Program-made: the position numbers and the translations under genes
Shown here: piece after piece, positions 1-64,000 of the stretch
Layout: every line of letters begins with the position of its first letter
How positions within the stretch are numbered: the stretch's first letter is position 1
The notes under the pieces: generated by a model
Told to the model about the DNA's origin: nothing
Databases searched by the model: none
What the model saw: the letters and a program-made list of their open reading frames with translations, nothing else
Source: Planctomycetaceae bacterium
GTDB taxonomy: Bacteria; Planctomycetota; Phycisphaerae; Sedimentisphaerales; Anaerohalosphaeraceae
DNA length: 64,000 nt
NCBI GenBank assembly: GCA_021372945.1
Contig: JAJFTK010000012.1
Span: 25,895-89,894 of the forward strand
Direction of reading: 5' to 3'

Positions 1-1117
1 TCACGGCAAGAGCATGGTTGACGCGCGAAGCGGCGGTCCAAGCGGATGCGTGGAGACCAGCGCCTTCGGCAAGGAAAGCTGCACACTCACCGGTTACTGC
101 AATTGGCCAAAGATCTTTGAACTGGCCATGAACAATGGGATCGATCCGCGGACGGGCCTGCAGGTCGGTCCCAAGACAGGCCAGTTCGATACCTTGAGTG
201 ACTTTGATTCGCTGATGCAAGCCTACCGGTCACAACTAAAGCACTTTATCGACATGAAGGTTCACGGCAACAATGTGATCGAACGGCTCTATGCGACGTT
301 CATGCCGGCAATGTTCATGTCCGTCATCACGGACGACTGCATCGCCAAGGGACGCAATTACCACAACGGCGGGCCGCGTTACAACAGCACGTATATCCAG
401 GGCGTGGGACTGGGAAGCCTGACCGACGCAATGGCGGCAGTCAAGTATCATGTTTATGATAAGAAGACCATCTCGGCCAAGACGCTTAGAGAAGCCTTGA
501 AAGCGGATTTTGTTGGCCATGAAAAACTAAGAAGTCAACTGGAGAGCAGTCCGCGATGGGGCTGCGATGAAGATTACGCCGACGCTATCGCGGTAGAGCT
601 TTTCAATATATATTATGACCTGGTGAACGGCAGGCCCAATACGAAAGGCGGGCAGTATCATATCAACCTGCTGCCCACGACCGTGCACGTATATTTTGGG
701 CAGGTTACGGGGGCCCTGCCGCACGGACGAAAGGCGGGTCTGCCGCTTTCGGACGGCATATCGCCCACGCAGGGAACGCGGTCGTACGGGCCGACGACCG
801 TCATCAAATCGGCGGCCAAGATCGATCATGCGCGCACCGGCGGGACGCTACTGAATATGAAGTTTACGCCGCAAACGCTGGAGGGAGACGGGCTGGAGAA
901 ATTGGGGCATCTCATTCGAAGCTATTTCAAACTGGACGGCCACCACATCCAGTTCAATGTCATCAACAAGGATACGCTGCTGGCGGCACAGCGGAACCCA
1001 ACGGAGTATAGGGACCTGATCGTGCGGGTAGCGGGATACAGCGACTATTTTGTCGATTTGGGACCGGACCTGCAGAACGAGATCATTGCCAGGACGGAGA
1101 TGACACAGCTCGGTTAA
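1..1117 (+). CDS. Glycyl radical enzyme, C-terminal part (trans-4-hydroxy-L-proline dehydratase-like)
   Basis: The reading frame is open from base 2, so the gene begins upstream of the window and only the last ~370 residues are seen. The active-site cysteine loop is near the start (GCVETSAFGKE, Cys-Val-Glu), and the glycyl radical loop is near the end (RVAGYSDYF), about 25 residues before the stop as in the pyruvate formate-lyase superfamily. The GCVET-GKE form of the cysteine loop and the tail wording resemble hydroxyproline dehydratase (HypD) more than choline lyase or glycerol dehydratase as I know them. HypD dehydrates 4-hydroxyproline to pyrroline-5-carboxylate in the anaerobic cytoplasm and needs a radical-SAM activase, which is not in the window. 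The superfamily is certain; the substrate is inferred. gdhA follows, which would suit amino acid catabolism. Confidence 0.9.
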   Translation, partial: HGKSMVDARSGGPSGCVETSAFGKESCTLTGYCNWPKIFELAMNNGIDPRTGLQVGPKTGQFDTLSDFDSLMQAYRSQLKHFIDMKVHGNNVIERLYATFMPAMFMSVITDDCIAKGRNYHNGGPRYNSTYIQGVGLGSLTDAMAAVKYHVYDKKTISAKTLREALKADFVGHEKLRSQLESSPRWGCDEDYADAIAVELFNIYYDLVNGRPNTKGGQYHINLLPTTVHVYFGQVTGALPHGRKAGLPLSDGISPTQGTRSYGPTTVIKSAAKIDHARTGGTLLNMKFTPQTLEGDGLEKLGHLIRSYFKLDGHHIQFNVINKDTLLAAQRNPTEYRDLIVRVAGYSDYFVDLGPDLQNEIIARTEMTQLG

Positions 1118-1147
1118 TGAATGCCAAACGCCGAAGACGCCCTTGAA

Positions 1148-1175
1148 AATACTGCCGCGCAGACGGTATTTTTTT
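1148..1175 (+). terminator. Possible Rho-independent terminator after the glycyl radical enzyme
   Basis: The arms AATA (1148-1151) and TATT (1167-1170) enclose CCG/CGG (1155-1157 with 1164-1166), with a three-base bulge and a six-base loop, followed by a run of T to 1175. The stem is weak and bulged. Its position between the enzyme's stop codon and a promoter-like sequence for gdhA supports it. Confidence 0.4.
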
Positions 1176-1178
1176 ATC

Positions 1179-1206
1179 TTGACAACAGCATACCATTTGT
1201 AAAAAT
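1179..1206 (+). promoter_or_regulatory. Candidate sigma-70 promoter for gdhA
   Basis: A perfect TTGACA lies at 1179-1184 and a moderate AAAAAT -10 at 1201-1206, with 16 bp between. Transcription from here would start near 1213. That would exclude the ATG at 1121 as the gdhA start and agrees with the ATG at 1259. Confidence 0.4.
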
Positions 1207-1258
1207 GAGCAATTCAGGAATCAATAATCTAATAATAACCGATGGAGAAAAAGGCTCT

Positions 1259-2545
1259 ATGGAGACAAGTTCGTACAATCCGTATCGAGTGGCACAATCA
1301 CAATTTGACAAGATAGCGGCTGTCCTGGAACTGGATGAGGGCGTTCGCCAAATCCTGCGGCAGCCGATGCGGGAATACCAGTTCACGATCCCCGTCCGGA
1401 TGGATGATGGTACCGTTCGGGTGTTCAATGGGTTTCGTGTGCAGCATAATGACGCCCGCGGCCCCGCCAAAGGCGGCATCCGCTTTCACCCGATGGAAAC
1501 GATCGACACCGTCCGGGCTTTATCCATGTGGATGACGTGGAAATGCTCCGTCGTAAATATTCCCCTGGGCGGCGGCAAAGGCGGGATCGTATGCGACCCT
1601 CACCATCTCAGCATGCGCGAGCAGGAACAGCTCTGCCGCGGCTGGGTGAGACAGATCGCCAAGAACGTCGGCCCCGTCACGGATATTCCGGCCCCCGATG
1701 TAATGACCAATGGCCAGCACATGCTGTGGATACTGGACGAGTACGAGACCATCGTGGGCGGGCGTTACCCCGGCTTTATCACCGGAAAACCCGTCGGGAT
1801 GGGCGGCTCGCTGGGACGAACCGAAGCCACCGGTTATGGCGTGATTTACGTCTTGCGTGAGGCCATGCGAGAACTGAATATCCCGCTGGCCAAAACGACC
1901 GCCAGCATCCAGGGGTTTGGCAATGTGGCCCGGTATGCGACGGAGCTTTTCATCCGGCTGGGCGGAACTGTCATTTCGATCGCCTGCTGGGACCAGGGCG
2001 ACAAAACTTCTTACTCCTATCGCAAAAAGAACGGCATCAACCTCGACGAGCTGCGCAGCATCTCCGATAAGTTCGGCGGCATCGATAAGAACCGTGCCCG
2101 CGACCTCGGCTACGAGATATTGCCCGGTGATGCATGGATCCAGCAGGACGTGGACGTTTTGCTGCCGGCAGCCCTGGAAAACCAGATCAACAGGGAAACC
2201 GTCCAGAAAATATCGCCAAAGGTCAAAATCATCGTGGAAGGCGCCAACGGCCCAACAACGCCGGAAGCCGATGAGGTTATCAAGCAGCGGAATATTTTTG
2301 TGATCCCGGATTTTCTGGCCAATGCCGGCGGCGTGACATGCAGTTACTTCGAACAGGTGCAATGCAACAGCAATTATTTCTGGGAGAAGGATGAAGTCCT
2401 TTCCAAGCTTGATACGGCCATGACGTCGGCGTTCGCGTCGGTGCATGAGCTTGCCGACCAGAAGAAACTCTACATGCGCGACGCGGCCTATACCATTGCC
2501 GTCAGCAGAGTAGCGCAGGCCGTCCGGCAGCGAGGCTGGGCATAA
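1259..2545 (+). CDS. gdhA: Glutamate dehydrogenase (Glu/Leu/Phe/Val dehydrogenase family)
   Basis: This cytoplasmic enzyme interconverts glutamate and 2-oxoglutarate plus ammonia with NAD(P). From the ATG at 1259 it is 428 residues, the usual length of the hexameric bacterial enzyme. It carries the substrate-binding GPAKGGIRFHP (about residue 70), the catalytic lysine segment PLGGGKGGI (about 100), DIPAPDV (about 141) and the dinucleotide-binding QGFGNVA (about 218). The frame is open back to 1121, but the extra 46 residues do not look like the family, a promoter lies inside that stretch, and GGAG at 1244-1247 precedes the 1259 ATG. The upstream neighbour may feed into glutamate through pyrroline-5-carboxylate. 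Cofactor preference cannot be read. Confidence 0.95.
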   Translation: METSSYNPYRVAQSQFDKIAAVLELDEGVRQILRQPMREYQFTIPVRMDDGTVRVFNGFRVQHNDARGPAKGGIRFHPMETIDTVRALSMWMTWKCSVVNIPLGGGKGGIVCDPHHLSMREQEQLCRGWVRQIAKNVGPVTDIPAPDVMTNGQHMLWILDEYETIVGGRYPGFITGKPVGMGGSLGRTEATGYGVIYVLREAMRELNIPLAKTTASIQGFGNVARYATELFIRLGGTVISIACWDQGDKTSYSYRKKNGINLDELRSISDKFGGIDKNRARDLGYEILPGDAWIQQDVDVLLPAALENQINRETVQKISPKVKIIVEGANGPTTPEADEVIKQRNIFVIPDFLANAGGVTCSYFEQVQCNSNYFWEKDEVLSKLDTAMTSAFASVHELADQKKLYMRDAAYTIAVSRVAQAVRQRGWA

Positions 2546-2577
2546 AACGGTCAGAGGCCGGCTGTCTCCGCGGGGTA

Positions 2578-2607
2578 TTCCAAGCGCTCGGTAAGGGTGC
2601 ATATAAT
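2578..2607 (+). promoter_or_regulatory. Candidate promoter with perfect -10 for the PEP-binding protein gene
   Basis: A perfect TATAAT is at 2602-2607 and a weak -35 (TTCCAA, 2578-2583) lies 18 bp upstream. The predicted start of transcription, near 2614, falls inside a perfect inverted repeat (2611-2627). Confidence 0.5.
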
Positions 2608-2610
2608 AGA

Positions 2611-2627
2611 CCGCACATCGTGTGCGG
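2611..2627. promoter_or_regulatory. Perfect inverted repeat at a predicted transcription start
   Basis: CCGCACA (2611-2617) and TGTGCGG (2621-2627) are perfect inverted repeats around TCG. The element starts four bases after the -10 TATAAT, so it could be a repressor operator or a 5'-terminal mRNA hairpin. It overlaps a possible GTG start at 2622, which makes the later ATG starts more likely. Confidence 0.5.
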
Positions 2628-2648
2628 TATAGCTTAGCCGAAAGCAGA

Positions 2649-5600
2649 ATGCCTATGAAAGACCAGACACAGGCGGAAGAATATCTTCGTATCCTGCGCG
2701 AGCGGGCGAAGGAACTGGACTGCCTCTACAAGGTTGATGAACTGCTCGCCGCCGAGAACCGGCCGCTTGCCGCGATCTTGCGTGATATCACAGAGGCGAT
2801 CCCCGCCGGCTGGCAGTATCCCAAGTACTGCCAGGCGAAGATCGTGTGCGACGATATAGTCTGCCAGACCCCCGGCTACGTCGATACGCCATGGAAGGAT
2901 GTTGCTCCGATCCGGGCAGATAACAAAACCGTGGGATTCGTCGAGATCTCGTATAGGCGGCCTGCGCCGCCTTCGCCCGAAGGGGTGTTTCTGGAGAAGG
3001 AAACCAAGCTGATCCACACCATCGCCGACCGTATCGGCCAGACCGTGTCGCACCGAAGACACGGCAAACAGCTTGCTGCAGAGAATGCCCCCGCTGCGGC
3101 CCAAGGCCATGAGTGGATGGTCATCGTCGATCTTCTCCGCCGTACCGATGAAAAACTGTATCTCTACATTGCGCGCAAAATGCTGCATCGTTTGTTTTGG
3201 AGCGGCGTTGCGGAATCACGCAGAGTGCTGCATATGTTTGGGGCCGATTTTGCCGCCGATAATGGCGAGGAGGGAACGGAGGGCAATGTGCCCAGCCGCA
3301 AACAGTCACGCAAAACCCTTTTTGAGGCCAGCGACCAGGTATTTGCGATCGCGGCCCGCCAGATGAACGACCAGGAGGCACTGTCGTGTCTTCGCCAGTG
3401 GATCCAGGAGAGCAAGCTCAGCTTCCTCATCAAGACGCTTGATACCGGCAACGCACCGCTGTCCAGCGTGATCGACGCCATCCATCGCTATCGCGCTCTG
3501 CCTGCTGACGAGGCGGTTCTTCCGTATTCGACTGAAGAATGGCTGAAGGTGTCGCTGATCCGTCGTTTTTTTTCCGACAACAGCGACTTTATCGGCATCG
3601 CCAAGAAGCAGCTTGTGGTCGCTGATTTTTTCGACCTGGCTGACCATATCATCTATCCGCCCGGAAGCAACGGCCGGTTAGGCGGAAAGAGCACGGGATT
3701 GTTTCTTGCGCGGCATATCCTTGAAAAAGCGGCCGCCGACAACCCTCTGGCCGCCCAGATCAAAACGCCCAAGACCTGGTACATGAGCGCCGACTGCATG
3801 ACGGAATTCTTGCGCTACAACGACCTGGAGGATGTCAACCAGCAGAAGTATAAAGAGCTCGAGCAGGTGCGCATCGAATACCCCAATATCATCCAGCTTT
3901 TTAAACACGGCCGTTTCCCGGATGACATCGTTAAAGGCCTCTCGCTGGCACTGGACGACATCGGCGAACGCGCCATCATCGTTCGCAGTTCCAGTCTCCT
4001 GGAAGACCGCGTAGGCACGGCCTTTTCGGGAAAATACAAGAGTCTTTTCTTATCCAACCTGGGCAATAAAGAGACGCGGCTGGAGGCTCTGTGCGACGCC
4101 ATCGCCGAGATATACGCCTCCGTATTCGGGCCCGACCCGATCCTCTACCGGGGCGAGCATGGGCTGGTCGATTTCCGTGAAGAGATGGGCATTATGATCC
4201 AGGAGGTCGTTGGCACACGTGTGGGCCCCTACCACATGCCGGTCTTTGCCGGCGTGTCGTTCAGCAGTAACGAGTTTCGCTGGTCGCCGCGTCTCAAACG
4301 CGAGGATGGGCTTGTTCGCCTGGTTCCGGGGCTTGGGACGCGCGCGGTCGATCGTATCAGCAACGATTATCCTGTCCTGCTGTCGCCGGGCCAGCCGGCG
4401 TTACGTGTCAATGTCAGCCCTGACGAGATCTGTCACTACTCGCCCTCCCGCGCCGATGTCATCAATCTCCAGACTCGCCGTTTTGAAACCATTCCCGTGC
4501 AGCGGCTTTTCAGTGAGTACGGCAGCGAGATACCCGCTCTCAGTCATATCGTCTCGGTCTATCGGGACGGGATCTTTCAGCAACTGACGCAGACGGAGAT
4601 CGATCTTAAGCGTGACACCCTGGTAGTCACCTTTGAAGGGCTCATCCGTCGAACCGAATTCGTCAAACAGATGCAGACAATCCTGCGGATTCTCGAGGAT
4701 GTTCTCGGGACTCCGGTCGATATCGAGTTTGCCTCCGACGGGACGGATTTTTACCTGCTTCAATGCCGTTCGCAGTTCACTGAAGGCAACGAGTCGGCCA
4801 GCATCATCCCGCAGAATATTCCCTCGGGCAAGGTTTTGTTTACGGCCAACCGTTTTATCTCCAACGGGCACATCCCCGATATCACGCATATCGTGTATGT
4901 TTCGCCGCAGCGTTACGCCGAGCAGACAAACATCGACGCGCTGGCCGATATCGGCCGGGCCGTGGGACGGCTCAATACGCTTTTGCCCAAACGCCGGTTC
5001 ATTCTCATGGGGCCGGGGCGTTGGGGCAGCCGGGGCGACATCAAGCAGGGAGTGCAGGTGACCTATTCGGACGTCAGCAATACGGCCGTGCTGATTGAGA
5101 TCGCGATGAGAAAGGGGGCGTACTCGCCTGAGCTTTCCTTCGGCACGCACTTTTTCCAGGACATGGTGGAGGCGCGGATCCGCTACATCCCGCTCTATCC
5201 GGAAGACCGCGGCGTTGTCTTTGACGAGCATTTTCTGGAGAATTCCCGCAACATGCTGCCGGCCGTGGTCCCGGAATACGAGCATTTAGCCGGCGTCATT
5301 CATGTCATCGACGTGCCCTTCTGCACCGGCGGCGACGTGCTGCGGATCCTGATGAATGCGGATATCGGCCAGGCGATCGGCTTTTTCACCGAGCCGGCGG
5401 CGCCCAGCGATAAACCGCTTGCCGCCCCCATGGTACGGGCACAGTCGGACGATTTCTGGCGATGGCGGCATCGAATGGCCGAGCAGCTTGCCCTGCGGCT
5501 CAAACCGGCTCGGTTTGGCATTCGGGCGATCTATCTGTTTGGCTCTACGGCCAGCGGCACGGCAGGTCCGGGAAGCGATATCGATCTGCTGATCCATTTC

Positions 5601-5816
5601 GATGGAACTGCGGCTCAGAAAGAGGAATTGCTGCTTTGGCTGGAGGGATGGAGTTTGAGTCTGGCTGAACAGAACTTCCTGCGGACCGGCTACATGACCG
5701 ATGGACTGCTGGATGTGCACCTGGTCACTGATTCGGACATTGCGCAGCGCACCAGTTTCGCCATCAAGATCAACGCCGTCACAGACCCCGCCCTACCCCT
5801 GCCCATGATGAAGTAG
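2649..5816 (+). CDS. PEP/pyruvate-binding domain protein with GAF-like N-terminus and C-terminal nucleotidyltransferase domain
   Basis: This is a large cytoplasmic protein of about 1055 residues. Numbering here is from a GTG at 2622. Residues ~45-145 look like a GAF-type sensor. Residues ~343-640 are the ATP-grasp-like PEP/pyruvate-binding domain of PEP synthase and pyruvate phosphate dikinase (GGKSTGL, VRSSSLLED, a PVFAGVSFSSN segment). Residues ~965-1055 hold a nucleotidyltransferase motif (FGSTASGTAGPGSDIDLL, with the GS and DxD metal-binding pattern). The phosphohistidine and PEP-utilising domains of a true synthase are not seen, so it is probably not a PEP synthase. The real reaction is unknown. 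GTG 2622, ATG 2649 and ATG 2655 are all possible starts; 2649 was chosen because 2622 lies only about 8 bases after the predicted transcript start. Confidence 0.8.
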   Translation: MPMKDQTQAEEYLRILRERAKELDCLYKVDELLAAENRPLAAILRDITEAIPAGWQYPKYCQAKIVCDDIVCQTPGYVDTPWKDVAPIRADNKTVGFVEISYRRPAPPSPEGVFLEKETKLIHTIADRIGQTVSHRRHGKQLAAENAPAAAQGHEWMVIVDLLRRTDEKLYLYIARKMLHRLFWSGVAESRRVLHMFGADFAADNGEEGTEGNVPSRKQSRKTLFEASDQVFAIAARQMNDQEALSCLRQWIQESKLSFLIKTLDTGNAPLSSVIDAIHRYRALPADEAVLPYSTEEWLKVSLIRRFFSDNSDFIGIAKKQLVVADFFDLADHIIYPPGSNGRLGGKSTGLFLARHILEKAAADNPLAAQIKTPKTWYMSADCMTEFLRYNDLEDVNQQKYKELEQVRIEYPNIIQLFKHGRFPDDIVKGLSLALDDIGERAIIVRSSSLLEDRVGTAFSGKYKSLFLSNLGNKETRLEALCDAIAEIYASVFGPDPILYRGEHGLVDFREEMGIMIQEVVGTRVGPYHMPVFAGVSFSSNEFRWSPRLKREDGLVRLVPGLGTRAVDRISNDYPVLLSPGQPALRVNVSPDEICHYSPSRADVINLQTRRFETIPVQRLFSEYGSEIPALSHIVSVYRDGIFQQLTQTEIDLKRDTLVVTFEGLIRRTEFVKQMQTILRILEDVLGTPVDIEFASDGTDFYLLQCRSQFTEGNESASIIPQNIPSGKVLFTANRFISNGHIPDITHIVYVSPQRYAEQTNIDALADIGRAVGRLNTLLPKRRFILMGPGRWGSRGDIKQGVQVTYSDVSNTAVLIEIAMRKGAYSPELSFGTHFFQDMVEARIRYIPLYPEDRGVVFDEHFLENSRNMLPAVVPEYEHLAGVIHVIDVPFCTGGDVLRILMNADIGQAIGFFTEPAAPSDKPLAAPMVRAQSDDFWRWRHRMAEQLALRLKPARFGIRAIYLFGSTASGTAGPGSDIDLLIHFDGTAAQKEELLLWLEGWSLSLAEQNFLRTGYMTDGLLDVHLVTDSDIAQRTSFAIKINAVTDPALPLPMMK

Positions 5817-5898
5817 AAAAGGCGGCTGCAACAGACCTCGCCGGCGGCTGCGATCTAGCGGGCATCAAAGCCGCGGTTTTGGTGCAAGAATAAAGGTA

Positions 5899-5927
5899 TT
5901 GACACAAAATAGAGGTTCTGGTATAGT
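5899..5927 (+). promoter_or_regulatory. Sigma-70 promoter of the tRNA-Arg gene
   Basis: TTGACA at 5899-5904 and TATAGT at 5922-5927 are 17 bp apart, near-consensus in sequence and spacing. The predicted transcription start is only a few bases before the tRNA. Confidence 0.85.
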
Positions 5928-5940
5928 TCTCCACTCTTTA

Positions 5941-6014
<74 letters not shown>

Positions 6015-6064
6015 ATTTTTTATGTAGCAAACGCATCATAAACTACCTTAATTAGGATAAAGCA

Positions 6065-7057
6065 ATGTCATCTTTCTGTGACCAGATTGCAGCCAAGGCC
6101 TCCGTAAACGTCAAGACGATCGTGCTGCCGGAAGGTTCGGACGAACGTACGATCGCGGCGGCGGCCGATGTCGTGAAACGCGGATTCGCCAAAGTCATTG
6201 TGATGGGCGAGGAGCGCCAACTTGGTCCGCTGCTTCAGAAATATCACCTTAAGGCGTCAGATGTCAACCTTACTCATCCCGCCAGTGACCCGAGAGCGGA
6301 AGAATTTGCCGGCTTTCTATACGAACTGCGGAAGGCTAAGGGAATGACCATAGAGCAGGCCCGGCAGACCATTAAGGACGAGGTGTACTTCGGGACAGTC
6401 ATGGTGAAGAAAGGATTGGCGGATGGGCTGGTGTCGGGGGCGATCCATTCGACGGCGGACACGCTGAGGCCGGCACTGCAGATCATCAAACCCGCCGCGG
6501 GCATCAAGACCGTTTCGAGCATGTTCTTCATGTGCTGGCCGGATAAAGTCCTGCTATACTCGGATAGCGGGCTGGTCGAGGACCCGACGGAGGATCAGCT
6601 TGTAGATATCGCCGTATCGACGGCGCGGACGGGACTTCAATTCGGTCTTGAACCCAAGGTTGCGATCCTGAGCTATTCGACAAAAGGCTCGGCGGCGGGC
6701 CCGAACGCCAAGAAGATGGCCAATGCCGCGGCCAAAGCCAAAGAGACGTTCAAAACGATTTTCGGGGACAAGGTGCCGGTGGATGGCGAGCTGCAGTTTG
6801 ATGCGGCCTACGTTCCATCGGTCGCCGCCCGCAAGGCGCCGAACAGCCCTCTCAAAGGAATGGCCAATACGTTTATCTTCCCCGATCTGGGAGCGGGCAA
6901 TATCTGCTATAAGTCAACACAGCGGCTGGCCGGGGCGGAGGCGTTTGGCCCCATCGTGCAGGGATTGGCCAAACCGGTAAATGATCTTTCACGCGGCTGT
7001 ACGGCCGAAGACATTGTGGCGACCATCGCCATCACGGCCATCCAGGCCGTTGGTTAA
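6065..7057 (+). CDS. pta: Phosphate acetyltransferase
   Basis: The enzyme converts acetyl-CoA and phosphate to acetyl phosphate and CoA, the first step of acetate fermentation with ATP gain by acetate kinase (not in this window). At 330 residues it is the short, single-domain form without the regulatory N-terminus of enteric Pta. Typical family segments are LPEGSDERT near the start, the DGLVSGA loop with the following HSTADTLRP, the SYSTKGSA strand, DGELQFDAA and the FPDLGAGNI loop near the end. AGGA lies about eight bases before the ATG. The gene follows tRNA-Arg by 50 bp and may be read from the tRNA promoter. Confidence 0.96.
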   Translation: MSSFCDQIAAKASVNVKTIVLPEGSDERTIAAAADVVKRGFAKVIVMGEERQLGPLLQKYHLKASDVNLTHPASDPRAEEFAGFLYELRKAKGMTIEQARQTIKDEVYFGTVMVKKGLADGLVSGAIHSTADTLRPALQIIKPAAGIKTVSSMFFMCWPDKVLLYSDSGLVEDPTEDQLVDIAVSTARTGLQFGLEPKVAILSYSTKGSAAGPNAKKMANAAAKAKETFKTIFGDKVPVDGELQFDAAYVPSVAARKAPNSPLKGMANTFIFPDLGAGNICYKSTQRLAGAEAFGPIVQGLAKPVNDLSRGCTAEDIVATIAITAIQAVG

Positions 7058-7070
7058 CAGACGTCGTTGT

Positions 7071-7098
7071 CAGTTATCAGTCATCAGTCAACAGTGAA
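7071..7098. repeat. Tandem array of four 7-bp units (CAGTTAT type)
   Basis: Four successive heptamers can be read: CAGTTAT, CAGTCAT, CAGTCAA and CAGTGAA. The array fills most of the gap between pta and the LigD-like gene and ends three bases before that gene's ATG, so it replaces any clear ribosome-binding site. Two further arrays with other 7-bp units occur at 8915-8949 and 20102-20136. Confidence 0.85.
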
Positions 7099-7101
7099 AC
7101 G

Positions 7102-7458
7102 ATGAATGCGTCACGTTTTGTTGTTTTGCAGCATACGGGCAGAGAAACAGCACACTGGGATTTGATGCTGGAGGATGGGGGTGTGCTGATGACATGGCGG
7201 CTGGACGTACCGCCGGAGCAGATTGCAGACGAGGCGGTCCACGCCAAAAGAATTCACGACCATGCAGTGCGATTCCTGGATTATGAAGGACCCGTTCAGA
7301 AGAATACAGGGCAAGTCAAGAGAGTGGACGAGGGAACATGCAAATGGATCAGCAAGAAAACAGACGTACTTGCATTTTTGCTTGATGGGCGAGGCTTGAA
7401 AGGGCAATTCGAGCTCAAACACAATAGCGGAACCGATTGGTTATTCTGCACGTCCTGA
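7102..7458 (+). CDS. Free-standing LigD phosphoesterase-like (DNA ligase D N-terminal) domain protein
   Basis: This 118-residue cytoplasmic protein matches the start of the 3'-phosphoesterase domain of bacterial ligase D, the enzyme of non-homologous end joining. The signature is FVVLQHTGRETAHWDLMLE at residues 6-24, in which His-Trp-Asp replaces the usual His-x-Asp-Leu-Arg metal-binding stretch. A second histidine region (RIHDHAVRFLDYEGPV) follows at about residue 52. In LigD this domain trims 3' ends; here no ligase or polymerase domain is attached, and no Ku or ligase gene is in the window. The 3'-end-processing role is inferred from the family. It is somewhat shorter than the LigD domain. 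Confidence 0.75.
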   Translation: MNASRFVVLQHTGRETAHWDLMLEDGGVLMTWRLDVPPEQIADEAVHAKRIHDHAVRFLDYEGPVQKNTGQVKRVDEGTCKWISKKTDVLAFLLDGRGLKGQFELKHNSGTDWLFCTS

Positions 7459-7518
7459 TGAACGCCGCGGGCAAGCAGCGCTTGACCGCGCCACCCTGCT
7501 ATCACCGGCAAGCATTGC

Positions 7519-8880
7519 TCACGAAACAAGCGACTCCAACTGCCGTTTCCATTGGGCCGCAATATCTGGGTCCTTTGTTTCCATGATGATGCGCATGACC
7601 GGCTCGGTGTTGCTTGTGCGGATATGGATCCAGCCTTCGGGCAGATCCAGGCGGCAGCCGTCGCTGGTGTTGAGCAAAGCTTTTGGAAACAATTGCCTCG
7701 CTTTTTGAATAACGGCCTCTGCCTTTTTCTTGTCCGCGGGGTATTTTGATTTGTACATGGTATAGCCGCCGAGCTTGGCAGCAAGCTGCGCAACCGTTTG
7801 GCCGGTTTCGGTCATAAGCTGCAGAACCATCGCCATCGCCGCCAGGCTGTCACGAATGGGACCGACGCGCAAATCGATCACGCCTCCGTTGCCTTCGCCG
7901 CCGATGACGCAGCCGTTTTGGATCATCGCGTTGGCGACATTGGCCTCCCCTACCGGCGTGCGGATGACCGAGCAGCCCGCGGCGGCGGCGATGTCATCGA
8001 TCATGCGCGAGGTGGAGAGATTGGCGGCGGCCGGTCCTTTTGTTCCGGCAGAATAGATATGATACGCGGCCAGCGCCAACGTGAACTCCTCGCCGATGTA
8101 GGTCCCATTCTCATCGACGATGGCCAGCCGGTCGGCATCCGGGTCCTGGGCAAATCCGATTTGCGCGCCCGTTTCTTTGACTTTATCGCAAAGCGAGGTC
8201 AGGTTTTCAGCAGTGGGTTCGGGCGTGTGCGCAAATAGACCGGTAGGTTCAGTGTTCATGCCGATGATCCGGCAGCCTAATTCGTTCAGCAGCATTTGAG
8301 CCGAAGGAGCGCCTGCGCCATTGACGCTATCCAGGACGACTTTGAACCTGTTGGAGGCAATCGCCGCTTTATTGACCAGCGGCAAGACTTTATTAACATG
8401 CACCTGGGCAGTTTGCTCGTTTCTTATCACCTGGCCGCAATGGAGCGCATCGCAAAATGAAAAGGCGCGATCCTTGTAGAGCTGAATGATCCGCCGGGCA
8501 ATTTCGGGAGAGGGAGCGACGCCGTTATCCATCAGCAGCTTGATCCCATTATAGGGGGCAGGATTATGGCTGGCGGTGATGATGACGCCTCCATCACAGG
8601 CGAGATGGCGGAGCATGATGCCGACGCCGGGGGTCGTGCAGATGCCCAGGTCAACCACATTGACGCCCAAAGCCGTGAGGCCGGCGGCAACGGCGGAGCT
8701 GATCATCTGACCCGATGGACGTGAATCGCGGCCGATCGCGACGGACAAGACGTTTTTATCTGCGTGGTGCATCTTGAGGAACGCACCGAACGCGCTTCCG
8801 TATGCCGCGGCCGTTTCCGGGAAAAGATTTTCGCCGATCACCCCTCGCATCCCGCTGATACTGATAATCAGTTCCTGCAT
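7519..8880 (-). CDS. glmM: Phosphoglucosamine mutase / phosphomannomutase family enzyme
   Basis: The 453-residue enzyme belongs to the alpha-D-phosphohexomutases, which move a phosphate between C6 and C1 of a hexose through a phosphoserine. The active serine is Ser104 in TASHNPAPYNG, the magnesium loop is DPDADR (246-251), the sugar-binding loop GEGNGGV is near 325 and the phosphate-binding RTSNTEP is near the end. The order and wording of the motifs suit the glucosamine-phosphate mutases that supply UDP-GlcNAc, but phosphomannomutase or phosphoglucomutase activity cannot be excluded. AAAGGA lies upstream of the ATG. It is convergent with the LigD-like gene. Confidence 0.85.
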   Translation of the reverse strand: MQELIISISGMRGVIGENLFPETAAAYGSAFGAFLKMHHADKNVLSVAIGRDSRPSGQMISSAVAAGLTALGVNVVDLGICTTPGVGIMLRHLACDGGVIITASHNPAPYNGIKLLMDNGVAPSPEIARRIIQLYKDRAFSFCDALHCGQVIRNEQTAQVHVNKVLPLVNKAAIASNRFKVVLDSVNGAGAPSAQMLLNELGCRIIGMNTEPTGLFAHTPEPTAENLTSLCDKVKETGAQIGFAQDPDADRLAIVDENGTYIGEEFTLALAAYHIYSAGTKGPAAANLSTSRMIDDIAAAAGCSVIRTPVGEANVANAMIQNGCVIGGEGNGGVIDLRVGPIRDSLAAMAMVLQLMTETGQTVAQLAAKLGGYTMYKSKYPADKKKAEAVIQKARQLFPKALLNTSDGCRLDLPEGWIHIRTSNTEPVMRIIMETKDPDIAAQWKRQLESLVS

Positions 8881-8914
8881 TATAATTTCCTTTCAGAAAC
8901 GGACAAAGCCGTGT

Positions 8915-8949
8915 GATAGACGATAGATGATAGACGCTAGAAGATAGAA
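8915..8949. repeat. Tandem array of five 7-bp units (GATAGAC type)
   Basis: The units are GATAGAC, GATAGAT, GATAGAC, GCTAGAA and GATAGAA. The array lies between the mutase gene and the remnant of a four-helix-bundle gene. The unit length equals that of the arrays at 7071 and 20102, but the unit sequence differs. Confidence 0.85.
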
Positions 8950-8956
8950 ATCTATC

Positions 8957-9099
8957 CTACACACGGGTGTTGCGTTTCTGCTCTTTGTTTTCCCATCGAT
9001 CCATCAAGCTAAACAACATTGCATTTACTTCATGATAGCGGCGATCCAACGGCTCAAATTCATTCCTGCTAATATAGGCACAATCGACTCTCCCGGCTA
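8957..9099 (-). pseudogene. C-terminal remnant of a four-helix-bundle (23S rRNA intervening-sequence type) protein
   Basis: On the minus strand a frame without its own start reads about 47 residues to a TAG at 8957-8959. It includes CAYISRNEFEPLDRRYHEV followed by NAMLFSLMDRW, which resembles the last helices of the four-helix-bundle family encoded in many 23S rRNA intervening sequences and as small chromosomal genes. The rest of the gene is missing: upstream sequence is the end of top6B, whose stop overlaps the fragment. The resemblance is from memory of the family pattern, so the call is moderate. A chance frame is the alternative. Confidence 0.4.
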
Positions 9100-10833
9100 A
9101 GGCAATGATCGAGATCGTTCCAGGATTGTCGCCAGCTTCGCCACCAGGGTATTCACCTGCGAATCCTTCAGGGTCAAAATATCTTTGAGCGCCTGACCGA
9201 TATGCGGCAGATAGATCTCGATATAGCCGCGTTTGACCATTTCGTCTTTGATGCGCCGCTGTTTACGGACATGCATGCCGAGTTTGCGGCCGCATTCCTG
9301 GATGGCCAGTTTGATCTCCTTGATGATCTCGGGGTAATGGGCGACGGCCTCCTTGCTTTCGGACGTGAAGGGAACCCAAACGGAAGCGACATGAATCATC
9401 AGCAGGATCGGGCCGCCGGGCAGCGCGCCTCTGCTCTGACTAAGGCCGTAATTGCGCCAGTTGGTCTCCATGACGGCCTTGTACGTCGCGCAGGAGGATT
9501 GCTGGTAGAGCAAGGGCACGCGGTTGGCGAAACGCACCAGCCGCATGAGCGGCTCTTTATCATCATCGCCGTTCTCTTCCCCTTTGAGTTCCTTGCAGCC
9601 GAACGCCAGTGCCGCCTCGACAATAAACGGGTTGCCGCGATAGACGGCGGGTTTGCGCGTAGAGCTGGTGTAGAAGTCCGCCTGGACAACGCGTTTGAGG
9701 CCATCGATCAATTTCTCTTCACCGATCGGGCCGATACAGTCGGTCGGAGGCGCCATCAGCTTGGTGTCATTGATGACCTGGTGCAGTTTTTCAGCCTCCT
9801 TGAGCGTGAGCTGCTGAGGCTTGAGATTGACCGACAGTTTGGCTTTCTTGACGATTTCGCGACCCACGTTGCCGCTGACGCGAGAAAAATCGTGATGCAG
9901 AAAATCCACGATCTTTTTGCTTTCGCTCTGGCGGGCCATCTTGAAGAGAACGCCCAGCTCAACCCCGTGCGGGTGCGGCTTTATCTCCATGGGGACAAAA
10001 GGCAGTTCGTTCGTCTGGCGGGGATAGTCACTGACCGTTCCATCGGGGGCCTGGTAGCTGATCGCCGCGTGCGGGTTGGCCATGGCGGTCTGGGCCAGGT
10101 ATTCATCCACACTTTGTCGGCCCTTTTGATAACGGCCTTCCAGCACGATCGTGACGCTTGTTCCGGTGGGCTGATCGAACTGGCATTCCTCATCGAGGAT
10201 GACATCGGGACGATTCTTGGTCGTATCGATCTGTACATGGTAGTGCCTCGCCGGTTTTGCCCCCGCAATGCGAGAAATGATCTGGACGGGTTCGCCCGTC
10301 GTGAGCAGCCCATACATGCCGGCGGCGCTGATGCCGATGCCCTGCTGGCCGCGGCTCATCTTTAAGGTGTGAAACTTGCTGCCATAGAGCAGGCGGGCGA
10401 AAATATTGGGCACCTGCTTTGGGACAATGCCGGGGCCGTTGTCCTTCACCGTCAGGCGGAACTTATTTTCCGAACCATCGATGGGTGTGATCGAGACCGC
10501 GATCGTCGGCAGGATATGGGCTTCTTCGCAGGCGTCCATGGAGTTATCGACAGCCTCTTTGACCGTGGTGAGCAAGGCCTTGCGCGGATTGTCGAAACCG
10601 AGCAGGTGGCGATTCTTGGCGAAGAATTCGCTAACGCTGATATCCCGCTGCTTGGCGGCGATCGATTCGGCCGTGGCGGCCACGGTCCTGGATCTGCGAC
10701 GCCCTTCGATGGGTTGCGGCAAAGCTTCCATTGGAGGGGCGTCGGCAACCTCCGAAGCGTCGGCCCGAGACTCCTGCTTAAAATCAAAATTTAACTGTGC
10801 CGGTTGTACTTTCTTGTGAGCAGACATTGGCAT
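9097..10833 (-). CDS. top6B: DNA topoisomerase VI subunit B
   Basis: This is the ATP-binding GHKL subunit of type IIB topoisomerase, which with subunit A passes DNA duplexes through a double-strand break. The Bergerat fold motifs are clear: EAVDNSMDA, DNGPG and RGQQGIG within the first ~170 residues, then the H2TH and transducer regions (ETNWRNYGLSQSRGALPGG near the end). About 70 residues, low in conserved motifs, precede the ATP-binding domain. The frame is open from an ATG at 10845, but AGGA stands just before the ATG at 10833, so this start (578 residues) is preferred. Subunit A, usually next door, is absent from this window. Topoisomerase VI is mainly archaeal and plant; scattered bacteria have it. 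Confidence 0.92.
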   Translation of the reverse strand: MPMSAHKKVQPAQLNFDFKQESRADASEVADAPPMEALPQPIEGRRRSRTVAATAESIAAKQRDISVSEFFAKNRHLLGFDNPRKALLTTVKEAVDNSMDACEEAHILPTIAVSITPIDGSENKFRLTVKDNGPGIVPKQVPNIFARLLYGSKFHTLKMSRGQQGIGISAAGMYGLLTTGEPVQIISRIAGAKPARHYHVQIDTTKNRPDVILDEECQFDQPTGTSVTIVLEGRYQKGRQSVDEYLAQTAMANPHAAISYQAPDGTVSDYPRQTNELPFVPMEIKPHPHGVELGVLFKMARQSESKKIVDFLHHDFSRVSGNVGREIVKKAKLSVNLKPQQLTLKEAEKLHQVINDTKLMAPPTDCIGPIGEEKLIDGLKRVVQADFYTSSTRKPAVYRGNPFIVEAALAFGCKELKGEENGDDDKEPLMRLVRFANRVPLLYQQSSCATYKAVMETNWRNYGLSQSRGALPGGPILLMIHVASVWVPFTSESKEAVAHYPEIIKEIKLAIQECGRKLGMHVRKQRRIKDEMVKRGYIEIYLPHIGQALKDILTLKDSQVNTLVAKLATILERSRSLP

Positions 10834-10853
10834 AGATTCCTGCATAAATGCTT

Positions 10854-10894
10854 GAGCGGTTCGACAGATGAGTTTACCAGCTATCGAACCGCTC
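10854..10894. promoter_or_regulatory. Perfect 11-bp inverted repeat in the top6B leader
   Basis: GAGCGGTTCGA (10854-10864) and TCGAACCGCTC (10884-10894) pair perfectly around a 19-base loop, in the 65-bp gap between the serA stop and the top6B start. On the minus strand no T-run follows, so it is not a standard terminator. It could be an mRNA structure controlling read-through or top6B translation, or a protein-binding site. Confidence 0.6.
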
Positions 10895-10910
10895 CGTAAT
10901 CACAAATCAG

Positions 10911-12500
10911 TTATTGAAGTTTGCAGACGAACAATTCATTCACGAACTCTAGCTTGTTCAGTTCAGCAGTGGCCTGGGGATCAGGCGATTTGGACAGGCT
11001 GACGGCCAGCACGGCCTTGCCCTGTTCCAGTTTATGACCGACGCCCATGGTATTGATGTTGAGGCCATAGCGGCCAAGGATCGTTCCGACAGCTCCGATC
11101 ACGCCGGGCTTATCTTCGTTGAAGATGATCAGCATAGCGCCTTCCGGCGTAACCTCGATGCTGAAACCGTCGATCTCAATAATACGCAGCAGGCTGCCGC
11201 CGTAAACCGTTCCGCGAATGACGCGCGTCACTTTGTCGGTTTCCACGGTCGCGCTGAAACTGGACTCGAGATCCTTGATCTCGGCATTCTTCACATGGTC
11301 GATACTGATGCCGCGTTCCTTGGCCAGGATCGGGGCATTGACCATGTTGACGGTGGTGTCAAAATACGGCTGCAGCAAACCGATGATAAAGGACGTGGCC
11401 ACCAGGTCGATGGGCTTATCGGCCAAAGAGCCGCGAAACTCGATCTTGGCGCCTTTGATCTGACCGGGAGCCAGGGTACTGAGCATGGCGCCGATCTTTT
11501 GAGCCAACTCCGCATACCGGAGCACGATCGAAGATACCGAAGCGCTGGTGCTCGGCGCGTTCAAGGCGTTGCGTATGGGGCCGCCCTTGATGGCTTCGCA
11601 GAGGATCTGGGCGGCTTCGACGGCCACTTCGATCTGCGCCTCTTCGGTGCTGGCGCCCAGATGCGGCGTCACCAGGCACTTGGGGCAATTGGTAAACCCC
11701 ATATTCTCCGGCGGCTCCTTGGAGAACACATCCAGCGCCGCCCCGGCGATGGTGCCGGCGTTCACGGCATTGTAAAGATCATCTTCGTTGATAATGCCGC
11801 CGCGGGCGCAATTGATCAGCCTGCACGTGGGCTTCATCATCTTGAGTTCCTTGGCGGTGATCAGGTTGGTCGTTTGCTCATTGCGAGGAACGTGCAGCGT
11901 TACGAAGTCCGCTTCCCGATAGATCCGTTCGATGTTGTCGGTGATCTCGATGCCGAGTTGTTCGGCTTCCTTTGGTGCGGCAAACGGGTCATAGCCAAGG
12001 ATGTTCATATTGAACCCGCTGGCCATTCGCGCCACGGCCATCCCGATCCGTCCGAGACCGATAATGCCCAGCGTCTTATTATTGAGCTGGTTGCCGGTAA
12101 AGCTCTTCTTGTCCCACTGGCCCTTCTTAAGGCTGTTGCAGGCGGGCACCACGTTGCGGCTCAGGGCCAGCATCAGCGCCATCGTGTGCTCGGCGGCGCT
12201 CATCGTATTGCCGCCGGGCGTGTTCATCACGATAACGCCCTTGCGCGTGGCGGTTTTAACATCTACGTTATCGATCCCTACGCCCGCCCTGGCCACTCCT
12301 TTGAGCTTGCCGGGGTTCTCCAGCACCTTTGCCGTCACCTGGGTCGCACTGCGTATGATCAAACCGTCATAATCGCCAATAATCTTTGCCAGTTCATCTT
12401 CGCTAATGCCTGTTTTGACGACGGGCTCGAAATCATCCATCGCGTTGATCAGATCAATACCCTCTTTGGCCAGCTTGTCGGTGATCAAAATCTTGTACAT
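10911..12500 (-). CDS. serA: D-3-phosphoglycerate dehydrogenase
   Basis: This cytoplasmic enzyme oxidises 3-phosphoglycerate to 3-phosphohydroxypyruvate with NAD, the first step of serine synthesis. At 529 residues it is the long form: an N-terminal substrate domain, the NAD-binding GLGRIG (about residue 148), the NTPGGNTMSAAEH helix, the catalytic NCARGGI arginine and VTPHLGAST histidine, an intervening domain, and a C-terminal ACT domain (last ~75 residues) that usually gives serine feedback control. It lies 12 bp after a lipoprotein gene and before top6B on the same strand. Confidence 0.97.
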   Translation of the reverse strand: MYKILITDKLAKEGIDLINAMDDFEPVVKTGISEDELAKIIGDYDGLIIRSATQVTAKVLENPGKLKGVARAGVGIDNVDVKTATRKGVIVMNTPGGNTMSAAEHTMALMLALSRNVVPACNSLKKGQWDKKSFTGNQLNNKTLGIIGLGRIGMAVARMASGFNMNILGYDPFAAPKEAEQLGIEITDNIERIYREADFVTLHVPRNEQTTNLITAKELKMMKPTCRLINCARGGIINEDDLYNAVNAGTIAGAALDVFSKEPPENMGFTNCPKCLVTPHLGASTEEAQIEVAVEAAQILCEAIKGGPIRNALNAPSTSASVSSIVLRYAELAQKIGAMLSTLAPGQIKGAKIEFRGSLADKPIDLVATSFIIGLLQPYFDTTVNMVNAPILAKERGISIDHVKNAEIKDLESSFSATVETDKVTRVIRGTVYGGSLLRIIEIDGFSIEVTPEGAMLIIFNEDKPGVIGAVGTILGRYGLNINTMGVGHKLEQGKAVLAVSLSKSPDPQATAELNKLEFVNELFVCKLQ

Positions 12501-12512
12501 GCAATTTTCTCC

Positions 12513-13205
12513 TTAGTATGTTTCGATCTCAAAGACTTCCTGAACGGAAACCCTTTCATCAGAGTTTTTAAATTTGAGCTTATCACATGGATATAAATAA
12601 CGCACCGTACAATGCGCATCGGCTGATACAAGCCGGCTGATCGCCGCGTCACGGCCGCCGGACTCCACCTCCACTTCGATATCGATCATTTTACCCTCCG
12701 GTTGTTTGGGCCACACGGCCGTCGGCACATCCACATCCAGCAGCACCGCACGGGTGACCAGCTTTCCCGCATAGAAATTTTTCATCTGCAAAGAATCTAT
12801 TTCGAAAGTCTCCACCTGAACCAGCAGTACATACCCGGCGCCCTGAGAACGGGCAACCGCTCGGGGATCTTCAGAAATGCCCTCTAAGCGGCTGGGGTGG
12901 GCAACCAGATTCGACGGATCGATCTTGGCAGCCTTGGTCATATACCCCTGAAAAGCGCCGATCAGCTTATCCTGAAGGTCGTAGCCCACATTCAGCGACC
13001 GCGGAAACTCGACCCACAGAAGTATTTTGCGGTCTTGATTTACCTGAAGATTGTAGTCAGGGGCGATTTTTCTCTCGAACGGGCCTTCACTAGCCATCAA
13101 TCCAAATAAACCGCATCCGGAAATCAACACGGGAATAGTTAACAATAACCAACAGAGATCTGTGATTTTCAGATATGCGCAGCAGTCATATTTCCGTATT
13201 ATCAA
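12513..13205 (-). CDS. Lipoprotein of unknown function
   Basis: The 230-residue protein begins with a hydrophobic signal ending in a lipobox (LISGC, Cys31), so it is probably lipid-anchored in the envelope. The mature part has mixed alpha/beta character with no motif I recognise; a stretch like KILLWVEFPRSLNVGYDLQDK hints at a soluble periplasmic domain. A shorter start is possible inside the first 20 residues. Its start overlaps the end of the DUF2752 gene by 20 bp, so the two are probably translated together. serA follows after 12 bp. Confidence 0.7.
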   Translation of the reverse strand: MIIRKYDCCAYLKITDLCWLLLTIPVLISGCGLFGLMASEGPFERKIAPDYNLQVNQDRKILLWVEFPRSLNVGYDLQDKLIGAFQGYMTKAAKIDPSNLVAHPSRLEGISEDPRAVARSQGAGYVLLVQVETFEIDSLQMKNFYAGKLVTRAVLLDVDVPTAVWPKQPEGKMIDIEVEVESGGRDAAISRLVSADAHCTVRYLYPCDKLKFKNSDERVSVQEVFEIETY

Positions 13206-13656
13206 GAATCGTCCTTACTAAGGTGACCATCCAACCCGCCAGAATTACTACGGTCGCAGCAATCAGAAGCAGTTTTGTACCGGTCGCGCTAAACACCCGT
13301 TTTGGAAAGTCAAAATCTACCCCAATAATAGCAAAAAGTAAAGCAAAAACCGCAACGAGAATTGCCAGCGCGCAAAAAACAGCCGCCGCGGGCTGGAGCC
13401 AGAACGCCTGTTTGAACTGACCGGTCACGAAAGCCTGGGCGGCGTGCGTCCACCCGCAGCCGGGACAGGGAATGTTAAACCGCTGTTTGAAACCGCAGAC
13501 TCCAAGGAAAAACCCGAGATCCAAAAATCCTTTTTCGGTAAACCAAAGAACTGCGAAGCCTGCCGTGATCATGATAAAAACAAGGGCATACACCAGTCTT
13601 ACCGGGTAAGACAGTTTGCGGCTTTTTTCTGGTTTTGCATATTGTTCATCCATCAT
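13186..13656 (-). CDS. DUF2752 family membrane protein
   Basis: The protein has about 156 residues from the ATG at 13656 and two or three membrane helices: one near residues 20-40, one near 90-110 and one near 130-150. Between them lies the family signature: a cysteine before KQRFN and the CPGCGWTHA motif. The CPGCG core is typical of DUF2752, whose function is unknown. The frame is open to a GTG at 13680, but a near-consensus promoter predicts a transcript start near 13659, after that codon. The first usable ATG would then lie about three bases from the 5' end, an apparent leaderless start. Confidence 0.75.
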   Translation of the reverse strand: MMDEQYAKPEKSRKLSYPVRLVYALVFIMITAGFAVLWFTEKGFLDLGFFLGVCGFKQRFNIPCPGCGWTHAAQAFVTGQFKQAFWLQPAAAVFCALAILVAVFALLFAIIGVDFDFPKRVFSATGTKLLLIAATVVILAGWMVTLVRTILDNTEI

Positions 13657-13665
13657 TGCGCCGTT

Positions 13666-13694
13666 ACAATAGACCCGCACTTACGTTGTGTCAA
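13666..13694 (-). promoter_or_regulatory. Sigma-70 promoter for the DUF2752-lipoprotein-serA operon
   Basis: On the minus strand TTGACA (complement of 13689-13694) and TATTGT (complement of 13666-13671) are 17 bp apart. The predicted start of transcription is near 13659. Confidence 0.7.
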
Positions 13695-13715
13695 GATTGA
13701 AAGGTACAGTGCCGC

Positions 13716-14531
13716 GTGATAAAAAGTTCGACCGAATTGAATCAGATGCTCGAAACGGCTAAAACAGCCGCCCGGCTGGCGGGACAGCGCGCGATGGAAG
13801 AACTTTGCTGTGCCCGCAAGTCGCTCAAGAGTTCTGACGAGGTCGTGACAACGGCCGATCCTGTCTGTCAAAAAATCATTCTTGACCAAATCCGCGCGTC
13901 GTATCCGGACGACGGCTATCTTGCCGAAGAAGGCCAGGACGGGACCTTGTACCGTGTTGGGCCGCGAAAAGAAAATCCCGTGTGGTGGGTGATCGATCCG
14001 ATCGACGGGACCAACAATTACGCCAACAAACTTCTTTGCTTCTGCGTCAGTATCGCGGCGATTTACGAGGGGCGGCCCATTGTCGGGGTCATTTTCGATC
14101 CGACCACTGACTCGATGTACTCGGCCGCGACCGGACAGGAAGCTCAGTTGAATGGTTCCAGAATACAGGTCAGCCAGGAAGAAATCAGCAGGTTTACAAG
14201 TTTTGGCGTGGATAGTCATCTGCATCCGAAAACAGACAAAGCGATCCTGAAGATCATGGAACGGACGCGGTTTCGCTGCCTTGGCGCCACCGCATTGCAC
14301 ATGGCCTACGTGGCAAAAGGAGCGATGATCGGCATGGTGAGCACATCGGCTCGCCTGTGGGACATCGCCGCCGGAACGGTTCTGGTTGAGCAGGCCGGCG
14401 GGCGAACTGCCGACCTTGACGGACAACCGATCTTTCCCATCGACATAGAAACCTATCAATCACAATCCATCCATACGCTGGCAACTTCCAGCCGTGTGTG
14501 CGACGGCATTCAGGCGCTTTTTGAAAACTAG
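13716..14531 (+). CDS. Inositol monophosphatase family phosphatase
   Basis: This 271-residue cytoplasmic, magnesium-dependent phosphatase carries the family motifs LAEEG (about residue 69), WVIDPIDGTNNY (about 90-101) and LWDIAAG (about 214), which bind the metals and activate water. Family members dephosphorylate inositol phosphate, histidinol phosphate, 3'-phosphoadenosine phosphate or NADP-like compounds. The sequence alone does not choose between them, and the neighbours give no pathway. The start used is a GTG with GAAAGG about 12 bases upstream; an ATG at 13746 is the alternative. Confidence 0.9.
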   Translation: MIKSSTELNQMLETAKTAARLAGQRAMEELCCARKSLKSSDEVVTTADPVCQKIILDQIRASYPDDGYLAEEGQDGTLYRVGPRKENPVWWVIDPIDGTNNYANKLLCFCVSIAAIYEGRPIVGVIFDPTTDSMYSAATGQEAQLNGSRIQVSQEEISRFTSFGVDSHLHPKTDKAILKIMERTRFRCLGATALHMAYVAKGAMIGMVSTSARLWDIAAGTVLVEQAGGRTADLDGQPIFPIDIETYQSQSIHTLATSSRVCDGIQALFEN

Positions 14532-14606
14532 AGCTTTTGAATGTAACAATTCCGAGGTAAAGGCGTTTTTAAATAAAATGAACCTGGTCTATTAAAGGAG
14601 AGAACG

Positions 14607-16946
14607 ATGTACATTGAACGCTTGAATCGTCTTGTAACTGTGTCTTTGGTTCTTTTGGCTTCGATGCTGCCCTTGCAGGCCGCACAGGGCCCTTCCGATG
14701 CCTTGCTTGCCAGCCTGCCGGAAAACTGCATCGCCATCTTGCGGGTCAATAATCTCAATGATGCGCTGACCAAGATGGACAGCTACCTGATGGGCGCTTC
14801 ACCGGTGCCGGTCAGCCTGGCGATGCTGGTGAATATGCAGTTGGTATCAGCCACCGGAGACGCGACCCTGACCGGCATTGACAAGGCGGGAAGTTTTGTG
14901 GTGATGGTTTTGCCGTCAGAAGAGGAAGATGTGAACGTGGGCATATTGGCGCCGCTGACAAGCTTTGATGAATTTACGGCCGCTAACAAATCGGTGAGCA
15001 AGCTTGAGGATGGAACGGTCCTGCTCAACGCTCCGCAGTCGCAAATCGGCTCTTTCGTTTTAGCCTCTGTATTAAATGGCAAATACGCCCTGGCGGTGCC
15101 GGAGTCCGAGAAGGAATCGCTTTCGCCGCTGAAGACGGCGCTTGACGACAAGACCTCCAAGCGCCTGGCCGCAAGGCTCAGTGCCGCGCAGAGCAAGGAC
15201 GCTTCAACCGTGCCGGCCTGGGCATTTGTGAATCTTTCCATGCTCTACGATGAGCATGGCGAAGAGATACAGGAGGCGATCGATGAAGGGATGCAGAAAG
15301 CCGGCGAGCAAGGCATGGGCGAATTAATGGGCGTTGCCGGCAAGATGTACAAGGAGATGTTCAAGACGTTTGCCGGAGACGCCGATTCCCTGACTATCGC
15401 CATGCAACCGGAAAACACGCTGCTTACAATCGATACCACCCTGCGCGCCAAGGACGGGTCGGAGACAGCCAAGATGCTGGTGGCGGACCCGGCGGCCAAA
15501 AACGGATATCAGCTTGGCGGTTTTATGAATAACACGTACGCGATCAATGCGTTGGCCAAGCTCAACCAGCCGATGCTCGAAAAGATGAACGAGACGATGC
15601 TGCGGATCATGGATGCCAGCGCAACAGAAGGCACCTCGGCTGAACTGTCCGCGAAGTTGAGAACATTGATGAATGAATGGATGAAGGGTACGGGGAGCGA
15701 ATTTGGTTTTTCGTTCTCCTATGCGGCAGGTGCGCCCCCGATCAGGCTGCGTGAAGTCGTTCAAATGAAGGAAGGCACTTCCGCCAAGAAGATGATGACC
15801 GAAAACCTGGACGCGATTAACGATATTTATAAATCCATGGGCCTGCCGTTCCAAATCAGCTACAAGGCCGACGCCGAGACCTACAAGGATACGGGGATCG
15901 ACGTCATTCAGATTTCCGCCTTGGAAGCAACCCAAGGCGCCGAAGCTAACAGTGAATTTAACGAGATGATGAAGAAGATGTATGGGCCGGAAGGGATCAA
16001 GTACTTTATGGCCCAAAAGGGCAGCCTTCTGCTGATCACGATTGGCGGCCAGGGGATTGACGAAATGAAGAGCCTGATCGATCAGCCGGCGTCGCAGCCG
16101 ATTGCCGGCGATATGAAAACGGCTGTGGATACCCTGGCAAACACGGCCTACGGTGACTTCGCGGCCAGCATCAATATATTGCGCCTGATGAAGGGCATGG
16201 GCGAAATGATGCAGTCGCTGCCGGGAGCCGAACAGAATCCAATGAAGGACATCTTCAAGGGAATCAATATCCAGTCGCAAAGCACGCTTGTCCTCGGCGG
16301 CAAAGTCGCTGACGGCCAGCTTGGATTGCGAATCGCCCTGCCGAAACAGCACCTGATGGAGGTGGTCACCGCGGGCATGCAGATCCAGCAGCAAATTATG
16401 CAGGACCAGCAGCAGCAAATGCAGCAGCCGGAGCAAGCGGAACCTAATCAGTCGGCGGCTCAAAAATCCATGCCGTTCGCAGCCGCTCCCAGCGCGACAG
16501 CGCAGCCGCAGCAGGAGGCGGCATCCCTGAAGACGTGGGTCGGCAAGAAGGCGCCGGAACTGAAGATGATCGACCTGGACAACCAGATCCACCGGATCTC
16601 ACGGCTCAAGGGCAAGAAGGTGGTGCTGGATTTCTGGGCAACGTGGTGTGCGCCGTGCAAGGAATCGATCCCCCATCTGATCGCTCTGAGAAGCAGGACC
16701 GTCCCAGAGTCGGCGGTCATCATAGGCCTCAGCAACGAAGCCGCTGACAAGGTAACGCAATACGTCAAGAGCGCCAAGATCAATTATCCGATCGCGGTTT
16801 ATAACGAGGAAGTGCCCGCCCCGTACGCAAAGGTGACGGGATTGCCGACGCTGTTCCTGATCGACGCGGAGGGAACGATCGTTGACGTGATCGAGGGATA
16901 TGACCCGGCAACGACGCCGCAGAAGATCGAGGCCTTCTTGAAATAA
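14607..16946 (+). CDS. Secreted protein with DUF3352-like N-terminal region and C-terminal TlpA-like thioredoxin domain
   Basis: This is a 779-residue exported protein. A signal peptide spans about residues 1-26 (hydrophobic VSLVLLASMLPL, then LQAAQG). Residues ~30-590 form a large region of alpha/beta repeats without catalytic motifs that I can name. A Gln-rich linker (about 590-640) follows, and the last ~140 residues are a thioredoxin fold of the TlpA/ResA type with active site WCAPC (about 680-684) and the cis-Pro loop VTGLPTLFLID. The thioredoxin domain should reduce or isomerise disulfides, or act on cytochrome c apoprotein, outside the cytoplasm; the N-terminal part may bind a partner. 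AAGGAGAG precedes the ATG. The gene stands alone between the phosphatase and the convergent pilin operon. Confidence 0.8.
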   Translation: MYIERLNRLVTVSLVLLASMLPLQAAQGPSDALLASLPENCIAILRVNNLNDALTKMDSYLMGASPVPVSLAMLVNMQLVSATGDATLTGIDKAGSFVVMVLPSEEEDVNVGILAPLTSFDEFTAANKSVSKLEDGTVLLNAPQSQIGSFVLASVLNGKYALAVPESEKESLSPLKTALDDKTSKRLAARLSAAQSKDASTVPAWAFVNLSMLYDEHGEEIQEAIDEGMQKAGEQGMGELMGVAGKMYKEMFKTFAGDADSLTIAMQPENTLLTIDTTLRAKDGSETAKMLVADPAAKNGYQLGGFMNNTYAINALAKLNQPMLEKMNETMLRIMDASATEGTSAELSAKLRTLMNEWMKGTGSEFGFSFSYAAGAPPIRLREVVQMKEGTSAKKMMTENLDAINDIYKSMGLPFQISYKADAETYKDTGIDVIQISALEATQGAEANSEFNEMMKKMYGPEGIKYFMAQKGSLLLITIGGQGIDEMKSLIDQPASQPIAGDMKTAVDTLANTAYGDFAASINILRLMKGMGEMMQSLPGAEQNPMKDIFKGINIQSQSTLVLGGKVADGQLGLRIALPKQHLMEVVTAGMQIQQQIMQDQQQQMQQPEQAEPNQSAAQKSMPFAAAPSATAQPQQEAASLKTWVGKKAPELKMIDLDNQIHRISRLKGKKVVLDFWATWCAPCKESIPHLIALRSRTVPESAVIIGLSNEAADKVTQYVKSAKINYPIAVYNEEVPAPYAKVTGLPTLFLIDAEGTIVDVIEGYDPATTPQKIEAFLK

Positions 16947-16974
16947 TCAGTCCACAGATTGATTATTGTGCAGT

Positions 16975-17000
16975 AAAATAAAAGCCGGCAAGATGCCGGC
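16975..17000 (-). terminator. Rho-independent terminator of the pseudopilin operon
   Basis: GCCGGC arms at 16984-16989 and 16995-17000 form a six-pair stem with a five-base loop. On the minus strand the stem is followed by TTTTATTTT (complement of 16975-16983), about 35 bp past the stop of the last pilin gene. The same ending, CGGCTTTTATTTT, follows the hairpin at 51827-51859. Confidence 0.7.
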
Positions 17001-17033
17001 GGTACCTAAGAATAATCAGTAATCAATGTACAA

Positions 17034-20000
17034 TTATCTCGGGTCGGGAACCGGGTGCAGGGCGACCAGTTTGGGCCGGTCGTTTTTGGTCCAGACCTGG
17101 CTGCGATCGAAGATGGCGATCATCCGCCGCTGAGGCCCTGCTTCGCCCGCGCGGACAAGGATGTAAGCGGTGAACGTGTCGCTTCGAACGGTGAACTTGT
17201 TGGCCAGATTGGACAGGATCCAGTCACGCTCTTCGATGTCGTTGTCGATGCTTTGACTGCCGACGTTTTCAGATTCGGAAATGCCCCCGGTATAGTAGCG
17301 CTTAAATATTGGAGTGTCCGCAACCCCATCATTGTTAGAATCGGCCTGAACATCCAGCAGATCGCTGATTTCCTTAAATGGCGCTGTGTTGCGATAATTA
17401 ACAATCGCCTGCGCCAACTGCAAGGCCGAAAATGTAACTATTTTGGTGGAGTCAGCAGCATTCGGGTCGACCAGGGACGGCGGGATGGCCGCCGCGATGA
17501 CATGCACGGGCGCGGTATTGATATTGATGCGGCCCGGCAGAGAACCGATCTCCGGCCGATTGATCGTGCAGACGTAATTGAGTACCTCGGCCGCATTGGG
17601 GTCGGCGATCAAATCAAACCGGCCCGTGTTGTTGGGGTCGGAAAGTTTGTACGTGATCGCCGCGTCAGGATCGCTCACCACTCCATTGCCCTGGATCGAA
17701 AGCGTTTCCAAATCATGCCAGCGAGCCACAGGCATAGCATTGTCCGGCACGGCTATCTGGAAGCCAGTTTTTGCAATTGTTCCCGCGGGAAGATTGTTAG
17801 GAAGTCCAAGCGTATCGACATAGTTGAATGGGGCAGTACCGCTATGCTGCGCCTGGTAATCAGCATATACGAATTTCCAGTTGTTATCATCTCGCTTTAA
17901 GGCGTTATTGCCTGAGCTGCCCAGAATCTTCCTGACATCTGCGTTGCCGATCTTGTCCACATAGATATCGCCCGGCGCCTTGGGCGCGGCTCTTACCAGA
18001 AGAATATTGGCATTGCTGAGCAAATCGTTTTCCAAAGCGGTCCAGGCGATCCCTGAAATGTTATAACCGAATGAGCCTCCGGGAACAGAGCCGGTGGAGT
18101 TCACCTGTATCACCAAACGGCCCAACCCGGTGCTCAGGCTATGGGCCGGAAGCTTCGTGACAGGATTGGCTGCAGAATTCGTAAAGGAATGATTTATGGT
18201 GGTGCCAATTTTAAGCGTCAAATTGGTTATATCAATTTCATCATCGTAAGGATTCACCAATTCAATGGCGAATCCCTTGAGATGCGAAGCGGGCGGAATG
18301 GCACTTCCATCCCACTGTGCGTAGACTTCCGAAATGAAGGGCTGGCGTTCGTAGCCAAAGACGATATCATCCGGATCCAATCCAAAATTGAGAAGAGTGA
18401 ACCCAAAGGGAAGCGTCGCCGTGCTGACCTCGAGGATCATATCTTCAACCATCTGCTCTGTGATAAAGGTGCAATCCTCATCCTGTTGAGTGCCGTAAGT
18501 CGAGGAGGCAAAGGGACCGTTGGCGCCGGTATTATCAGAAAAATCGATGATGTTGGCGACCACTTGAGCAGCGCTGAGGGCGGCGGCGTGCACATCATGC
18601 CCGTTGCGGCTGTAAAAATATTCCCGAAAGGCAAAGAGAAGCTGCAAGATTCTCTTACGAGTCAAAACATTATTGTAGGACTGCGCGGCGCTGAGATTAC
18701 GAATATCGGTTGTGGCCGGACCCTTGGGGATCAGGAGAGAGCGAATCCTATCAGGGCTAATCTCTCCCATAGAACCGGACGCAATTTCCTGTTCGAGCAG
18801 CGGATACTCGCCACGACGGATATTCCTGTCGAAACTATAGAATGTGCAGACATGCCGGCGATCATAGACGTACGGAGCTGTACCGCCGGCCCATGAATCG
18901 AAATTCGTGGGATTGAGCCGTTCATACCAATCGGAAATCGGATTACCGTTATCCCTGGGAACGAGTAAGGCAGCGTAAACTCCTCCGCCTGAATCCAACG
19001 TAAAATTGGCAATGTCGCGACATTCGAACCGGGCCTCAGTCGGGCTGGTCAGAAGAAAACGGTTGCGAATTTCCAGTTCATCGCCGATATCAAAGAAATG
19101 ACCGCCGGGCTGTTCTATGTTCATTAAGAGATTCTGACTCATTTCGGGAAGCGCTGGCAATCTGTTTGGCCCGGCTTGGCGGAAAAGCCCCCTGGCGATC
19201 ATCAAGTTGTACCAATAATCGCCGCCGGAGGAGCCCAGAAAGAAGTTGCCGTTCAAATCGCGGCCCCGAAGGAACGGAAGATAGTTTATCTCCGTCAGAT
19301 AACGGCCCGAGCCGCTGCCATTGTTATTATGCCATGACTGCTGCGCAAAGGCACTGTCCCAATACTTCCAAGGCTCCTTAAAAGGAGATGTCTTTGCGCC
19401 GTCACTGTAAAGTCGCCCGTCAAAACAGGAAGCGGCATTGAGATTGAGCATGGCGCAGTTGTCGATGATGCGGACGGCAGCAAAGACGGGTTCGCCGCGG
19501 CTGCTGGAAAGATTCGGCACCTGCGCCCAGCGGCTGTCGGCAACGCCGTCACCGTCAGCATCGGCCCTTCCAAACAACGAATTTTCGGGAATCCATGTCG
19601 CGGACGCATTCCCTTGCAAGTTGATTTGCCGCAGACCCGGAATGCCGAAGTTGTGCCAGAGGTCGCTAATATGCGGCCAGGTCCATGTGTCATCCGTTTC
19701 GTTGGCCGGCGTTCCCGGATCGGTCACCTTCGGTTCAAGTGCCGCAAGCCAACTATCACTTCCTATGTGCGAGGGATAGTCCCACGGCTCGTCATCATCG
19801 GCGGGATTGGAGGCATCGGCATTGACAAGGCGGTCATCGCTGCCGAAGAGATCATTGACGAGGACCTCGTTGATGCGCGTCACGACGCTTTGGACGGCAT
19901 TGTCCAGGTCCTTGCTCTGGACCACGGCGCCGGTTTCGGTTTCGCCGGCACGCGAGACCATCAGAAACATCACGCCGATGACCGCCAGCAGGACGGTCAC

Positions 20001-20063
20001 GACGACCACCAGCAGCAGGGCCGAACCGCGATTCCTGTCAAGTTGTCTGCTTTCCGTCTTCAT
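17034..20063 (-). CDS. GspK-like minor pseudopilin, unusually large
   Basis: The 1009-residue protein begins with a basic leader and a hydrophobic helix (RGSALLLVVVVTVLLAVIG) that lacks the glutamate at +5, as in the type II secretion tip protein GspK and in PilX. A GspK-type helix-hairpin-helix segment is seen near residue 830 (GRININTAPVHVIAAAIP, then a FKEISDLLDV helix). GspK is usually about 300-350 residues; here a long middle part of several hundred residues, rich in asparagine and aspartate, is inserted. It would sit in the inner membrane and cap the pseudopilus. It is the last gene of the operon, before a terminator. Confidence 0.7.
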   Translation of the reverse strand: MKTESRQLDRNRGSALLLVVVVTVLLAVIGVMFLMVSRAGETETGAVVQSKDLDNAVQSVVTRINEVLVNDLFGSDDRLVNADASNPADDDEPWDYPSHIGSDSWLAALEPKVTDPGTPANETDDTWTWPHISDLWHNFGIPGLRQINLQGNASATWIPENSLFGRADADGDGVADSRWAQVPNLSSSRGEPVFAAVRIIDNCAMLNLNAASCFDGRLYSDGAKTSPFKEPWKYWDSAFAQQSWHNNNGSGSGRYLTEINYLPFLRGRDLNGNFFLGSSGGDYWYNLMIARGLFRQAGPNRLPALPEMSQNLLMNIEQPGGHFFDIGDELEIRNRFLLTSPTEARFECRDIANFTLDSGGGVYAALLVPRDNGNPISDWYERLNPTNFDSWAGGTAPYVYDRRHVCTFYSFDRNIRRGEYPLLEQEIASGSMGEISPDRIRSLLIPKGPATTDIRNLSAAQSYNNVLTRKRILQLLFAFREYFYSRNGHDVHAAALSAAQVVANIIDFSDNTGANGPFASSTYGTQQDEDCTFITEQMVEDMILEVSTATLPFGFTLLNFGLDPDDIVFGYERQPFISEVYAQWDGSAIPPASHLKGFAIELVNPYDDEIDITNLTLKIGTTINHSFTNSAANPVTKLPAHSLSTGLGRLVIQVNSTGSVPGGSFGYNISGIAWTALENDLLSNANILLVRAAPKAPGDIYVDKIGNADVRKILGSSGNNALKRDDNNWKFVYADYQAQHSGTAPFNYVDTLGLPNNLPAGTIAKTGFQIAVPDNAMPVARWHDLETLSIQGNGVVSDPDAAITYKLSDPNNTGRFDLIADPNAAEVLNYVCTINRPEIGSLPGRININTAPVHVIAAAIPPSLVDPNAADSTKIVTFSALQLAQAIVNYRNTAPFKEISDLLDVQADSNNDGVADTPIFKRYYTGGISESENVGSQSIDNDIEERDWILSNLANKFTVRSDTFTAYILVRAGEAGPQRRMIAIFDRSQVWTKNDRPKLVALHPVPDPR

Positions 20064-20073
20064 AACTATTCAG

Positions 20074-20091
20074 CCACAGATTAACACAGAT
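20074..20091. repeat. Copy of the ACAGATTAACAC dispersed repeat
   Basis: CCACAGATTAACACAGAT occurs in the 73-bp gap between two pseudopilin genes. Variants occur at 21376-21402 and, several times, at 23024-23164, always at a pseudopilin gene junction. Confidence 0.7.
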
Positions 20092-20101
20092 CTCATTGAA
20101 T

Positions 20102-20136
20102 GAACTTATAACTTAAAACTCAGAACTTAGAACTAT
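20102..20136. repeat. Tandem array of five 7-bp units (GAACTTA type)
   Basis: The units are GAACTTA, TAACTTA, AAACTCA, GAACTTA and GAACTAT. The array touches the last codon of the GspJ-like gene (stop at 20137-20139). It is the third heptamer array in this window. Confidence 0.85.
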
Positions 20137-21378
20137 TCAATTGTCAAGATCAACAATATGCGTAAACGTTTTGCCATCCTTAAAGAGACCGTTGCTGTCC
20201 CGCAGCGTAAACGTAAACTTCAGCGCCTTGGGGTAAAACGTATTTTTAAAAAATACTGCGCTTGCGCTGGGCGGTTTGGTATTACAGGCTTGCGGCGGAA
20301 ACCAATTGCTCAGGCCGCTACCACTGGGCAATTGAAAATGAACTCCAAATCGGAGCGTTTCCATCGCAGCAAAATCCGAATCCGCCGGATTGCCATTCCC
20401 GTCTGGGTCCCGGCTGGGCCACCAGCGAACGCCGGGAAAATACTGCGCGTCAGTTGGTTGTACAGGGATGTAAGCGCCAGCAAATGTACTGAGATCCGTA
20501 ACCGTGTAGGCCCATTGTACCCGCATTTGCAGAACGCCTTGTGCCTGCAATAAATGCAATGTTTCAGGATCAGATAGATTGATATAGGGCCGGGTGGTGT
20601 CGCTCATACATGCTGCTACAAAGCGATTCGCGTTTACAGGTACTGGCGCGGGCGGAGGGGTTGTGTAGTTCAGCGCGCTGATCCAGTCAGACAATGTTAT
20701 CGTATTGAATTCCCAACCGTTTTCAACCGTGTATTTGGGGGTTGGATTAGGATACTGAGTTAAGCCGAAGCTGCCGGCAAATGGCGCATACATCGGGGTG
20801 CCGGTCACGGCTGGAATTTCACCCAGATCAAAAAGAAGTCCGGAATGCGACGTCAAAACGTGCGATTTGCGGGCCAGGACCCGAAAGGTTCGGTAATCCG
20901 GCACGCCCGGAGCAATCAAGGGGTCGCCGGAATTGGCATGGCCATAAAAGACGCGCGCCACCGTGCCGTGGATTACCTCATTTCTATAGGCGTCATTAGC
21001 ATCTAACGCACCACTGTTGTTACTGTCGTAGCGAACAAGATACTGCTTGACTGTCTGAAAATCGCCATTGGCGAAGAAATGCACCATATCATAGTGCACG
21101 TCATTGGGATCCACGGCGTCGAACCACAGAAAGAGCGGGGCATCTTTGCGAAGGCCGCGGAAATCGGAATTGAGCTGGCCGGTGACGGCGCGCAGGTTGC
21201 GGCTGATCTCGATGGAGGCTCCGGCGGTGCGGTAGGCCTTGACGGTGGTGCTGAAGATCACGCCGGAGAGGGCCAGCATCAGCGACAAGAGCGCCATGGC
21301 CACCAGCAGCTCCACAATCGTGAACGCGTTTTTCTTAACCACGGATTTCACGGATTTCACTTTTCTTTTTTTTGACAC
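20137..21378 (-). CDS. GspJ/PilW-like pseudopilin
   Basis: The 413-residue protein has a class III leader: positively charged KKRKVKSVKSVVKKNA, then the cleavage point before FTIVELLVAMALL with Glu at +5. The residue at -1 is Ala rather than the usual Gly, which prepilin peptidases sometimes accept. The following helix and the ~350-residue periplasmic part fit a minor pseudopilin. The start is a GTG inside a dispersed repeat; the repeat also encodes the repeated Lys-Ser-Val of the leader. It overlaps no neighbour and lies between GspI-like and GspK-like genes. Confidence 0.75.
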   Translation of the reverse strand: MSKKRKVKSVKSVVKKNAFTIVELLVAMALLSLMLALSGVIFSTTVKAYRTAGASIEISRNLRAVTGQLNSDFRGLRKDAPLFLWFDAVDPNDVHYDMVHFFANGDFQTVKQYLVRYDSNNSGALDANDAYRNEVIHGTVARVFYGHANSGDPLIAPGVPDYRTFRVLARKSHVLTSHSGLLFDLGEIPAVTGTPMYAPFAGSFGLTQYPNPTPKYTVENGWEFNTITLSDWISALNYTTPPPAPVPVNANRFVAACMSDTTRPYINLSDPETLHLLQAQGVLQMRVQWAYTVTDLSTFAGAYIPVQPTDAQYFPGVRWWPSRDPDGNGNPADSDFAAMETLRFGVHFQLPSGSGLSNWFPPQACNTKPPSASAVFFKNTFYPKALKFTFTLRDSNGLFKDGKTFTHIVDLDN

Positions 21379-21402
21379 AGATTAACACCGATTTACATCG
21401 AT
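21338..21402. repeat. Dispersed repeats forming the start of the GspJ-like gene
   Basis: Two related pieces stand side by side: CCACGGATTTCACGGATTTC (21340-21359) inside the coding start, and GACACAGATTAACACCGATT (21374-21393) covering the GTG start codon and the upstream region. Similar words occur at 20074 and 23024-23164. Confidence 0.7.
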
Positions 21403-21403
21403 T

Positions 21404-22246
21404 TTAGTTCAGCTCATTAAAATGAATCACTTTCTGATACACACCGACACAGGGGTAACGATCACTGCCCACGGCGGGCGGAACAACCCAAACTACCTCA
21501 GATTCACCAGGCAACCTGGGATTTGGCTGCCAACCTTCCTTTTTTTCCAGCACCAACGTATCCGTATCTCTTCTGACCTCAAGGATCTTATAGATCCGGC
21601 CGGAATAATCATCCACAATGGTATAACCGGCGCCGAAAAACGCCCTGCTTTCATTGACACCCAGTCTGGCTTCATCTTGTATGACCAAATCTCGAGGGAC
21701 TGCAGGGTTGTACAGCACACTGACCGAGATAGGTTGCGGCCACTGCGCCTCCGGAGGGAGCGGGATGCTCCCGTCAGCACGCTGCTGATAGAACTTTCCG
21801 GCGGTGGTCCTGCGATTGATGAAAACTGTTACCTGGACATCCTTCTGCGAAACCCGGCGGCAAAGGGCCGACCAATGGTAACCGTATTCATCTGTATTCG
21901 TAACCGATACGGAGGGATATCGAAACTCCGACCAATCGCAAGTCAAGTTATCACTTGAATCAACCGACCCGTTACCATTTAAGTCATAACCGGAGACGAA
22001 GTGAAAATTGGAGCAGGCGTTGGCACCGCCGAGCCAGAGATTCGGATCGCGGAGGCCGTAGAGGCGCACCTTGGCGAAGGCCTCGTCGGCGACGACGGCG
22101 CCGATGGTGCGTTCGGTGGCCAGACTGGTCAGCTTGACGCCGACGGGAAAGATCGTGGCGACCATCACCAGACCGATCGCCATAATGCCGGTAGCGATCA
22201 GCATTTCGGTCAGCGAAAAACCAAGATGTTTATTTCGTCTGTTCAC
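21404..22246 (-). CDS. GspI/PilV-like pseudopilin
   Basis: The protein has 280 residues with class III leader KHLG before FSLTEMLIATGIM (Gly -1, Glu +5). The rest is a periplasmic globular part without motifs known to me. The GTG start overlaps the end of the GspH-like gene by 17 bp, which indicates translational coupling. The wording IATGIMAIGLVMVATIFPVG resembles the PilV/GspI class of minor pseudopilins. Confidence 0.8.
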   Translation of the reverse strand: MNRRNKHLGFSLTEMLIATGIMAIGLVMVATIFPVGVKLTSLATERTIGAVVADEAFAKVRLYGLRDPNLWLGGANACSNFHFVSGYDLNGNGSVDSSDNLTCDWSEFRYPSVSVTNTDEYGYHWSALCRRVSQKDVQVTVFINRRTTAGKFYQQRADGSIPLPPEAQWPQPISVSVLYNPAVPRDLVIQDEARLGVNESRAFFGAGYTIVDDYSGRIYKILEVRRDTDTLVLEKKEGWQPNPRLPGESEVVWVVPPAVGSDRYPCVGVYQKVIHFNELN

Positions 22247-23030
22247 GATATTCCATTACCAACTCGCCCGTGTAAGGGCTGATATATTCGGCTAGTGACT
22301 GTTTTTGCGCAAAGAATTCGCTCCAACGCTTCATAACCGGCACGTTCTGCAAATCACTCCTGCTGTACAATATGAAATCCTGAACACTGCTTTCCTTCCC
22401 AAGTCCCAAATCAGGGGACCATCCGCCTGGAAAGTAATCATCCTGATAGAAGAGACCAATTCCGGCGTCCACTTTGGGTTTGGTATTAAAAATACTATCA
22501 TTACTGAGCGTGGCTGTACTGTCTGTTTCCGTCATTCCATCTTTATTTCTTACGCGCACATCATGGATCACCAATCGACCCTGCGGAGAAAAAATTACTG
22601 AAAAAACACTGGCATTATTCCAACCGGCTTGCCCGGCAGGCGTCAATGTATTTAGATCATCATTTGTAAAGTTTTGGTGAACGATCAATGCCGTATCTTC
22701 CGGCAGCGGCATGGGCTTTCGGCCGGTCATTGCGCGAAAACCACAGGCAAGACCAGTTGCAGCCTCATCCTTCACGATAAAAATCATATACGCACGGCCC
22801 TCTTTGTCCTGCTGAAAGCGGACACCGGCGTAGGTTTGTTCGCGGATGGCGATGGCACGGGCGCTCGAGAGCGCGGCGTTGATAAGCTGGCGGACGCCCG
22901 TGCCGGAATCGAAGGCATTCATGACCTGCTTGACCGCGGGCACGGCGATGCCCATCAGGATCGCCATGACGGCGACAACGACCAGAAGCTCGGTCAGGGT
23001 CAAACCAGATTGTCGTCTATTCTTTGACAC
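22230..23030 (-). CDS. GspH-like pseudopilin
   Basis: The class III leader RQSG precedes LTLTELLVVVAVM (Gly -1, Glu +5), followed by the SSARAIAIREQTYAGVRF segment that resembles the minor pseudopilin GspH. The open frame extends to a GTG at 23066, but both that codon and the GTG at 23030 lie in the AATCTGTGTCA repeat. The 23030 start (266 residues) gives a leader of normal length. It belongs to the pseudopilus tip set with the GspI-, GspJ- and GspK-like neighbours. Confidence 0.75.
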   Translation of the reverse strand: MSKNRRQSGLTLTELLVVVAVMAILMGIAVPAVKQVMNAFDSGTGVRQLINAALSSARAIAIREQTYAGVRFQQDKEGRAYMIFIVKDEAATGLACGFRAMTGRKPMPLPEDTALIVHQNFTNDDLNTLTPAGQAGWNNASVFSVIFSPQGRLVIHDVRVRNKDGMTETDSTATLSNDSIFNTKPKVDAGIGLFYQDDYFPGGWSPDLGLGKESSVQDFILYSRSDLQNVPVMKRWSEFFAQKQSLAEYISPYTGELVMEYREQTK

Positions 23031-23164
23031 AGATTCACGCGAACTTTTTCTGACACAGATTAACACGGATTAACACTGTTTTTTTCTATTAACTTTTTTT
23101 GACGGATCGTACAGATTTCACCGCGCTTGTATTAATCGGTGTTCCTCTGTGTAAATCCGTGTCT
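23024..23164. repeat. Cluster of dispersed ACACAGATTAACAC-type repeats, both orientations
   Basis: Two direct copies of TGACACAGATT (23025-23035 and 23051-23061) run into CGGATTAACAC. About 60 bp further, 23130-23164 holds the same kind of words inverted (reading on the minus strand as GACACGGATTTACACAG). The block fills the 103-bp gap between the GspG-like and GspH-like genes and extends into the latter's start. Confidence 0.75.
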
Positions 23165-23169
23165 AACAT

Positions 23170-24060
23170 TTACTTTTCCGAATCGAAATTGAATACGTCA
23201 TCCATGGTCCCATAGAGCCCATCGTGTCCGGCACTGTGCAGGATGAAAGATTCTGCGCGGTACGGCCGCGGGTTTGCGGTAAAATTGGGATTGGCCGTAG
23301 CGTCATAAAATGCTTTGTAATTGTCCAGGAGCGGGTGACTTTCGCCCTTTGAGAACGGAACCGGCAAAGCAACGATGCCGCGAGCAGCAGGAGAGCCTCC
23401 CGACTGCGTGTAAATGGACTCCAAGACATTATAGGTGCACTGATCGGGAGTGTGAGTGCTCACATCATGCCAAATTTTTGTCTTATCCGCACGATAATAG
23501 AGGATGGGCATGCCCGTCTGCTTGCCGGTGGTCAGGTGCTTGACCTTGCCGAACATATCGACAAGGACAAACGAGGTTGGCGACAGCGATGCCATGCCGC
23601 TGCCGTAAATGGAGCCAAGCTGAACGGCGTTGGCGCTTTCCAGTTCAAGATACGGGCCAATTCGCTTGCTGAGATTAGCTTGTTGCTCAGCTTGCGATAA
23701 CGAAGACAAATTATATAAAGCAACACCGCCTGATTGCCCGTCTTGAAAATAGACAGAGTCCTTGTGAAAACCCAAACCGTCCTGGCCGACGAGCGCTTCG
23801 GCAAGGCGTTCGGCAGGCGTGTACTCCCCATATTGCGTCCCGTAGCCGCTTGGGGGGTATTCGCCGCGGTCATTGCGGAACGCCTCGAGGCCGAGTTCGA
23901 TCGTGTGGAACTGCGCCTTCTGTCTGACATTGACGGCCTTCTTCTGGACGGCCGACAACGCCGGAATCAGAAGCGTCAATAGAATCCCGACCACCGCCAT
24001 TGTCGTCAAAAGTTCCACCAGCGTGAAACCCGCCTTCTTGTTTTCTATTTCGCGTCTCAT
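23170..24060 (-). CDS. GspG-like pseudopilin 1
   Basis: The 296-residue protein has class III leader KKAG before FTLVELLTTMAVV. A GspG-type segment follows (AQFHTIELGLEAFRNDRGEYP), as does the C-terminal SAGHDGLYGTMDD tail whose acidic residues bind calcium in GspG. It is about twice as long as classic GspG. The frame is open to a TTG at 24087, but GGGAGG stands about eight bases before the ATG at 24060. It is one of four relatives in a row. Confidence 0.8.
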   Translation of the reverse strand: MRREIENKKAGFTLVELLTTMAVVGILLTLLIPALSAVQKKAVNVRQKAQFHTIELGLEAFRNDRGEYPPSGYGTQYGEYTPAERLAEALVGQDGLGFHKDSVYFQDGQSGGVALYNLSSLSQAEQQANLSKRIGPYLELESANAVQLGSIYGSGMASLSPTSFVLVDMFGKVKHLTTGKQTGMPILYYRADKTKIWHDVSTHTPDQCTYNVLESIYTQSGGSPAARGIVALPVPFSKGESHPLLDNYKAFYDATANPNFTANPRPYRAESFILHSAGHDGLYGTMDDVFNFDSEK

Positions 24061-24087
24061 ACTGAACGCCTCCCGATCATAATCCAA

Positions 24088-25101
24088 TCAATAATTGAAA
24101 TTCGTAACATCGTCTTTGGTTCCGTAAATGCCGTCATACCCGGCGGAAATCAGGACAAAGGTTCCGGAGTTAAAGGCCTTGAAGAAATCGTCTTTGCCGT
24201 CACTGTTCATGTCCGCCTGCCGTTCGGTCAAGCTCTCATAGAAGACCTGGACATTGCTCTTGGTGTTATCCCCCGGATCCTTGTAATGCTTTGTCAGACC
24301 CGCCGAGGGCGCGGGATCCTGGACTTCGCGAAGCCAATTGAGCCCGAGCAGCGCCGCGTTGTCATTATAATTGAACACCCATTGTGTGTATTCGGTTTCG
24401 GCAGGATCCGGCACGGGCACATTGGCGGCGTTCATGCGGAAACGCTTGGTGGAATTGGCTTTGAAGTAAAGAATGGGCGTGCCGACCTTTTCGGTCAGAT
24501 TGGGCACGACGTTATAGGCGAACACGTCCGTGATGACGGGCGCCCGCTGTGTGGGCGTCGAGGCTCCGGCGGAATCATAGATGCCCGCCGAAGGACCCCA
24601 CAATTCGGCAATCGTGTGAATCTCGCCGTGTTTCAGTTCCGTATAGGGTCCCTTGCGGTTCTTCTCGGTCGACTCGGTATAGAGCAAAGGCGCGGCGGCC
24701 ATGTCGCGAGTGGGATGCCACTTGGTTTTGGGGTTAAAACCGCGTTCATCGCGGCCGAAGAGCGCCTCGGTGAGCCGCTGAGCACCGCAGATAACAGTGC
24801 CGTCCAGGATCGATTCGGAATCGGGATACCCATCGAAGTCTTTGCTGAACAGTTCCAGGCCGATCTCCATGCCGTGAAAGACCGCTTTCTGCTGGAGATT
24901 GCGCTGAATGACCTTCATCTTGCGAGCGCCGACGCCGAATATGGCCATCAGCATGGCGATGATCGCCACGACCGTCAGCAGCTCGATAAGGGTAAAGCCC
25001 TTCCGCACACTCTCCCCCTTGATAAGGGGGAGTCCGGCCTCCGGCCGGGAGGGCGTAATCATTGATCCGCGATTTACAGGATTAACAGGATTTTGTGTCA
25101 T
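24088..25101 (-). CDS. GspG-like pseudopilin 2
   Basis: The class III motif is VRKG before FTLIELLTVVAII, with the GspG-type AVFHGMEIGLELFSKDFDGYP helix and a C-terminal SAGYDGIYGTKDDVTNF tail. Several starts are possible. The longest (25170) is a GTG inside a palindromic repeat and is unlikely; the ATG at 25101 has GAGG just upstream and gives 337 residues. The leader is then about 40 residues long and is partly encoded by two dispersed repeats (25012-25048 and 25068-25096). A start at 25063 would also give a class III leader. Confidence 0.75.
   Translation of the reverse strand: MTQNPVNPVNRGSMITPSRPEAGLPLIKGESVRKGFTLIELLTVVAIIAMLMAIFGVGARKMKVIQRNLQQKAVFHGMEIGLELFSKDFDGYPDSESILDGTVICGAQRLTEALFGRDERGFNPKTKWHPTRDMAAAPLLYTESTEKNRKGPYTELKHGEIHTIAELWGPSAGIYDSAGASTPTQRAPVITDVFAYNVVPNLTEKVGTPILYFKANSTKRFRMNAANVPVPDPAETEYTQWVFNYNDNAALLGLNWLREVQDPAPSAGLTKHYKDPGDNTKSNVQVFYESLTERQADMNSDGKDDFFKAFNSGTFVLISAGYDGIYGTKDDVTNFNY
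25012..25048. repeat. Twin-hairpin repeat within a pseudopilin leader
   Basis: CTCCCCCTT (25012-25020) and AAGGGGGAG (25024-25032) pair perfectly around GAT. CCGGCC (25034-25039) and GGCCGG (25043-25048) form a second hairpin. The pair has the look of REP-type elements and lies in frame in the leader of GspG-like pseudopilin 2. Confidence 0.75.
25068..25096. repeat. GATTTACAGGATTAACAGGATT-type dispersed repeat
   Basis: Two related words, ATTTACAGG and ATTAACAGG, stand in tandem ahead of ATTTTG. On the minus strand they encode the NPVNPVNR stretch of the GspG-like leader. Confidence 0.6.
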
Positions 25102-25160
25102 CTGTATCCTCTGCGACTGAATCTTTTGTGTTGTCATTCTTGCCGTCTCACAGCACTTCC

Positions 25161-25182
25161 GGGCAGGCACGGGGGCCTGCCC
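25161..25182. repeat. Palindromic GGGCAGGC/GCCTGCCC repeat
   Basis: GGGCAGGC (25161-25168) and GCCTGCCC (25175-25182) form a perfect eight-pair hairpin with loop ACGGGG, between two pseudopilin genes. Such elements are dispersed in many bacterial genomes. It could also work as an mRNA processing or stability element. Confidence 0.75.
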
Positions 25183-25193
25183 CTACAGCCGGT

Positions 25194-25841
25194 CTATTTA
25201 TTTGTGATGTCATCGCCGGTACCGAAAACCTTGTCCGGCCCGGCACTGGTCAGCACCGGAAACGCCGTGCCGTCGATGTACTCGTAGCGAATATTCGTTT
25301 TCCAGGCATCGATGTAACGCGGCAGATCGATCGTTTCGGATGTAGCGTCCAGCGTTATCATTATGGGCATTCCACCGTCATCTTTGCTCGTTATCAGCGA
25401 CTCAGACATTGCCGCGGCAATCTTGCGGCTGTTCGGAACCTTGTTCAAAAAGTAGAACAAGGCTGAACTCGATTCAAAGGCTGCACACATAGGATCGGTT
25501 GGAAGAGGAAATGCCCCCTTTGAAATTGAATATTCTCCGATAAACGCATCAAGTCTATAACCATCGGAATCTGTATCCAATACTAAATTTGCCGCATCAA
25601 CATGTGTTATGAAAGGAAACTTGCTGAAATCGTCATAGTACTGCTGGAGGGCCGTATCGAGCACTTCGAACATGCTGCGGGTCAGATCGACAGCGGCGCG
25701 TTCCTGCAGCGATTTGCCTGCGGTAACCACGACACTGATCAGGATGAGGATGATGGCCAAGACGACCATGATCTCCATCAATGTCATGCCGGAGCGGCCA
25801 GATCGGATTGTTCCCGCGCGCGATTTCACTTTCGGCTCCAT
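25194..25841 (-). CDS. GspG-like pseudopilin 3
   Basis: The 215-residue protein carries leader GRSG before MTLMEIMVVLAII (Gly -1, Met +1, Glu +5). A long helix with LQQYYDDFSKFPF follows, and the tail is SAGPDKVFGTGDDITNK, the calcium-binding type of GspG. It is the nearest of the four in size to the classic major pseudopilin (about 150 residues). No clear ribosome-binding site is seen before the ATG; the previous gene ends 13 bp upstream. Confidence 0.8.
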   Translation of the reverse strand: MEPKVKSRAGTIRSGRSGMTLMEIMVVLAIILILISVVVTAGKSLQERAAVDLTRSMFEVLDTALQQYYDDFSKFPFITHVDAANLVLDTDSDGYRLDAFIGEYSISKGAFPLPTDPMCAAFESSSALFYFLNKVPNSRKIAAAMSESLITSKDDGGMPIMITLDATSETIDLPRYIDAWKTNIRYEYIDGTAFPVLTSAGPDKVFGTGDDITNK

Positions 25842-25854
25842 TCGACAAACGTTA

Positions 25855-26808
25855 TTACTCGGTCACGCCTTTTTCAAAATTGAAAATGTCATCGGCGGTG
25901 CCGTAGATGCCGTCCTTGCCGGCGGAGATCATGATGTAGCTGTCGGCACGGTACGGTCTTCTCAAACCGGTTGCACCGCCTGTGGCCTCTTGTACCTGCG
26001 TATTGAGGATCATGTCCTCGAATTTCAGATAATTAACTTTTCCGATGCCGTTTTCGAATTCGTGCGGCTGGGACTGGGCCTCGGCGGTACCCAGGTTAAT
26101 CAGGGCGATGTTATCATCGTAATCATAGACATCGTCGCGATTTCGCTTCGTGTCGCCATAATCCTGGAACTGAAAGGCAGTGCGAGCCCTGTAATACAGG
26201 ATTGGCATGCCGGTCTTTACGGCAGAGACGCGCTTCTTGGCAAAAACATCGCAGAGCACGAAATTATTCGGGTTGAAATCGAGAAGATTGGTCGCGCCAT
26301 AGACATCCTGCATCCGGAAGGCGTTGGCATTTTCCAGATCGATCATCGGGCCCTTGCGGGCCTTGACATTGGCCACATTGTCGGCCTCCTCGTAAGAGCC
26401 GGGGATCTGAAGACCATCGACCGTATCGTAAACCCAGACGTCCGCGCCCACGGCGGCAAAGAAGTTCTCGCCATCCGAACGGAAGCCGGACTTGGGATGG
26501 AATCCCAGCAGATCCCAGCCGACCAGGGCCTCGGCTAATTTCTCAGAGCCGCAGTAGTTGTTGTCCGTATCTATCCTGGGCACCTCCAGCGCGTTCTCGA
26601 AGGAATCCGGGTAGGCGCCGAACTCGCTCTTGAACATCTCCAGGCCGACGTCGATGGCATGAAACTGCGCCTTCTGCTGGATCTCTTTGGCGTGATCCTT
26701 GACCAGGTTCAGCGCGGGAACCAGCAAACCGATCAGCACGGCGATGACGGCCATCACCGTCAATAACTCAATGATCGTAAACCCTCGTGTCGTGTTCGTT
26801 TTCATCAT
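25855..26808 (-). CDS. GspG-like pseudopilin 4
   Basis: The 317-residue protein has the short leader TTRG before FTIIELLTVMAVI, AQFHAIDVGLEMFKSEFGAYP and the tail SAGKDGIYGTADDIFNF. AAGGA precedes the ATG. It is the first pseudopilin after GspF in the operon and, with relatives 1 and 2, shares almost the same helix wording, which indicates gene duplication. Confidence 0.82.
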   Translation of the reverse strand: MMKTNTTRGFTIIELLTVMAVIAVLIGLLVPALNLVKDHAKEIQQKAQFHAIDVGLEMFKSEFGAYPDSFENALEVPRIDTDNNYCGSEKLAEALVGWDLLGFHPKSGFRSDGENFFAAVGADVWVYDTVDGLQIPGSYEEADNVANVKARKGPMIDLENANAFRMQDVYGATNLLDFNPNNFVLCDVFAKKRVSAVKTGMPILYYRARTAFQFQDYGDTKRNRDDVYDYDDNIALINLGTAEAQSQPHEFENGIGKVNYLKFEDMILNTQVQEATGGATGLRRPYRADSYIMISAGKDGIYGTADDIFNFEKGVTE

Positions 26809-26891
26809 TTGTCCTTTCGATAATCAATTATTGCTTTGTTCTCACCCATTATTTTTACGCACAACTGCTGCATCATCCCTTTTATAATTTC

Positions 26892-28148
26892 TTACATGAG
26901 CACCTGGATCATTTTGACCATCGGCATAAACATGGCCAGCACGATCACTCCCACGATACCGCCCAGCACGAGAATCATGATCGGTTCCAACAGGCTCATC
27001 AGAGAGCCGACCAGCACGTCAGATTCTTCATCATAGTTATCCGCGATCTTCATCAGCATCTTGTCCAGGTCGCCCGTTTCCTCGCCGACATCGACCATGT
27101 TGACCACGATCGAGTCCACTGTCTTGGATTGGCGCAGTGGATTGGCGAACGTGTCGCCCTGGCGAATCGAGGCCTGGACCTTGCCCAGCATGGAGCCGTA
27201 AATCTCGTTTTCGGCCGTTTCGCGCGTGATGTTCAGGGCCTCCAGGATTGGCACGCCGGCGCTGATCAGGGTCGCCAGCGTACGCGTCCAGCGGGCCACA
27301 GTCGTTTTATAAACAAGCTTTTTAATGACCGGCAAATGCAGTTTGATCCAGTCTAATACATACCTGCCCCGGCGAAACTGCTTGGTCAGCCTTATTAAAA
27401 ACATCAGAATGAATGGAACGGCAATGATCATTGCGGCGTTGAGTCCCTTGCGGCCGGTCAGGAACTTGCTGATGTTGAGCAATCCCTGCGTCAGGGCCGG
27501 CAGGCCGGCCTTGCCGTCGCTCATATCCGACAGTACTTCCGAGAACGTCGGGACGATAAAAATCATCAGGCCCATCACGATAAAGAACGCGGCCGTCACG
27601 ACAACGACGGGGTAAACCATGGCGCCTTTGATCTTGGATTTGAGGCGCTCGGATTTTTCCATGAAGTCGGCCACGCGGTCAAGGATGACATCCAACACGC
27701 CGCCAACCTCGCCGGCGGCAATCATGTTGACAAACAGGCGATTAAAGCAGCGGGGATACCGCCCCATGGCTTCGGAAAGCGTGGAGCCGCTCTCAATATC
27801 GTCGGCAACGTAGCCGATCACGCGTTTGAACGTGCCGGGCTTTTGCTGTTCCTCCAGGATCCTCAGCGAACGCAGGATCGCCAGGCCGGCGTCCTGCAGC
27901 GTTGACATCTGGCGGGCAAACTGGGTCACTACCTTGAGTTTGACCTTGCCGTTGGCGCCTCGCCGTTTCGGCGCGGCGGCTTCCTTTTCGACTTTTACCT
28001 TCTTGGCCGCGTTTTGCGCCCGCACCTTGGTGGGAAACAGCCCTTTGTTGCGGATCTTGCTGATCGCCTCTTTGCTGCTGAGCGCCTCGATCTGGCCCTT
28101 GGATTCATTTCCCTTTGCATCCAGCGCTATGTATTGGAAAACCGGCAT
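26892..28148 (-). CDS. gspF: Type II secretion/type IV pilus inner-membrane platform protein
   Basis: GspF/PilC proteins form the inner-membrane base that links the ATPase to pseudopilus assembly. The 418-residue protein starts with the typical MPVFQYIALDAKGNESKG, has two repeated cytoplasmic four-helix domains (FARQMSTLQDAGLAIL, and WTRTLATLISAGVPIL later) and three membrane helices (near 190, 240 and the C-terminus). The frame continues upstream to a TTG, but the ATG at 28148 is preceded by GGAGAG and gives the family's normal beginning. It lies 31 bp after gspE. Confidence 0.95.
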   Translation of the reverse strand: MPVFQYIALDAKGNESKGQIEALSSKEAISKIRNKGLFPTKVRAQNAAKKVKVEKEAAAPKRRGANGKVKLKVVTQFARQMSTLQDAGLAILRSLRILEEQQKPGTFKRVIGYVADDIESGSTLSEAMGRYPRCFNRLFVNMIAAGEVGGVLDVILDRVADFMEKSERLKSKIKGAMVYPVVVVTAAFFIVMGLMIFIVPTFSEVLSDMSDGKAGLPALTQGLLNISKFLTGRKGLNAAMIIAVPFILMFLIRLTKQFRRGRYVLDWIKLHLPVIKKLVYKTTVARWTRTLATLISAGVPILEALNITRETAENEIYGSMLGKVQASIRQGDTFANPLRQSKTVDSIVVNMVDVGEETGDLDKMLMKIADNYDEESDVLVGSLMSLLEPIMILVLGGIVGVIVLAMFMPMVKMIQVLM

Positions 28149-28179
28149 TGCTGATCTCTCCAAATATGGCCTTTATTCA

Positions 28180-29931
28180 TTAGTCTTCCTGGGCGGCGAT
28201 CGTCTCGCGAGCCACCTCGTCGATGGTCGTCACGCCATCGTAGATGGTCGCCAGCCCGTTCTCACGAAGCGTTTTCATGCCCGCCCTTCTGGCGGCTTCC
28301 CGGAGCACTGCGGTGGAAGCGCTATTCATGACAAGGTCGCGGATTTCATCATTGAAGACCATGATCTCATAGATGCCCGTTCGGCCGCGATAGCCCGTGT
28401 TATTGCATTGATCGCATCCCTTGCCGTAATAAAACTTCTTATCCCCCACCTGTTCCGGGGTCAATTCCAGTTCCATCAGCATTTCTTCTGTGGGACGGTA
28501 CTCGGTCTTGCAATGCGTGCAGATCCTGCGGACCAGGCGCTGGGCAACGATGCCTTCGAGCGTAGCCGTCACCAGGAACGGCTCCAAACCAAGGTCCAGC
28601 AAACGCGCGATTGTACTGGGCGCATCGTTGGTGTGCAGTGTGGTAAACACCAAGTGGCCGGTCAAGGACGCCTGGATCGCGATTTGAGCCGTCTCAAGGT
28701 CGCGGATTTCACCGACCATCACGATGTCCGGGTCCTGACGCAAGATGGACCGCAGGCAGCGGGCGAATGTCAAACCGATCTCCGGACGGATCTGCACCTG
28801 GATCAATCCATCAATATCATACTCCACCGGGTTTTCGGTCGTAATAATCTTGGTCGTGATATCGTTTAGATTCTTCAAGGCGGAATAGAGCGTGGTGGTT
28901 TTACCGGAACCGGTGGGCCCCGTAACGATGATGATCCCGTTGGGCTTCTTGATCAACTGATCGACGGTGTTAAGATCGTACTCGCGCAAGCCGAGCATAT
29001 CCAGCTGCAGATTCACCTGCGAGCGGTCCAGGACACGAAGCACCACGCTTTCACCAAACATCGTCGGCAAGATGCTGACGCGCAGATCAACGGGGTTGCC
29101 CCCGACCACCAGCGGGATACGTCCATCCTGCGGCAGTCTGCGTTCGGCGATATCCAGGTTGGCCATAACTTTGATACGGCTGCTCAGCGCCATGGCAATG
29201 TGCTTGGGCGGCGGCACCATTTCATAAAGCACGCCGTCAATACGGTACCGCATCTTGTATTCTTCCTCGAACGGCTCAAAGTGAATGTCCGAGGCCTTGT
29301 CGCGGATCGCCTGCAGCAGCACCAAATTGAGAAGTTTCTTGACCCCCGTCGAATCGGCCATTTCCTTCAACTCGTCCAGATCAATGCTCTGATCGCGGCC
29401 GGCATATCGAGATAACGTCTTATCCCCTTCGATCTCCCCAATCAACTCATTAATGCTTTCATCTTCCTCGGCGAAGTACTTGTCCAACGCGGCCTTGATC
29501 GCCTCCTCATCGGCAACCTTTGCAACAACCTTAAACCCCATGAGCGTGCTAAGGTCATCCGTAGCACGGAAGTTGTCGGGATTATCCATGGCCACCGTGA
29601 GCTGATTTCTGGCCTTATCATACTCGACAGGAACGATCCTGTAAGTTCGGGCCATTTGTGCGGGCACCTGCTCCAACGCGGCAGGCGGTATCTCAAGGCC
29701 GTCCAGGGCAACGTATTCCATCCCCCTTTGCCCCGCCAAAGCGATTCTCAAATCCTGCGGTTTAATCAGGCCTTGCTCAATAAAGATCTGCCCCAGCTTA
29801 ACCTTCCCCCCTTTCTCTTTTTGGAGATTAAGGCAGGCATGCACTTTTTCGCGAGTCAACAGGCCCATTTTAATGAGAATACGACCTAACGATCTGCCTT
29901 TCAGCTCGATAACAGGAGGTATCTTGGCCAT
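28180..29931 (-). CDS. gspE: Type II secretion/type IV pilus assembly ATPase (GspE/PilB)
   Basis: The 583-residue cytoplasmic hexameric ATPase powers pseudopilus growth. An N-terminal MshEN-type region (residues 1-150) is followed by Walker A GPTGSGKTTTLYS (about 345), the Asp box IVMVGEIRDLETAQ, the His box TGHLVFTTLHTNDAP and a zinc-binding Cys4 (CTHC and CDQC). It is a close relative of the second GspE/PilB-type gene at 31341. It has its own promoter-like sequence and is followed by gspF and the pilins, so it probably serves them. Confidence 0.95.
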   Translation of the reverse strand: MAKIPPVIELKGRSLGRILIKMGLLTREKVHACLNLQKEKGGKVKLGQIFIEQGLIKPQDLRIALAGQRGMEYVALDGLEIPPAALEQVPAQMARTYRIVPVEYDKARNQLTVAMDNPDNFRATDDLSTLMGFKVVAKVADEEAIKAALDKYFAEEDESINELIGEIEGDKTLSRYAGRDQSIDLDELKEMADSTGVKKLLNLVLLQAIRDKASDIHFEPFEEEYKMRYRIDGVLYEMVPPPKHIAMALSSRIKVMANLDIAERRLPQDGRIPLVVGGNPVDLRVSILPTMFGESVVLRVLDRSQVNLQLDMLGLREYDLNTVDQLIKKPNGIIIVTGPTGSGKTTTLYSALKNLNDITTKIITTENPVEYDIDGLIQVQIRPEIGLTFARCLRSILRQDPDIVMVGEIRDLETAQIAIQASLTGHLVFTTLHTNDAPSTIARLLDLGLEPFLVTATLEGIVAQRLVRRICTHCKTEYRPTEEMLMELELTPEQVGDKKFYYGKGCDQCNNTGYRGRTGIYEIMVFNDEIRDLVMNSASTAVLREAARRAGMKTLRENGLATIYDGVTTIDEVARETIAAQED

Positions 29932-29963
29932 TTATTATCTCCTACAATTTTCCACCATTCCAG

Positions 29964-29975
29964 CGTGGATCCACG
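29964..29975. promoter_or_regulatory. 12-bp perfect palindrome at the predicted gspE transcription start
   Basis: CGTGGATCCACG is a perfect palindrome lying just downstream of the -10 sequence at 29979-29984 on the minus strand. The predicted +1 falls within it, so it may be an operator. Confidence 0.4.
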
Positions 29976-29978
29976 TAA

Positions 29979-30008
29979 ATTATAGTACGGAAAACACAAA
30001 AAAACCAA
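29979..30008 (-). promoter_or_regulatory. Candidate promoter for gspE-gspF-pseudopilins
   Basis: A perfect TATAAT (complement of 29979-29984) has a weak TTGGTT -35 (complement of 30003-30008) at 18 bp. It sits in the AT-rich, 234-bp gap between pilT and gspE (29932-30165), in which I see no gene. Confidence 0.45.
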
Positions 30009-30165
30009 ATATAAAAGCCTAGACATTTATCATATAGCACAACAGACCACTGAGAAACCCCCAAAATGAGTGCGGAAATTCGTGTTAAAATCATTTGAAC
30101 GAAAAGAACCGTATATTTTGGAAAATAATTACATGGACATCTATAATATATCACGCCGCACTTAC

Positions 30166-31302
30166 TTAGGATGTCTTTATAATCGGACCATATTCGTCTT
30201 CAAGTTTCTTACTCGCTACGCCCAGTGAACCTCCAGCCCGCTGTTCTGCCATCTTCATCATGTCACCGGGATTTCTGGCCTTATCTAAAAGCTCTTCCAG
30301 ATCAATAATATCTTTATCGTAGAGTTCCCACAGGTGATCATCGAGAAGCTGCATTCCCAGCTTCTTTCCAATCTGAATACTGGATTCTATGCGATAAACC
30401 TTGTTCTCACGTATAAGGTTGGCAATAGCGGGGGTAACGACCATGAATTCATACGCTGCCACTCGGCCTCTTCCGGTCTTTCTGGGACAAAGTGTCTGAC
30501 TTAATACCGCAATCATGTTGGTACTGAGCTGGACTCGAATCTGCTCCTGCTGGCTGACCGGAAACGCGTCAATAATACGGTTGATGGTCCCCTGACAGCC
30601 CGTGGTGTGCAGGGTGCCGAACACAAGGTGGCCGGTTTCGGCGGCACTGACGGCCGCTTCTATCGTCTCCAGGTCTCGCAGTTCGCCGACAAGAATCACG
30701 TCAGGATCCTGACGCAGGGAACGCCGCAGCGCCTCAGCAAATGACGTCACGTCCAGGCCGACTTCGCGCTGGTTAATGATCGACTTCTTGTGCGTATGAT
30801 AGTATTCTATGGGCTCTTCAACTGTAATGATATGCCGGTCGAGCGTCTCATTGATATAGTTAATCATGCTGGCCAAGGTTGTGGTCTTACCCGACCCTGT
30901 AGGACCTGTCACCAGAAACAAGCCCCTCGGACGTCGGCACAACGCCGCACAAACCTTGGGAAGCCCAATGGTTTCAAAGCTGAGCAGGGTCGACGGAATC
31001 AGACGCAGAACCATGGAAATATTGCCTTTTTGTCGGAAAATCGCCGTTCGGAAACGCCCCGCATCGCCAAATGCGAAGCCGTAGTCGGTGCTTCCGGTTT
31101 CCTGCAGTTCCTGCTGATTGCGTTCCGGCGTAATGCTTTTCATCAAGGCCGTCGTATCATCCGGCTCAAGAACCTTGGTGTCCAGCGATCTTAAATGGCC
31201 CGAGATACGCAAAACAGGCGGACGGCCAACGGCCAAATGCAGGTCGGAGCCCCCCATTTTAATACATGCTTCCAACAATCGGTCAATGTGTAAACTGGCC
31301 AT
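30166..31302 (-). CDS. pilT: Type IV pilus retraction ATPase PilT
   Basis: The 378-residue AAA-type ATPase retracts pili in twitching or DNA uptake. It has Walker A TGPTGSGKTTTLASM (about residue 133), ITVEEPIEYYHTHKKSIINQREVG, the Asp box ILVGELRDLETI and the His box TGHLVFGTLHTTG. It lacks the zinc site and long N-terminus of the GspE/PilB type, as expected for PilT. Its presence argues that the locus makes dynamic pili or pseudopili rather than only a secretion piston. It lies 38 bp after the PilB-like gene. Confidence 0.94.
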   Translation of the reverse strand: MASLHIDRLLEACIKMGGSDLHLAVGRPPVLRISGHLRSLDTKVLEPDDTTALMKSITPERNQQELQETGSTDYGFAFGDAGRFRTAIFRQKGNISMVLRLIPSTLLSFETIGLPKVCAALCRRPRGLFLVTGPTGSGKTTTLASMINYINETLDRHIITVEEPIEYYHTHKKSIINQREVGLDVTSFAEALRRSLRQDPDVILVGELRDLETIEAAVSAAETGHLVFGTLHTTGCQGTINRIIDAFPVSQQEQIRVQLSTNMIAVLSQTLCPRKTGRGRVAAYEFMVVTPAIANLIRENKVYRIESSIQIGKKLGMQLLDDHLWELYDKDIIDLEELLDKARNPGDMMKMAEQRAGGSLGVASKKLEDEYGPIIKTS

Positions 31303-31340
31303 ACTTCAACGTCCTGATAAGAATATGATATAGATAAGTA

Positions 31341-33059
31341 CTAATCATCCACAACCAGACCCTCGGCCTGCGCGACGCGCGAGACTTCGCCGGGTGTCGT
31401 AATGCCCTTAAAGACTTTGATCCGTCCGTCTTCCAGCAGGGATTTCATCCCCGTGGCTCTTGCCGTTTTCCGCAATTCACTGGCCGGGGCCCTGGCGAAA
31501 GCCAGGTCGCGCAGTTGGTTATTCATCTCCAGCATTTCAAAAATAGCGATACGCCCTTTGAACCCGGTCCCCTGGCAGCGGCTGCAGCCGGCTCCCTTGT
31601 AGATCGGGTGTTTCTCCATTTCCGCCGGCGTAATCCGCAGCAATCGCAGAAAATGCGGATCGGGCGCGTCATCTACTGTCTTACAGTTCTGGCAGATGGT
31701 TCTTATAAGCCGCTGCGCCATGATGGCCTGAATGGAGCTGGCCGCCAGGAAGGGCTTAACCCCCATATCGATCAAACGCGTAATCGCACTGGGCGCATCG
31801 TTAGTGTGCAATGTACTGAACACCAGGTGACCTGTCAGAGCCGCCTGGATCGCGATATCGGCCACGATGCCGTCACGAATTTCACCGATGAGGATAATGT
31901 TGGGGGCCTGACGCAGCATAGATCGAAGGATGGATTCGAATGTCAATCCGATTTCCGTACGGACCTGGCATTGATTGATCCCCATGATGTTATATTCGAC
32001 CGGGTCCTCGGCGGTAATGATCTTCTTGTCGGGCCGATTCAATTCCTGCAGCGCCGAATACAGCGTGGTGGTTTTGCCGGAGCCGGTCGGTCCCGTAACC
32101 AGGAATATGCCATTGGGTCTTTTGATGATCTTGACGAAACGATTATAATCTTCCTGTTCAAAGCCGATGGCTCGAATACCGATATTCACCGACTCCGGCC
32201 GCAAGATACGCAGTACGGTGCTCTCGCCGTGATATCCCGGCAAAGCAGAGACACGGAAATCGATGTCCTGCTTGTCAATTTCACGTTTGATACGGCCGTC
32301 CTGGGGGAGCCGCCGTTCGCCGATATCCATTCCGGACAAAATCTTGAGACGCGCCAGTAACGGCGCCTGCATGTTCTTGGGGATGTTATCGCGCTCGACG
32401 CAAACACCATCAATACGATACCGCACCCGCACGCGGTCAGCCATGGGTTCGACGTGAATATCGCTTGCCCGCATTCGAACCGCTTCATCGATAATCAAAT
32501 TAGCAAGCCTGACGATAGGCCCTTCATCTTCCTCACTGTCGGTGGCTTGAGCTTTCCGCACCTCCGCTTCAATCGAATGGCCGGCGGCATAGAGTTCCGC
32601 GGCAGTGGCATCGATACTGCTGCGAACCTGATCCATCTTCTGCGAAATGTGCGTCTCGATCTTGGCTGGACTGGCCAGGCAGCAGCGAAGTTCCGTGTTC
32701 AATCTAAACCGTAAAAGGTCCAATAGATCGAGGTCCATTGGGTCCTTTATTATCACTTTTAATTCGCCATTATCGTGACCAAGCGGCAATATGCGATGCT
32801 TTTTTATTAGTTCTTCAGGGATGAGCTTGGAAGCGTTCTGCGGAATTTCTACCTTGTCGAGATCGACAAACTCCAATCCAAACTGGTGCGCCAGACATTC
32901 GTACACCTGATCCTCATTCGCCAGTCCCATCTCCACCAGCACCTCGCCAAGCCTTTTATTGGCGGATTTACCTTTCTTGATGGCATTGATCAGGTTTTCT
33001 TTGGAGACATAACCCTTCTTATAAAGGATTTCGCCTAGATGCCTGCGAGTTTTCGACAT
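31341..33059 (-). CDS. pilB: GspE/PilB-family assembly ATPase
   Basis: The 572-residue paralogue of gspE contains the N-terminal MshEN-like region with LGEILYKKGYVSKENL, Walker A TGPTGSGKTTTLYS (about 330), LIGEIRDGIVADIAIQAAL, TGHLVFSTLHTNDAP and zinc cysteines CQNC and CSRC. In the Asp box the common ...DLETA is replaced by DGIVA. Two assembly ATPases and one PilT suggest one of the pair serves pili and the other the pseudopilus; which is which cannot be told from sequence. It is the first gene of the long minus-strand locus, with a strong promoter at 33111-33139. Confidence 0.93.
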   Translation of the reverse strand: MSKTRRHLGEILYKKGYVSKENLINAIKKGKSANKRLGEVLVEMGLANEDQVYECLAHQFGLEFVDLDKVEIPQNASKLIPEELIKKHRILPLGHDNGELKVIIKDPMDLDLLDLLRFRLNTELRCCLASPAKIETHISQKMDQVRSSIDATAAELYAAGHSIEAEVRKAQATDSEEDEGPIVRLANLIIDEAVRMRASDIHVEPMADRVRVRYRIDGVCVERDNIPKNMQAPLLARLKILSGMDIGERRLPQDGRIKREIDKQDIDFRVSALPGYHGESTVLRILRPESVNIGIRAIGFEQEDYNRFVKIIKRPNGIFLVTGPTGSGKTTTLYSALQELNRPDKKIITAEDPVEYNIMGINQCQVRTEIGLTFESILRSMLRQAPNIILIGEIRDGIVADIAIQAALTGHLVFSTLHTNDAPSAITRLIDMGVKPFLAASSIQAIMAQRLIRTICQNCKTVDDAPDPHFLRLLRITPAEMEKHPIYKGAGCSRCQGTGFKGRIAIFEMLEMNNQLRDLAFARAPASELRKTARATGMKSLLEDGRIKVFKGITTPGEVSRVAQAEGLVVDD

Positions 33060-33110
33060 AGGTTCTCACTTCAAGACGGCAATATGATACTTGGAACTTA
33101 CGAACATGTT

Positions 33111-33139
33111 ATTTTAGCATGAATGCAGGGCCGCGTCAA
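33111..33139 (-). promoter_or_regulatory. Sigma-70 promoter for pilB-pilT
   Basis: On the minus strand TTGACG (complement of 33134-33139) and TAAAAT (complement of 33111-33116) stand 17 bp apart, leaving a leader of about 45 bases before pilB. The -35 overlaps the last codons of cinA. Confidence 0.75.
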
Positions 33140-34374
33140 ATCCGCAATTGCATTCTGGCCAAATTTAAGGCCGTTAACGCCGCCCGCTGCCTGATGCCCG
33201 TTCGATTTGCAACAGGAAACCGATATTCATGGACGCTGCATCGTCCGTCGTAAAACACCGAGATATAGACCAGGCCGACCGGTTTTTGGTCAGTCGCCCC
33301 GCCGGGACCGGCAATCCCGGTAACACCCAGGACGACATTGGCTCCGCTTTTTTGGGCAGCGCCAAGGGCCATCGCCCTTGCCGTTTGCTCGCTGACGGCT
33401 CCATACTCTGAAAGCGTCTGTTCCGGCACGCCTAACTGCACAATCTTCGAACTGTTGCTGTACGTGATCCAGCCGCAAAGCAAGTAGTCGCTTGATCCGG
33501 GACAATCCGTCAGCATTTTACAGAGAAGCCCTCCCGTACACGATTCAGCGACGGCAATTTTTTTTCGCCGCTGACGCAGCAAGCCGCCAACGACTGAGGC
33601 CAATGTTTCCTCTTCGTACCCGTAGATATAATCGCCCAGCAGTTCCCTCAAGAGCACCTTGTCTTTTTCGATCAGAGCCGCCGCGTCTGCCTGGTCGCGA
33701 GCCATTGCGGAGATATGCAGAATAACCTCGCCGGCACCGCATGTCGTGTTGATGAGCGGGTTTCTTCCCCTTTGCATCAAGTTGCCCAAACGCTGCGCCA
33801 GGTCGGATTCTCCCAATCCAAAACATCGCACTTTGGCGTTTTGCACAATTGAATCGGCCTGGCTGGTCTGGATCCTCGGAAGGACCTGCGTTTCAAACAT
33901 GTACATCATTTCGGCAGGAACACCGGGCAGGACGGCAACGCGAAGATCCTGCGTTTGTCTCCAGAACCCCGCGGCCGTTCCCCTCGGATTTTCCAGGATT
34001 TCGCAGCCTTTGGGGATCCAGGCCTGCACGCGGTTCTTTTCGGCCATTGGACGGCCCATCCGCGCAAAGAACGTATGAAACTGGTCAAGCAATTCCTGTT
34101 TGAATTCCAATGGCACATTGAGGAAATCCGCAACAGCCGGCCGCGTAATATCATCATCCGTAGGCCCCATTCCACCGGTTACAAGGATAATCTGTCCATG
34201 CTGTTCAGCTTGTTTTAAGGACTGGACGATCCGCTGGTGATCGTCCGGCACGAGCCAGACGCCTTTGACGGGGATTCCTATTCCCAGAAGCTGCTCGCAC
34301 AGCCAGCGGCTGTTCGTGTCAGCGGTATAACCGCTGAGCAGTTCATTGCCGATGCAGACAATACAGGCGTTCAT
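33136..34374 (-). CDS. cinA: CinA family competence/damage-inducible protein (nicotinamide-nucleotide amidohydrolase)
   Basis: The 412-residue, two-domain cytoplasmic protein has an N-terminal MoCF/COG1058 domain (TGGMGPTDDDITRPAVAD at about residue 66) and a C-terminal PncC domain (VAESCTGGLL, then GVTGIAGPGG), which deamidates nicotinamide mononucleotide for NAD recycling. Its first four bases overlap the end of the dehydrogenase gene upstream (ATGA junction), so the two are co-translated. It lies next to the pilin and DNA-uptake type genes, but the family is general. Confidence 0.95.
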   Translation of the reverse strand: MNACIVCIGNELLSGYTADTNSRWLCEQLLGIGIPVKGVWLVPDDHQRIVQSLKQAEQHGQIILVTGGMGPTDDDITRPAVADFLNVPLEFKQELLDQFHTFFARMGRPMAEKNRVQAWIPKGCEILENPRGTAAGFWRQTQDLRVAVLPGVPAEMMYMFETQVLPRIQTSQADSIVQNAKVRCFGLGESDLAQRLGNLMQRGRNPLINTTCGAGEVILHISAMARDQADAAALIEKDKVLLRELLGDYIYGYEEETLASVVGGLLRQRRKKIAVAESCTGGLLCKMLTDCPGSSDYLLCGWITYSNSSKIVQLGVPEQTLSEYGAVSEQTARAMALGAAQKSGANVVLGVTGIAGPGGATDQKPVGLVYISVFYDGRCSVHEYRFPVANRTGIRQRAALTALNLARMQLRI

Positions 34375-35411
34375 GCGTTCACCCGAATGAGCGCCTTGAT
34401 CACACCGTCGCGATACCCCGCAACCAGATCAAACGCTTCCCTGGTCGCCGCAAAACTAAACGTATGGGTAATCATGTCATCGAGATCGACGCGATGCTGT
34501 GCGATCAGGTCCATCGCTTTGCGGGTGCAATGGTTCTGGCGCCGGACATTGATCAGCGTGATCTCTTTGCGCCGGATCAGGTCAGGGTTAAACGAGATTC
34601 GCTCCTCTCGCGGGATCCCGATGATCATCAGTTTGCCGCCCGGTTTTAAGACTTCGATGGCTTGGTCAAGCGTTTCCTGCTGACCGGCGCATTCGAAGGC
34701 GATATCGAAGCCGTCAGCCTGTCTTTGTCTCATTTGCGCCACGACATCTTCGTTCTCGGGGTTGGCAGCCCAATCCGCGCCGGCCCTTGCTGCCGCAGCG
34801 AGCCGCGCGTCAATTTTTTCCGTCACGAAGATCCCACCCGCCTGCTCGGCACGCGCGGCGGCCAGACAGCTAAGCCCGATGGGGCCTGCCCCCAGGATCG
34901 CGGCTGATTGGCCTTGCTGAAGACCGGAGCGCTCCACGGCATAAACGCCGATCGCAAACGGTTCGCAAAGGACCGCTTGCTGCAAAGTGATCTGACCATA
35001 GGTCGGAAAACAGCATGCCGCCGGAACCACCATGAATTCACTTAAACAGCCCTCCACCTGACCGGGACACCCAAGAAAACGAAGATGCCGACAGGTATGC
35101 GGCCGCCCGGCCCGACACTGATCGCATTGAGAACAAGAGATCGCCGGTTCAACGGCGACCTGATCGCCCTTCTGGAGACCGCTGACCTCATGGCCGAAGT
35201 CGATAACGGTCGCCGAGCATTCATGCCCGACGATGAACGGGTACTTGACAACCTGGCTGCCGATGCGACCCGTTTCATAGTAGTGCATGTCGGAACCGCA
35301 GACGCCAATCCACTCCAGGCGGAGCAAGACGTCTGTCGGCTCTTTGATTCGCGCGGTCGCTACTTCGCAGAGCTGCATTTGGCGAATGCCGGTCAACAGT
35401 TGAGCTTTCAT
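34371..35411 (-). CDS. Zinc-dependent medium-chain alcohol dehydrogenase, sorbitol dehydrogenase-like
   Basis: This 346-residue NAD(P)-linked dehydrogenase has catalytic zinc ligands GVCGSDMHYYE and GHECSATV, four structural-zinc cysteines in CSQCDQCRAGRPHTC and the coenzyme motif LGAGPIGLSCL (about residue 172). The wording around HYYETGRIG matches L-iditol/sorbitol and xylitol dehydrogenases, which oxidise polyols to ketoses; L-threonine dehydrogenase is the main alternative. AGGAGAG lies about nine bases before the ATG. Confidence 0.88.
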   Translation of the reverse strand: MKAQLLTGIRQMQLCEVATARIKEPTDVLLRLEWIGVCGSDMHYYETGRIGSQVVKYPFIVGHECSATVIDFGHEVSGLQKGDQVAVEPAISCSQCDQCRAGRPHTCRHLRFLGCPGQVEGCLSEFMVVPAACCFPTYGQITLQQAVLCEPFAIGVYAVERSGLQQGQSAAILGAGPIGLSCLAAARAEQAGGIFVTEKIDARLAAAARAGADWAANPENEDVVAQMRQRQADGFDIAFECAGQQETLDQAIEVLKPGGKLMIIGIPREERISFNPDLIRRKEITLINVRRQNHCTRKAMDLIAQHRVDLDDMITHTFSFAATREAFDLVAGYRDGVIKALIRVNA

Positions 35412-35500
35412 TTAAATAATCTCTCCTGAAAATTAAACCCGCGGGCCAACTCACAGTGATTTCTCTCCATCCGCTGTCAGCCCAGCAGGGATAAGTGCCC

Positions 35501-35528
35501 ATTCTAACCCAGTTTGACGTGATTACAA
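35501..35528 (-). promoter_or_regulatory. Candidate promoter for the dehydrogenase-cinA pair
   Basis: On the minus strand TTGTAA (complement of 35523-35528) and TAGAAT (complement of 35501-35506) are 16 bp apart, about 90 bp before the start codon. The argG promoter has the same -35 and spacing. Confidence 0.5.
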
Positions 35529-35678
35529 TTACTTGTTTTTACGAACTGATAAAAGATATTTTATCGCTCTTTATATGCGTACGGAGCACTATACGGTCCG
35601 ATAAACATCCTAAATAACTACGATAACCGCTGGGTCGGGTGCGGATCTCTGCCAACTCGCAAAAAGTGTACATTTTTC

Positions 35679-35707
35679 TTGAAAATTCCTTGAAAAAAAG
35701 CTATAAT
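35679..35707 (+). promoter_or_regulatory. Sigma-70 promoter for the two-partner secretion operon
   Basis: TTGAAA at 35679-35684 and a perfect TATAAT at 35702-35707 are 17 bp apart. Transcription would start near 35714 and leave a leader of about 137 bases. Confidence 0.75.
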
Positions 35708-35823
35708 CACCCAATTATTAGGCAATCCTGAAGGTATGTCGGCCCTTTAGCGCTGCACCTGTGAGACCACCTTGGGACAAGAGCGTAAGACACAGAAGAA
35801 AGAATGGATCGCTATTAACTTAA

Positions 35824-35845
35824 TGGATTAAACAATCCAGGGAGG
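35824..35845 (+). promoter_or_regulatory. Hairpin abutting a strong ribosome-binding site
   Basis: TGGATT (35824-35829) and AATCCA (35834-35839) form a six-pair stem that ends directly at GGGAGG (35840-35845), the ribosome-binding site of the TpsB gene. It may modulate translation. Confidence 0.45.
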
Positions 35846-35850
35846 TAAAA

Positions 35851-37707
35851 ATGACTGTTGAATATGTCATGGAGAGAACAATCGCTGTCTTGCTGATCTG
35901 CTTGGTTGGGGTTTCGGCTCTTACGATGGGAGCGGCTCTTCCTACAAACAAGACTCCCGCGCAGCAGATACTCGAGGAAAAGCAGGCCAGTGAGCAAACT
36001 GCCGACGAGCGATCCAAGTCTGCCGGCCAGACTCAGCAGGCCGTTATCGAAGACACCACGCCCCGATTTTCCATTCAGTCGATCGAGTTGAGCGGCAACA
36101 TGCTGATCTCGACCGACGTGCTGCTGTCGAATATTCCTGATCTTTACAACGCGCAAAACCTTGCCGCCGGCGAAACCGGAGCCGTGTATGACTTCCGCGG
36201 GATCCGATCGATCATCGAGACAGGACAACGGCAGCAGGTCAGCGCCCGTACGATCCAAGGCTTCACACAGTATCTTCTTTGGAAATATCAGAAACAGGGG
36301 TATGCAGGCATTTATGTTTATGTCCCCGCGGAGGCCTTTGTTGCCGGTCAGGATCTTTCACAGGGCAGACTGCCCATCCACATTACAGAGGCCGGCATCG
36401 CCAGCGTCGTGGGCCAGTATTACACTGTCAATAATGACCCCGTAGAGAGAGGCTTTTTGCGGAATTCGGCTCTTCTGAACTGGTCCCCTGTCAAAGAGGG
36501 AGAACCGGTCAACCGCAAGAAGCTGGACGATTATCTGAATTTGATGAACCTGAATCCCGACCGTTATGTCTCTGCCGCGGTATCCCGCGGAGAAGAACCT
36601 AACAGTCTGCAAATTCGCTATAATGTCTATGAAGCCTGCCCCTGGCACTACTTCGTACAGGTGGATAATTCAGGAACCGAAGATATCGAATGGACACCCC
36701 GGTTTGGGATCATTAATACCAACCTGCTTGGCTACGATGATAAATTAACGGCCGTTTACCAGGCCGTTCCTGATTCGACGTGGAATGAGGAATATGCCGT
36801 GTTCGGCAGCTATGATTTCCCCATCATGGGTCCACGCCTCCGTTTGAACCTGTTTGCCGGGTATAACGAGTTTGATATCGGAGATTCGCCTCTGGTCAAT
36901 TTCCTGGGGCGCGGTATGTTTGCAGGCGGCACGCTCCGCTTCAATCTGCACCAGTATGAAGACTGGTTCTTTGATATCACCGGCTCGCTGAGTTACGAAG
37001 AGAGCAAGATTTCCACATTGTTCGAAGATTTCTTTAATATCGACACCAATCTTCACATGTTCATGGGCGGGTATGGACTTGAGGTTTATCGCACGCTCGA
37101 CATGAAGGAAACAGCGTTTTCGGTCAATTACCTGACGCTCCTGGACGGTTCCGACGAGGCGAACTTTACCGCTTCGCGCGGCGCCGACGACGACTTTTCG
37201 CTTTATACGACGCGGGCGCGGCATAGCCAGTATCTTGACGCCAGCAAGGTCCATCGCGTTTCGGGAGCCGTGACCTGGATCACGACCAATGACCGGCTGG
37301 TGCCTGCCAAGATGACCACGTTCGGCGGCATGTACACGGTGCGCGGCTACGACGAATCCGAGATCATTGCTGACGAAGGGTTCCTGGCGTCTCTGCAGTA
37401 TGAATACGACCTGGTTCGCAGCGGACAAGTAGCATTGTTTGGAAAGGAAACGGATGAAGATACGCGAAAGCCGTTCCTGCGAAAGCTTGCCCCGCTGGCA
37501 TTCATTGATTACGGCCTAGCCCAGATCGAAAGTCCCACCGCCGACGAAACACGGGACCGGGAACTGGCTTCGGTGGGCGGCGGCATCATCACGGAACTGG
37601 GCAATAACTTCATGGGCACGGTCTATTACGGCTACCCCCTGATCGAAACCGAAGACACGCGAGAGGGGAAGGGTCGGTTAAACGTCGGATTTCTCTTGAG
37701 GTGGTAA
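35851..37707 (+). CDS. Two-partner secretion outer-membrane transporter (TpsB, ShlB/FhaC family)
   Basis: The 618-residue protein has a signal peptide (residues ~8-30, ending near TMGAALP), a POTRA domain starting at FSIQSIELSGNMLIS (about 70-145), a second POTRA-like part to about 240 and a 16-strand type beta barrel in the C-terminal half, ending in the outer-membrane signature GRLNVGFLLRW with a final aromatic residue. In the family it exports its partner TpsA across the outer membrane. The partner gene follows after 44 bp. It has a strong ribosome-binding site and a promoter of its own. An outer membrane of Gram-negative type is implied. Confidence 0.9.
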   Translation: MTVEYVMERTIAVLLICLVGVSALTMGAALPTNKTPAQQILEEKQASEQTADERSKSAGQTQQAVIEDTTPRFSIQSIELSGNMLISTDVLLSNIPDLYNAQNLAAGETGAVYDFRGIRSIIETGQRQQVSARTIQGFTQYLLWKYQKQGYAGIYVYVPAEAFVAGQDLSQGRLPIHITEAGIASVVGQYYTVNNDPVERGFLRNSALLNWSPVKEGEPVNRKKLDDYLNLMNLNPDRYVSAAVSRGEEPNSLQIRYNVYEACPWHYFVQVDNSGTEDIEWTPRFGIINTNLLGYDDKLTAVYQAVPDSTWNEEYAVFGSYDFPIMGPRLRLNLFAGYNEFDIGDSPLVNFLGRGMFAGGTLRFNLHQYEDWFFDITGSLSYEESKISTLFEDFFNIDTNLHMFMGGYGLEVYRTLDMKETAFSVNYLTLLDGSDEANFTASRGADDDFSLYTTRARHSQYLDASKVHRVSGAVTWITTNDRLVPAKMTTFGGMYTVRGYDESEIIADEGFLASLQYEYDLVRSGQVALFGKETDEDTRKPFLRKLAPLAFIDYGLAQIESPTADETRDRELASVGGGIITELGNNFMGTVYYGYPLIETEDTREGKGRLNVGFLLRW

Positions 37708-37751
37708 CCTCAAGGATCGAAGCAGTATAACAATTTAACGAGGGGAATACT

Positions 37752-40700
37752 ATGAAAACTCCAAGCTTTTCTTATGCGCGCCTTGCGCACAAATCCGTCG
37801 CCTGTCTCCTGGCGTTCTGCATGGTCAATTTGCCGGTGTGGGCGTTAAACGCCGGCGATGCCGCTGTATCGGCCGGAACAGCCAACATCACAGCCCCGGC
37901 CGCGAACACCGTCTCGGTTGAGCTGATCACCAACCGCGCGGTCCTGGACTGGACGCAGATGAACGCGACCAACAGTGAAACCCTGAACTTTAGCCGCGCC
38001 GGCGGCTTTGCCGTGCTCAACCGTGTGGCCTCCGCTGTTGATTTTAACGGCACCCTGAACGGCCAGGGCGGGCGCGTTTATATCCTCAGCCCCAGTATTA
38101 TCCTGGGCCCCGATGCCCGGATCAAGGCCGATACGTTCACTGCGGCGGCCATGAACATGACCAATCAGAATTTCATGGACGGCATCGATAAGTTCGAGCC
38201 GTTCGCCGGAGGCAGCGGCAGTGTCACCAATTACGCCAACATCACAGGCGGCCCGGACGGCGTGACCCAGCAGGTCAATCTTTTGGGCAAGACCATCGTT
38301 AATGAAGGAGTCATCTCACTTCCTTCCGGCGGCATAGCCGTAATGGCAGCAGGTGAGAAGATCTACCTGGGCGAGCCCGGCGGCAAAGTGATCGTTGAAA
38401 TGACCGGGGTCAAAGACGGCCAGGTTGTCAATAACGGCACTATCAATGCGCCCAACGGCAAGATCATCCTTGCCGCGGGCGATATCTACTCGATCCCGCT
38501 GCATCCTCAATACCAGGTGGGCGAAATCCCGGATGGAGAGCTTGATTACTCCGTGCCGGCCGATAAGGCGGTCATTGATGCACAGCCGATCATCGCCGAA
38601 TCCGGCGATGGCGCGGTTGTTCAGTCCGGCACGATCCATGCGGACGGCGGAGAAGTTATCCTTACTGCCGGAGATGATGTTCTGGTTGAAAGCGGCAGTG
38701 AGACATCGGCCAGAGATGGGAAGTTTACCGCGTATGCAAATGATTTCGGCAACTTTGATTCACAGACCATATTTGAAGATGGTGCCGCTGTTTATGTTGA
38801 TGGCGGTAAAGCGCAGTTCTATGGCAACCATCTGCTCTATGCGGGAGATACGATCACCCAGCCAGGCGCCAAGCTTTTTATCGGCTCGGAAGAGCTGACA
38901 ATTGCGGACGTCATGCTCGGCGGTGTTCCGGCATTGGATACGGTTTATGAAGAAATGGTTGAATACTATTCCAAGCAAGGTGTAGATCTGGATCTGGCTG
39001 GAGACATCCAGCTTACGGTGAAATACATGGCCGATGGCCAGATTTCCGGCGGCAGCGGCGACATCTATCTGCGAAATATCTTCGAAGACGGAGGCATATA
39101 CTTTGAGCGGCAGTACGAAGACGCCGCAACACCGAGCGGACCGCGCACCGCGATTCACACTACGGCTCATTACGTGTCGTCAACCGAGTACAGGGATGGC
39201 GGGAGTATTTATATGGATTCCGGCGCAAGCGGAATCGTTGCCGGCAATCTAATCACGGACACAATCAGCCCCGATAAAGTCAGCCAGCCCGGCGAGATTA
39301 TGCTGAGATCGAGTAACGGCGGCGACATCGAAGTTGACATGATGAAGGCGAATGGCGCCTATGATACGCAAGTCAGCGCCATCTCAAGCGGCGATCTAAT
39401 TGTTCATGGCGATGCCATATCCGAGAATAAGCAAGTTGATAACGTACAGCAGATTGTCTCAAGAGCTATCTTGTGCCTGGTTGCAGAAGGTGACGTGATT
39501 CTCGAAGGACAGAACTATAAGGTCACAAGCCACGGCAAACAAGAAACAACCGCCGATATCCGCATCTCAGCAGGCGATGACGTTTACGTCGGTTCCGCGG
39601 CAATCAGCGCTGAGGCCAAGACTTCAGAGGCAAAAAGTGTGACAAAGTCAACGGCCCTGGTCGTTGTCCGTGCAGGCACCGCGCAAGATGATCCGGGAGA
39701 GATCATTATCAACGGTGTGACTTATACGGCCGGCCAGTCGTTCCTGCCCGATGGCAGGCTTTATGCCAAGGCCTGGCCAGGCCCGTTTGCAATCGATTCG
39801 AGCGAAACGCCTGCGTCAACAAGCGGAAGCGAAACCACATGGCAGCAGAGCGGGACTCCGGCGGAGAAGTTCTTTGTCAGAATCGATGTTGACAATAATG
39901 CCGCGGCGCCCTGTTCCGATTGCCCTGTACCGCCGGGTCTGCCGCCCGTGCCGCATATTTTCTGGCTGGTCAACGACGAATTTGAAACGAGTTGGCGGTC
40001 GGGTAACGTCAGCGGCTTCGATCCTGAGACCCTTGATGTCCTCTTGAATGATGGTTTGACCTCTGATCCTACGGTTACATTGATTACAGATGTCAGTTTC
40101 GAAACGGCAAAAGGCGGCATGCTGACGCTGGTACAAATCGAAGATCCTGACACTCATCAGTTGTATTGGGCATTCGATTATACGCCTCCGACCGACCAGC
40201 CTTTTGTCTGGGACGGCACCAGTGACTATGCGACCTTCACGGATACATTTGAGTACCAGGCTCAGAAGGAAATCAAGGGCAGCATGGTTCTTTCAAAGAA
40301 TAAAGCCACTGTTGAGATTGCAGTGACCAATTTCCTGCCCATATTGGCGGACAGCAGCGATACGATCCATATGTCAACCGCAGGCAACCCGACCTCGTTG
40401 GGATTTGACCTGAGCAATCTCGTGGTGGACTCGGACGGTACGCCGGGAACGATCAATTACGGCGTTGTTGAAGGATTGATCCCTGTGGCCAACGGTTCGC
40501 TCGCGACAGATTCAAGCGTTGTTCCTGACACGCTGGCGATCAGCGGCGATGTGATCACATACAGCCCTCTTGACGGTTACGTCAGTCCGACCGACAGCCC
40601 GACGACATTCGGGTACAGCGTGGTGGACAGCAGTATCCTCAGCGCGCCTGAGACGCCCCTTGAGCAAACCGCGGATCTGCGGGTGACCGTTACCAATGCC

Positions 40701-42650
40701 CTGCCGGGCGGCGATGTCGTGCTTGAAGACGCTCACATGAATGCCGTCGGAGAAACGGTCGGCGTTGTAAGCGGCAGCCTGACCGATCCGGACGGAGACG
40801 CGATTCTCGAAGAAGTGATCACCCCGGCGACCGATGACTATAACAAATCCTACGGCGGAACGCTGGTGGATAATGGCGACGATACCTTCACTTACACGGC
40901 CGATTCACGGCTGCCCGGTTACACAGGCGAAGATGACTTCGATGCCAGCCTGTGGGACGGACAGATGAATTACTACATCGACGGCAGCAGTGAAAAGGTG
41001 TACGGAACCGGCAACATCGATTTGAATATCACGAACGATCTGCCCGGCGGCGATGTATGGCTGGGTACGACAAACATGGATAGCGGCATCACCAACGGCA
41101 GCATCGTCAGCGGCAGCTTTACCAACGGCGATGGCATTCTGTCGGTTGAAGTGACCGGTCGCTCCAGCGAGGATTACAACCACTCCTATGGCGGAGACCT
41201 TGTGGCCAACAGTGACGGGACGTACGATTATACGCCCGACGCGCTTCTGCCTGGTTATACCGGTGACAAGGTCGATAATTTCGATGATGCCGGGTATGTC
41301 ATATCTCAGAACGCGGATGATCGCTTCGATGTACGCTTGTGGAACGGCGAGTATGATTACTCCGATTTCAACTTTGAAGAAACAGGCGGCAAGGGCGAAA
41401 ACAATCTGGCAAAAGTTTACGGCCAGGGGACTGTGTCGGTCGATATCACCAACACACCGCCGACGGTCACGGACAGCCAGGCGATCGCTCACATGAATAC
41501 GGTTATCCAGGGGCAGCTTGGGGCTTCCGACACAACCGACGCGATCACCATTGTGCCGGGCAGTCCTGTGAGCGAATTCGGAATTGGCGTCACGCTGACC
41601 ACGAATCCCGACGGCACGATTTCATACACGTATACGCCTGCGGACGGGTACGTCGGCGCCGACAGCTTTGACTTCAGCGCCACCGATGGCGAGCGGAACT
41701 ATGTCTTCTCTTCCGAGGGTGCCATTGTCAGCGACGAACTCGTAACAGTAAGCGGCAAGGTGTCGCTTGAATTGACCAACATCAAACCGACGGCTCAGGG
41801 CGACCTGGGCGAGGTCACCACGCCGGACCCGATCCCGCAAAATGGCATCACATCGCCGGTACAGGTGACTGACACGTTCGACCCGCAGCAGACGACGCCT
41901 GATACGCTGAGCATCGTGCCGGGCACCTACACCGGCAACCAAGGCGGCACGCTGCTCTTCGACGGCGCGGCTTGGACCTATACTCCGGCTGAAGGATTCA
42001 CGGGCCAAGAGACGTTCACGGTCAATGTCTGGGACGGACAGAATGTGTACGAACAAGGCCAGAAGGTCGCTTCCGATTACGGGACAGGCACCGTCCTGGT
42101 CAGCGTTACGTCCGAGACGCCGGAAGTGCCGGTTCCGCCGCTGCCCGTGCTGCGTTTGCCGCAACTGAAGGGCTGCCCTGCCTTGATGGATGCCGCGGCT
42201 TCCGAACTGGCCATCAACTCCGATGAATTGCAGCTATTGCTTAGTAACTCGCTGGCTGAAAACCCGAATATGCAGCCGTGCGACGCCTGCGAACAGCTTG
42301 TGGATGCGTCCGCGATCCTGAAGGATCCGGATGGGCAGAGAATGGCCGCGCTGGCTCAGATCTTTAATACGCTGGCGCCGGCTGACGCGCCGCTCACGCC
42401 TGAAGTTCAGGCGTCCGTCGCCACTGCTTTTGCAGACGTGACAAACCAGGATGCGCAGTACGCGCTGGCCAGTGATTACGTTGACGCGTTTGCCAAGTAC
42501 ATAGCAGTCGTTCAACGCGATCTGAAGATGCCGGTGGGCGACCCCGTGGCGCTGGTGCTGCAGAAGTATGGAACCGCGATCAGTGAAAGCACTAACCCGA
42601 ATATCGCGGCCTATATCACTGCACAGATGACCGCAAACGGATCGCTGTAA
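37752..42650 (+). CDS. Two-partner secretion exoprotein (TpsA), with TPS domain and tandem Ig/cadherin-like repeats
   Basis: This is a 1632-residue exported protein. A signal peptide (residues 1-~30, ending PVWALNAG) is followed by the filamentous-haemagglutinin-type TPS secretion domain (about 30-165, with TLNGQGGRVYILSP) that the TpsB partner recognises. Next comes a beta-helix-like region (about 170-700), a cysteine-bearing linker (CSDCPVPPGLPPVP near 720), five cadherin/Ig-like repeats (about 857-1455), each starting with a V/I-T-N-x-x-P element, and an alpha-helical end with CPALMDAAASEL and CDACEQL. It is very likely a surface adhesin or binding protein. The helical C-terminal domain with four cysteines is unusual for TpsA and has no family I know. 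GAGGGG precedes the ATG. Confidence 0.85.
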   Translation: MKTPSFSYARLAHKSVACLLAFCMVNLPVWALNAGDAAVSAGTANITAPAANTVSVELITNRAVLDWTQMNATNSETLNFSRAGGFAVLNRVASAVDFNGTLNGQGGRVYILSPSIILGPDARIKADTFTAAAMNMTNQNFMDGIDKFEPFAGGSGSVTNYANITGGPDGVTQQVNLLGKTIVNEGVISLPSGGIAVMAAGEKIYLGEPGGKVIVEMTGVKDGQVVNNGTINAPNGKIILAAGDIYSIPLHPQYQVGEIPDGELDYSVPADKAVIDAQPIIAESGDGAVVQSGTIHADGGEVILTAGDDVLVESGSETSARDGKFTAYANDFGNFDSQTIFEDGAAVYVDGGKAQFYGNHLLYAGDTITQPGAKLFIGSEELTIADVMLGGVPALDTVYEEMVEYYSKQGVDLDLAGDIQLTVKYMADGQISGGSGDIYLRNIFEDGGIYFERQYEDAATPSGPRTAIHTTAHYVSSTEYRDGGSIYMDSGASGIVAGNLITDTISPDKVSQPGEIMLRSSNGGDIEVDMMKANGAYDTQVSAISSGDLIVHGDAISENKQVDNVQQIVSRAILCLVAEGDVILEGQNYKVTSHGKQETTADIRISAGDDVYVGSAAISAEAKTSEAKSVTKSTALVVVRAGTAQDDPGEIIINGVTYTAGQSFLPDGRLYAKAWPGPFAIDSSETPASTSGSETTWQQSGTPAEKFFVRIDVDNNAAAPCSDCPVPPGLPPVPHIFWLVNDEFETSWRSGNVSGFDPETLDVLLNDGLTSDPTVTLITDVSFETAKGGMLTLVQIEDPDTHQLYWAFDYTPPTDQPFVWDGTSDYATFTDTFEYQAQKEIKGSMVLSKNKATVEIAVTNFLPILADSSDTIHMSTAGNPTSLGFDLSNLVVDSDGTPGTINYGVVEGLIPVANGSLATDSSVVPDTLAISGDVITYSPLDGYVSPTDSPTTFGYSVVDSSILSAPETPLEQTADLRVTVTNALPGGDVVLEDAHMNAVGETVGVVSGSLTDPDGDAILEEVITPATDDYNKSYGGTLVDNGDDTFTYTADSRLPGYTGEDDFDASLWDGQMNYYIDGSSEKVYGTGNIDLNITNDLPGGDVWLGTTNMDSGITNGSIVSGSFTNGDGILSVEVTGRSSEDYNHSYGGDLVANSDGTYDYTPDALLPGYTGDKVDNFDDAGYVISQNADDRFDVRLWNGEYDYSDFNFEETGGKGENNLAKVYGQGTVSVDITNTPPTVTDSQAIAHMNTVIQGQLGASDTTDAITIVPGSPVSEFGIGVTLTTNPDGTISYTYTPADGYVGADSFDFSATDGERNYVFSSEGAIVSDELVTVSGKVSLELTNIKPTAQGDLGEVTTPDPIPQNGITSPVQVTDTFDPQQTTPDTLSIVPGTYTGNQGGTLLFDGAAWTYTPAEGFTGQETFTVNVWDGQNVYEQGQKVASDYGTGTVLVSVTSETPEVPVPPLPVLRLPQLKGCPALMDAAASELAINSDELQLLLSNSLAENPNMQPCDACEQLVDASAILKDPDGQRMAALAQIFNTLAPADAPLTPEVQASVATAFADVTNQDAQYALASDYVDAFAKYIAVVQRDLKMPVGDPVALVLQKYGTAISESTNPNIAAYITAQMTANGSL
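40320..42117 (+). repeat. Five tandem Ig/cadherin-like coding repeats in TpsA
   Basis: Repeats begin near 40320, 40690, 41030, 41445 and 41775, each with a TN-x-x-P element; they share YGG-LVDN-DGT-YTP and LPGYTG words. Repeats two and three are most alike (about 110-135 residues each), so they are the most recent duplication. Confidence 0.7.
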
Positions 42651-42677
42651 TTGATTGAATTGAATTGAATCAAAAAA

Positions 42678-42704
42678 AAAGGGCCCTTTCAGGGCCCTTT
42701 TTTT
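42678..42704. terminator. Strong bidirectional Rho-independent terminator
   Basis: AAAGGGCCCT (42678-42687) and AGGGCCCTTT (42691-42700) form a ten-pair perfect stem around TTC, flanked by a run of A on the left and T on the right. It lies between the TpsA gene and the convergent TPR gene and can end both transcripts. Confidence 0.92.
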
Positions 42705-42725
42705 ATATTTAAGCGGATGGATGGA

Positions 42726-43640
42726 TCACAGGTTGGCCAGAGCGAACAGACCGCCGGCACGGATCTTATTCACTTTGTCATAGATGCGTGCCATGGTTAT
42801 CACGTTGCGGCTTTCAGCCGCCGAGGCAGTGGACTTTGCAAGATAGTACTCACACTGCTCGGTTTTACCTTGGACCTGGCAAAGATAGGCCTTGGTCAGC
42901 CAATTATCCACCAGGGTCAAATCGTAACGGCCAAAAATCCTGGTCTTGACGGTCAGGGCGCTCGAGAGAAGCTCATCCGCTGTTGCGTATTCATGCCGCG
43001 CCATCAGCAGCTTTGCATAATTCTCTTTTAGATTAGCCGTCACCAGGTGGTTTGTTCCATACGTGCTTTCCATAAGGTCCAGCGCAAGGACGTAATTACT
43101 TTGTGCCTTATCCAATTCGCCTTTGGCAAATTGCAGGTGCGCTGTTTCGGCTACGAAAGGAGCCATTTCCTTGCTTTGCAGATCGCAATTCTTCAGCATG
43201 ATCTGAACCGCCTCGCTTAAAACCGTTTCCGCCTTTTCAAGGTCCCCCTGACGGCGGCAAACGTCGCTGAGCATTCGCAAGGTGTGCGCCACATAAGGAT
43301 GCTCTGCAAATAAAGCCTGTTTCTGCAGTTCAATGCCCTTCTCAAATTTGACCTGGGCCTCTTTTAACTGGCCTTCGTAACTATACACAGTTCCAAGATC
43401 GATCATGCACAGGGCCAATTCGCCGGTTTCGGCATGTTGCTCTTGTGCTTGCTGCAGGGCTTTTTGTGCCGCCGCAGCAGCTTTGTCATATTTTCCAAAC
43501 GATAGGTAGGCCCTGGCCATGGACCGAAGGCTCTTGGTCGAAATGAGCTGGCTATTCTGGGCACACAAAGGTGTACTTAGCAGTACCCATAATATAGCTA
43601 AGATTAGCCCGAAAACAGATTTCTTACGTGTTTTTGCCAT
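42726..43640 (-). CDS. Secreted or anchored TPR-repeat protein
   Basis: The 304-residue protein from the ATG at 43640 (GAGAGGCAG upstream) has a signal-like hydrophobic stretch (FGLILAILWVLLSTPLCA) and then tetratricopeptide repeats of 42 residues, such as ARAYLSFGKYDKAAAAAQKAL and LGTVYSYEGQLKEAQVKFEK. It is a kinesin-light-chain-like set of about six repeats. It should be a protein-binding scaffold in the periplasm. A longer start (GTG, 43658) would add six residues. It is convergent with TpsA and no function can be assigned. Confidence 0.8.
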   Translation of the reverse strand: MAKTRKKSVFGLILAILWVLLSTPLCAQNSQLISTKSLRSMARAYLSFGKYDKAAAAAQKALQQAQEQHAETGELALCMIDLGTVYSYEGQLKEAQVKFEKGIELQKQALFAEHPYVAHTLRMLSDVCRRQGDLEKAETVLSEAVQIMLKNCDLQSKEMAPFVAETAHLQFAKGELDKAQSNYVLALDLMESTYGTNHLVTANLKENYAKLLMARHEYATADELLSSALTVKTRIFGRYDLTLVDNWLTKAYLCQVQGKTEQCEYYLAKSTASAAESRNVITMARIYDKVNKIRAGGLFALANL

Positions 43641-43872
43641 TTTCTGCCTCTCTCGCACGTTGCTTTCCCGTTAAAGTATAAACAATGTTGGGTCCAAGAG
43701 CGTTCCTTAGCCGCAAAAACCACTAATTTGCTTTCGATTTGCATCAAACTATGCTGACAAATCGTCTTATTTGGTCTATGACGACCAGAAGCCCGCCGGT
43801 CTTAAGGAAAACTTACAAAAGGATTGAAAAAAATGCTGGAAATTGCAGGATTTATGACTAAAATCCCTTAGC

Positions 43873-44349
43873 ATGAAATTTATTCTGATAGACAAAGTAA
43901 CCGCACTGGATCCCGGTAAACAGTTATCGGCCGTCAAGAGTGTATCGCTTGCCGAGGAGTATCTGGGGGATCATTTCCCAGTTTTCCCGGTTATGCCGGG
44001 TGTTTTGCTGCTTGAGGGATTAGTGGAGTCGGCCAGTTGGCTTGTGCGTCAATTCCAGGGTTTTTCCAATAGCATGGTGCTGCTGGAAAACGCCACGAAT
44101 GTGAAGTACAAGAGCTTTGCCGCGCCCGGGATGCAAATCCAATATACGGTCACGGCAACGGCAATCGAGGAAAACGCCAGCAGCTTCAAAGGGGTTGGCT
44201 TTTGCGGCGATGAAGCGATCGTTGAAGCCAAATTGACGTTACGGCACTTCAATTTGGCCTCAGAAAATCCTAAAATGGCGCACGTGGACGGCACCGTTAT
44301 CGAGAATATGAAACAGCGATGGAAGCTGTTATACGCCGGAAATGAATAG
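43873..44349 (+). CDS. Hotdog-fold 3-hydroxyacyl-ACP dehydratase-like protein 1 (FabZ family)
   Basis: The 158-residue protein keeps the FabZ/FabA active-site pattern: His34 in DHFPVFPVMPGVLLLE and Glu48. Dehydratases of this type remove water from 3-hydroxyacyl-ACP. It starts a five-gene locus with a long ACP, a second FabZ-like protein and two ketosynthases, so it likely acts on an acyl chain held on that ACP rather than in housekeeping synthesis. FabZ normally is about 145 residues, so the length fits. No convincing -10/-35 pair was found in the 214-bp gap upstream (43659-43872). Confidence 0.85.
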   Translation: MKFILIDKVTALDPGKQLSAVKSVSLAEEYLGDHFPVFPVMPGVLLLEGLVESASWLVRQFQGFSNSMVLLENATNVKYKSFAAPGMQIQYTVTATAIEENASSFKGVGFCGDEAIVEAKLTLRHFNLASENPKMAHVDGTVIENMKQRWKLLYAGNE

Positions 44350-44384
44350 ATATTATATTGGAAAGTAATGGAGGCTGAATTCTT

Positions 44385-44777
44385 ATGGCTATGAGCCGAG
44401 ATGAGATTTTTGAAAAAGTACAGGAAGTACTTACGGATGCGCTGGGCCTGGATGACGATGAGGTCAAAGACGAGTCAACGCTTATGGGCGACCTTGGAGC
44501 CGAAAGCATCGATTTTCTTGACATTATTTTCCGGCTCGAGAAGGCCTTTGATATCAAGGTGCCTCGCGAGGAACTGTTTCCCGCCGAGGCTATCTTGAAC
44601 AACCCCGAGTTCGTCAGCGGCGGCAAGTTAACGGCTGCGGGGCTGAACGAATTACGCAGCCGAATGCCGCACACGGACCTGGCTTCTTTTGAAAAAGATC
44701 CGGATGTCAATAAGATCGCCGATCTGTTCACGGTCAACGCCATTGTGAATTTCGTCAGCAAAAAAGTAAATGGTTGA
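44385..44777 (+). CDS. Acyl carrier protein with extended C-terminal part
   Basis: The 130-residue acidic protein has the phosphopantetheine-attachment Ser41 in DLGAESIDFLD, following the usual helix I (EIFEKVQEVLTDALGL). Normal ACPs are 75-85 residues. Here about 45 extra residues fall between the second helix (FDIKVPREELFP) and the last helix (FTVNAIVNFVSKK), including LTAAGLNELRSRMP. The insert may bind a dedicated partner enzyme. GGAG lies before the ATG. The neighbours on both sides are dehydratase genes. Confidence 0.9.
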   Translation: MAMSRDEIFEKVQEVLTDALGLDDDEVKDESTLMGDLGAESIDFLDIIFRLEKAFDIKVPREELFPAEAILNNPEFVSGGKLTAAGLNELRSRMPHTDLASFEKDPDVNKIADLFTVNAIVNFVSKKVNG

Positions 44778-44796
44778 TCTTTAGAAACGGTAATAA

Positions 44797-44831
44797 GAAT
44801 CGGCAGGGTTCGTTCGAACGATCCTGCCGAT
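44797..44831. promoter_or_regulatory. Long nested hairpin between the ACP and second dehydratase genes
   Basis: AATCGGCAGG (44797-44806) pairs with CCTGCCGATT (44822-44831), and inside this lies the perfect palindrome TCGTTC/GAACGA (44809-44820). Together they make a nearly uninterrupted 16-pair stem with no T-run after it. It lies within an operon, so it may act as a processing or attenuation element setting ACP levels above the following enzymes. Confidence 0.75.
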
Positions 44832-44849
44832 TGTTTCATTGGGTGTATC

Positions 44850-45332
44850 ATGCGGTGGATATGGATCGATAAATTTTTGGAATTCGAGAGCGGCAAGAAA
44901 GCCGTGGCCTTGAAGAACGTCACGCTGGCCGAAGAACATCTGCACGACCATTTTCCGGGATTTCCGGTCATGCCCGAGTGCCTGATGATCGAAGCGATGG
45001 CGCAGACGGGCGGGATCCTGGTCGGCGAGGCGCGTCGATTCCGCGAAAAGGTGATCCTGGCCAAGATCAAGAAGGCGGTATTTCATAAGTATGTCCGCCC
45101 CGGCGATACGATCACGCTGCACGCGGAAATCGAATCCATTTCGCCGGAAGCGGCCAGCATCAACGGAGAGATCCGGCGAGGGGAAGAACGCATCGCGCAG
45201 ATCAGCATGATCTTTAGCCATATCGACAAGAATTTGGCGGGCAAAAAATTCCCCGAAGAGAATTTCGTCTTTACGGACATGTTCAATTCACTGCTGAGCG
45301 GCTTTATTTCTTCGACGGAGCCGGCGGCATGA
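44850..45332 (+). CDS. 3-hydroxyacyl-ACP dehydratase-like protein 2 (FabZ family)
   Basis: The 160-residue hotdog protein has the active His34 in DHFPGFPVMPECLMIE and Glu48 with the following AMAQTGG of FabZ. Relative to FabZ, MPG is MPE here, a small change next to the active site. It pairs with dehydratase 1 in the same locus; two copies may act on different chain lengths or form a heterodimer. Its last four bases overlap the next gene (ATGA), which indicates translational coupling. The ribosome-binding site is weak. Confidence 0.88.
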   Translation: MRWIWIDKFLEFESGKKAVALKNVTLAEEHLHDHFPGFPVMPECLMIEAMAQTGGILVGEARRFREKVILAKIKKAVFHKYVRPGDTITLHAEIESISPEAASINGEIRRGEERIAQISMIFSHIDKNLAGKKFPEENFVFTDMFNSLLSGFISSTEPAA

Positions 45333-46654
45333 GCAAGCGACGCGTGGTCATCACGGGGGTTGGCGCCGTCACGCCGCTGGGACTTACAAGCCAGGATTTC
45401 TGGCACGGTCTGCTGGAGGGGCGTTGCGGGATCTCCCCGATCAGGGCGTTCGATCCGGCGCGCTATCCGTGTCAGCTTGCCGGCCAGGCGCCGGAGTACA
45501 AGATCAAAGATTACGTGCCGAAATTCTACCGCAAAGCAACCAAGCTGATGAGCCGGGATATTGAACTTTCCATTATTGCGGCCAATGAAGCGATTCGAAA
45601 CAGCGGGCTTATTACCAAGGCGGCCGAAACAGGGTCCGTAACCGTCCTGCCGCAAAGAACGGCAATCAGTATCGGGGCCGGCCTGATCAGTTGTGACATG
45701 CTCGAAATCGCGCCCTGTGTTGCCATGTCTTCAAACGACGGCCGCTTCGACTTGCACAAATGGGGCAGCGAAGGCATGCAGGCATTGACGCCGCTTTGGC
45801 TGCTGAAGTATCTGCCGAATATGCTGCCGTGCCATATTGGGATCATCCACGACATCCAGGGGCCCAGCAATACCATTACCTGCGGTGAAGCGGCAAGCCA
45901 CATAGCCGTTGATGAAGCCTGCGATATGATCATTCGCGGGGATGCGGAGGCGGCACTGGCCGGCGGCTGCGAGGCCAAGGTAAATCCTATCGCCCTGTTG
46001 CGGCAATGCCTGCTCAAACGTTCTGCGTTCAACCGCAATGACGATCCGGAACATGCCTGCAGGCCGTTCGATGCCGAGGCGTCCGGCTCGATCTTCGGCG
46101 AGGCGGCAGGCGTGATCGTGTTGGAAGAACTGGCGTTTGCCAAATCAAGAAATGCCGTGATCCTGGCTGAGCTGGCCGGAGGCGGCTCCAGCAGCAGCCT
46201 GCACGCCGATGGCCGGCACCTTGAACCGGACGGCAAAGGGCTCGAGACTGCCATTCGCAGCGCCCTTGAATCCGCCGGCGTGCGGCCGCAACAGATCGAT
46301 TTGATCATCCCCGCCGGAACAGGGATCCCGCAGGATGATCGTGCCGAGGCGACCGCTTTGAAGGCCGTATTCGGTTCCGCCCTGTCCAAGATCGTCGTAT
46401 GGCCGATCAAGAGCATGATCAGCCATACGGGCGCTGCCGCGGGGGCTCTGGACCTGATAGCCGCCGCCCGCGCGATACACAATGCGCAGATCGGACCCAG
46501 CCGGAATTTCAACAAACCGGCCAACGGGTGCGAATTGAACATTTCAAGTTCGCCGCTGAAAAAACCATTCCATTGTGCATTGTGCTGCGGTTACACCTTT
46601 GGCGGCCAAACGGCGGCTTTGGTAATCAAGAAATACGAGGATGCGCTGCCATGA
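45329..46654 (+). CDS. Ketosynthase-like protein without catalytic Cys and first His (chain-length-factor-like)
   Basis: The 441-residue protein has the full ketosynthase fold (RRVVITGVGAVTPLG start, FGEAAGVIVLEE, GYTFGGQTAALV end). In the active-site loop the frame reads ITCGEAASH; aligned with TACAAS of its neighbour, the nucleophile cysteine is Glu187. The first catalytic His is replaced by Ala329 (PAGTG for THGTS); the second is kept (His366 in SHTGAAAG). This resembles the KS-beta or chain-length factor of type II polyketide and aryl-polyene systems, where Gln often replaces Cys. It probably forms a heterodimer with the next protein. It is joined to both neighbours by four-base overlaps. 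Confidence 0.8.
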   Translation: MSKRRVVITGVGAVTPLGLTSQDFWHGLLEGRCGISPIRAFDPARYPCQLAGQAPEYKIKDYVPKFYRKATKLMSRDIELSIIAANEAIRNSGLITKAAETGSVTVLPQRTAISIGAGLISCDMLEIAPCVAMSSNDGRFDLHKWGSEGMQALTPLWLLKYLPNMLPCHIGIIHDIQGPSNTITCGEAASHIAVDEACDMIIRGDAEAALAGGCEAKVNPIALLRQCLLKRSAFNRNDDPEHACRPFDAEASGSIFGEAAGVIVLEELAFAKSRNAVILAELAGGGSSSSLHADGRHLEPDGKGLETAIRSALESAGVRPQQIDLIIPAGTGIPQDDRAEATALKAVFGSALSKIVVWPIKSMISHTGAAAGALDLIAAARAIHNAQIGPSRNFNKPANGCELNISSSPLKKPFHCALCCGYTFGGQTAALVIKKYEDALP

Positions 46655-47958
46655 GAAAACGCGTCGTCATAACCGGGATGGGCATCGTTTGTCCGTTGGG
46701 ACATGATGTCCAAAGCATGTGGGAAGGGCTGATGACGGGAAGATCCGGCGCGGGCCCAACCACGCTTTTTGACGCCTCCACGTTCCCGACTAAATTCGGG
46801 GCCGAGGTCAAGGACTATGATCTGGCCAAATTCGTAAAGCGGCTGCCGCTGCATCAATATGCCAATCGAGGTTCACGATTCGTTCTGGGTGCGTGTGTGC
46901 AGGCATGCCGACAGGCAAGCATCGATCTTGAAACAGATCAGCCGCAAGACGGCATCGATCGAACGAGACTGGGCGTATATCTGGGGGCCGGTGAAGGCTC
47001 GGTCGACAACGAAGCCTTTTTTGGCGCGATTGCCGAAGCGTGGGATGGTTCGGCCAACCGTATGGATTGGGCAAAATGGACCGAAGTTTCGCTTTCTAAA
47101 ATGGTGCCGCAATTGGAGATGGAACAAGAGCCCAATCTGCCGGCAGGTCACCTGGCTCTTTTGACGGGCGCCCGCGGCGTCGTTCGAAGCTGCCTGACCG
47201 CCTGCGCCGCGAGCACGCAAGCTGTCGGCGAAGCGGCGATGCTGGTTCGAAACGGCAAAGCGGATGTGATGATCGCAGGCGGCGCTCATTCGATGATCCA
47301 CCCGCTGGGTGTGACGGGCTTTAATCGTTTGACCGCCCTATCCACGCGGAACGACAGTCCGACTACCGCGTCGCGACCTTTTTCGGCCAGCCGCGATGGG
47401 TTTGTCCTCGGCGAAGGGGCGGCGATAGTGATTCTTGAGACGCTCGAATCCGCATTGAAGCGCAAGGCCCCGATCCTTGCGGAATTCATCGGCTTTGGAA
47501 GCAGCAATGATGCATTCCGTGTGACCGACATGCACGAAGAGGCCAGGGGCGCTGTACAGGCGATGCATGCGGCATTAAAAGATGCCGGCGTTAGTATCGA
47601 TGAGATCGATTATATCAGCACGCACGGGACCAGTACGGCCGAGAACGATTCCATTGAGACGCTGGCGATCAAGAAGGTGTTTGGCGAACGAGCCAAACAT
47701 GTACCGGTCAGCAGCCCCAAGAGCCAACTTGGCCATCTGATCGGGGCCACAGGATGCGCCGAATTGATCACCTGCATTAAGGCGATCGAAGAAAATGTGC
47801 TGCCGATGACAATGAACTTGAATGATCCCGATCCTGCCTTGGACCTGGATTATGTCCCCAACGCGCCTCGCAAGGCTAAGGTCGATGTAGTGATGAGCGA
47901 GTCATTCGGGTTCGGCGGGCAGAATAATGTTTTGATCCTGCGGCGGTTCAGAGGTTGA
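46651..47958 (+). CDS. Beta-ketoacyl-ACP synthase (FabF-like, active; KS-alpha)
   Basis: The 435-residue condensing enzyme has an intact triad: Cys185 in TACAAST, His325 in STHGTST and His362 in KSQLGHLIGATG, with Lys357 and the GFGGQNN loop at the end. It joins malonyl-ACP to an acyl chain by decarboxylative condensation. The true start is the ATG at 46651, overlapping the previous stop by four bases; the open frame upstream belongs to the previous gene's other phase. With the preceding degenerate ketosynthase it is the likely KS-alpha/KS-beta pair. No ketoreductase is seen in the window, so it must come from elsewhere. Confidence 0.93.
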   Translation: MRKRVVITGMGIVCPLGHDVQSMWEGLMTGRSGAGPTTLFDASTFPTKFGAEVKDYDLAKFVKRLPLHQYANRGSRFVLGACVQACRQASIDLETDQPQDGIDRTRLGVYLGAGEGSVDNEAFFGAIAEAWDGSANRMDWAKWTEVSLSKMVPQLEMEQEPNLPAGHLALLTGARGVVRSCLTACAASTQAVGEAAMLVRNGKADVMIAGGAHSMIHPLGVTGFNRLTALSTRNDSPTTASRPFSASRDGFVLGEGAAIVILETLESALKRKAPILAEFIGFGSSNDAFRVTDMHEEARGAVQAMHAALKDAGVSIDEIDYISTHGTSTAENDSIETLAIKKVFGERAKHVPVSSPKSQLGHLIGATGCAELITCIKAIEENVLPMTMNLNDPDPALDLDYVPNAPRKAKVDVVMSESFGFGGQNNVLILRRFRG

Positions 47959-48028
47959 TACAGCTAATCCAGAAGCTTTCCGTCTGAAGTATGGGTTTAG
48001 CAGGTTTCTTCTTTGTGAGAGTCTGACT

Positions 48029-49303
48029 ATGATCGATATCAAGTTAATCCGGGAAAATCCGCAATATTACAGGGACGGCGCCAAGGCCAAGAAGATCGCG
48101 GTCGATATTGACCGTCTGCTGGAGATCGACAGTCAACTGGCTGCCGGTAAGAAGACGCTTCAGGATCTTGTGACCGAAAAGAATCGGATCGGCAAGGATA
48201 TCCCAAAACTTGCCCCCGATCAGAAGAAAGAGGCTTTAGCCAAACTGTCAGGCATCAAAGAACAGGAAGCGGCCTTAAACGAGAAGCTGAAATCGCTTCA
48301 GCCCGAATTTGACACGTTGATGTGCCAGGTCCCGCAGCCGGCCTCCGGGGATGTGCCCTTTGGCGAAGATGATACGCAGAATGTTCAGCTCCGCACGTGG
48401 GGAACCGTACGCTCGTTCGATTTTGAACCGAAGGATCACGTTGAACTTGGAACCGCCCTGGACATTATTGATATTGAGCGCGGCGTTAAACTGGCCGGCA
48501 CTCGCAATTATTTCCTCAAGGGCGACGGGGCCCTTCTGCACTGGGCCGTGCTGCGGTTTGCGATGGACCACATGATCGCCAAGGGCTATGTTCCAATGGC
48601 GGTGCCGCTGCTGATGCGTGATGAAGTGATGATGGGAACCGGTTATTTCCCGGGTTCCGAGGAACAAACGTATCAAATGGAACGCGACGGTCTGAATCTG
48701 GCCGGCACGGCGGAAGTACCGGTAACGGCCTATCATTCCGGCGAGCTTCTCAGCGAAGAACAATTGCCGATCAAGTCGGTCGCGATGAGTACGTGTTTTC
48801 GCCGGGAAGCGGGAGCCGCCGGAAAGGACACGCGCGGTCTCTATCGGATCCATCAATTCGACAAGATCGAGCAGGTGATTATCGGCGAAAATGATGAAGC
48901 CAAAAGCATTGCCTACCACCAGGAAATATTGAAGAATTCTGAAGAGGTGCTGCAAGCCCTTGAACTGCCCTACCGTATCGTAAACGTCTGCACGGGCGAC
49001 CTGGGCCGCGGCCAGGTGCAAAAATTCGATATTGAAACCTGGATGCCTTCACGCAAGGGCTACGGCGAAACGCATTCGGCAAGCCGGTTCTACGAATTCC
49101 AGGCGCGGCGCATGAACCTTCGGTACAAAAATGCGGCCGGCAAGAACGTTTTCTGCCATACGTTGAACAACACGGTCATCGCCTCTCCGCGCATTTTGAT
49201 CCCGATCCTGGAGCTTTACCAAAATGCGGACGGTTCCGTTACCATTCCGCAGGTGCTGCGTCCTTATATGTATGGAAAAACGAAGATCGAACTAAAATCC
49301 TGA
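48029..49303 (+). CDS. serS: Seryl-tRNA synthetase
   Basis: The 424-residue class II synthetase charges tRNA-Ser. It has an N-terminal coiled coil (about residues 30-100, KKTLQDLVTEKNRIGKD and later), then motif 1 (near LLMRDEVMMGTGYFPGSE), motif 2 (TCFRREAGAAGKDTRGLYR) and motif 3 (LNNTVIASPRILIPILE). All are intact and the length is normal. It is followed 21 bp later by comEC on the same strand. Confidence 0.98.
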   Translation: MIDIKLIRENPQYYRDGAKAKKIAVDIDRLLEIDSQLAAGKKTLQDLVTEKNRIGKDIPKLAPDQKKEALAKLSGIKEQEAALNEKLKSLQPEFDTLMCQVPQPASGDVPFGEDDTQNVQLRTWGTVRSFDFEPKDHVELGTALDIIDIERGVKLAGTRNYFLKGDGALLHWAVLRFAMDHMIAKGYVPMAVPLLMRDEVMMGTGYFPGSEEQTYQMERDGLNLAGTAEVPVTAYHSGELLSEEQLPIKSVAMSTCFRREAGAAGKDTRGLYRIHQFDKIEQVIIGENDEAKSIAYHQEILKNSEEVLQALELPYRIVNVCTGDLGRGQVQKFDIETWMPSRKGYGETHSASRFYEFQARRMNLRYKNAAGKNVFCHTLNNTVIASPRILIPILELYQNADGSVTIPQVLRPYMYGKTKIELKS

Positions 49304-49324
49304 GTTTGACTGAGAGGCGCCGAT

Positions 49325-51877
49325 GTGAAGCGAAGGAGCTTCGACGAATCGGATTTAATTCGCCTGAGGTTGCAGCGGCTGGACCAGCTAACCGCGCTGC
49401 CGTCTTTCAAACAGCTTTTCACGACCGCTCCGATGCTTGGGGCCGCCGTTTCTTTTATTGCCGGCATCTGGTTTGTCGAGGTCATTCATTCGCAGGCATC
49501 GTTCTGGCCGGCGTTCGGTCTGAGCGGTTTAATTTCCGCCATCGCATTGTTCATTGCATTTCGCTTCACCGGTCGGGGAAAACTCATTGCGCTGATGATG
49601 GCCGCGTACGCCGCCTTTTTTGCCGCGGGGCTTGCACGCTATTACCGCGATCTCTATATCGGACCGGACCACATCAGCCGCTGCTTTGAGGGCGACCGTC
49701 AACTGGCAACCATCAAAGGGCATGTCATTTCGCCTGTCTCGAACGTACCTAATGACCCGGCTATTCCGTGGCTCCAGCCGCAAGGTTCATTTTATATGAG
49801 AGCTGAAGCGGTTCAGTCAGTCGGCAAGTGGGTTCCTGTGACTGGAAATTTGCGTGTGCAGGTGGACGAGCCTGTCGATCATGTTCGCGCCGGCAATGAG
49901 GTTCTCGTTTATTGCTGGCTCAGCCGCTTTCAACCCGCCCCGAACCCCGGCCAATTCGATATTCAAAAATACATGGCCCGCAAAGGCATCTATGCCGCTG
50001 CTTCCGTTGGGGTCAAGGAGGGCATTGAAGTGCTCGACGACTCGATCGCATGGATTGCCTATCTGCGGTCCGTCGTATCGCGTTTCTGCGATGAATCTCT
50101 TCTGGACGATTCCCTGCCGGACCGGGATGTTCGCAATATGTCCGCCGCCCTGCTGCTGGGCAGGCGCGAGAACCTTGATCCGGCGGTGATGGCGGCATTC
50201 CAGAAAACAAACCTGGCGCACTACATCAGCCTGTCCGGCCAAAACGTCGGGATACTGGCCGGTTCGTTATGGATCCTTCTCCGCACATTCGGCCTGCCTA
50301 AAAGGCCGCGCGCCGGCTTGTGCATTCTGCTGATTGTTCTTTACGCCCTGGCGGTGCCATCGATGCCCGCCATTAACCGCGCGGTCTTCCTGGCGTGTTT
50401 TATTTTCGCGTCCTTTCTTTTTAAACGCAAAAGCAAACCCATCAACACCCTCTGCCTTTCGGCAATCATTCTTCTTCTATTTCGTCCGAGCGAACTGTTT
50501 TCCGTTGGCTGGCAGCTTTCCTTCTTGTCTGTTTTGGGAATACTGGTTTTTTATGAACCCGCCGTTTTTTATTTGCGAGCGTTCCTTTTCTTTCCTGTGG
50601 TTTTGCTGTTTAACGGCCGCTGGATTTTCGTACAGTCCATATGGCGTGCTGTTCTTGATCTGTTAGCGGTCGGCGTTGCCGCATGGATCGCCATTGCGGG
50701 CTTGCTCTTCTACTATTTTGGGAGCATTAACCCATTGTCGCCCCTGTGGACCGTTCTGGTGTTTCCGTTTGTCCTTGGGCTGCTGTACGCCGGATACCTT
50801 AAGCTGATCATTGCCAAGCTGCTTCCCACCGCGGCCGCTCTGCTGAGCGTCATTATCAATTACTCGGCCCGATGGTTCGAAGAGAGCGTAGTGTTCTTTT
50901 CACAAATAGATCTAACGCGCCTCACATCGAACAGGCCGCCATGCATTGCCGTTCTGGCCATCTACATTGTTCTTCTTGCGCTGTTCTTTGTCCCATTTTT
51001 TTACCGTCGCATGCGAACAGTACTGTGCTTCACATGCGGCTTGCTTTTCCTGTATCCGTTTCTTTGCCAACATGTGGAGTTCATATCACAAAACGATGTT
51101 GAGTTCACGTGTCTTTCGGTTGGACATGGCCAGGCGATCGTTTTGTCGGCTCCCGATGGCGAATACGTTCTCTTTGACGCCGGCTCAATGACGATAAGAA
51201 ACGCCGCGCAGAAAGCAGTTCTGCCGTTCCTCCAGAAGAAAGGCATTTCCACCCTAAATGCGGTTTATATCAGCCACGGCGACCTGGACCACATCAATGC
51301 GTTAAACGATATCGCAGCTTCAGTGAGGATCAAGAAGATGTATGCCAATGCACGCTTCCTGAACGCCGCGAACAATCCTTCGCTCGAACAGGATACGCGG
51401 AACGGCTTGAAAAGATATTCAATCGATGCCGAAAGCATGCGCCAATACAGGACCGATGGTCTGCTCATTCGTTCGCTCTGGCCGACCCAACCTGCGCTGG
51501 ATGCATCAGGTTTATCGGACAATGACAAGTCGGAGATATTGCTGGCCGAATATGCCAATCGCCGCATCCTGCTTTGCGGCGATGTGGAATTATACGCACA
51601 GCAAACGCTAGCGTCCATGTATCCGCAATTGCGGGTTGATGTTCTCGTCCTTCCTCATCACGGTTCCAACACGAACCTGGATGAGCATTTCATCAAGCAG
51701 TTGAATCCTCGCATTGTGATCGCCAGTTGTGCTGCAAGCCGTATGAAGAACGTCTGGCAGCCATCGGGATCGGATGCGGTGAGCGCTTTCTACACGGGAC
51801 GGGATGGTGCGGTGACGATCAAAATAAAAGCCGACGGCACGATTCATGCCGCCGGCTTTATCAAGTCAGATAAGTAA
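49325..51877 (+). CDS. comEC: ComEC/Rec2 family DNA-uptake channel protein
   Basis: This 850-residue inner-membrane protein is the DNA-import channel of natural competence. A few membrane helices and an oligonucleotide-binding-like region come first (residues ~30-230). The central Competence domain (about 270-580) has many helices and begins LGRRENLDPAVMAAF. The C-terminal metallo-beta-lactamase-like domain (about 595-850) has SHGDLDHINAL and LPHHGSNTN. The GTG start at 49325 has GAGAGG upstream. The pilus and pseudopilin genes at 17-33 kb and the prepilin peptidase close by would complete a competence system, although no ComEA is in the window. Confidence 0.93.
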   Translation: MKRRSFDESDLIRLRLQRLDQLTALPSFKQLFTTAPMLGAAVSFIAGIWFVEVIHSQASFWPAFGLSGLISAIALFIAFRFTGRGKLIALMMAAYAAFFAAGLARYYRDLYIGPDHISRCFEGDRQLATIKGHVISPVSNVPNDPAIPWLQPQGSFYMRAEAVQSVGKWVPVTGNLRVQVDEPVDHVRAGNEVLVYCWLSRFQPAPNPGQFDIQKYMARKGIYAAASVGVKEGIEVLDDSIAWIAYLRSVVSRFCDESLLDDSLPDRDVRNMSAALLLGRRENLDPAVMAAFQKTNLAHYISLSGQNVGILAGSLWILLRTFGLPKRPRAGLCILLIVLYALAVPSMPAINRAVFLACFIFASFLFKRKSKPINTLCLSAIILLLFRPSELFSVGWQLSFLSVLGILVFYEPAVFYLRAFLFFPVVLLFNGRWIFVQSIWRAVLDLLAVGVAAWIAIAGLLFYYFGSINPLSPLWTVLVFPFVLGLLYAGYLKLIIAKLLPTAAALLSVIINYSARWFEESVVFFSQIDLTRLTSNRPPCIAVLAIYIVLLALFFVPFFYRRMRTVLCFTCGLLFLYPFLCQHVEFISQNDVEFTCLSVGHGQAIVLSAPDGEYVLFDAGSMTIRNAAQKAVLPFLQKKGISTLNAVYISHGDLDHINALNDIAASVRIKKMYANARFLNAANNPSLEQDTRNGLKRYSIDAESMRQYRTDGLLIRSLWPTQPALDASGLSDNDKSEILLAEYANRRILLCGDVELYAQQTLASMYPQLRVDVLVLPHHGSNTNLDEHFIKQLNPRIVIASCAASRMKNVWQPSGSDAVSAFYTGRDGAVTIKIKADGTIHAAGFIKSDK
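51827..51859 (-). terminator. Rho-independent terminator embedded in the end of comEC
   Basis: AAAGCCG (51827-51833) and CGGCTTT (51853-51859), plus an inner CGGCA/TGCCG pair, form a stem with one mismatch and a seven-base loop. On the minus strand it is followed by TTTTATTTT. It lies about 22 bp past the OmpA-like stop, inside comEC codons for the last ~17 residues, so it terminates the convergent transcript while being coding. Confidence 0.65.
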
Positions 51878-51880
51878 GAA

Positions 51881-52555
51881 CTACTTCATGTGCACGACGA
51901 TTTCCACGCGGCGATTCTTGGCTTTGCCGGCTGAGGATGCATTCGAGGCAACCGGACGGCTTTCGCCGCAGGCCACGGCGCGGATATTGGAAGGCTGAAC
52001 ACCGCGATCCACCAGATATCGCAAAACAGTCAGAGCACGTTCCGCCGACAGTTCCCAGTTGTCCTTCCATTGATCCTTGGTCTTGCGGATCGGATCTGAA
52101 TCGGTATGTCCCACCACATCCACCGGGCGGCCGCTATAACGTTCTCTCAGCACGCCGTAGATATGATCAAGCTCGGTATTGGTTGTGCTCTTGAGTGATG
52201 CCTTACCGGATGCGAACAGAATTTCGTTCGGCAATGTCACAGTAATCGTTCCAGCGGCCTCATCGACTTTCACATCTCCCTGAAAGCCGGTTGCCTCTTG
52301 GGCAGACTTGCCCTGCGCCATCTGCTGCTTCATCGCTTCAAGATCCTGCCGGGATTTGGTCAACTGCTGTGAAAGCTGCGCCTTTTCGGCTGCCGAACTG
52401 TCCAGAGAAGCGACACAATTCTCATACAACCCTCTGAGGTTCTGGTGTTCCACATCCAACGCGTCATATTTCTTTTGCCAATTTGTGCAGCCGGTCAGTG
52501 ATAAAGCCAGCACGACAACACCACAGCCCAACATTTTTTGTGCAACCTGTTTCAT
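51881..52555 (-). CDS. OmpA-family lipoprotein (peptidoglycan-binding)
   Basis: The 224-residue protein has a signal peptide with lipobox LTGC (about residue 21), a coiled coil of about 50 residues (QLSQQLTKSRQDLEAMKQQ) and a C-terminal OmpA domain with the conserved VVGHTDSDP, LSAERALTVLRYLVDRGV and VACGESRPVA motifs that bind diaminopimelate-containing peptidoglycan. It likely tethers the outer membrane to the cell wall. The ATG at 52555 has GGAGA upstream; the longer frame (to 52648) is unlikely. It lies 28 bp after the prepilin peptidase gene. Confidence 0.92.
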   Translation of the reverse strand: MKQVAQKMLGCGVVVLALSLTGCTNWQKKYDALDVEHQNLRGLYENCVASLDSSAAEKAQLSQQLTKSRQDLEAMKQQMAQGKSAQEATGFQGDVKVDEAAGTITVTLPNEILFASGKASLKSTTNTELDHIYGVLRERYSGRPVDVVGHTDSDPIRKTKDQWKDNWELSAERALTVLRYLVDRGVQPSNIRAVACGESRPVASNASSAGKAKNRRVEIVVHMK

Positions 52556-52583
52556 AACGATCTCCATTTCTATTAAACAATCC

Positions 52584-53753
52584 TTAGAACCCATAAAAGT
52601 TTGACAGAACCCATTCGATCCAATCGTGGAAAATGATAACGCTAACAACGGCTAAAGACAAGAACGGACCGTAAGGAATTTGTCGCATTTTTTTAAATAT
52701 TGCCTGATATAAAGCCCACAGTATACCGAAAAACGGCGCTAAAAAGAAAGCCAGGACTACCCATTTGGCGCCGATTACCGCCCCGGCGGCGCCCATCAAG
52801 TGAACGTCACCCAACCCCATCGCTTCCTTGCCGAAGGCCAGCGTTCCAAATACTCGTGTTGCCCAGACTACCGCACACCCCACCAAGTAACCGCCCAGGC
52901 TGCCCAACAGCCCGGCCATTATGGGCATATTGGAGATTGTTTCCCACTTATTCGCAATCCTATCCAATTGGACGATATGGAACCCGATAAAACCACCTAT
53001 CAGTATTGGCAGCAGGAAAACGACTTCTTTAAGTATTTCAAGGCGGTCATTAAACAGGGGTTCGGGCTGGTTACAATCGCCTTCTTCGTCCTGCTGCATT
53101 TCGTAGCTTGGTTTTATGAGGCCCGCTTTCAGGGCCAACACAGACAAAATAAGCCCATCGACAGCCCCAACAACCACGCCGGCCCATCTTGGGTTTCCGC
53201 CAGCGGATGGGAAGAGATCCCCTTGCCTTAGAACCTCCGGTACGATCACAAGAGATGCCAGCGAGGATGATACAATCCCGATGAAGGTCACAAATAAGCA
53301 GACTTGTATTGGGATGATCCATAGTTCAAGGTCGATTGCCGAGGCAGCCAGAAAACCGGCCGTCAAAGTCACAATGGCCAGGTAGAAAAGCCAACCGCCG
53401 CCAAAAAAGAACCGCTGGAACGGTGTTTCGCCGGCAATGCCGGTATTGCGAAGCTGGAACCAGAAGAACCACAAGTAGAGTCCTCCAAACAGAATCGCCG
53501 TGAGGAGTTCAACAACGAAATACCGGACGCTGATCGGGGCCTTGCAGCTGCTGCAGCGGCCGCGAAGAATGATCCACGAAAACAGCGGGATGTTATTATA
53601 AAACGCAATCGCCTGACCGCAGGAAGGACACGCCGAGGGCGGACTGACGAGAGATTTCTCCCGCGGCAGCCGATAGATCACGACATTAAGGAAGCTGCCA
53701 ATGCAGGCACCGAAGGCGAAAACAAAGATCAGCCAAATCCATTCGACAGCCAC
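52584..53753 (-). CDS. pilD: Prepilin peptidase (A24 family), with enlarged loop
   Basis: This 389-residue membrane aspartic protease cuts class III leaders and N-methylates the new N-terminus. The N-terminal cytoplasmic zinc loop has CPSC (42-45) and CSSC (67-70); the active aspartates are Asp141 (SAIDLELWIIP) and Asp316 (GLGD). Classic PilD is about 250-290 residues, so roughly 100 residues between the two aspartates are extra, with several added helices and a charged loop (MQQDEEGDCNQPEP). It is the only such peptidase in the window and the likely processor of the pseudopilins at 17-27 kb. Confidence 0.93.
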   Translation of the reverse strand: MAVEWIWLIFVFAFGACIGSFLNVVIYRLPREKSLVSPPSACPSCGQAIAFYNNIPLFSWIILRGRCSSCKAPISVRYFVVELLTAILFGGLYLWFFWFQLRNTGIAGETPFQRFFFGGGWLFYLAIVTLTAGFLAASAIDLELWIIPIQVCLFVTFIGIVSSSLASLVIVPEVLRQGDLFPSAGGNPRWAGVVVGAVDGLILSVLALKAGLIKPSYEMQQDEEGDCNQPEPLFNDRLEILKEVVFLLPILIGGFIGFHIVQLDRIANKWETISNMPIMAGLLGSLGGYLVGCAVVWATRVFGTLAFGKEAMGLGDVHLMGAAGAVIGAKWVVLAFFLAPFFGILWALYQAIFKKMRQIPYGPFLSLAVVSVIIFHDWIEWVLSNFYGF

Positions 53754-53766
53754 CGTAATACCTCAG

Positions 53767-55023
53767 CTACTTTTTGGGACTTCTTGATTTTTTGGTCTTT
53801 GGCAGCATGGCCTGACGTTCTACCGCGCCGGCTACTTTCATCGGAAGACCAAACAGCCGGATGAAACCGATGGCATCCGTTGAATTATATTCGGCTCCCA
53901 TGGTAAAGCTGGCCAGTTTCGGATTGTAAAGACTTTTTGCGCTTTTGGTGCCTGCCAGTGTTGCCTGACCTTTGAAGAGTTTCAATCGAACCGCACCGGT
54001 CACATTTTCCTGCGTCACGTTCACGAACGCGTCCAACGCCTGCCGCAATTTACTGAACCACTGTCCGTAGTAAACCAGTTCAGCATACTTGAGCGCAACC
54101 TGCTGTTTGTAATGCGCCGTCTCCCGGTCAAGCGTGAGCATTTCCAGCGCCTTGTGCGCCGTCGAAAGAATGGTGCCGCCCGGCGTTTCATAGACGCCTC
54201 GCGACTTCATGCCAACCAGCCGGTTTTCGACCAGGTCGGCCTGGCCAACGCCATGCTTGCCGCCAATTGTGTTCAAGGTTTCAATCAGCTTGACACCACT
54301 GATCGCTCGGCCGTTGAGCCTGTTGGGAATGCCCTTTTCAAAACCGATTTCAACATAATCGGGCCTATTGGGTGTTCTGGCGACCGGGTTGCTAATGACA
54401 AACAAGTCATCCTTTGGTTCGTTCCACGGATCCTCCAGGTCGGCGCCTTCATGGCTGAGATGCCAAAGATTCCGGTCCTGCGAGTAGATCTTCTTTTTGG
54501 TCTGCGCGATCGGAACGTGATGCTTCCTGGCATAATCCACGGCCGCTTCCCGGCTTGTGAGCGTGAAATTGGGGTCCTTCCAGGGAGCAATGATCTTGAG
54601 GCTGGGATCGAGCGCCATAAACGTCAGTTCAAATCGAACCTGGTCATTGCCTTTTCCCGTGGCGCCATGCGCCACAGCCGTCGCGCCGGTTTGGTGCGCA
54701 ACGTCCACCTGATGCTTGGCGATCAGCGGCCTGGCGATGCTGGTTCCCAGCAGATACCCATTTTCGTAAACGGCCCCGCTCTTGAGCAGCGGCCACAAAT
54801 AATCTTCCACAAACTCCCGCCGCAGGTCCTTGACAACACATTTGACGGCTCCGGTTGCCATGGCCTTCTTTTGAATGCCCTGAAGCTCGCTGCCTTGCCC
54901 CAATTCGGCGGCAAAGGCAACCACTTCATACCCGTACGTTTCCTTGAGCCAGGGCAGAATAACGCTCGTATCCAGGCCCCCGCTGTAAGCCAGTACCACT
55001 TTTTCTTTTTTGTTCTTTGCCAT
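53767..55023 (-). CDS. argG: Argininosuccinate synthase
   Basis: The 418-residue cytoplasmic enzyme joins citrulline and aspartate with ATP to argininosuccinate in arginine synthesis. The ATP loop AYSGGLDTS is at residues 13-21, and the family segments [16 protein letters not shown] and [12 protein letters not shown] are intact. It has its own promoter and is followed 13 bp later by pilD. The C-terminal tail is lysine-rich ([10 protein letters not shown]), which is not part of the family core. Confidence 0.97.
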
Positions 55024-55057
55024 TTAGTTTTCCCAAAAAATTCGAATTCAGATGCAG

Positions 55058-55085
55058 ATTATATCAGAGTTTCAGGCGGTTACAA
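55058..55085 (-). promoter_or_regulatory. Sigma-70 promoter for argG
   Basis: On the minus strand TTGTAA (complement of 55080-55085) and a perfect TATAAT (complement of 55058-55063) stand 16 bp apart, leaving a leader of about 28 bases. Confidence 0.65.
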
Positions 55086-55137
55086 CAGCGTTTTGTGGTG
55101 AATTAAACAAAGTGCGCCAGAGCCGCGATCAAGCCCG

Positions 55138-56694
55138 TCAGTCCTTTGACGTCAACCCTTCAATGACGATCTGCCGGACGACGCTTTCCTGGGGCTCCTT
55201 ACCAATGAAGATTTTGTATTGAGCGATCGCTTGTCTGATGAACATCTCAGCGCCATTGACAACCCGAGCGCCGGCCTGCTTGGCTTTCTTCAAAAGTTCC
55301 GTTTCAAGCGGATTGTAGACCGTGTCAAATACGATCATGTTTTCATTCAAGATGCCGTCAGGGATGGGGCTGGCCTTTGTTTGCGGATACATTCCAATGC
55401 TGGTACAGTTGATGAGAATGTCAGCTTTCAGCGCAGCTATGGCATCGAAGGATTCCGCTTTACAGCCAAACTCATCCGCAAGCCGGCGGGCGCGGCTGAA
55501 TGTGCGGTTGTAGATAGTGACGCTGGAGCCGGCTTCAGTTAAGCCCGCAACGATCGCCCGCGCAGCTCCTCCGGCGCCGATCACCGCCGCCGTCATTTGA
55601 TGCAGGCGGTGTGTACCGCTTCCTATCACAGAACTTAAAGCCTCCATGGCGCCGGAGTAATCGGTATTGTAAGCGCTGATCAGGCCGTTGAAACCAATTT
55701 TTAAGGTGTTGACTGACCCGATCGTCACGGCCAGAGGATCGACGTATTCCCCATGCTGTTTGGCATACTCAAGGGCGCTGGTCTTGTGCGGTATTGTAAC
55801 GCTGAACCCGCCGAGCCCCAGCCTCTTCAGCCGTCGCATTTGGTCGAGAAAGAATGAAAACTCGCCGATATCACCTTCCACCAGGAACGGAAGATACAAT
55901 GCATTGAGATGATCCTTTTCAAAGCACGCGTTATACAATGCAGGGCTGAGCGAATGCGCGACGGGGCTGCCGATTAAACCGAATACCTCCGTTTCGCTAT
56001 TGATCGAGTCCCAGCGATACGCCTTCTTAAGCTGACCGACAGAAAGCTGCCCGGCGGCCGCGGCATTCTTTTCATCGATCGATGCGTACGTGAATAGCGA
56101 GCCGAGCTTCTTTGCCAGGATGCGGCTCACTTGACCTGAAGAGCCCATGCAGAATGCGATCAGAGGAGTCTCCGCATTCACCAGGAGTTCAAATACGGCA
56201 AAACATTCGTTGAGATGATTTGCCTTAGACACAATCTTCGGGATCGCCTCCGGGCACAGACTCAGGATGGATTCGTAAAGGATCTGAACGTCTTGGAACG
56301 GGCCTTCAAAATTGTGAGCCGAAAGTATAAGGCGTGTTGACGAAGATCCCAGCGCCGCTTTGATCACAGATTGAACGTCCGGATGCCTGAAATTGCTGAG
56401 TTCGACATCCACATAGTCAGCCCCAGCCAAGATTGCTTTTCGCAGAATCTCCAGCCGGCACGAAAAATCCACATGCTTGAACCCGCCTTCCCGGATATCC
56501 CTGCACGTCACGATTACAGGAAGCCCCGTTTTGCGTACATCCTGGATCAATTCGAGCACGGTTTCACTGTCGGGATCATTGAGAGCATCCGTACGGATCT
56601 CAATGGCTTCAGCTCCCTGCAATTGAGCAAGTTTCAGCTGTTCCAGAAAATCTTTCTCGTCTTTCGGCGAAATGCATACGGCTAGCAGCGTCAT
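55138..56694 (-). CDS. aroDE: Bifunctional 3-dehydroquinate dehydratase / shikimate dehydrogenase
   Basis: The 518-residue fusion performs two neighbouring steps of the shikimate pathway. Residues 1-~225 are a type I (Schiff-base) dehydroquinase: EIRTDA (32-37), His127 in SAHNF and Lys157 in KIVSKAN. Residues ~235-510 are AroE: shikimate-binding SPVAHSLSP, NTDYSGA, and the NADP-binding GAGGAARAI. Such fusions are known in plants and some bacteria, including the PVC group. The gene starts close to a 239-bp gap (56695-56933) that holds no gene. Confidence 0.95.
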   Translation of the reverse strand: MTLLAVCISPKDEKDFLEQLKLAQLQGAEAIEIRTDALNDPDSETVLELIQDVRKTGLPVIVTCRDIREGGFKHVDFSCRLEILRKAILAGADYVDVELSNFRHPDVQSVIKAALGSSSTRLILSAHNFEGPFQDVQILYESILSLCPEAIPKIVSKANHLNECFAVFELLVNAETPLIAFCMGSSGQVSRILAKKLGSLFTYASIDEKNAAAAGQLSVGQLKKAYRWDSINSETEVFGLIGSPVAHSLSPALYNACFEKDHLNALYLPFLVEGDIGEFSFFLDQMRRLKRLGLGGFSVTIPHKTSALEYAKQHGEYVDPLAVTIGSVNTLKIGFNGLISAYNTDYSGAMEALSSVIGSGTHRLHQMTAAVIGAGGAARAIVAGLTEAGSSVTIYNRTFSRARRLADEFGCKAESFDAIAALKADILINCTSIGMYPQTKASPIPDGILNENMIVFDTVYNPLETELLKKAKQAGARVVNGAEMFIRQAIAQYKIFIGKEPQESVVRQIVIEGLTSKD

Positions 56695-56933
56695 GCCACT
56701 ATGTATATCCGGCAGCGTCCGCTAATGCAAGGCTTGAATTCATCCCCGTGCCGGCCATAGTTGAAATTGGTTCAACCGCATAAGTGCGGCATTGGCCAAC
56801 TACAGCACCCGTAAGCAGCGGTCCTTTTTTTATTAAACACAACGCTTGTGTTTTTACGATAAACAGGATAGTGTGTGCCTTCGCGGGCGGACTGTAGCTG
56901 CAATTTTGAGTTCTTTGTAAGTCTTTAAAGAAT

Positions 56934-57707
56934 ATGAGATTAGATTTGATTCGTACGACGATTGCTGCGGCAGCACTGACGTGCTTGCTCACGTTGACCG
57001 GATGCCAACCGGTTCCCAGGGAAGCCTATGCTCCCGTCATTGAAACCCCTCCATTATTTGCGCCCCGGCATTTGGGGTACTCTGTTTTGGGAAAACCGAT
57101 TGAGCTCTACACGGTTGGCTATGGGCCCGAGAAGGTTCTCGTTCTGGCGGCGATCCATGGAAATGAAATAGCCGGCATATCCTTGGCCAAGAGGCTTGTG
57201 GATCGTTTGAAAATACTGGATCATTTGCATTCGCAATATACTGTTATGGTGTTGCCGATCGTAAATCCAGACGGTGTGGCCGTGGGAAGCCGTTTCAACG
57301 CAAACGGAATAGACCTGAATCGTAATTTTCCGGCAGCGAATCGAATCAATAGTATGAGCTTTGGTTTGCAGAGTTTAACCGAACCAGAGTCGCAGATCCT
57401 TCATGATCTGATCGTGGCCCAAGAGCCGGACCGCATTATCAGCATTCATCAACCGCTGAATTGTCTGGATTATGACGGTCCCGGCGAAGGCATCGTAAAT
57501 GTCATGGCAACCTATTGTCCTCTGCCGGTGAACAAACTTGGCTCCAGATCCGGCTCGCTGGGGTCGTTTTGCGGCGTGGAAAACAATATCCCTATTGTCA
57601 CCATGGAATTAACCGAAGCGGACAGCAATCTGTCAGCGGCAGAGCTTTGGGATCTGTACGGGTTCGCGGTTCTATCGGCGATTACTTACCCCAACCTGCC
57701 TTTTTAG
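56934..57707 (+). CDS. M14-family zinc carboxypeptidase lipoprotein (murein tripeptide amidase-like)
   Basis: The 257-residue exported protein has lipobox LTGC (Cys24). The M14 metallopeptidase ligands are visible: HGNE (His75, Glu78) and His172 in ISIHQP, with NPDG and the substrate-binding NGIDLNRNFP (124-133) and the general-base Glu225 in VTMELTE. The pattern resembles MpaA, which removes diaminopimelate from the murein tripeptide. Here, because it is a lipoprotein, it would act outside the cytoplasm, perhaps on cell-wall peptides. It stands alone in its orientation. Confidence 0.85.
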   Translation: MRLDLIRTTIAAAALTCLLTLTGCQPVPREAYAPVIETPPLFAPRHLGYSVLGKPIELYTVGYGPEKVLVLAAIHGNEIAGISLAKRLVDRLKILDHLHSQYTVMVLPIVNPDGVAVGSRFNANGIDLNRNFPAANRINSMSFGLQSLTEPESQILHDLIVAQEPDRIISIHQPLNCLDYDGPGEGIVNVMATYCPLPVNKLGSRSGSLGSFCGVENNIPIVTMELTEADSNLSAAELWDLYGFAVLSAITYPNLPF

Positions 57708-57819
57708 CGTCCTGCTCTGTTTGGTTTGCAGCTTTGCCCAAATATAAACAAGGAATGCCGCTTCGACAACAGTTAAGCCTGTAACAAGCAAGCCGAGCAG
57801 AAATTGGCCATACAAATGG

Positions 57820-58965
57820 TTATTGCACCTGGATTTTGTCGCTGCGTTCAAGTTCGCCCTGAAATTCGACCGTATAGATGTCCAGGATGGTCGTAAACAG
57901 GGCCGCGATCACGGGCCCGACAATGAAGCCCAGAATCCCAAAAACGCCGATTCCGCCCAGCGTAGAGAAGAAAATGACCAGATCGTGCATGCGGGCACTG
58001 CGGCCGACGACGCGCGGACGCATGAGATTATCGATACTGCCGATGATGACAATGCCGGCTACCATGATGATAATGCCGCGGATGTAATGACCGCTCAATA
58101 GCTGGATGATACCGATCGGGATGAGAATAACATAGGGCCCAAACGGCGGGATCATGGCCAGAAGAGCCATGATAACGCCCGCGAGAAGCCAGCCGCTAAC
58201 TCCCGTCAGCCAAAGCGTTAATGCGCCTAGCATGCCTTGTGTGAGGCCGACCAGAACGGTGCCGCGAACGGTAGCCTGGCTGATCTGCCGGAAGCGCTTG
58301 ATGATGGCCTGCTCGTAGCGCTCGTTCATGGGGCTGACGTCCTTGAGACGTTGGACGATGTGCTCGCCATCGCGGAAGAAGTAAAACATTGTAAATAAGA
58401 TAATCAGGAACTTTGTGAAGAAGCCGATGACGTTCTTGGAGAGGATATTGACCACGGCGGCCACGCCGGTGCCGATGCCTTGGATGCCCTGCTCGAAGAT
58501 CTTACCCAATTCGACGTTCTGGAGATGTATCCATCGAACCAGCCTGGAGTTACGTAAACGGCCGAACCAGCCTTCTTCGCCCTGCTCGATCCAGTTCTGG
58601 ATCGTATCCTGAGCAGTTTGATAAGCGGAGACGGCCTGTTCGACGACCTTGTCCGCGACGATAACCGCCGGAATGATGAGGCCCAGCAGCAGGATGATGC
58701 AGGTGACAAAAGCCGCTAAACCATTGTGGTTGCGGAGGATACGGCGAAGCCAGAGGTTGAGCGGATTAAAGAGGGTGGCCAGTGAGCCGGCGACGATGAT
58801 GGCAACGAGAAAATAGTTGATGATCCAGACGAAGAGAAGGCCCGTAAGTATAAGCACAATAAGGAGAAACGTGCGATGGAAGCGGGCGGTTTGGTCATTG
58901 GACGGGGGTGGTGGAGGCTGCACTGTGTTGGGGTCACCGTCGCCGGGAAGCGCAATATCCGCCAT
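57820..58965 (-). CDS. AI-2E family membrane transporter (PerM-like)
   Basis: The 381-residue protein from the ATG at 58965 has about eight membrane helices in the order of the AI-2 exporter/PerM family: two at about residues 35-75, two at 75-120, the VIGFFTKFLIILFTMFYFF pair in the middle and TMs up to residue 355. The family moves varied small molecules and includes sodium/proton antiporters. The substrate is not predictable. The N-terminal cytoplasmic part is proline-rich (PPPPP). The upstream 45 bp of the frame lack a ribosome-binding site. Confidence 0.9.
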   Translation of the reverse strand: MADIALPGDGDPNTVQPPPPPSNDQTARFHRTFLLIVLILTGLLFVWIINYFLVAIIVAGSLATLFNPLNLWLRRILRNHNGLAAFVTCIILLLGLIIPAVIVADKVVEQAVSAYQTAQDTIQNWIEQGEEGWFGRLRNSRLVRWIHLQNVELGKIFEQGIQGIGTGVAAVVNILSKNVIGFFTKFLIILFTMFYFFRDGEHIVQRLKDVSPMNERYEQAIIKRFRQISQATVRGTVLVGLTQGMLGALTLWLTGVSGWLLAGVIMALLAMIPPFGPYVILIPIGIIQLLSGHYIRGIIIMVAGIVIIGSIDNLMRPRVVGRSARMHDLVIFFSTLGGIGVFGILGFIVGPVIAALFTTILDIYTVEFQGELERSDKIQVQ

Positions 58966-59263
58966 AGAAGAGCCCTGCCATGCAGAATTCGTGTTTTTGA
59001 ATGTAAGCAATTGTAGAGCAAGGGGCTTATAGTTCCAGACGGAGTTTGCTGCATTACGAGTGGGGAATTGTTACACTTGAAAGTAAGGGCTTTCCGGCGA
59101 CGCCGGACGACCTGGGCGATCTCGTATTTTCAGGGCTTCTCCACATCAACGCATCGGCAATCAAATGTCCTGCTGCAGCCGTTTTACGTAAGCTTTGGAA
59201 GGAAGGGCGCGCACGCATATTTTTCCGCAGGATAGACCGCATCGGGAACACTGCACGAACAGA

Positions 59264-60247
59264 TCAGGCATTCTTTTCGAAAATGGGTTTTAATGTGGAT
59301 GCCAGCACTTTTAATTTTTCAAGCTGCTCCGGCGTGATGGGTTTAATATCATTGACGAGATCTAAAGCCATTGTAAAGAGTCGTGCATCGCCGGGAGGCA
59401 CCGCCGCGGTGACCGGCATGCTCAATGTAAATGCCATCGCTAACTTGGCTTCTTCGATGTCGGTTATCGGCTGGTACCAGCACTTTGGATATAGTGCCCG
59501 GATGGGGTCTTCCTCAGGTGCTCGCTGGCGAGCTAACATTTTCAGAGCGAGGACCGCCATTTCTTTTTGCCGAGCTTTTTCGATTATTTCAGGACTGAAC
59601 GCACCCTGCAAGTAGCCTGCAAAATTCACAGGGAAAAGAATCGAGTCGAAATCATACCGCCTCATTGCTTCTAGTGCCGCCTCATGGGAGTGCGCCGAGA
59701 ACCCAAGATACCGGATTCTGCCTTGTTTCTTTTCCTCAAACAACAGCTTCATGACGCCATCCTCCGCAAACGCACGTTCCACATCTTTTTGCACGTCCGT
59801 AATGCCATGGAGCTGATATAAATCAAAATGATCCGTCCGCAAACGTTTTAATGAGCGTTCAAATTCTTCCTTTGCGGCGACATACTCCCTTTGACCCGTT
59901 TTGCAGGCTAAAAACACTTTCTTTCGATAAGGTTCTAGAGCAGGTCCAAGTATCTCTTCGGCATTCCCGTAGCCGGGTGCAACATCATAATAATTAACCC
60001 CCCTTTCATAGGCCTGAGCCACAATTTGATTGGCCTCTTCTTGCGGGGTGTCTTTCACTACAATGCCCCCAAATCCGATGACCGAAAGCATCACCTCTGT
60101 TTTTCCATATCTGCGTTTTGGGATAAACCCCGCCTTATGCTCGCTCTTATTTTCACTGGCCAGCAGCTTTTCAATGAGTGCAAGATTGCTCAGCGACAAC
60201 AAGCCTGTTGCGGCAGCACCTTTCTGCAGGAATTCTCGTCTTTTCAT
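59264..60247 (-). CDS. Aldo/keto reductase with Tat signal
   Basis: The 327-residue protein from the ATG at 60247 (AGGA upstream) starts with the twin-arginine sequence KRREFLQKGAAATGLLSLS, so it is likely exported folded. The aldo/keto reductase barrel follows, with the catalytic Asp-Tyr of VNYYDVAPGYGNAEE, Lys in FLACKTG and the YQLHG histidine. Such exported reductases are common near polysaccharide-degrading genes in PVC bacteria. The real substrate is unknown. The 253-bp gap to the AI-2E gene (59011-59263) shows no gene. Confidence 0.9.
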   Translation of the reverse strand: MKRREFLQKGAAATGLLSLSNLALIEKLLASENKSEHKAGFIPKRRYGKTEVMLSVIGFGGIVVKDTPQEEANQIVAQAYERGVNYYDVAPGYGNAEEILGPALEPYRKKVFLACKTGQREYVAAKEEFERSLKRLRTDHFDLYQLHGITDVQKDVERAFAEDGVMKLLFEEKKQGRIRYLGFSAHSHEAALEAMRRYDFDSILFPVNFAGYLQGAFSPEIIEKARQKEMAVLALKMLARQRAPEEDPIRALYPKCWYQPITDIEEAKLAMAFTLSMPVTAAVPPGDARLFTMALDLVNDIKPITPEQLEKLKVLASTLKPIFEKNA

Positions 60248-60341
60248 AAGTTCGGTCCTGTTTTTAGATTTGTTCACCATTGTAGCATTACAAAGCGGAA
60301 TTGATAGTTCTATCTTTGGTGATTGGGTTCCGCGTCATAGC

Positions 60342-62600
60342 TTAGAAATCATCATTTTTGGCACCATTCGGCCAGACCTTAAATGTCAATTGTCCGTACC
60401 CGGCTTTTTCGAAAGGCCCCGCTGCGGGATTATTCTTATTCCGATCGATACCGAAGTAGTCGGTATCGATGCAGTACGGTGAATCGTCCGGGTGAACAAA
60501 AGGCAGGCCAGGAATATTAGCCCTGCCGAGCAGATCCGATGTCACCAGGGAACGTGTCTGTTTGTCGTTCCAGGTTTTGTCGAGTCGAATGCGCAAATAT
60601 ATTCCATCCTCTTTTTGCGCCAGCAGCAGATCAGGGTTGTAATCGGGCAGGACAAAAGCACCTTGCTCAGCATTGGCCGACAATGCTCCCATTAAAAAAA
60701 TATTGCCATTCATCTGCATGGGATAGACAGCGGCATCATACACCTGAAGGCCGCCCGTGCCCACGAAAACATTATTGTAAAAGCGGTGATCGCCGCCCTG
60801 AATGGTGCTCAGTCCCGCAATGCTGGTACTGTGAGCCGGATGATATGGCGTTCTGCGTGTATCGGGTCGCATATTCAGCCTGCCGCCAAAAAGATTGTGC
60901 ACAAACGCTCCGCCTTCGGACATATCCCACAGATTGACACGAGACAGCAGGACATTGTTGTCGAAGAGGAAGGGACCGTGGTTTACTTCCATGTAAATAT
61001 CCTCGCTGGGCTGGTTGTCGTGCAGGAGATTTTGAGTCACCCGGGCGCCTTGTGCCATCCAGTCCAGCCAGATTCCCCGGTTGCAGCGATAGATATGGTT
61101 GCGCGAAATGAGGGTATCAATCGCTCCGTGAAATTTAATCCCAGCCATTTCAGCTCCGCCAAAAAGCTGGCGAACATGAATATCATGTATCTCATTTCCT
61201 GTTATCGTACTGAAAGCGGCCCCGAGACTGCCAGCGATTCCTGCCTGTTCACAGAAAGCGATGCGATTGTTTCGCACGATGTGGCTGCCAATGTTTTCTT
61301 TCGACCACCCTTGTTCCAATCCACGTTTGATCGTCTCTACATAGCCTTCGGCGCTGTTTTGAGAAGTATTATCGTACTGATCCCCGTGCTTGCCAAGGGT
61401 AATTCCCGTGCAGGTCGAGTATACGACTTCGTTGTTTTCTATAATCCATCCCCTGCTCCAGTTAGTGCCGAGCAACCCGATCTGTTCGGCAGTTGGCGGG
61501 GCCCATGGCGTAGCCGCCTGCATCAGGGTAAAGCCGCGAATGGTGATATAATTGCGTCCCGGTTTGTCGGGGTAGAAAACCGACTGACGGACATTGATTT
61601 CCACTTCCGACTCATTGGGGTTGACACCAGGAAACTGAGCCCAGATGGTGGTGACGGAATCATCGACCTTGGCGAACCAAAGCCCGTTATCAGCAGAATT
61701 GAGCGGGGGATAATTACGAAAGACCAGATACAAGGTCTGAGTTCCGACAGTAGGCTTCAGCTTCACATCAGCCGTTGACCATGTTTGCCAACCGCCTGTG
61801 CCGGAAACGGTGCATGTGCCCAGGAGGCTGCCGTCCAGCGAGTTCTGTCTGACTTCTACGATCCCCCCACGGGAAGCCGATGCAGTCCGAATCGTCAGTT
61901 TTTCGGCGCCCGGACCAAAATCCACTCCTTTGTAGGAAACCCAGTCGCCGGATTGGATCCAGCCGATGCATTTTCCACCTTCGGAGCATTCAGCAGTTTG
62001 AACGCCCTGATGGCAAGAGAACCCGGCGGCGTCAATCCGGGATTGACCGTCAATCTGCAGCCAGGATATATTGAGCAGGTAATCCCGGCTTTGGTTGATG
62101 CTGTCAACGGGCTTAAGGACATTCTCCAGCGAAGCGGATTCGACGAGCCAATCCCCCTTAAAATAGACTGCCCCAGTATGATGCTCCCGTCTTTTTCCGT
62201 TAAACCAGTCACCTTGAATCCGATCGCTGTATGGATTAAACTCGCCAAAGAAGGAATTAGGGATTGTTACTTTCCATGCATCATTTTCGGCTTTTTGCCA
62301 ACCTTTGACGATTTCGGAGCCTTTGATGACCACCTGTTCGCCTGGCGCCGCCTGGTAGGTAATCCGTCGGGTCTCCGAATCGCCGCCGCGAAGGGGATTA
62401 ACCCGCTCGCGGTAAATACCCTGATGAACGGTAATTATATCACCGGGAAGGGCACGTTCGGCCGCCGCGGAGATCGTACGCAATGGCTTTACGGCCGTAC
62501 CTTCGGAGGCATTATCCCCCGTCAGAGCGACATGGTACGAGCGGGCAAATGCCGGTGAAACAGAAAAAACTGTCATAGTAAGCAGATATATAGTACGCAT
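60342..62600 (-). CDS. Secreted right-handed beta-helix protein with CBM6-like insert (carbohydrate-active)
   Basis: The 752-residue exported protein has a signal peptide (residues 1-~20, ending SPAFARS). A DUF1565-type parallel beta-helix begins at YHVALTGDNASEGTAVKPLRTI, with later turns such as NRIAFCEQAGIAGSLG, ISRNHIYRCNRGIWLDW. A carbohydrate-binding domain of CBM6 type is inserted at about 200-310 (CIGWIQSGDWVSYKGVDFG). Together they suggest a polysaccharide lyase or glycosidase acting at the cell surface. The fold is clear; catalytic residues were not identified. It lies between the hydrolase and the reductase genes. Confidence 0.8.
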   Translation of the reverse strand: MRTIYLLTMTVFSVSPAFARSYHVALTGDNASEGTAVKPLRTISAAAERALPGDIITVHQGIYRERVNPLRGGDSETRRITYQAAPGEQVVIKGSEIVKGWQKAENDAWKVTIPNSFFGEFNPYSDRIQGDWFNGKRREHHTGAVYFKGDWLVESASLENVLKPVDSINQSRDYLLNISWLQIDGQSRIDAAGFSCHQGVQTAECSEGGKCIGWIQSGDWVSYKGVDFGPGAEKLTIRTASASRGGIVEVRQNSLDGSLLGTCTVSGTGGWQTWSTADVKLKPTVGTQTLYLVFRNYPPLNSADNGLWFAKVDDSVTTIWAQFPGVNPNESEVEINVRQSVFYPDKPGRNYITIRGFTLMQAATPWAPPTAEQIGLLGTNWSRGWIIENNEVVYSTCTGITLGKHGDQYDNTSQNSAEGYVETIKRGLEQGWSKENIGSHIVRNNRIAFCEQAGIAGSLGAAFSTITGNEIHDIHVRQLFGGAEMAGIKFHGAIDTLISRNHIYRCNRGIWLDWMAQGARVTQNLLHDNQPSEDIYMEVNHGPFLFDNNVLLSRVNLWDMSEGGAFVHNLFGGRLNMRPDTRRTPYHPAHSTSIAGLSTIQGGDHRFYNNVFVGTGGLQVYDAAVYPMQMNGNIFLMGALSANAEQGAFVLPDYNPDLLLAQKEDGIYLRIRLDKTWNDKQTRSLVTSDLLGRANIPGLPFVHPDDSPYCIDTDYFGIDRNKNNPAAGPFEKAGYGQLTFKVWPNGAKNDDF

Positions 62601-62737
62601 GTATGCCCTTTAATAAAATGCACTCATTATTTCTCATATTTTTTTTAAATGAAGCAATAGCGACCTGTCCCGAATGCGGCCGCCCGGCGGCCTGATCTCA
62701 GCCTTGACAGTAAATTGATAACCGAATTTTACTCCGG

Positions 62738-64000
62738 CTATTTTCTGTCCAGGGTTTCCAGAACGACCGGGCCAATCAGCCCCGAAGGCTGCAAGTCCTC
62801 GTTCGCCTTGACATCGCTGACTGTCAACCATGTTTTCCGCTGACTTTCAGGCATGCCCTGCTCTTTAACCAGGTAGTTTCGCCACAGGTTGACCACTTCG
62901 GCTTCAATCACGTTTTTGCCCGGCTTAATAAGATTGGTCACATCCAGGACAAATGGCTCCATCCAGACCCCGCCTGCGGGTTTTCCATTGACGGTCACTT
63001 CCGCCATTACATGGACCGAACCGAGATTGACGAAAACGTCCTTCCCTTCGGGAACTTGGTCTAATGAAAATTCAGCGGTATAAACCGCTGTTCCGGAATA
63101 GTGCTTAATGGAATCGCTGTCGCTTTTCGACCAGTCGACCAGAGTGTCCATTGTCAGCGTTTTTTGGACATCTATCACAGAGTTGCTAAATTCAACCGTC
63201 CAGGGCCCATCAATTGTCTTCCAGGACTTACGCTGCGGGAAGTTGCTCTGATACTCTGCAATTCCTTTGGCCGTTGATCCCTCCGCAAAAACGATAAACT
63301 GGCTCTGACGGGGTTCCAGCGAAATCGGAACCGCAGTCCCCTGCGGCATTTGACTGTACTCCGGCAGCCGTCGAATCTGACCTGTCATCGCATCCCACAA
63401 CTGCGGTTTCAATCCCTCAACTCTGAACACAGGCTGGATATCCACTCGCCTGTCAGACTGATTGGAAAGGAAATAAATATCCATGCCGGGTATCGTTCGA
63501 TGTGTCCATAGAACCGACGCTTCGGACAGATCAACATCCCTGCTGACACGCAGTTGGTCGAGCACCTGCTGAAGATCCAGACTATTAAATACACTTCCCT
63601 GCCCGTACTTGCGGGACAACTTGCCGCCAGAATAGTTCGCTCCCCACATCTCATCTGCCATTGCCCGTACCTGCAGATCACATTCGGGGTAACCCTGAAG
63701 ACTCGGCGACCTGGAAGGTTTTGGCCCGTAAATCGCACCGCCTTCTTTAACGAGTTTTTCAAGTTTGGCAAGCACCGCGGGCCGCATTGTCTCAAGCGGC
63801 GGCAGCACCATCAAGCGGTAGGCCGCGCCGCTGGGCAATACAAGTTTGCCGTCTTTTACCTGCATGTCCCTGACTATTACTTCGGCGTTGATGTAGTCAT
63901 AGGAATATCCCTGAGGCAGTTCCGGGTCACGGACGCCTGTCATTTTGGGAGCGTTTTCGCTGATGAAATAACATACATCCGCGACATACGAACCCTGCTG
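62738..64000 (-). CDS. GH106-like alpha-L-rhamnosidase, C-terminal part
   Basis: The frame is open beyond base 64000 (reading QQGSYVADVCYFISENAPK before the first visible ATG), so the N-terminal part lies outside the window. The ~420 visible residues have the build of large secreted hydrolases: a domain with VLPPLETMRPAVLAKLE, then a galactose-binding-like beta-sandwich (WSKSDSDSIKHYSGTAVYTAEF, GSVHVMAEVTVNGKPAG, VEAEVVNLWRNYLV) typical of GH106 and some GH2-related enzymes. GH106 cuts alpha-L-rhamnosides of pectin. It heads the carbohydrate gene group on this strand. Confidence 0.75.
   Translation of the reverse strand, partial: QQGSYVADVCYFISENAPKMTGVRDPELPQGYSYDYINAEVIVRDMQVKDGKLVLPSGAAYRLMVLPPLETMRPAVLAKLEKLVKEGGAIYGPKPSRSPSLQGYPECDLQVRAMADEMWGANYSGGKLSRKYGQGSVFNSLDLQQVLDQLRVSRDVDLSEASVLWTHRTIPGMDIYFLSNQSDRRVDIQPVFRVEGLKPQLWDAMTGQIRRLPEYSQMPQGTAVPISLEPRQSQFIVFAEGSTAKGIAEYQSNFPQRKSWKTIDGPWTVEFSNSVIDVQKTLTMDTLVDWSKSDSDSIKHYSGTAVYTAEFSLDQVPEGKDVFVNLGSVHVMAEVTVNGKPAGGVWMEPFVLDVTNLIKPGKNVIEAEVVNLWRNYLVKEQGMPESQRKTWLTVSDVKANEDLQPSGLIGPVVLETLDRK

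Follow-up and report, generated by a model that had tools for sequence, protein, structure and literature searches.

A five-gene block with two adjoining ketosynthases

What might a bacterium build with two dehydratases, an extended acyl carrier protein (ACP) and two adjoining ketosynthases (KS), one of which has lost its catalytic cysteine? The question is raised by positions 43873-47958 of the window, the whole stretch of 64,000 nucleotides that was analysed. The initial annotation had proposed two FabZ-like dehydratases, a 130-residue ACP, a degenerate KS and an intact KS, and all five were confirmed as open reading frames, in the following order:

43873..44349, + strand: DH1, FabZ-like dehydratase subunit (158 aa; Pfam FabA, 56.9 bits)
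44385..44777, + strand: ACP130, acyl carrier protein (130 aa; PP-binding, 41.4 bits)
44798..44832, + strand: hairpin between the ACP130 and DH2 genes (RNA folding of the intergenic stretch)
44850..45332, + strand: DH2, FabZ-like dehydratase subunit (160 aa; Pfam FabA, 64.4 bits)
45329..46654, + strand: KSβ, Cys-less ketosynthase, chain-length-factor-like (441 aa; Glu187, Trp157)
46651..47958, + strand: KSα, ketosynthase with Cys-His-His (ATG at 46651)

Both KSβ and KSα carry the N and C domains of the Pfam ketoacyl synthase. Four-base ATGA overlaps link DH2 to KSβ (45329-45332) and KSβ to KSα (46651-46654). The overlaps had been said to join the last three genes, which holds for DH2-KSβ-KSα; ACP130 stops 72 bases ahead of DH2 and stands outside the overlapping set. 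Among the nine window proteins scanned, the neighbours of the block are a large secreted protein, a TPR protein and the products of ComEC-like and OmpA-like genes, and the window contains no gene pointing to a product, a starter, a release enzyme or an enoyl reductase. A short-chain dehydrogenase/reductase (SDR) on contig C48 was considered as a FabI candidate and rejected, its best-scoring models being other SDRs.

The gene set is conserved across Planctomycetota

Among the best 80 of 545 confirmed matches, kept as named loci, the five genes occur in identical order in 61 of the 63 loci with room for them, and KSβ is followed downstream by KSα in all 76 with room for that pair; the genes thus keep together in Planctomycetota, a check that had been suggested. 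KSβ matches of at least 310 bits were found in 39 of 41 related genomes, the exceptions being G015, with a completeness of 85%, and G021, with 76%. In a sample of 195 genomes from the phylum, ACP130 was found in 58, with a weakest best match of 152 bits; the next match below this is one second copy at 74.7. The KSβ profile matched in 63 genomes and, because it also catches KSα and FabF, the nucleophile residue was read in every one of them. A Cys-less KS was present in 55, alongside ACP130 in 53 and without it in two (G036 and G065). The remaining eight comprise four genomes of one family (f22) with a Cys-bearing KS in the KSβ slot, three with FabF-like matches and no ACP130 (G081, G118 and G189), and G196, where ACP130 is present, KSα only was found and no Cys-less KS reached the threshold. 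Both proteins therefore occur in 53 of the 195 genomes, the KS only in 2, the ACP only in 5 (four of them the f22 genomes) and neither in 135 (Fisher p ~3e-39, kinship not corrected for). The co-occurrence holds also where the parts are unlinked, and in those f29 genomes whose gene context was read (G058, G076 and G211) the Cys-less KS is unlinked and present in two copies per genome. Each of the 29 genomes listed for the window's class has the system, 27 of them with ACP130, and several other families have it too.

KSβ has lost the nucleophile and keeps a probable ACP-docking surface

KSβ Glu187 coincides with Cys163 of E. coli FabF (mature numbering), both in a profile-to-PDB alignment and when aligned with that protein by MAFFT. 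Ala329 occupies the place of the first His and the second His (His366) is kept, bearing out both substitutions as first described; since most relatives keep the first His and lose the second, Ala329 is a local trait. The window's KSα aligns with E. coli FabF as Cys-His-His. Over 59 KSα-KSβ pairs, the Cys, His, His and Lys of KSα are each retained 59/59, and the nucleophile place of KSβ holds Glu in 55 and Asp in 4, so that a degenerate KS does stand beside an active one in every pair. Across the phylum this place is mostly Glu or Asp and rarely Asn, Gln or Ser, with a single Gln among the matches (L138, G178). The neighbouring Cys185, proposed beforehand as the residue that could overturn this assignment, aligns two residues before FabF Cys163 and was rejected as nucleophile. 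Although Cys185 is invariant in a 46-row set, many of the 26 proteins labelled KSβ lack a Cys at this place (e.g. L151, L154, L156, L181 and L182).

The longest invariant run of KSβ, nine residues with Trp at 133, corresponds to FabF 133-141, and those of KSα correspond to FabF 397-404 and 160-165. Arg64, Lys65 and Lys68 of KSβ are kept in 59/59 rows, while KSα has Asn (34/59), Pro (42/59) and His (59/59) at these places. FabF is reported to contact AcpP via Lys65, Arg68 and Lys69 together with Ile129-Phe132 (PMC7138838). The conserved KSβ patches, which were chosen after seeing the data, align with these ACP-binding residues. An AF2 monomer model of KSβ reached a pLDDT of 91.4. In the profile-to-PDB alignment, entries 9s5h and 9s5i are two-chain KS entries.

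KSβ might instead be an enzyme in its own right, a KSQ-like malonyl-ACP decarboxylase that primes the chain. The acid at the nucleophile place is isosteric with Gln, the Lys335 equivalent of KSβ is kept in 56/59 pairs and the ACP-docking residues are maintained. However, decarboxylation of the KSQ type needs both His, and among the 46 rows both are kept in only 2, one in 41 and none in 3; the same-class loci L171-L174 and L176-L178 have neither His at its place. We regard this reading as quite improbable.

KSβ looks like a chain-length factor derived from an active ketosynthase

In a careful tree of 58 rows, from which polyketide synthase (PKS) rows were left out, KSα and KSβ together form a clade of their own against FabF (support 100/100), within which KSα forms one clade (100/98) and KSβ with KS1 another (100/92). 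A clade separate from FabF with a conserved Glu had been named as favourable evidence, and the position is acidic in 46 of 46 rows (Glu 40, Asp 6). KS1 denotes the same-operon homologues of L148 and L149, which have an intact triad and are sister to the Cys-less KSβ rows; in their family, f22, the Cys of the KSβ-slot homologue is kept in four genomes and the whole triad in the two that were read fully. Triad-bearing homologues, anticipated as counter-evidence, thus do exist, but they branch at the base of the KSβ clade and so show where KSβ came from. That the f22 protein keeps its Cys also indicates that the pairing was not forced by Cys loss. Taken together, the acid at the Cys place, the conservation of the ACP patch and the triad-bearing sister let KSβ be read as a chain-length-factor-type partner, which on sequence grounds looks to have arisen here from an active enzyme. 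This may capture the birth of a chain-length factor (CLF): one family retains Cys in both KS and others have Glu or Asp, in rare cases Asn, Gln or Ser, so that the transition from an active to a half-dead pair could be replayed.

The arrangement resembles the KS-CLF of type II PKS (actinorhodin; ishigamide Iga11-Iga12), in that an active KS adjoins a full-length Cys-less KS to which it is coupled, with the exception of the f29 genomes read, where it is unlinked. Gln is typical at the CLF nucleophile position and is found in the Streptomyces CLF of L192, whereas KSβ has Glu or Asp. Moreover, unlike in these systems, KSα groups with KSβ, at whose base stands a Cys-bearing homologue, and a dedicated dehydratase pair and a long ACP accompany them. 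A quick tree of 83 rows put the CLF row within KSβ, its branch of 2.18 carrying an unsure flag. For ishigamide, the ACP is described as interacting with the CLF of the complex (PMC8358021). Divergent FabF paralogues of Rhodopirellula baltica, NP_865682 and NP_866153, were tabulated by Rattray 2009 (PMC2649909): Asp163/His298/His333 of the former matches the sites of L154, residue 300 being Met there and Lys in L154, and Glu163/His298/Leu300/Asn333 of the latter matches those of L156. Function, partner, operon and dehydratase context are not given for them in the portion of that source available.

The dehydratases appear to share one conserved composite site

The earlier description made no comment on the His/Glu pattern of the dehydratases. 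In DH1 the catalytic His is kept in 68/68 homologues and the Glu has become Gln in 17/68; in DH2 the catalytic Glu is kept in all 78 readable rows (the 79th is truncated there) and the His is replaced in 12 of 79 rows and gapped in 2, rows L148, L149 and L207 being gappy and L110 having a His one residue away. On a quick tree with long branches, DH1 Glu changed 8 times and DH2 His 6 times; DH1 His and DH2 Glu never changed. The predicted composite site of DH1 His and DH2 Glu is kept in all loci, and 19 of 57 have lost the other one. In the window itself all four catalytic residues are present in DH1 and DH2, so that only relatives show loss of the second site. Hot-dog dimers form active sites from both subunits (PMC2698920), and the one-sided conservation implies that DH1 and DH2 form a predicted heterodimer with one conserved composite site, that is, a FabZ active site split between two genes. 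The predicted arrangement would resemble mycobacterial HadAB, a heterodimeric hot-dog dehydratase with one working site that acts on very long chains, although HadB supplies both catalytic residues (PMC4491049) where here each subunit would supply one. A His-Asp dyad from one subunit (the hydratase 2 motif) was not found, the conserved His lying in DH1 and the conserved Glu in DH2, and both subunits are FabZ-type.

These patterns also bear on whether the block is just a housekeeping operon for ordinary fatty acid synthesis, whose duplicates are drifting and form no heterodimers. Its proteins are indeed FabZ- and FabF-like. However, the genome has a separate canonical FabF, adjoining an ACP-like ORF (L168), which scores 596.8 against the FabF equivalog TIGR03150 (cutoff 493.75); KS1 of L148 also passes (503.8), and KSβ (289.6) and KSα (450.3) both fall below. 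One-sided loss and conservation in both enzyme pairs and the nine-residue invariant motif of KSβ argue in the same direction, and this explanation, already disfavoured, is very improbable.

ACP130, the reductase and the candidate products

Ahead of its last helix ACP130 carries a conserved insert (about 64-110, ~45 residues), and Ser41, in the motif GAESID, is invariant in 24 rows (family A3). Its AF2 monomer model has a pLDDT of 89. An assignment as AcpXL was not supported by PDB or NCBIfam ranking; 2kw2 matched at E 8.5e-8, behind many ordinary ACPs. As first noted, the window block has no reductase gene, which proved to be a trait of the lineage, as SDRs lie inside the operons of relatives. 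That of L155 is FabG by NCBIfam, those of L202, L203, L205, L206 and L210 are 67-73% identical to it (BLAST), and those of L150, L152 and L183 were judged by eye from the first residues only. In the loci read, whose flanks are partly annotated, FabG-like SDRs are the only non-core genes between core genes. Two candidate general partners were rejected: a GH3 ligase, which is close to the KS pair in L108, L111 and L113 only, and an alpha/beta hydrolase, close to it only in these, in L107 and, weakly, in L155. Searches of the window's genome, one of them run without a positive control, found neither.

KS-CLF with a ketoreductase (KR) and a dehydratase (DH) is a recipe for polyenes (PMC10698177), and with no enoyl reductase the double bonds would stay; the block could thus be a highly reducing type II polyketide synthase making a conjugated polyene. 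It fits that FabG-like SDRs are the only further genes seen between the core genes, and a Streptomyces plasmid cluster (L193) encodes a 136-aa ACP, a KR, a pair of DH and neighbouring KS (a total of three KS), besides fabD and a KS III. An enoyl reductase could, however, come from ordinary fatty acid synthesis, the scanned flanking genes include no tailoring genes, and KSα and KSβ form their own clade against FabF, polyketide rows being placed on long branches only. That every one of the 29 listed class genomes has the system further speaks more for a structural lipid than for a pigment, and we consider the polyene unlikely. The KS-pair part of the earlier suggestion of a polyketide or aryl-polyene pair stands, and its aryl-polyene part was rejected on gene content: the E. 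coli CFT073 cluster (L191) also has KS plus CLF, DH, KR and ACPs, but its CLF, ApeC, has 240 aa against 441 for KSβ, and aryl-polyene tailoring genes are absent from the flanking window genes scanned. A ladderane product was rejected too, since the ladderane cluster carries radical SAM and phytoene-desaturase-like genes (PMC2649909) and neither kind is among the nine window proteins scanned.

Alternatively, the block may be akin to the rhizobial system for very-long-chain fatty acids (acpXL-lpxXL), with a link to lipid A. That cluster similarly brings together a special ACP, FabZ and two KS; unlike here, it has one FabZ and adjacent dehydrogenase and acyltransferase genes (PMC11901934). All 58 ACP130 genomes are among the matches to PF03279 (lipid A acyltransferase), but so are 170 of 195 genomes, so that the profile discriminates little and its link to lipid A is weak. 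The window genome's own copy (C108), the only one found, is on another contig and not beside the operon. PRK06508 and PRK06519, which we take to be the NCBIfam models of the XL proteins, gave 47.4 (cutoff 83) and 65.2 (cutoff 320), and PRK06519 scores higher on ordinary FabF (73.5). This kinship appears rather doubtful.

A proposed acyl-chain elongation system

We favour a dedicated type II acyl-chain elongation system of Planctomycetota, built on putative KSα-KSβ and DH1-DH2 heterodimers and supplying an envelope-lipid chain, at a probability of roughly 0.6. The growing chain would be carried by the system's own ACP130. The Cys-His-His site of KSα would perform every condensation, with KSβ docking the ACP and lining the far end of the KSα acyl tunnel in the manner of a chain-length factor. 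Dehydration would take place at the site formed by DH1 His and DH2 Glu. Keto reduction would fall to a FabG, which some families encode within the block and which is here presumably shared from ordinary fatty acid synthesis. The finished chain may then be handed to an envelope lipid. Sequence comparison supports the conservation of the gene set, the origin of KSβ from an active KS, its loss of the nucleophile and one-sided conservation in both pairs; that the product is a long chain for an envelope lipid is a guess. The spread of the system through all 29 listed class genomes (ACP130 in 27) and into several further families points to a lipid so far unrecognised in this phylum, known for odd membranes. 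A fuller version we hold more tentatively, at somewhat short of an even chance: KS and FabZ dehydratase, unrelated enzymes of fatty acid synthesis that are ordinarily homodimers, would both have become obligate heterodimers with one retained active site each across the lineage, KSβ being a chain-length factor that originated within it from a still-extant active ancestor type and FabZ a split-site enzyme, to make an undescribed envelope lipid chain on a new extended class of ACP. Among open-licence papers, none that the searches listed was recognised as an account of what this operon does.

The hairpin at 44798..44832 was not reported by a terminator scan and is a possible attenuator or RNA processing site. 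The whole intergenic region folds at -25.6 kcal/mol (z -3.6), and z fell below -2 in 37 of the 65 ACP130-DH2 intergenic stretches folded, from 72 loci with both genes.

Organization of the operon and its carrier protein

The five ORFs that the initial annotation had reported are all present, in the order given below. Within the window, DH2 and KSβ overlap by four bases (ATGA), as do KSβ and KSα, and 72 bases separate the end of the ACP gene from DH2. The upstream neighbour of the operon is a TPR protein on the opposite strand, and on the downstream side lie a 424-residue ORF, putatively serS by eye, and a ComEC-like gene.

43873-47958, + strand: DH1 (FabZ-like dehydratase), ACP (130 residues), DH2 (FabZ-like dehydratase), KSβ (Cys-less ketosynthase), KSα (Cys-His-His ketosynthase)
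44798-44832: hairpin in the ACP/DH2 gap
37752-42650: flanking protein of 1632 residues, putatively secreted, that contains Big_9 and Cadherin_5 domains and whose N-terminal start resembles by eye a haemagglutinin-type adhesin

The entire ACP/DH2 intergenic fold has an energy of -25.6 kcal/mol (z -3.6), and z was below -2 in 37 of 65 folded loci, with varying sequence; the hairpin may set an excess of ACP. Two ORF clusters, putatively ABC-permease-like by eye, recur in the left flank, at the DH1 end of the operon, in L064, L088 and other named loci (c6 in 25 loci, c7 in 24).

The carrier protein, ACP130, carries GDLGAESIDFLDI and a conserved insert ahead of the last helix. In an AF2 model (pLDDT 89, pTM 0.79) the insert is ordered and consists chiefly of short helices; the Foldseek matches were ordinary ACPs, 65-101 residues long, of which just one had E <0.001.

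The five-gene system is conserved

We compared the best 80 of 545 loci, here the named loci, which lie on MAG contigs labelled mostly Planctomycetota, Phycisphaerae, Phycisphaerales or Sedimentisphaerales (two are labelled merely 'uncultured bacterium' and one Kuenenia). Among those of the 80 with room, KSα lay downstream of KSβ in 76/76, and DH2, ACP and DH1 lay upstream in 75/75, 66/68 and 65/67; L094 and L110 are without ACP and DH1 at the locus. A KSβ match of at least 310 bits was found in 39 of the 41 nearest genomes.

Across 195 genomes of the phylum, the ACP profile matched 58 (weakest best match 152 bits; one genome has a second copy, at 74.7 bits) and the KSβ profile 63. The latter include 29/29 of the listed genomes that belong to the window's class or are closer still, and the ACP is present in 27 of these. 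Because the KSβ profile also picks up KSα and FabF, the nucleophile was read in all 63. A Cys-less ketosynthase was found in 55, 53 of them with ACP130 and two (G036, G065) without. Four genomes of the planctomycete family f22 (G051, G071, G086, G134) have ACP130 and a Cys in the KSβ slot; G196 has ACP130, but the adjoining ketosynthase found among its KSβ-profile matches was Cys-bearing only, and G081, G118 and G189 gave FabF-like matches without ACP130. The association of ACP130 with a Cys-less ketosynthase in the 195 genomes (Fisher p ~3e-39) is inflated by kinship.

The five genes keep together in 61 of 63 loci with room among the best 80 of 545, but not in other families of the window's class, where a DH1-ACP-DH2 block stands apart from the KS pair, nor in family f29, whose block reads DH1-FabG-ACP-DH2 (some genomes also have KSα in it) and whose Cys-less ketosynthases are located elsewhere. 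The parts of the system stay together even when unlinked; the five-gene system is real and conserved.

Origin of KSβ and signature of a predicted heterodimer

In a careful tree, KSα (24 rows, 100/98) and KSβ together with KS1, the Cys-bearing ketosynthase in the KSβ slot of f22 genomes (27 rows, 100/92), formed sister clades, jointly separated from FabF at 100/100. This tree left out 25 of 83 rows, 16 for thinning and nine that were long or divergent (polyketide and aryl-polyene rows and the KSβ of L153, L160 and L179). A quick 83-row tree gave the same two groups (support 99 and 95) and placed Streptomyces CLF within KSβ on a branch flagged unsure. KS1 of L148 and L149 has an intact triad (TACSA, SAHGT, GHLI), and that of L148 has the KSβ motif in the form PLWLLKHLPNM. 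In the careful tree the sister group of KS1 comprises all 25 Cys-less rows (100/99). The simplest reading is one duplication of an active ketosynthase, followed by a single loss of Cys.

Constraint on the two subunits was compared in 59 KSα/KSβ pairs from the named loci (best 80 of 545) and the window, in E. coli FabF numbering. KSα retains Cys, His, His and Lys in 59/59, and its longest invariant stretches fall in the gating loop (397-404) and the nucleophile loop (160-165). Mean modal frequency over all FabF columns was 0.79 for KSα vs 0.72 for KSβ, and this order was reversed at 129-149 (0.76 vs 0.92), a window chosen, like 58-80, post hoc after the data had been seen. The longest invariant run of KSβ is 133-141, with Trp at 133 in 59/59, where FabF has a Phe that reaches into the partner's pocket. 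The largest excess of KSβ over KSα conservation is at 58-80: Arg64, Lys65 and Lys68 are invariant in KSβ, and KSα has Asn (34/59), Pro (42/59) and His (59/59) there. The AcpP contacts of FabF described in an excerpt of PMC7138838 include Lys65, Arg68, Lys69 and Ile129-Phe132. KSβ thus appears to be the ACP-docking subunit on this side, and the post hoc windows carry weight because they are located on these published contacts. Arg127 and Lys128, the other basic contacts of FabF, are conserved in neither subunit. The system would be a heterodimeric type II synthase in a new variant form, with heterodimers predicted from sequence.

One predicted composite dehydratase site is preferentially retained

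The catalytic His and Glu of FabZ come from different subunits. DH1 has its His in 68/68 rows, and its Glu is replaced by Gln in 17/68; DH2 has its Glu in 78/79 (the remaining row, L106, is truncated there) and its His in 65/79, replaced in 12 and gapped in two (L149 and truncated L106). Among 57 loci with both genes, all four residues are complete in 38, as in the window; the others have DH1 Gln only (8), DH2 Asn only (3), DH1 Gln with DH2 Asn (5) or Tyr (1), and intact DH1 with DH2 Arg or a gap (2). Both DH1 Glu and DH2 His are gone in L054, L077, L080, L081, L093 and L098, and this joint loss would leave only one composite site, His from one subunit and Glu from the other, able to work. Minimum changes on a concatenated tree were 8 for DH1 Glu, 6 for DH2 His and 0 for DH1 His and DH2 Glu; with sites equally likely, 14/14 changes on one composite site has a chance of ~1 in 8,000, a rough figure given the quick tree, the gaps in some rows and the counting of reversals. 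An excerpt of PMC2698920 describes hot-dog dimers with active-site residues contributed by both subunits. The mechanism is more interesting than the one initially proposed.

Relation to published proteins

In the part of Rattray and co-workers (2009; PMC2649909) consulted, R. baltica NP_866153 is tabulated with Glu163, His298, Leu300 and Asn333, the pattern of L156, and NP_865682 with Asp163, His298 and His333, that of L154. The Cys-to-acid change is therefore already in print, and because the f29 site patterns match these proteins we think that f29 is Pirellulaceae. In the portions of the literature searched, a partner, operon or split dehydratase of a Cys-to-acid ketosynthase is not described.

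Most f29 genomes have one Asp-type and one Glu-type Cys-less ketosynthase; the few exceptions include G192, with three Asp types (L242, L248, L283), and G117, with two Glu types (L247, L250). In L156 (7576-12147) the Glu-type KSβ adjoins ordinary fabF-, acp- and fabD-like ORFs, not KSα.

Candidate product

Two dehydratase subunits, two ketosynthases, the special ACP and, in some families, FabG would make up an elongation cycle minus the enoyl reductase; a shared enoyl reductase would give a saturated chain, and its absence a polyene. An envelope lipid is weakly suggested by the occurrence of the system throughout the class and by a lipid A acyltransferase in 58/58 ACP130 genomes (yet in 170/195 overall). 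The window's genome (146 contigs, 95.86% complete) has one further PF00109 ketosynthase, a canonical FabF on C33 (596.8 bits), and two additional FabA/FabZ-type matches (C43, C130), so the operon is unlikely to be the sole fatty acid synthase of the cell. The C43 match (5532-5900) is a FabZ-type domain within a 437-residue open frame, a possible LpxC-FabZ fusion.

In a few relatives KSα is directly followed by genes for an alpha/beta hydrolase and a GH3-type ligase; neither had a match in the window's genome. They lie downstream of the KS pair in L108 (12742-18405), L111 (12845-15588) and L113 (8355-11190), a divergent subgroup whose GH3-type ligase weakly resembles the lyso-ornithine lipid synthetase OlsH.
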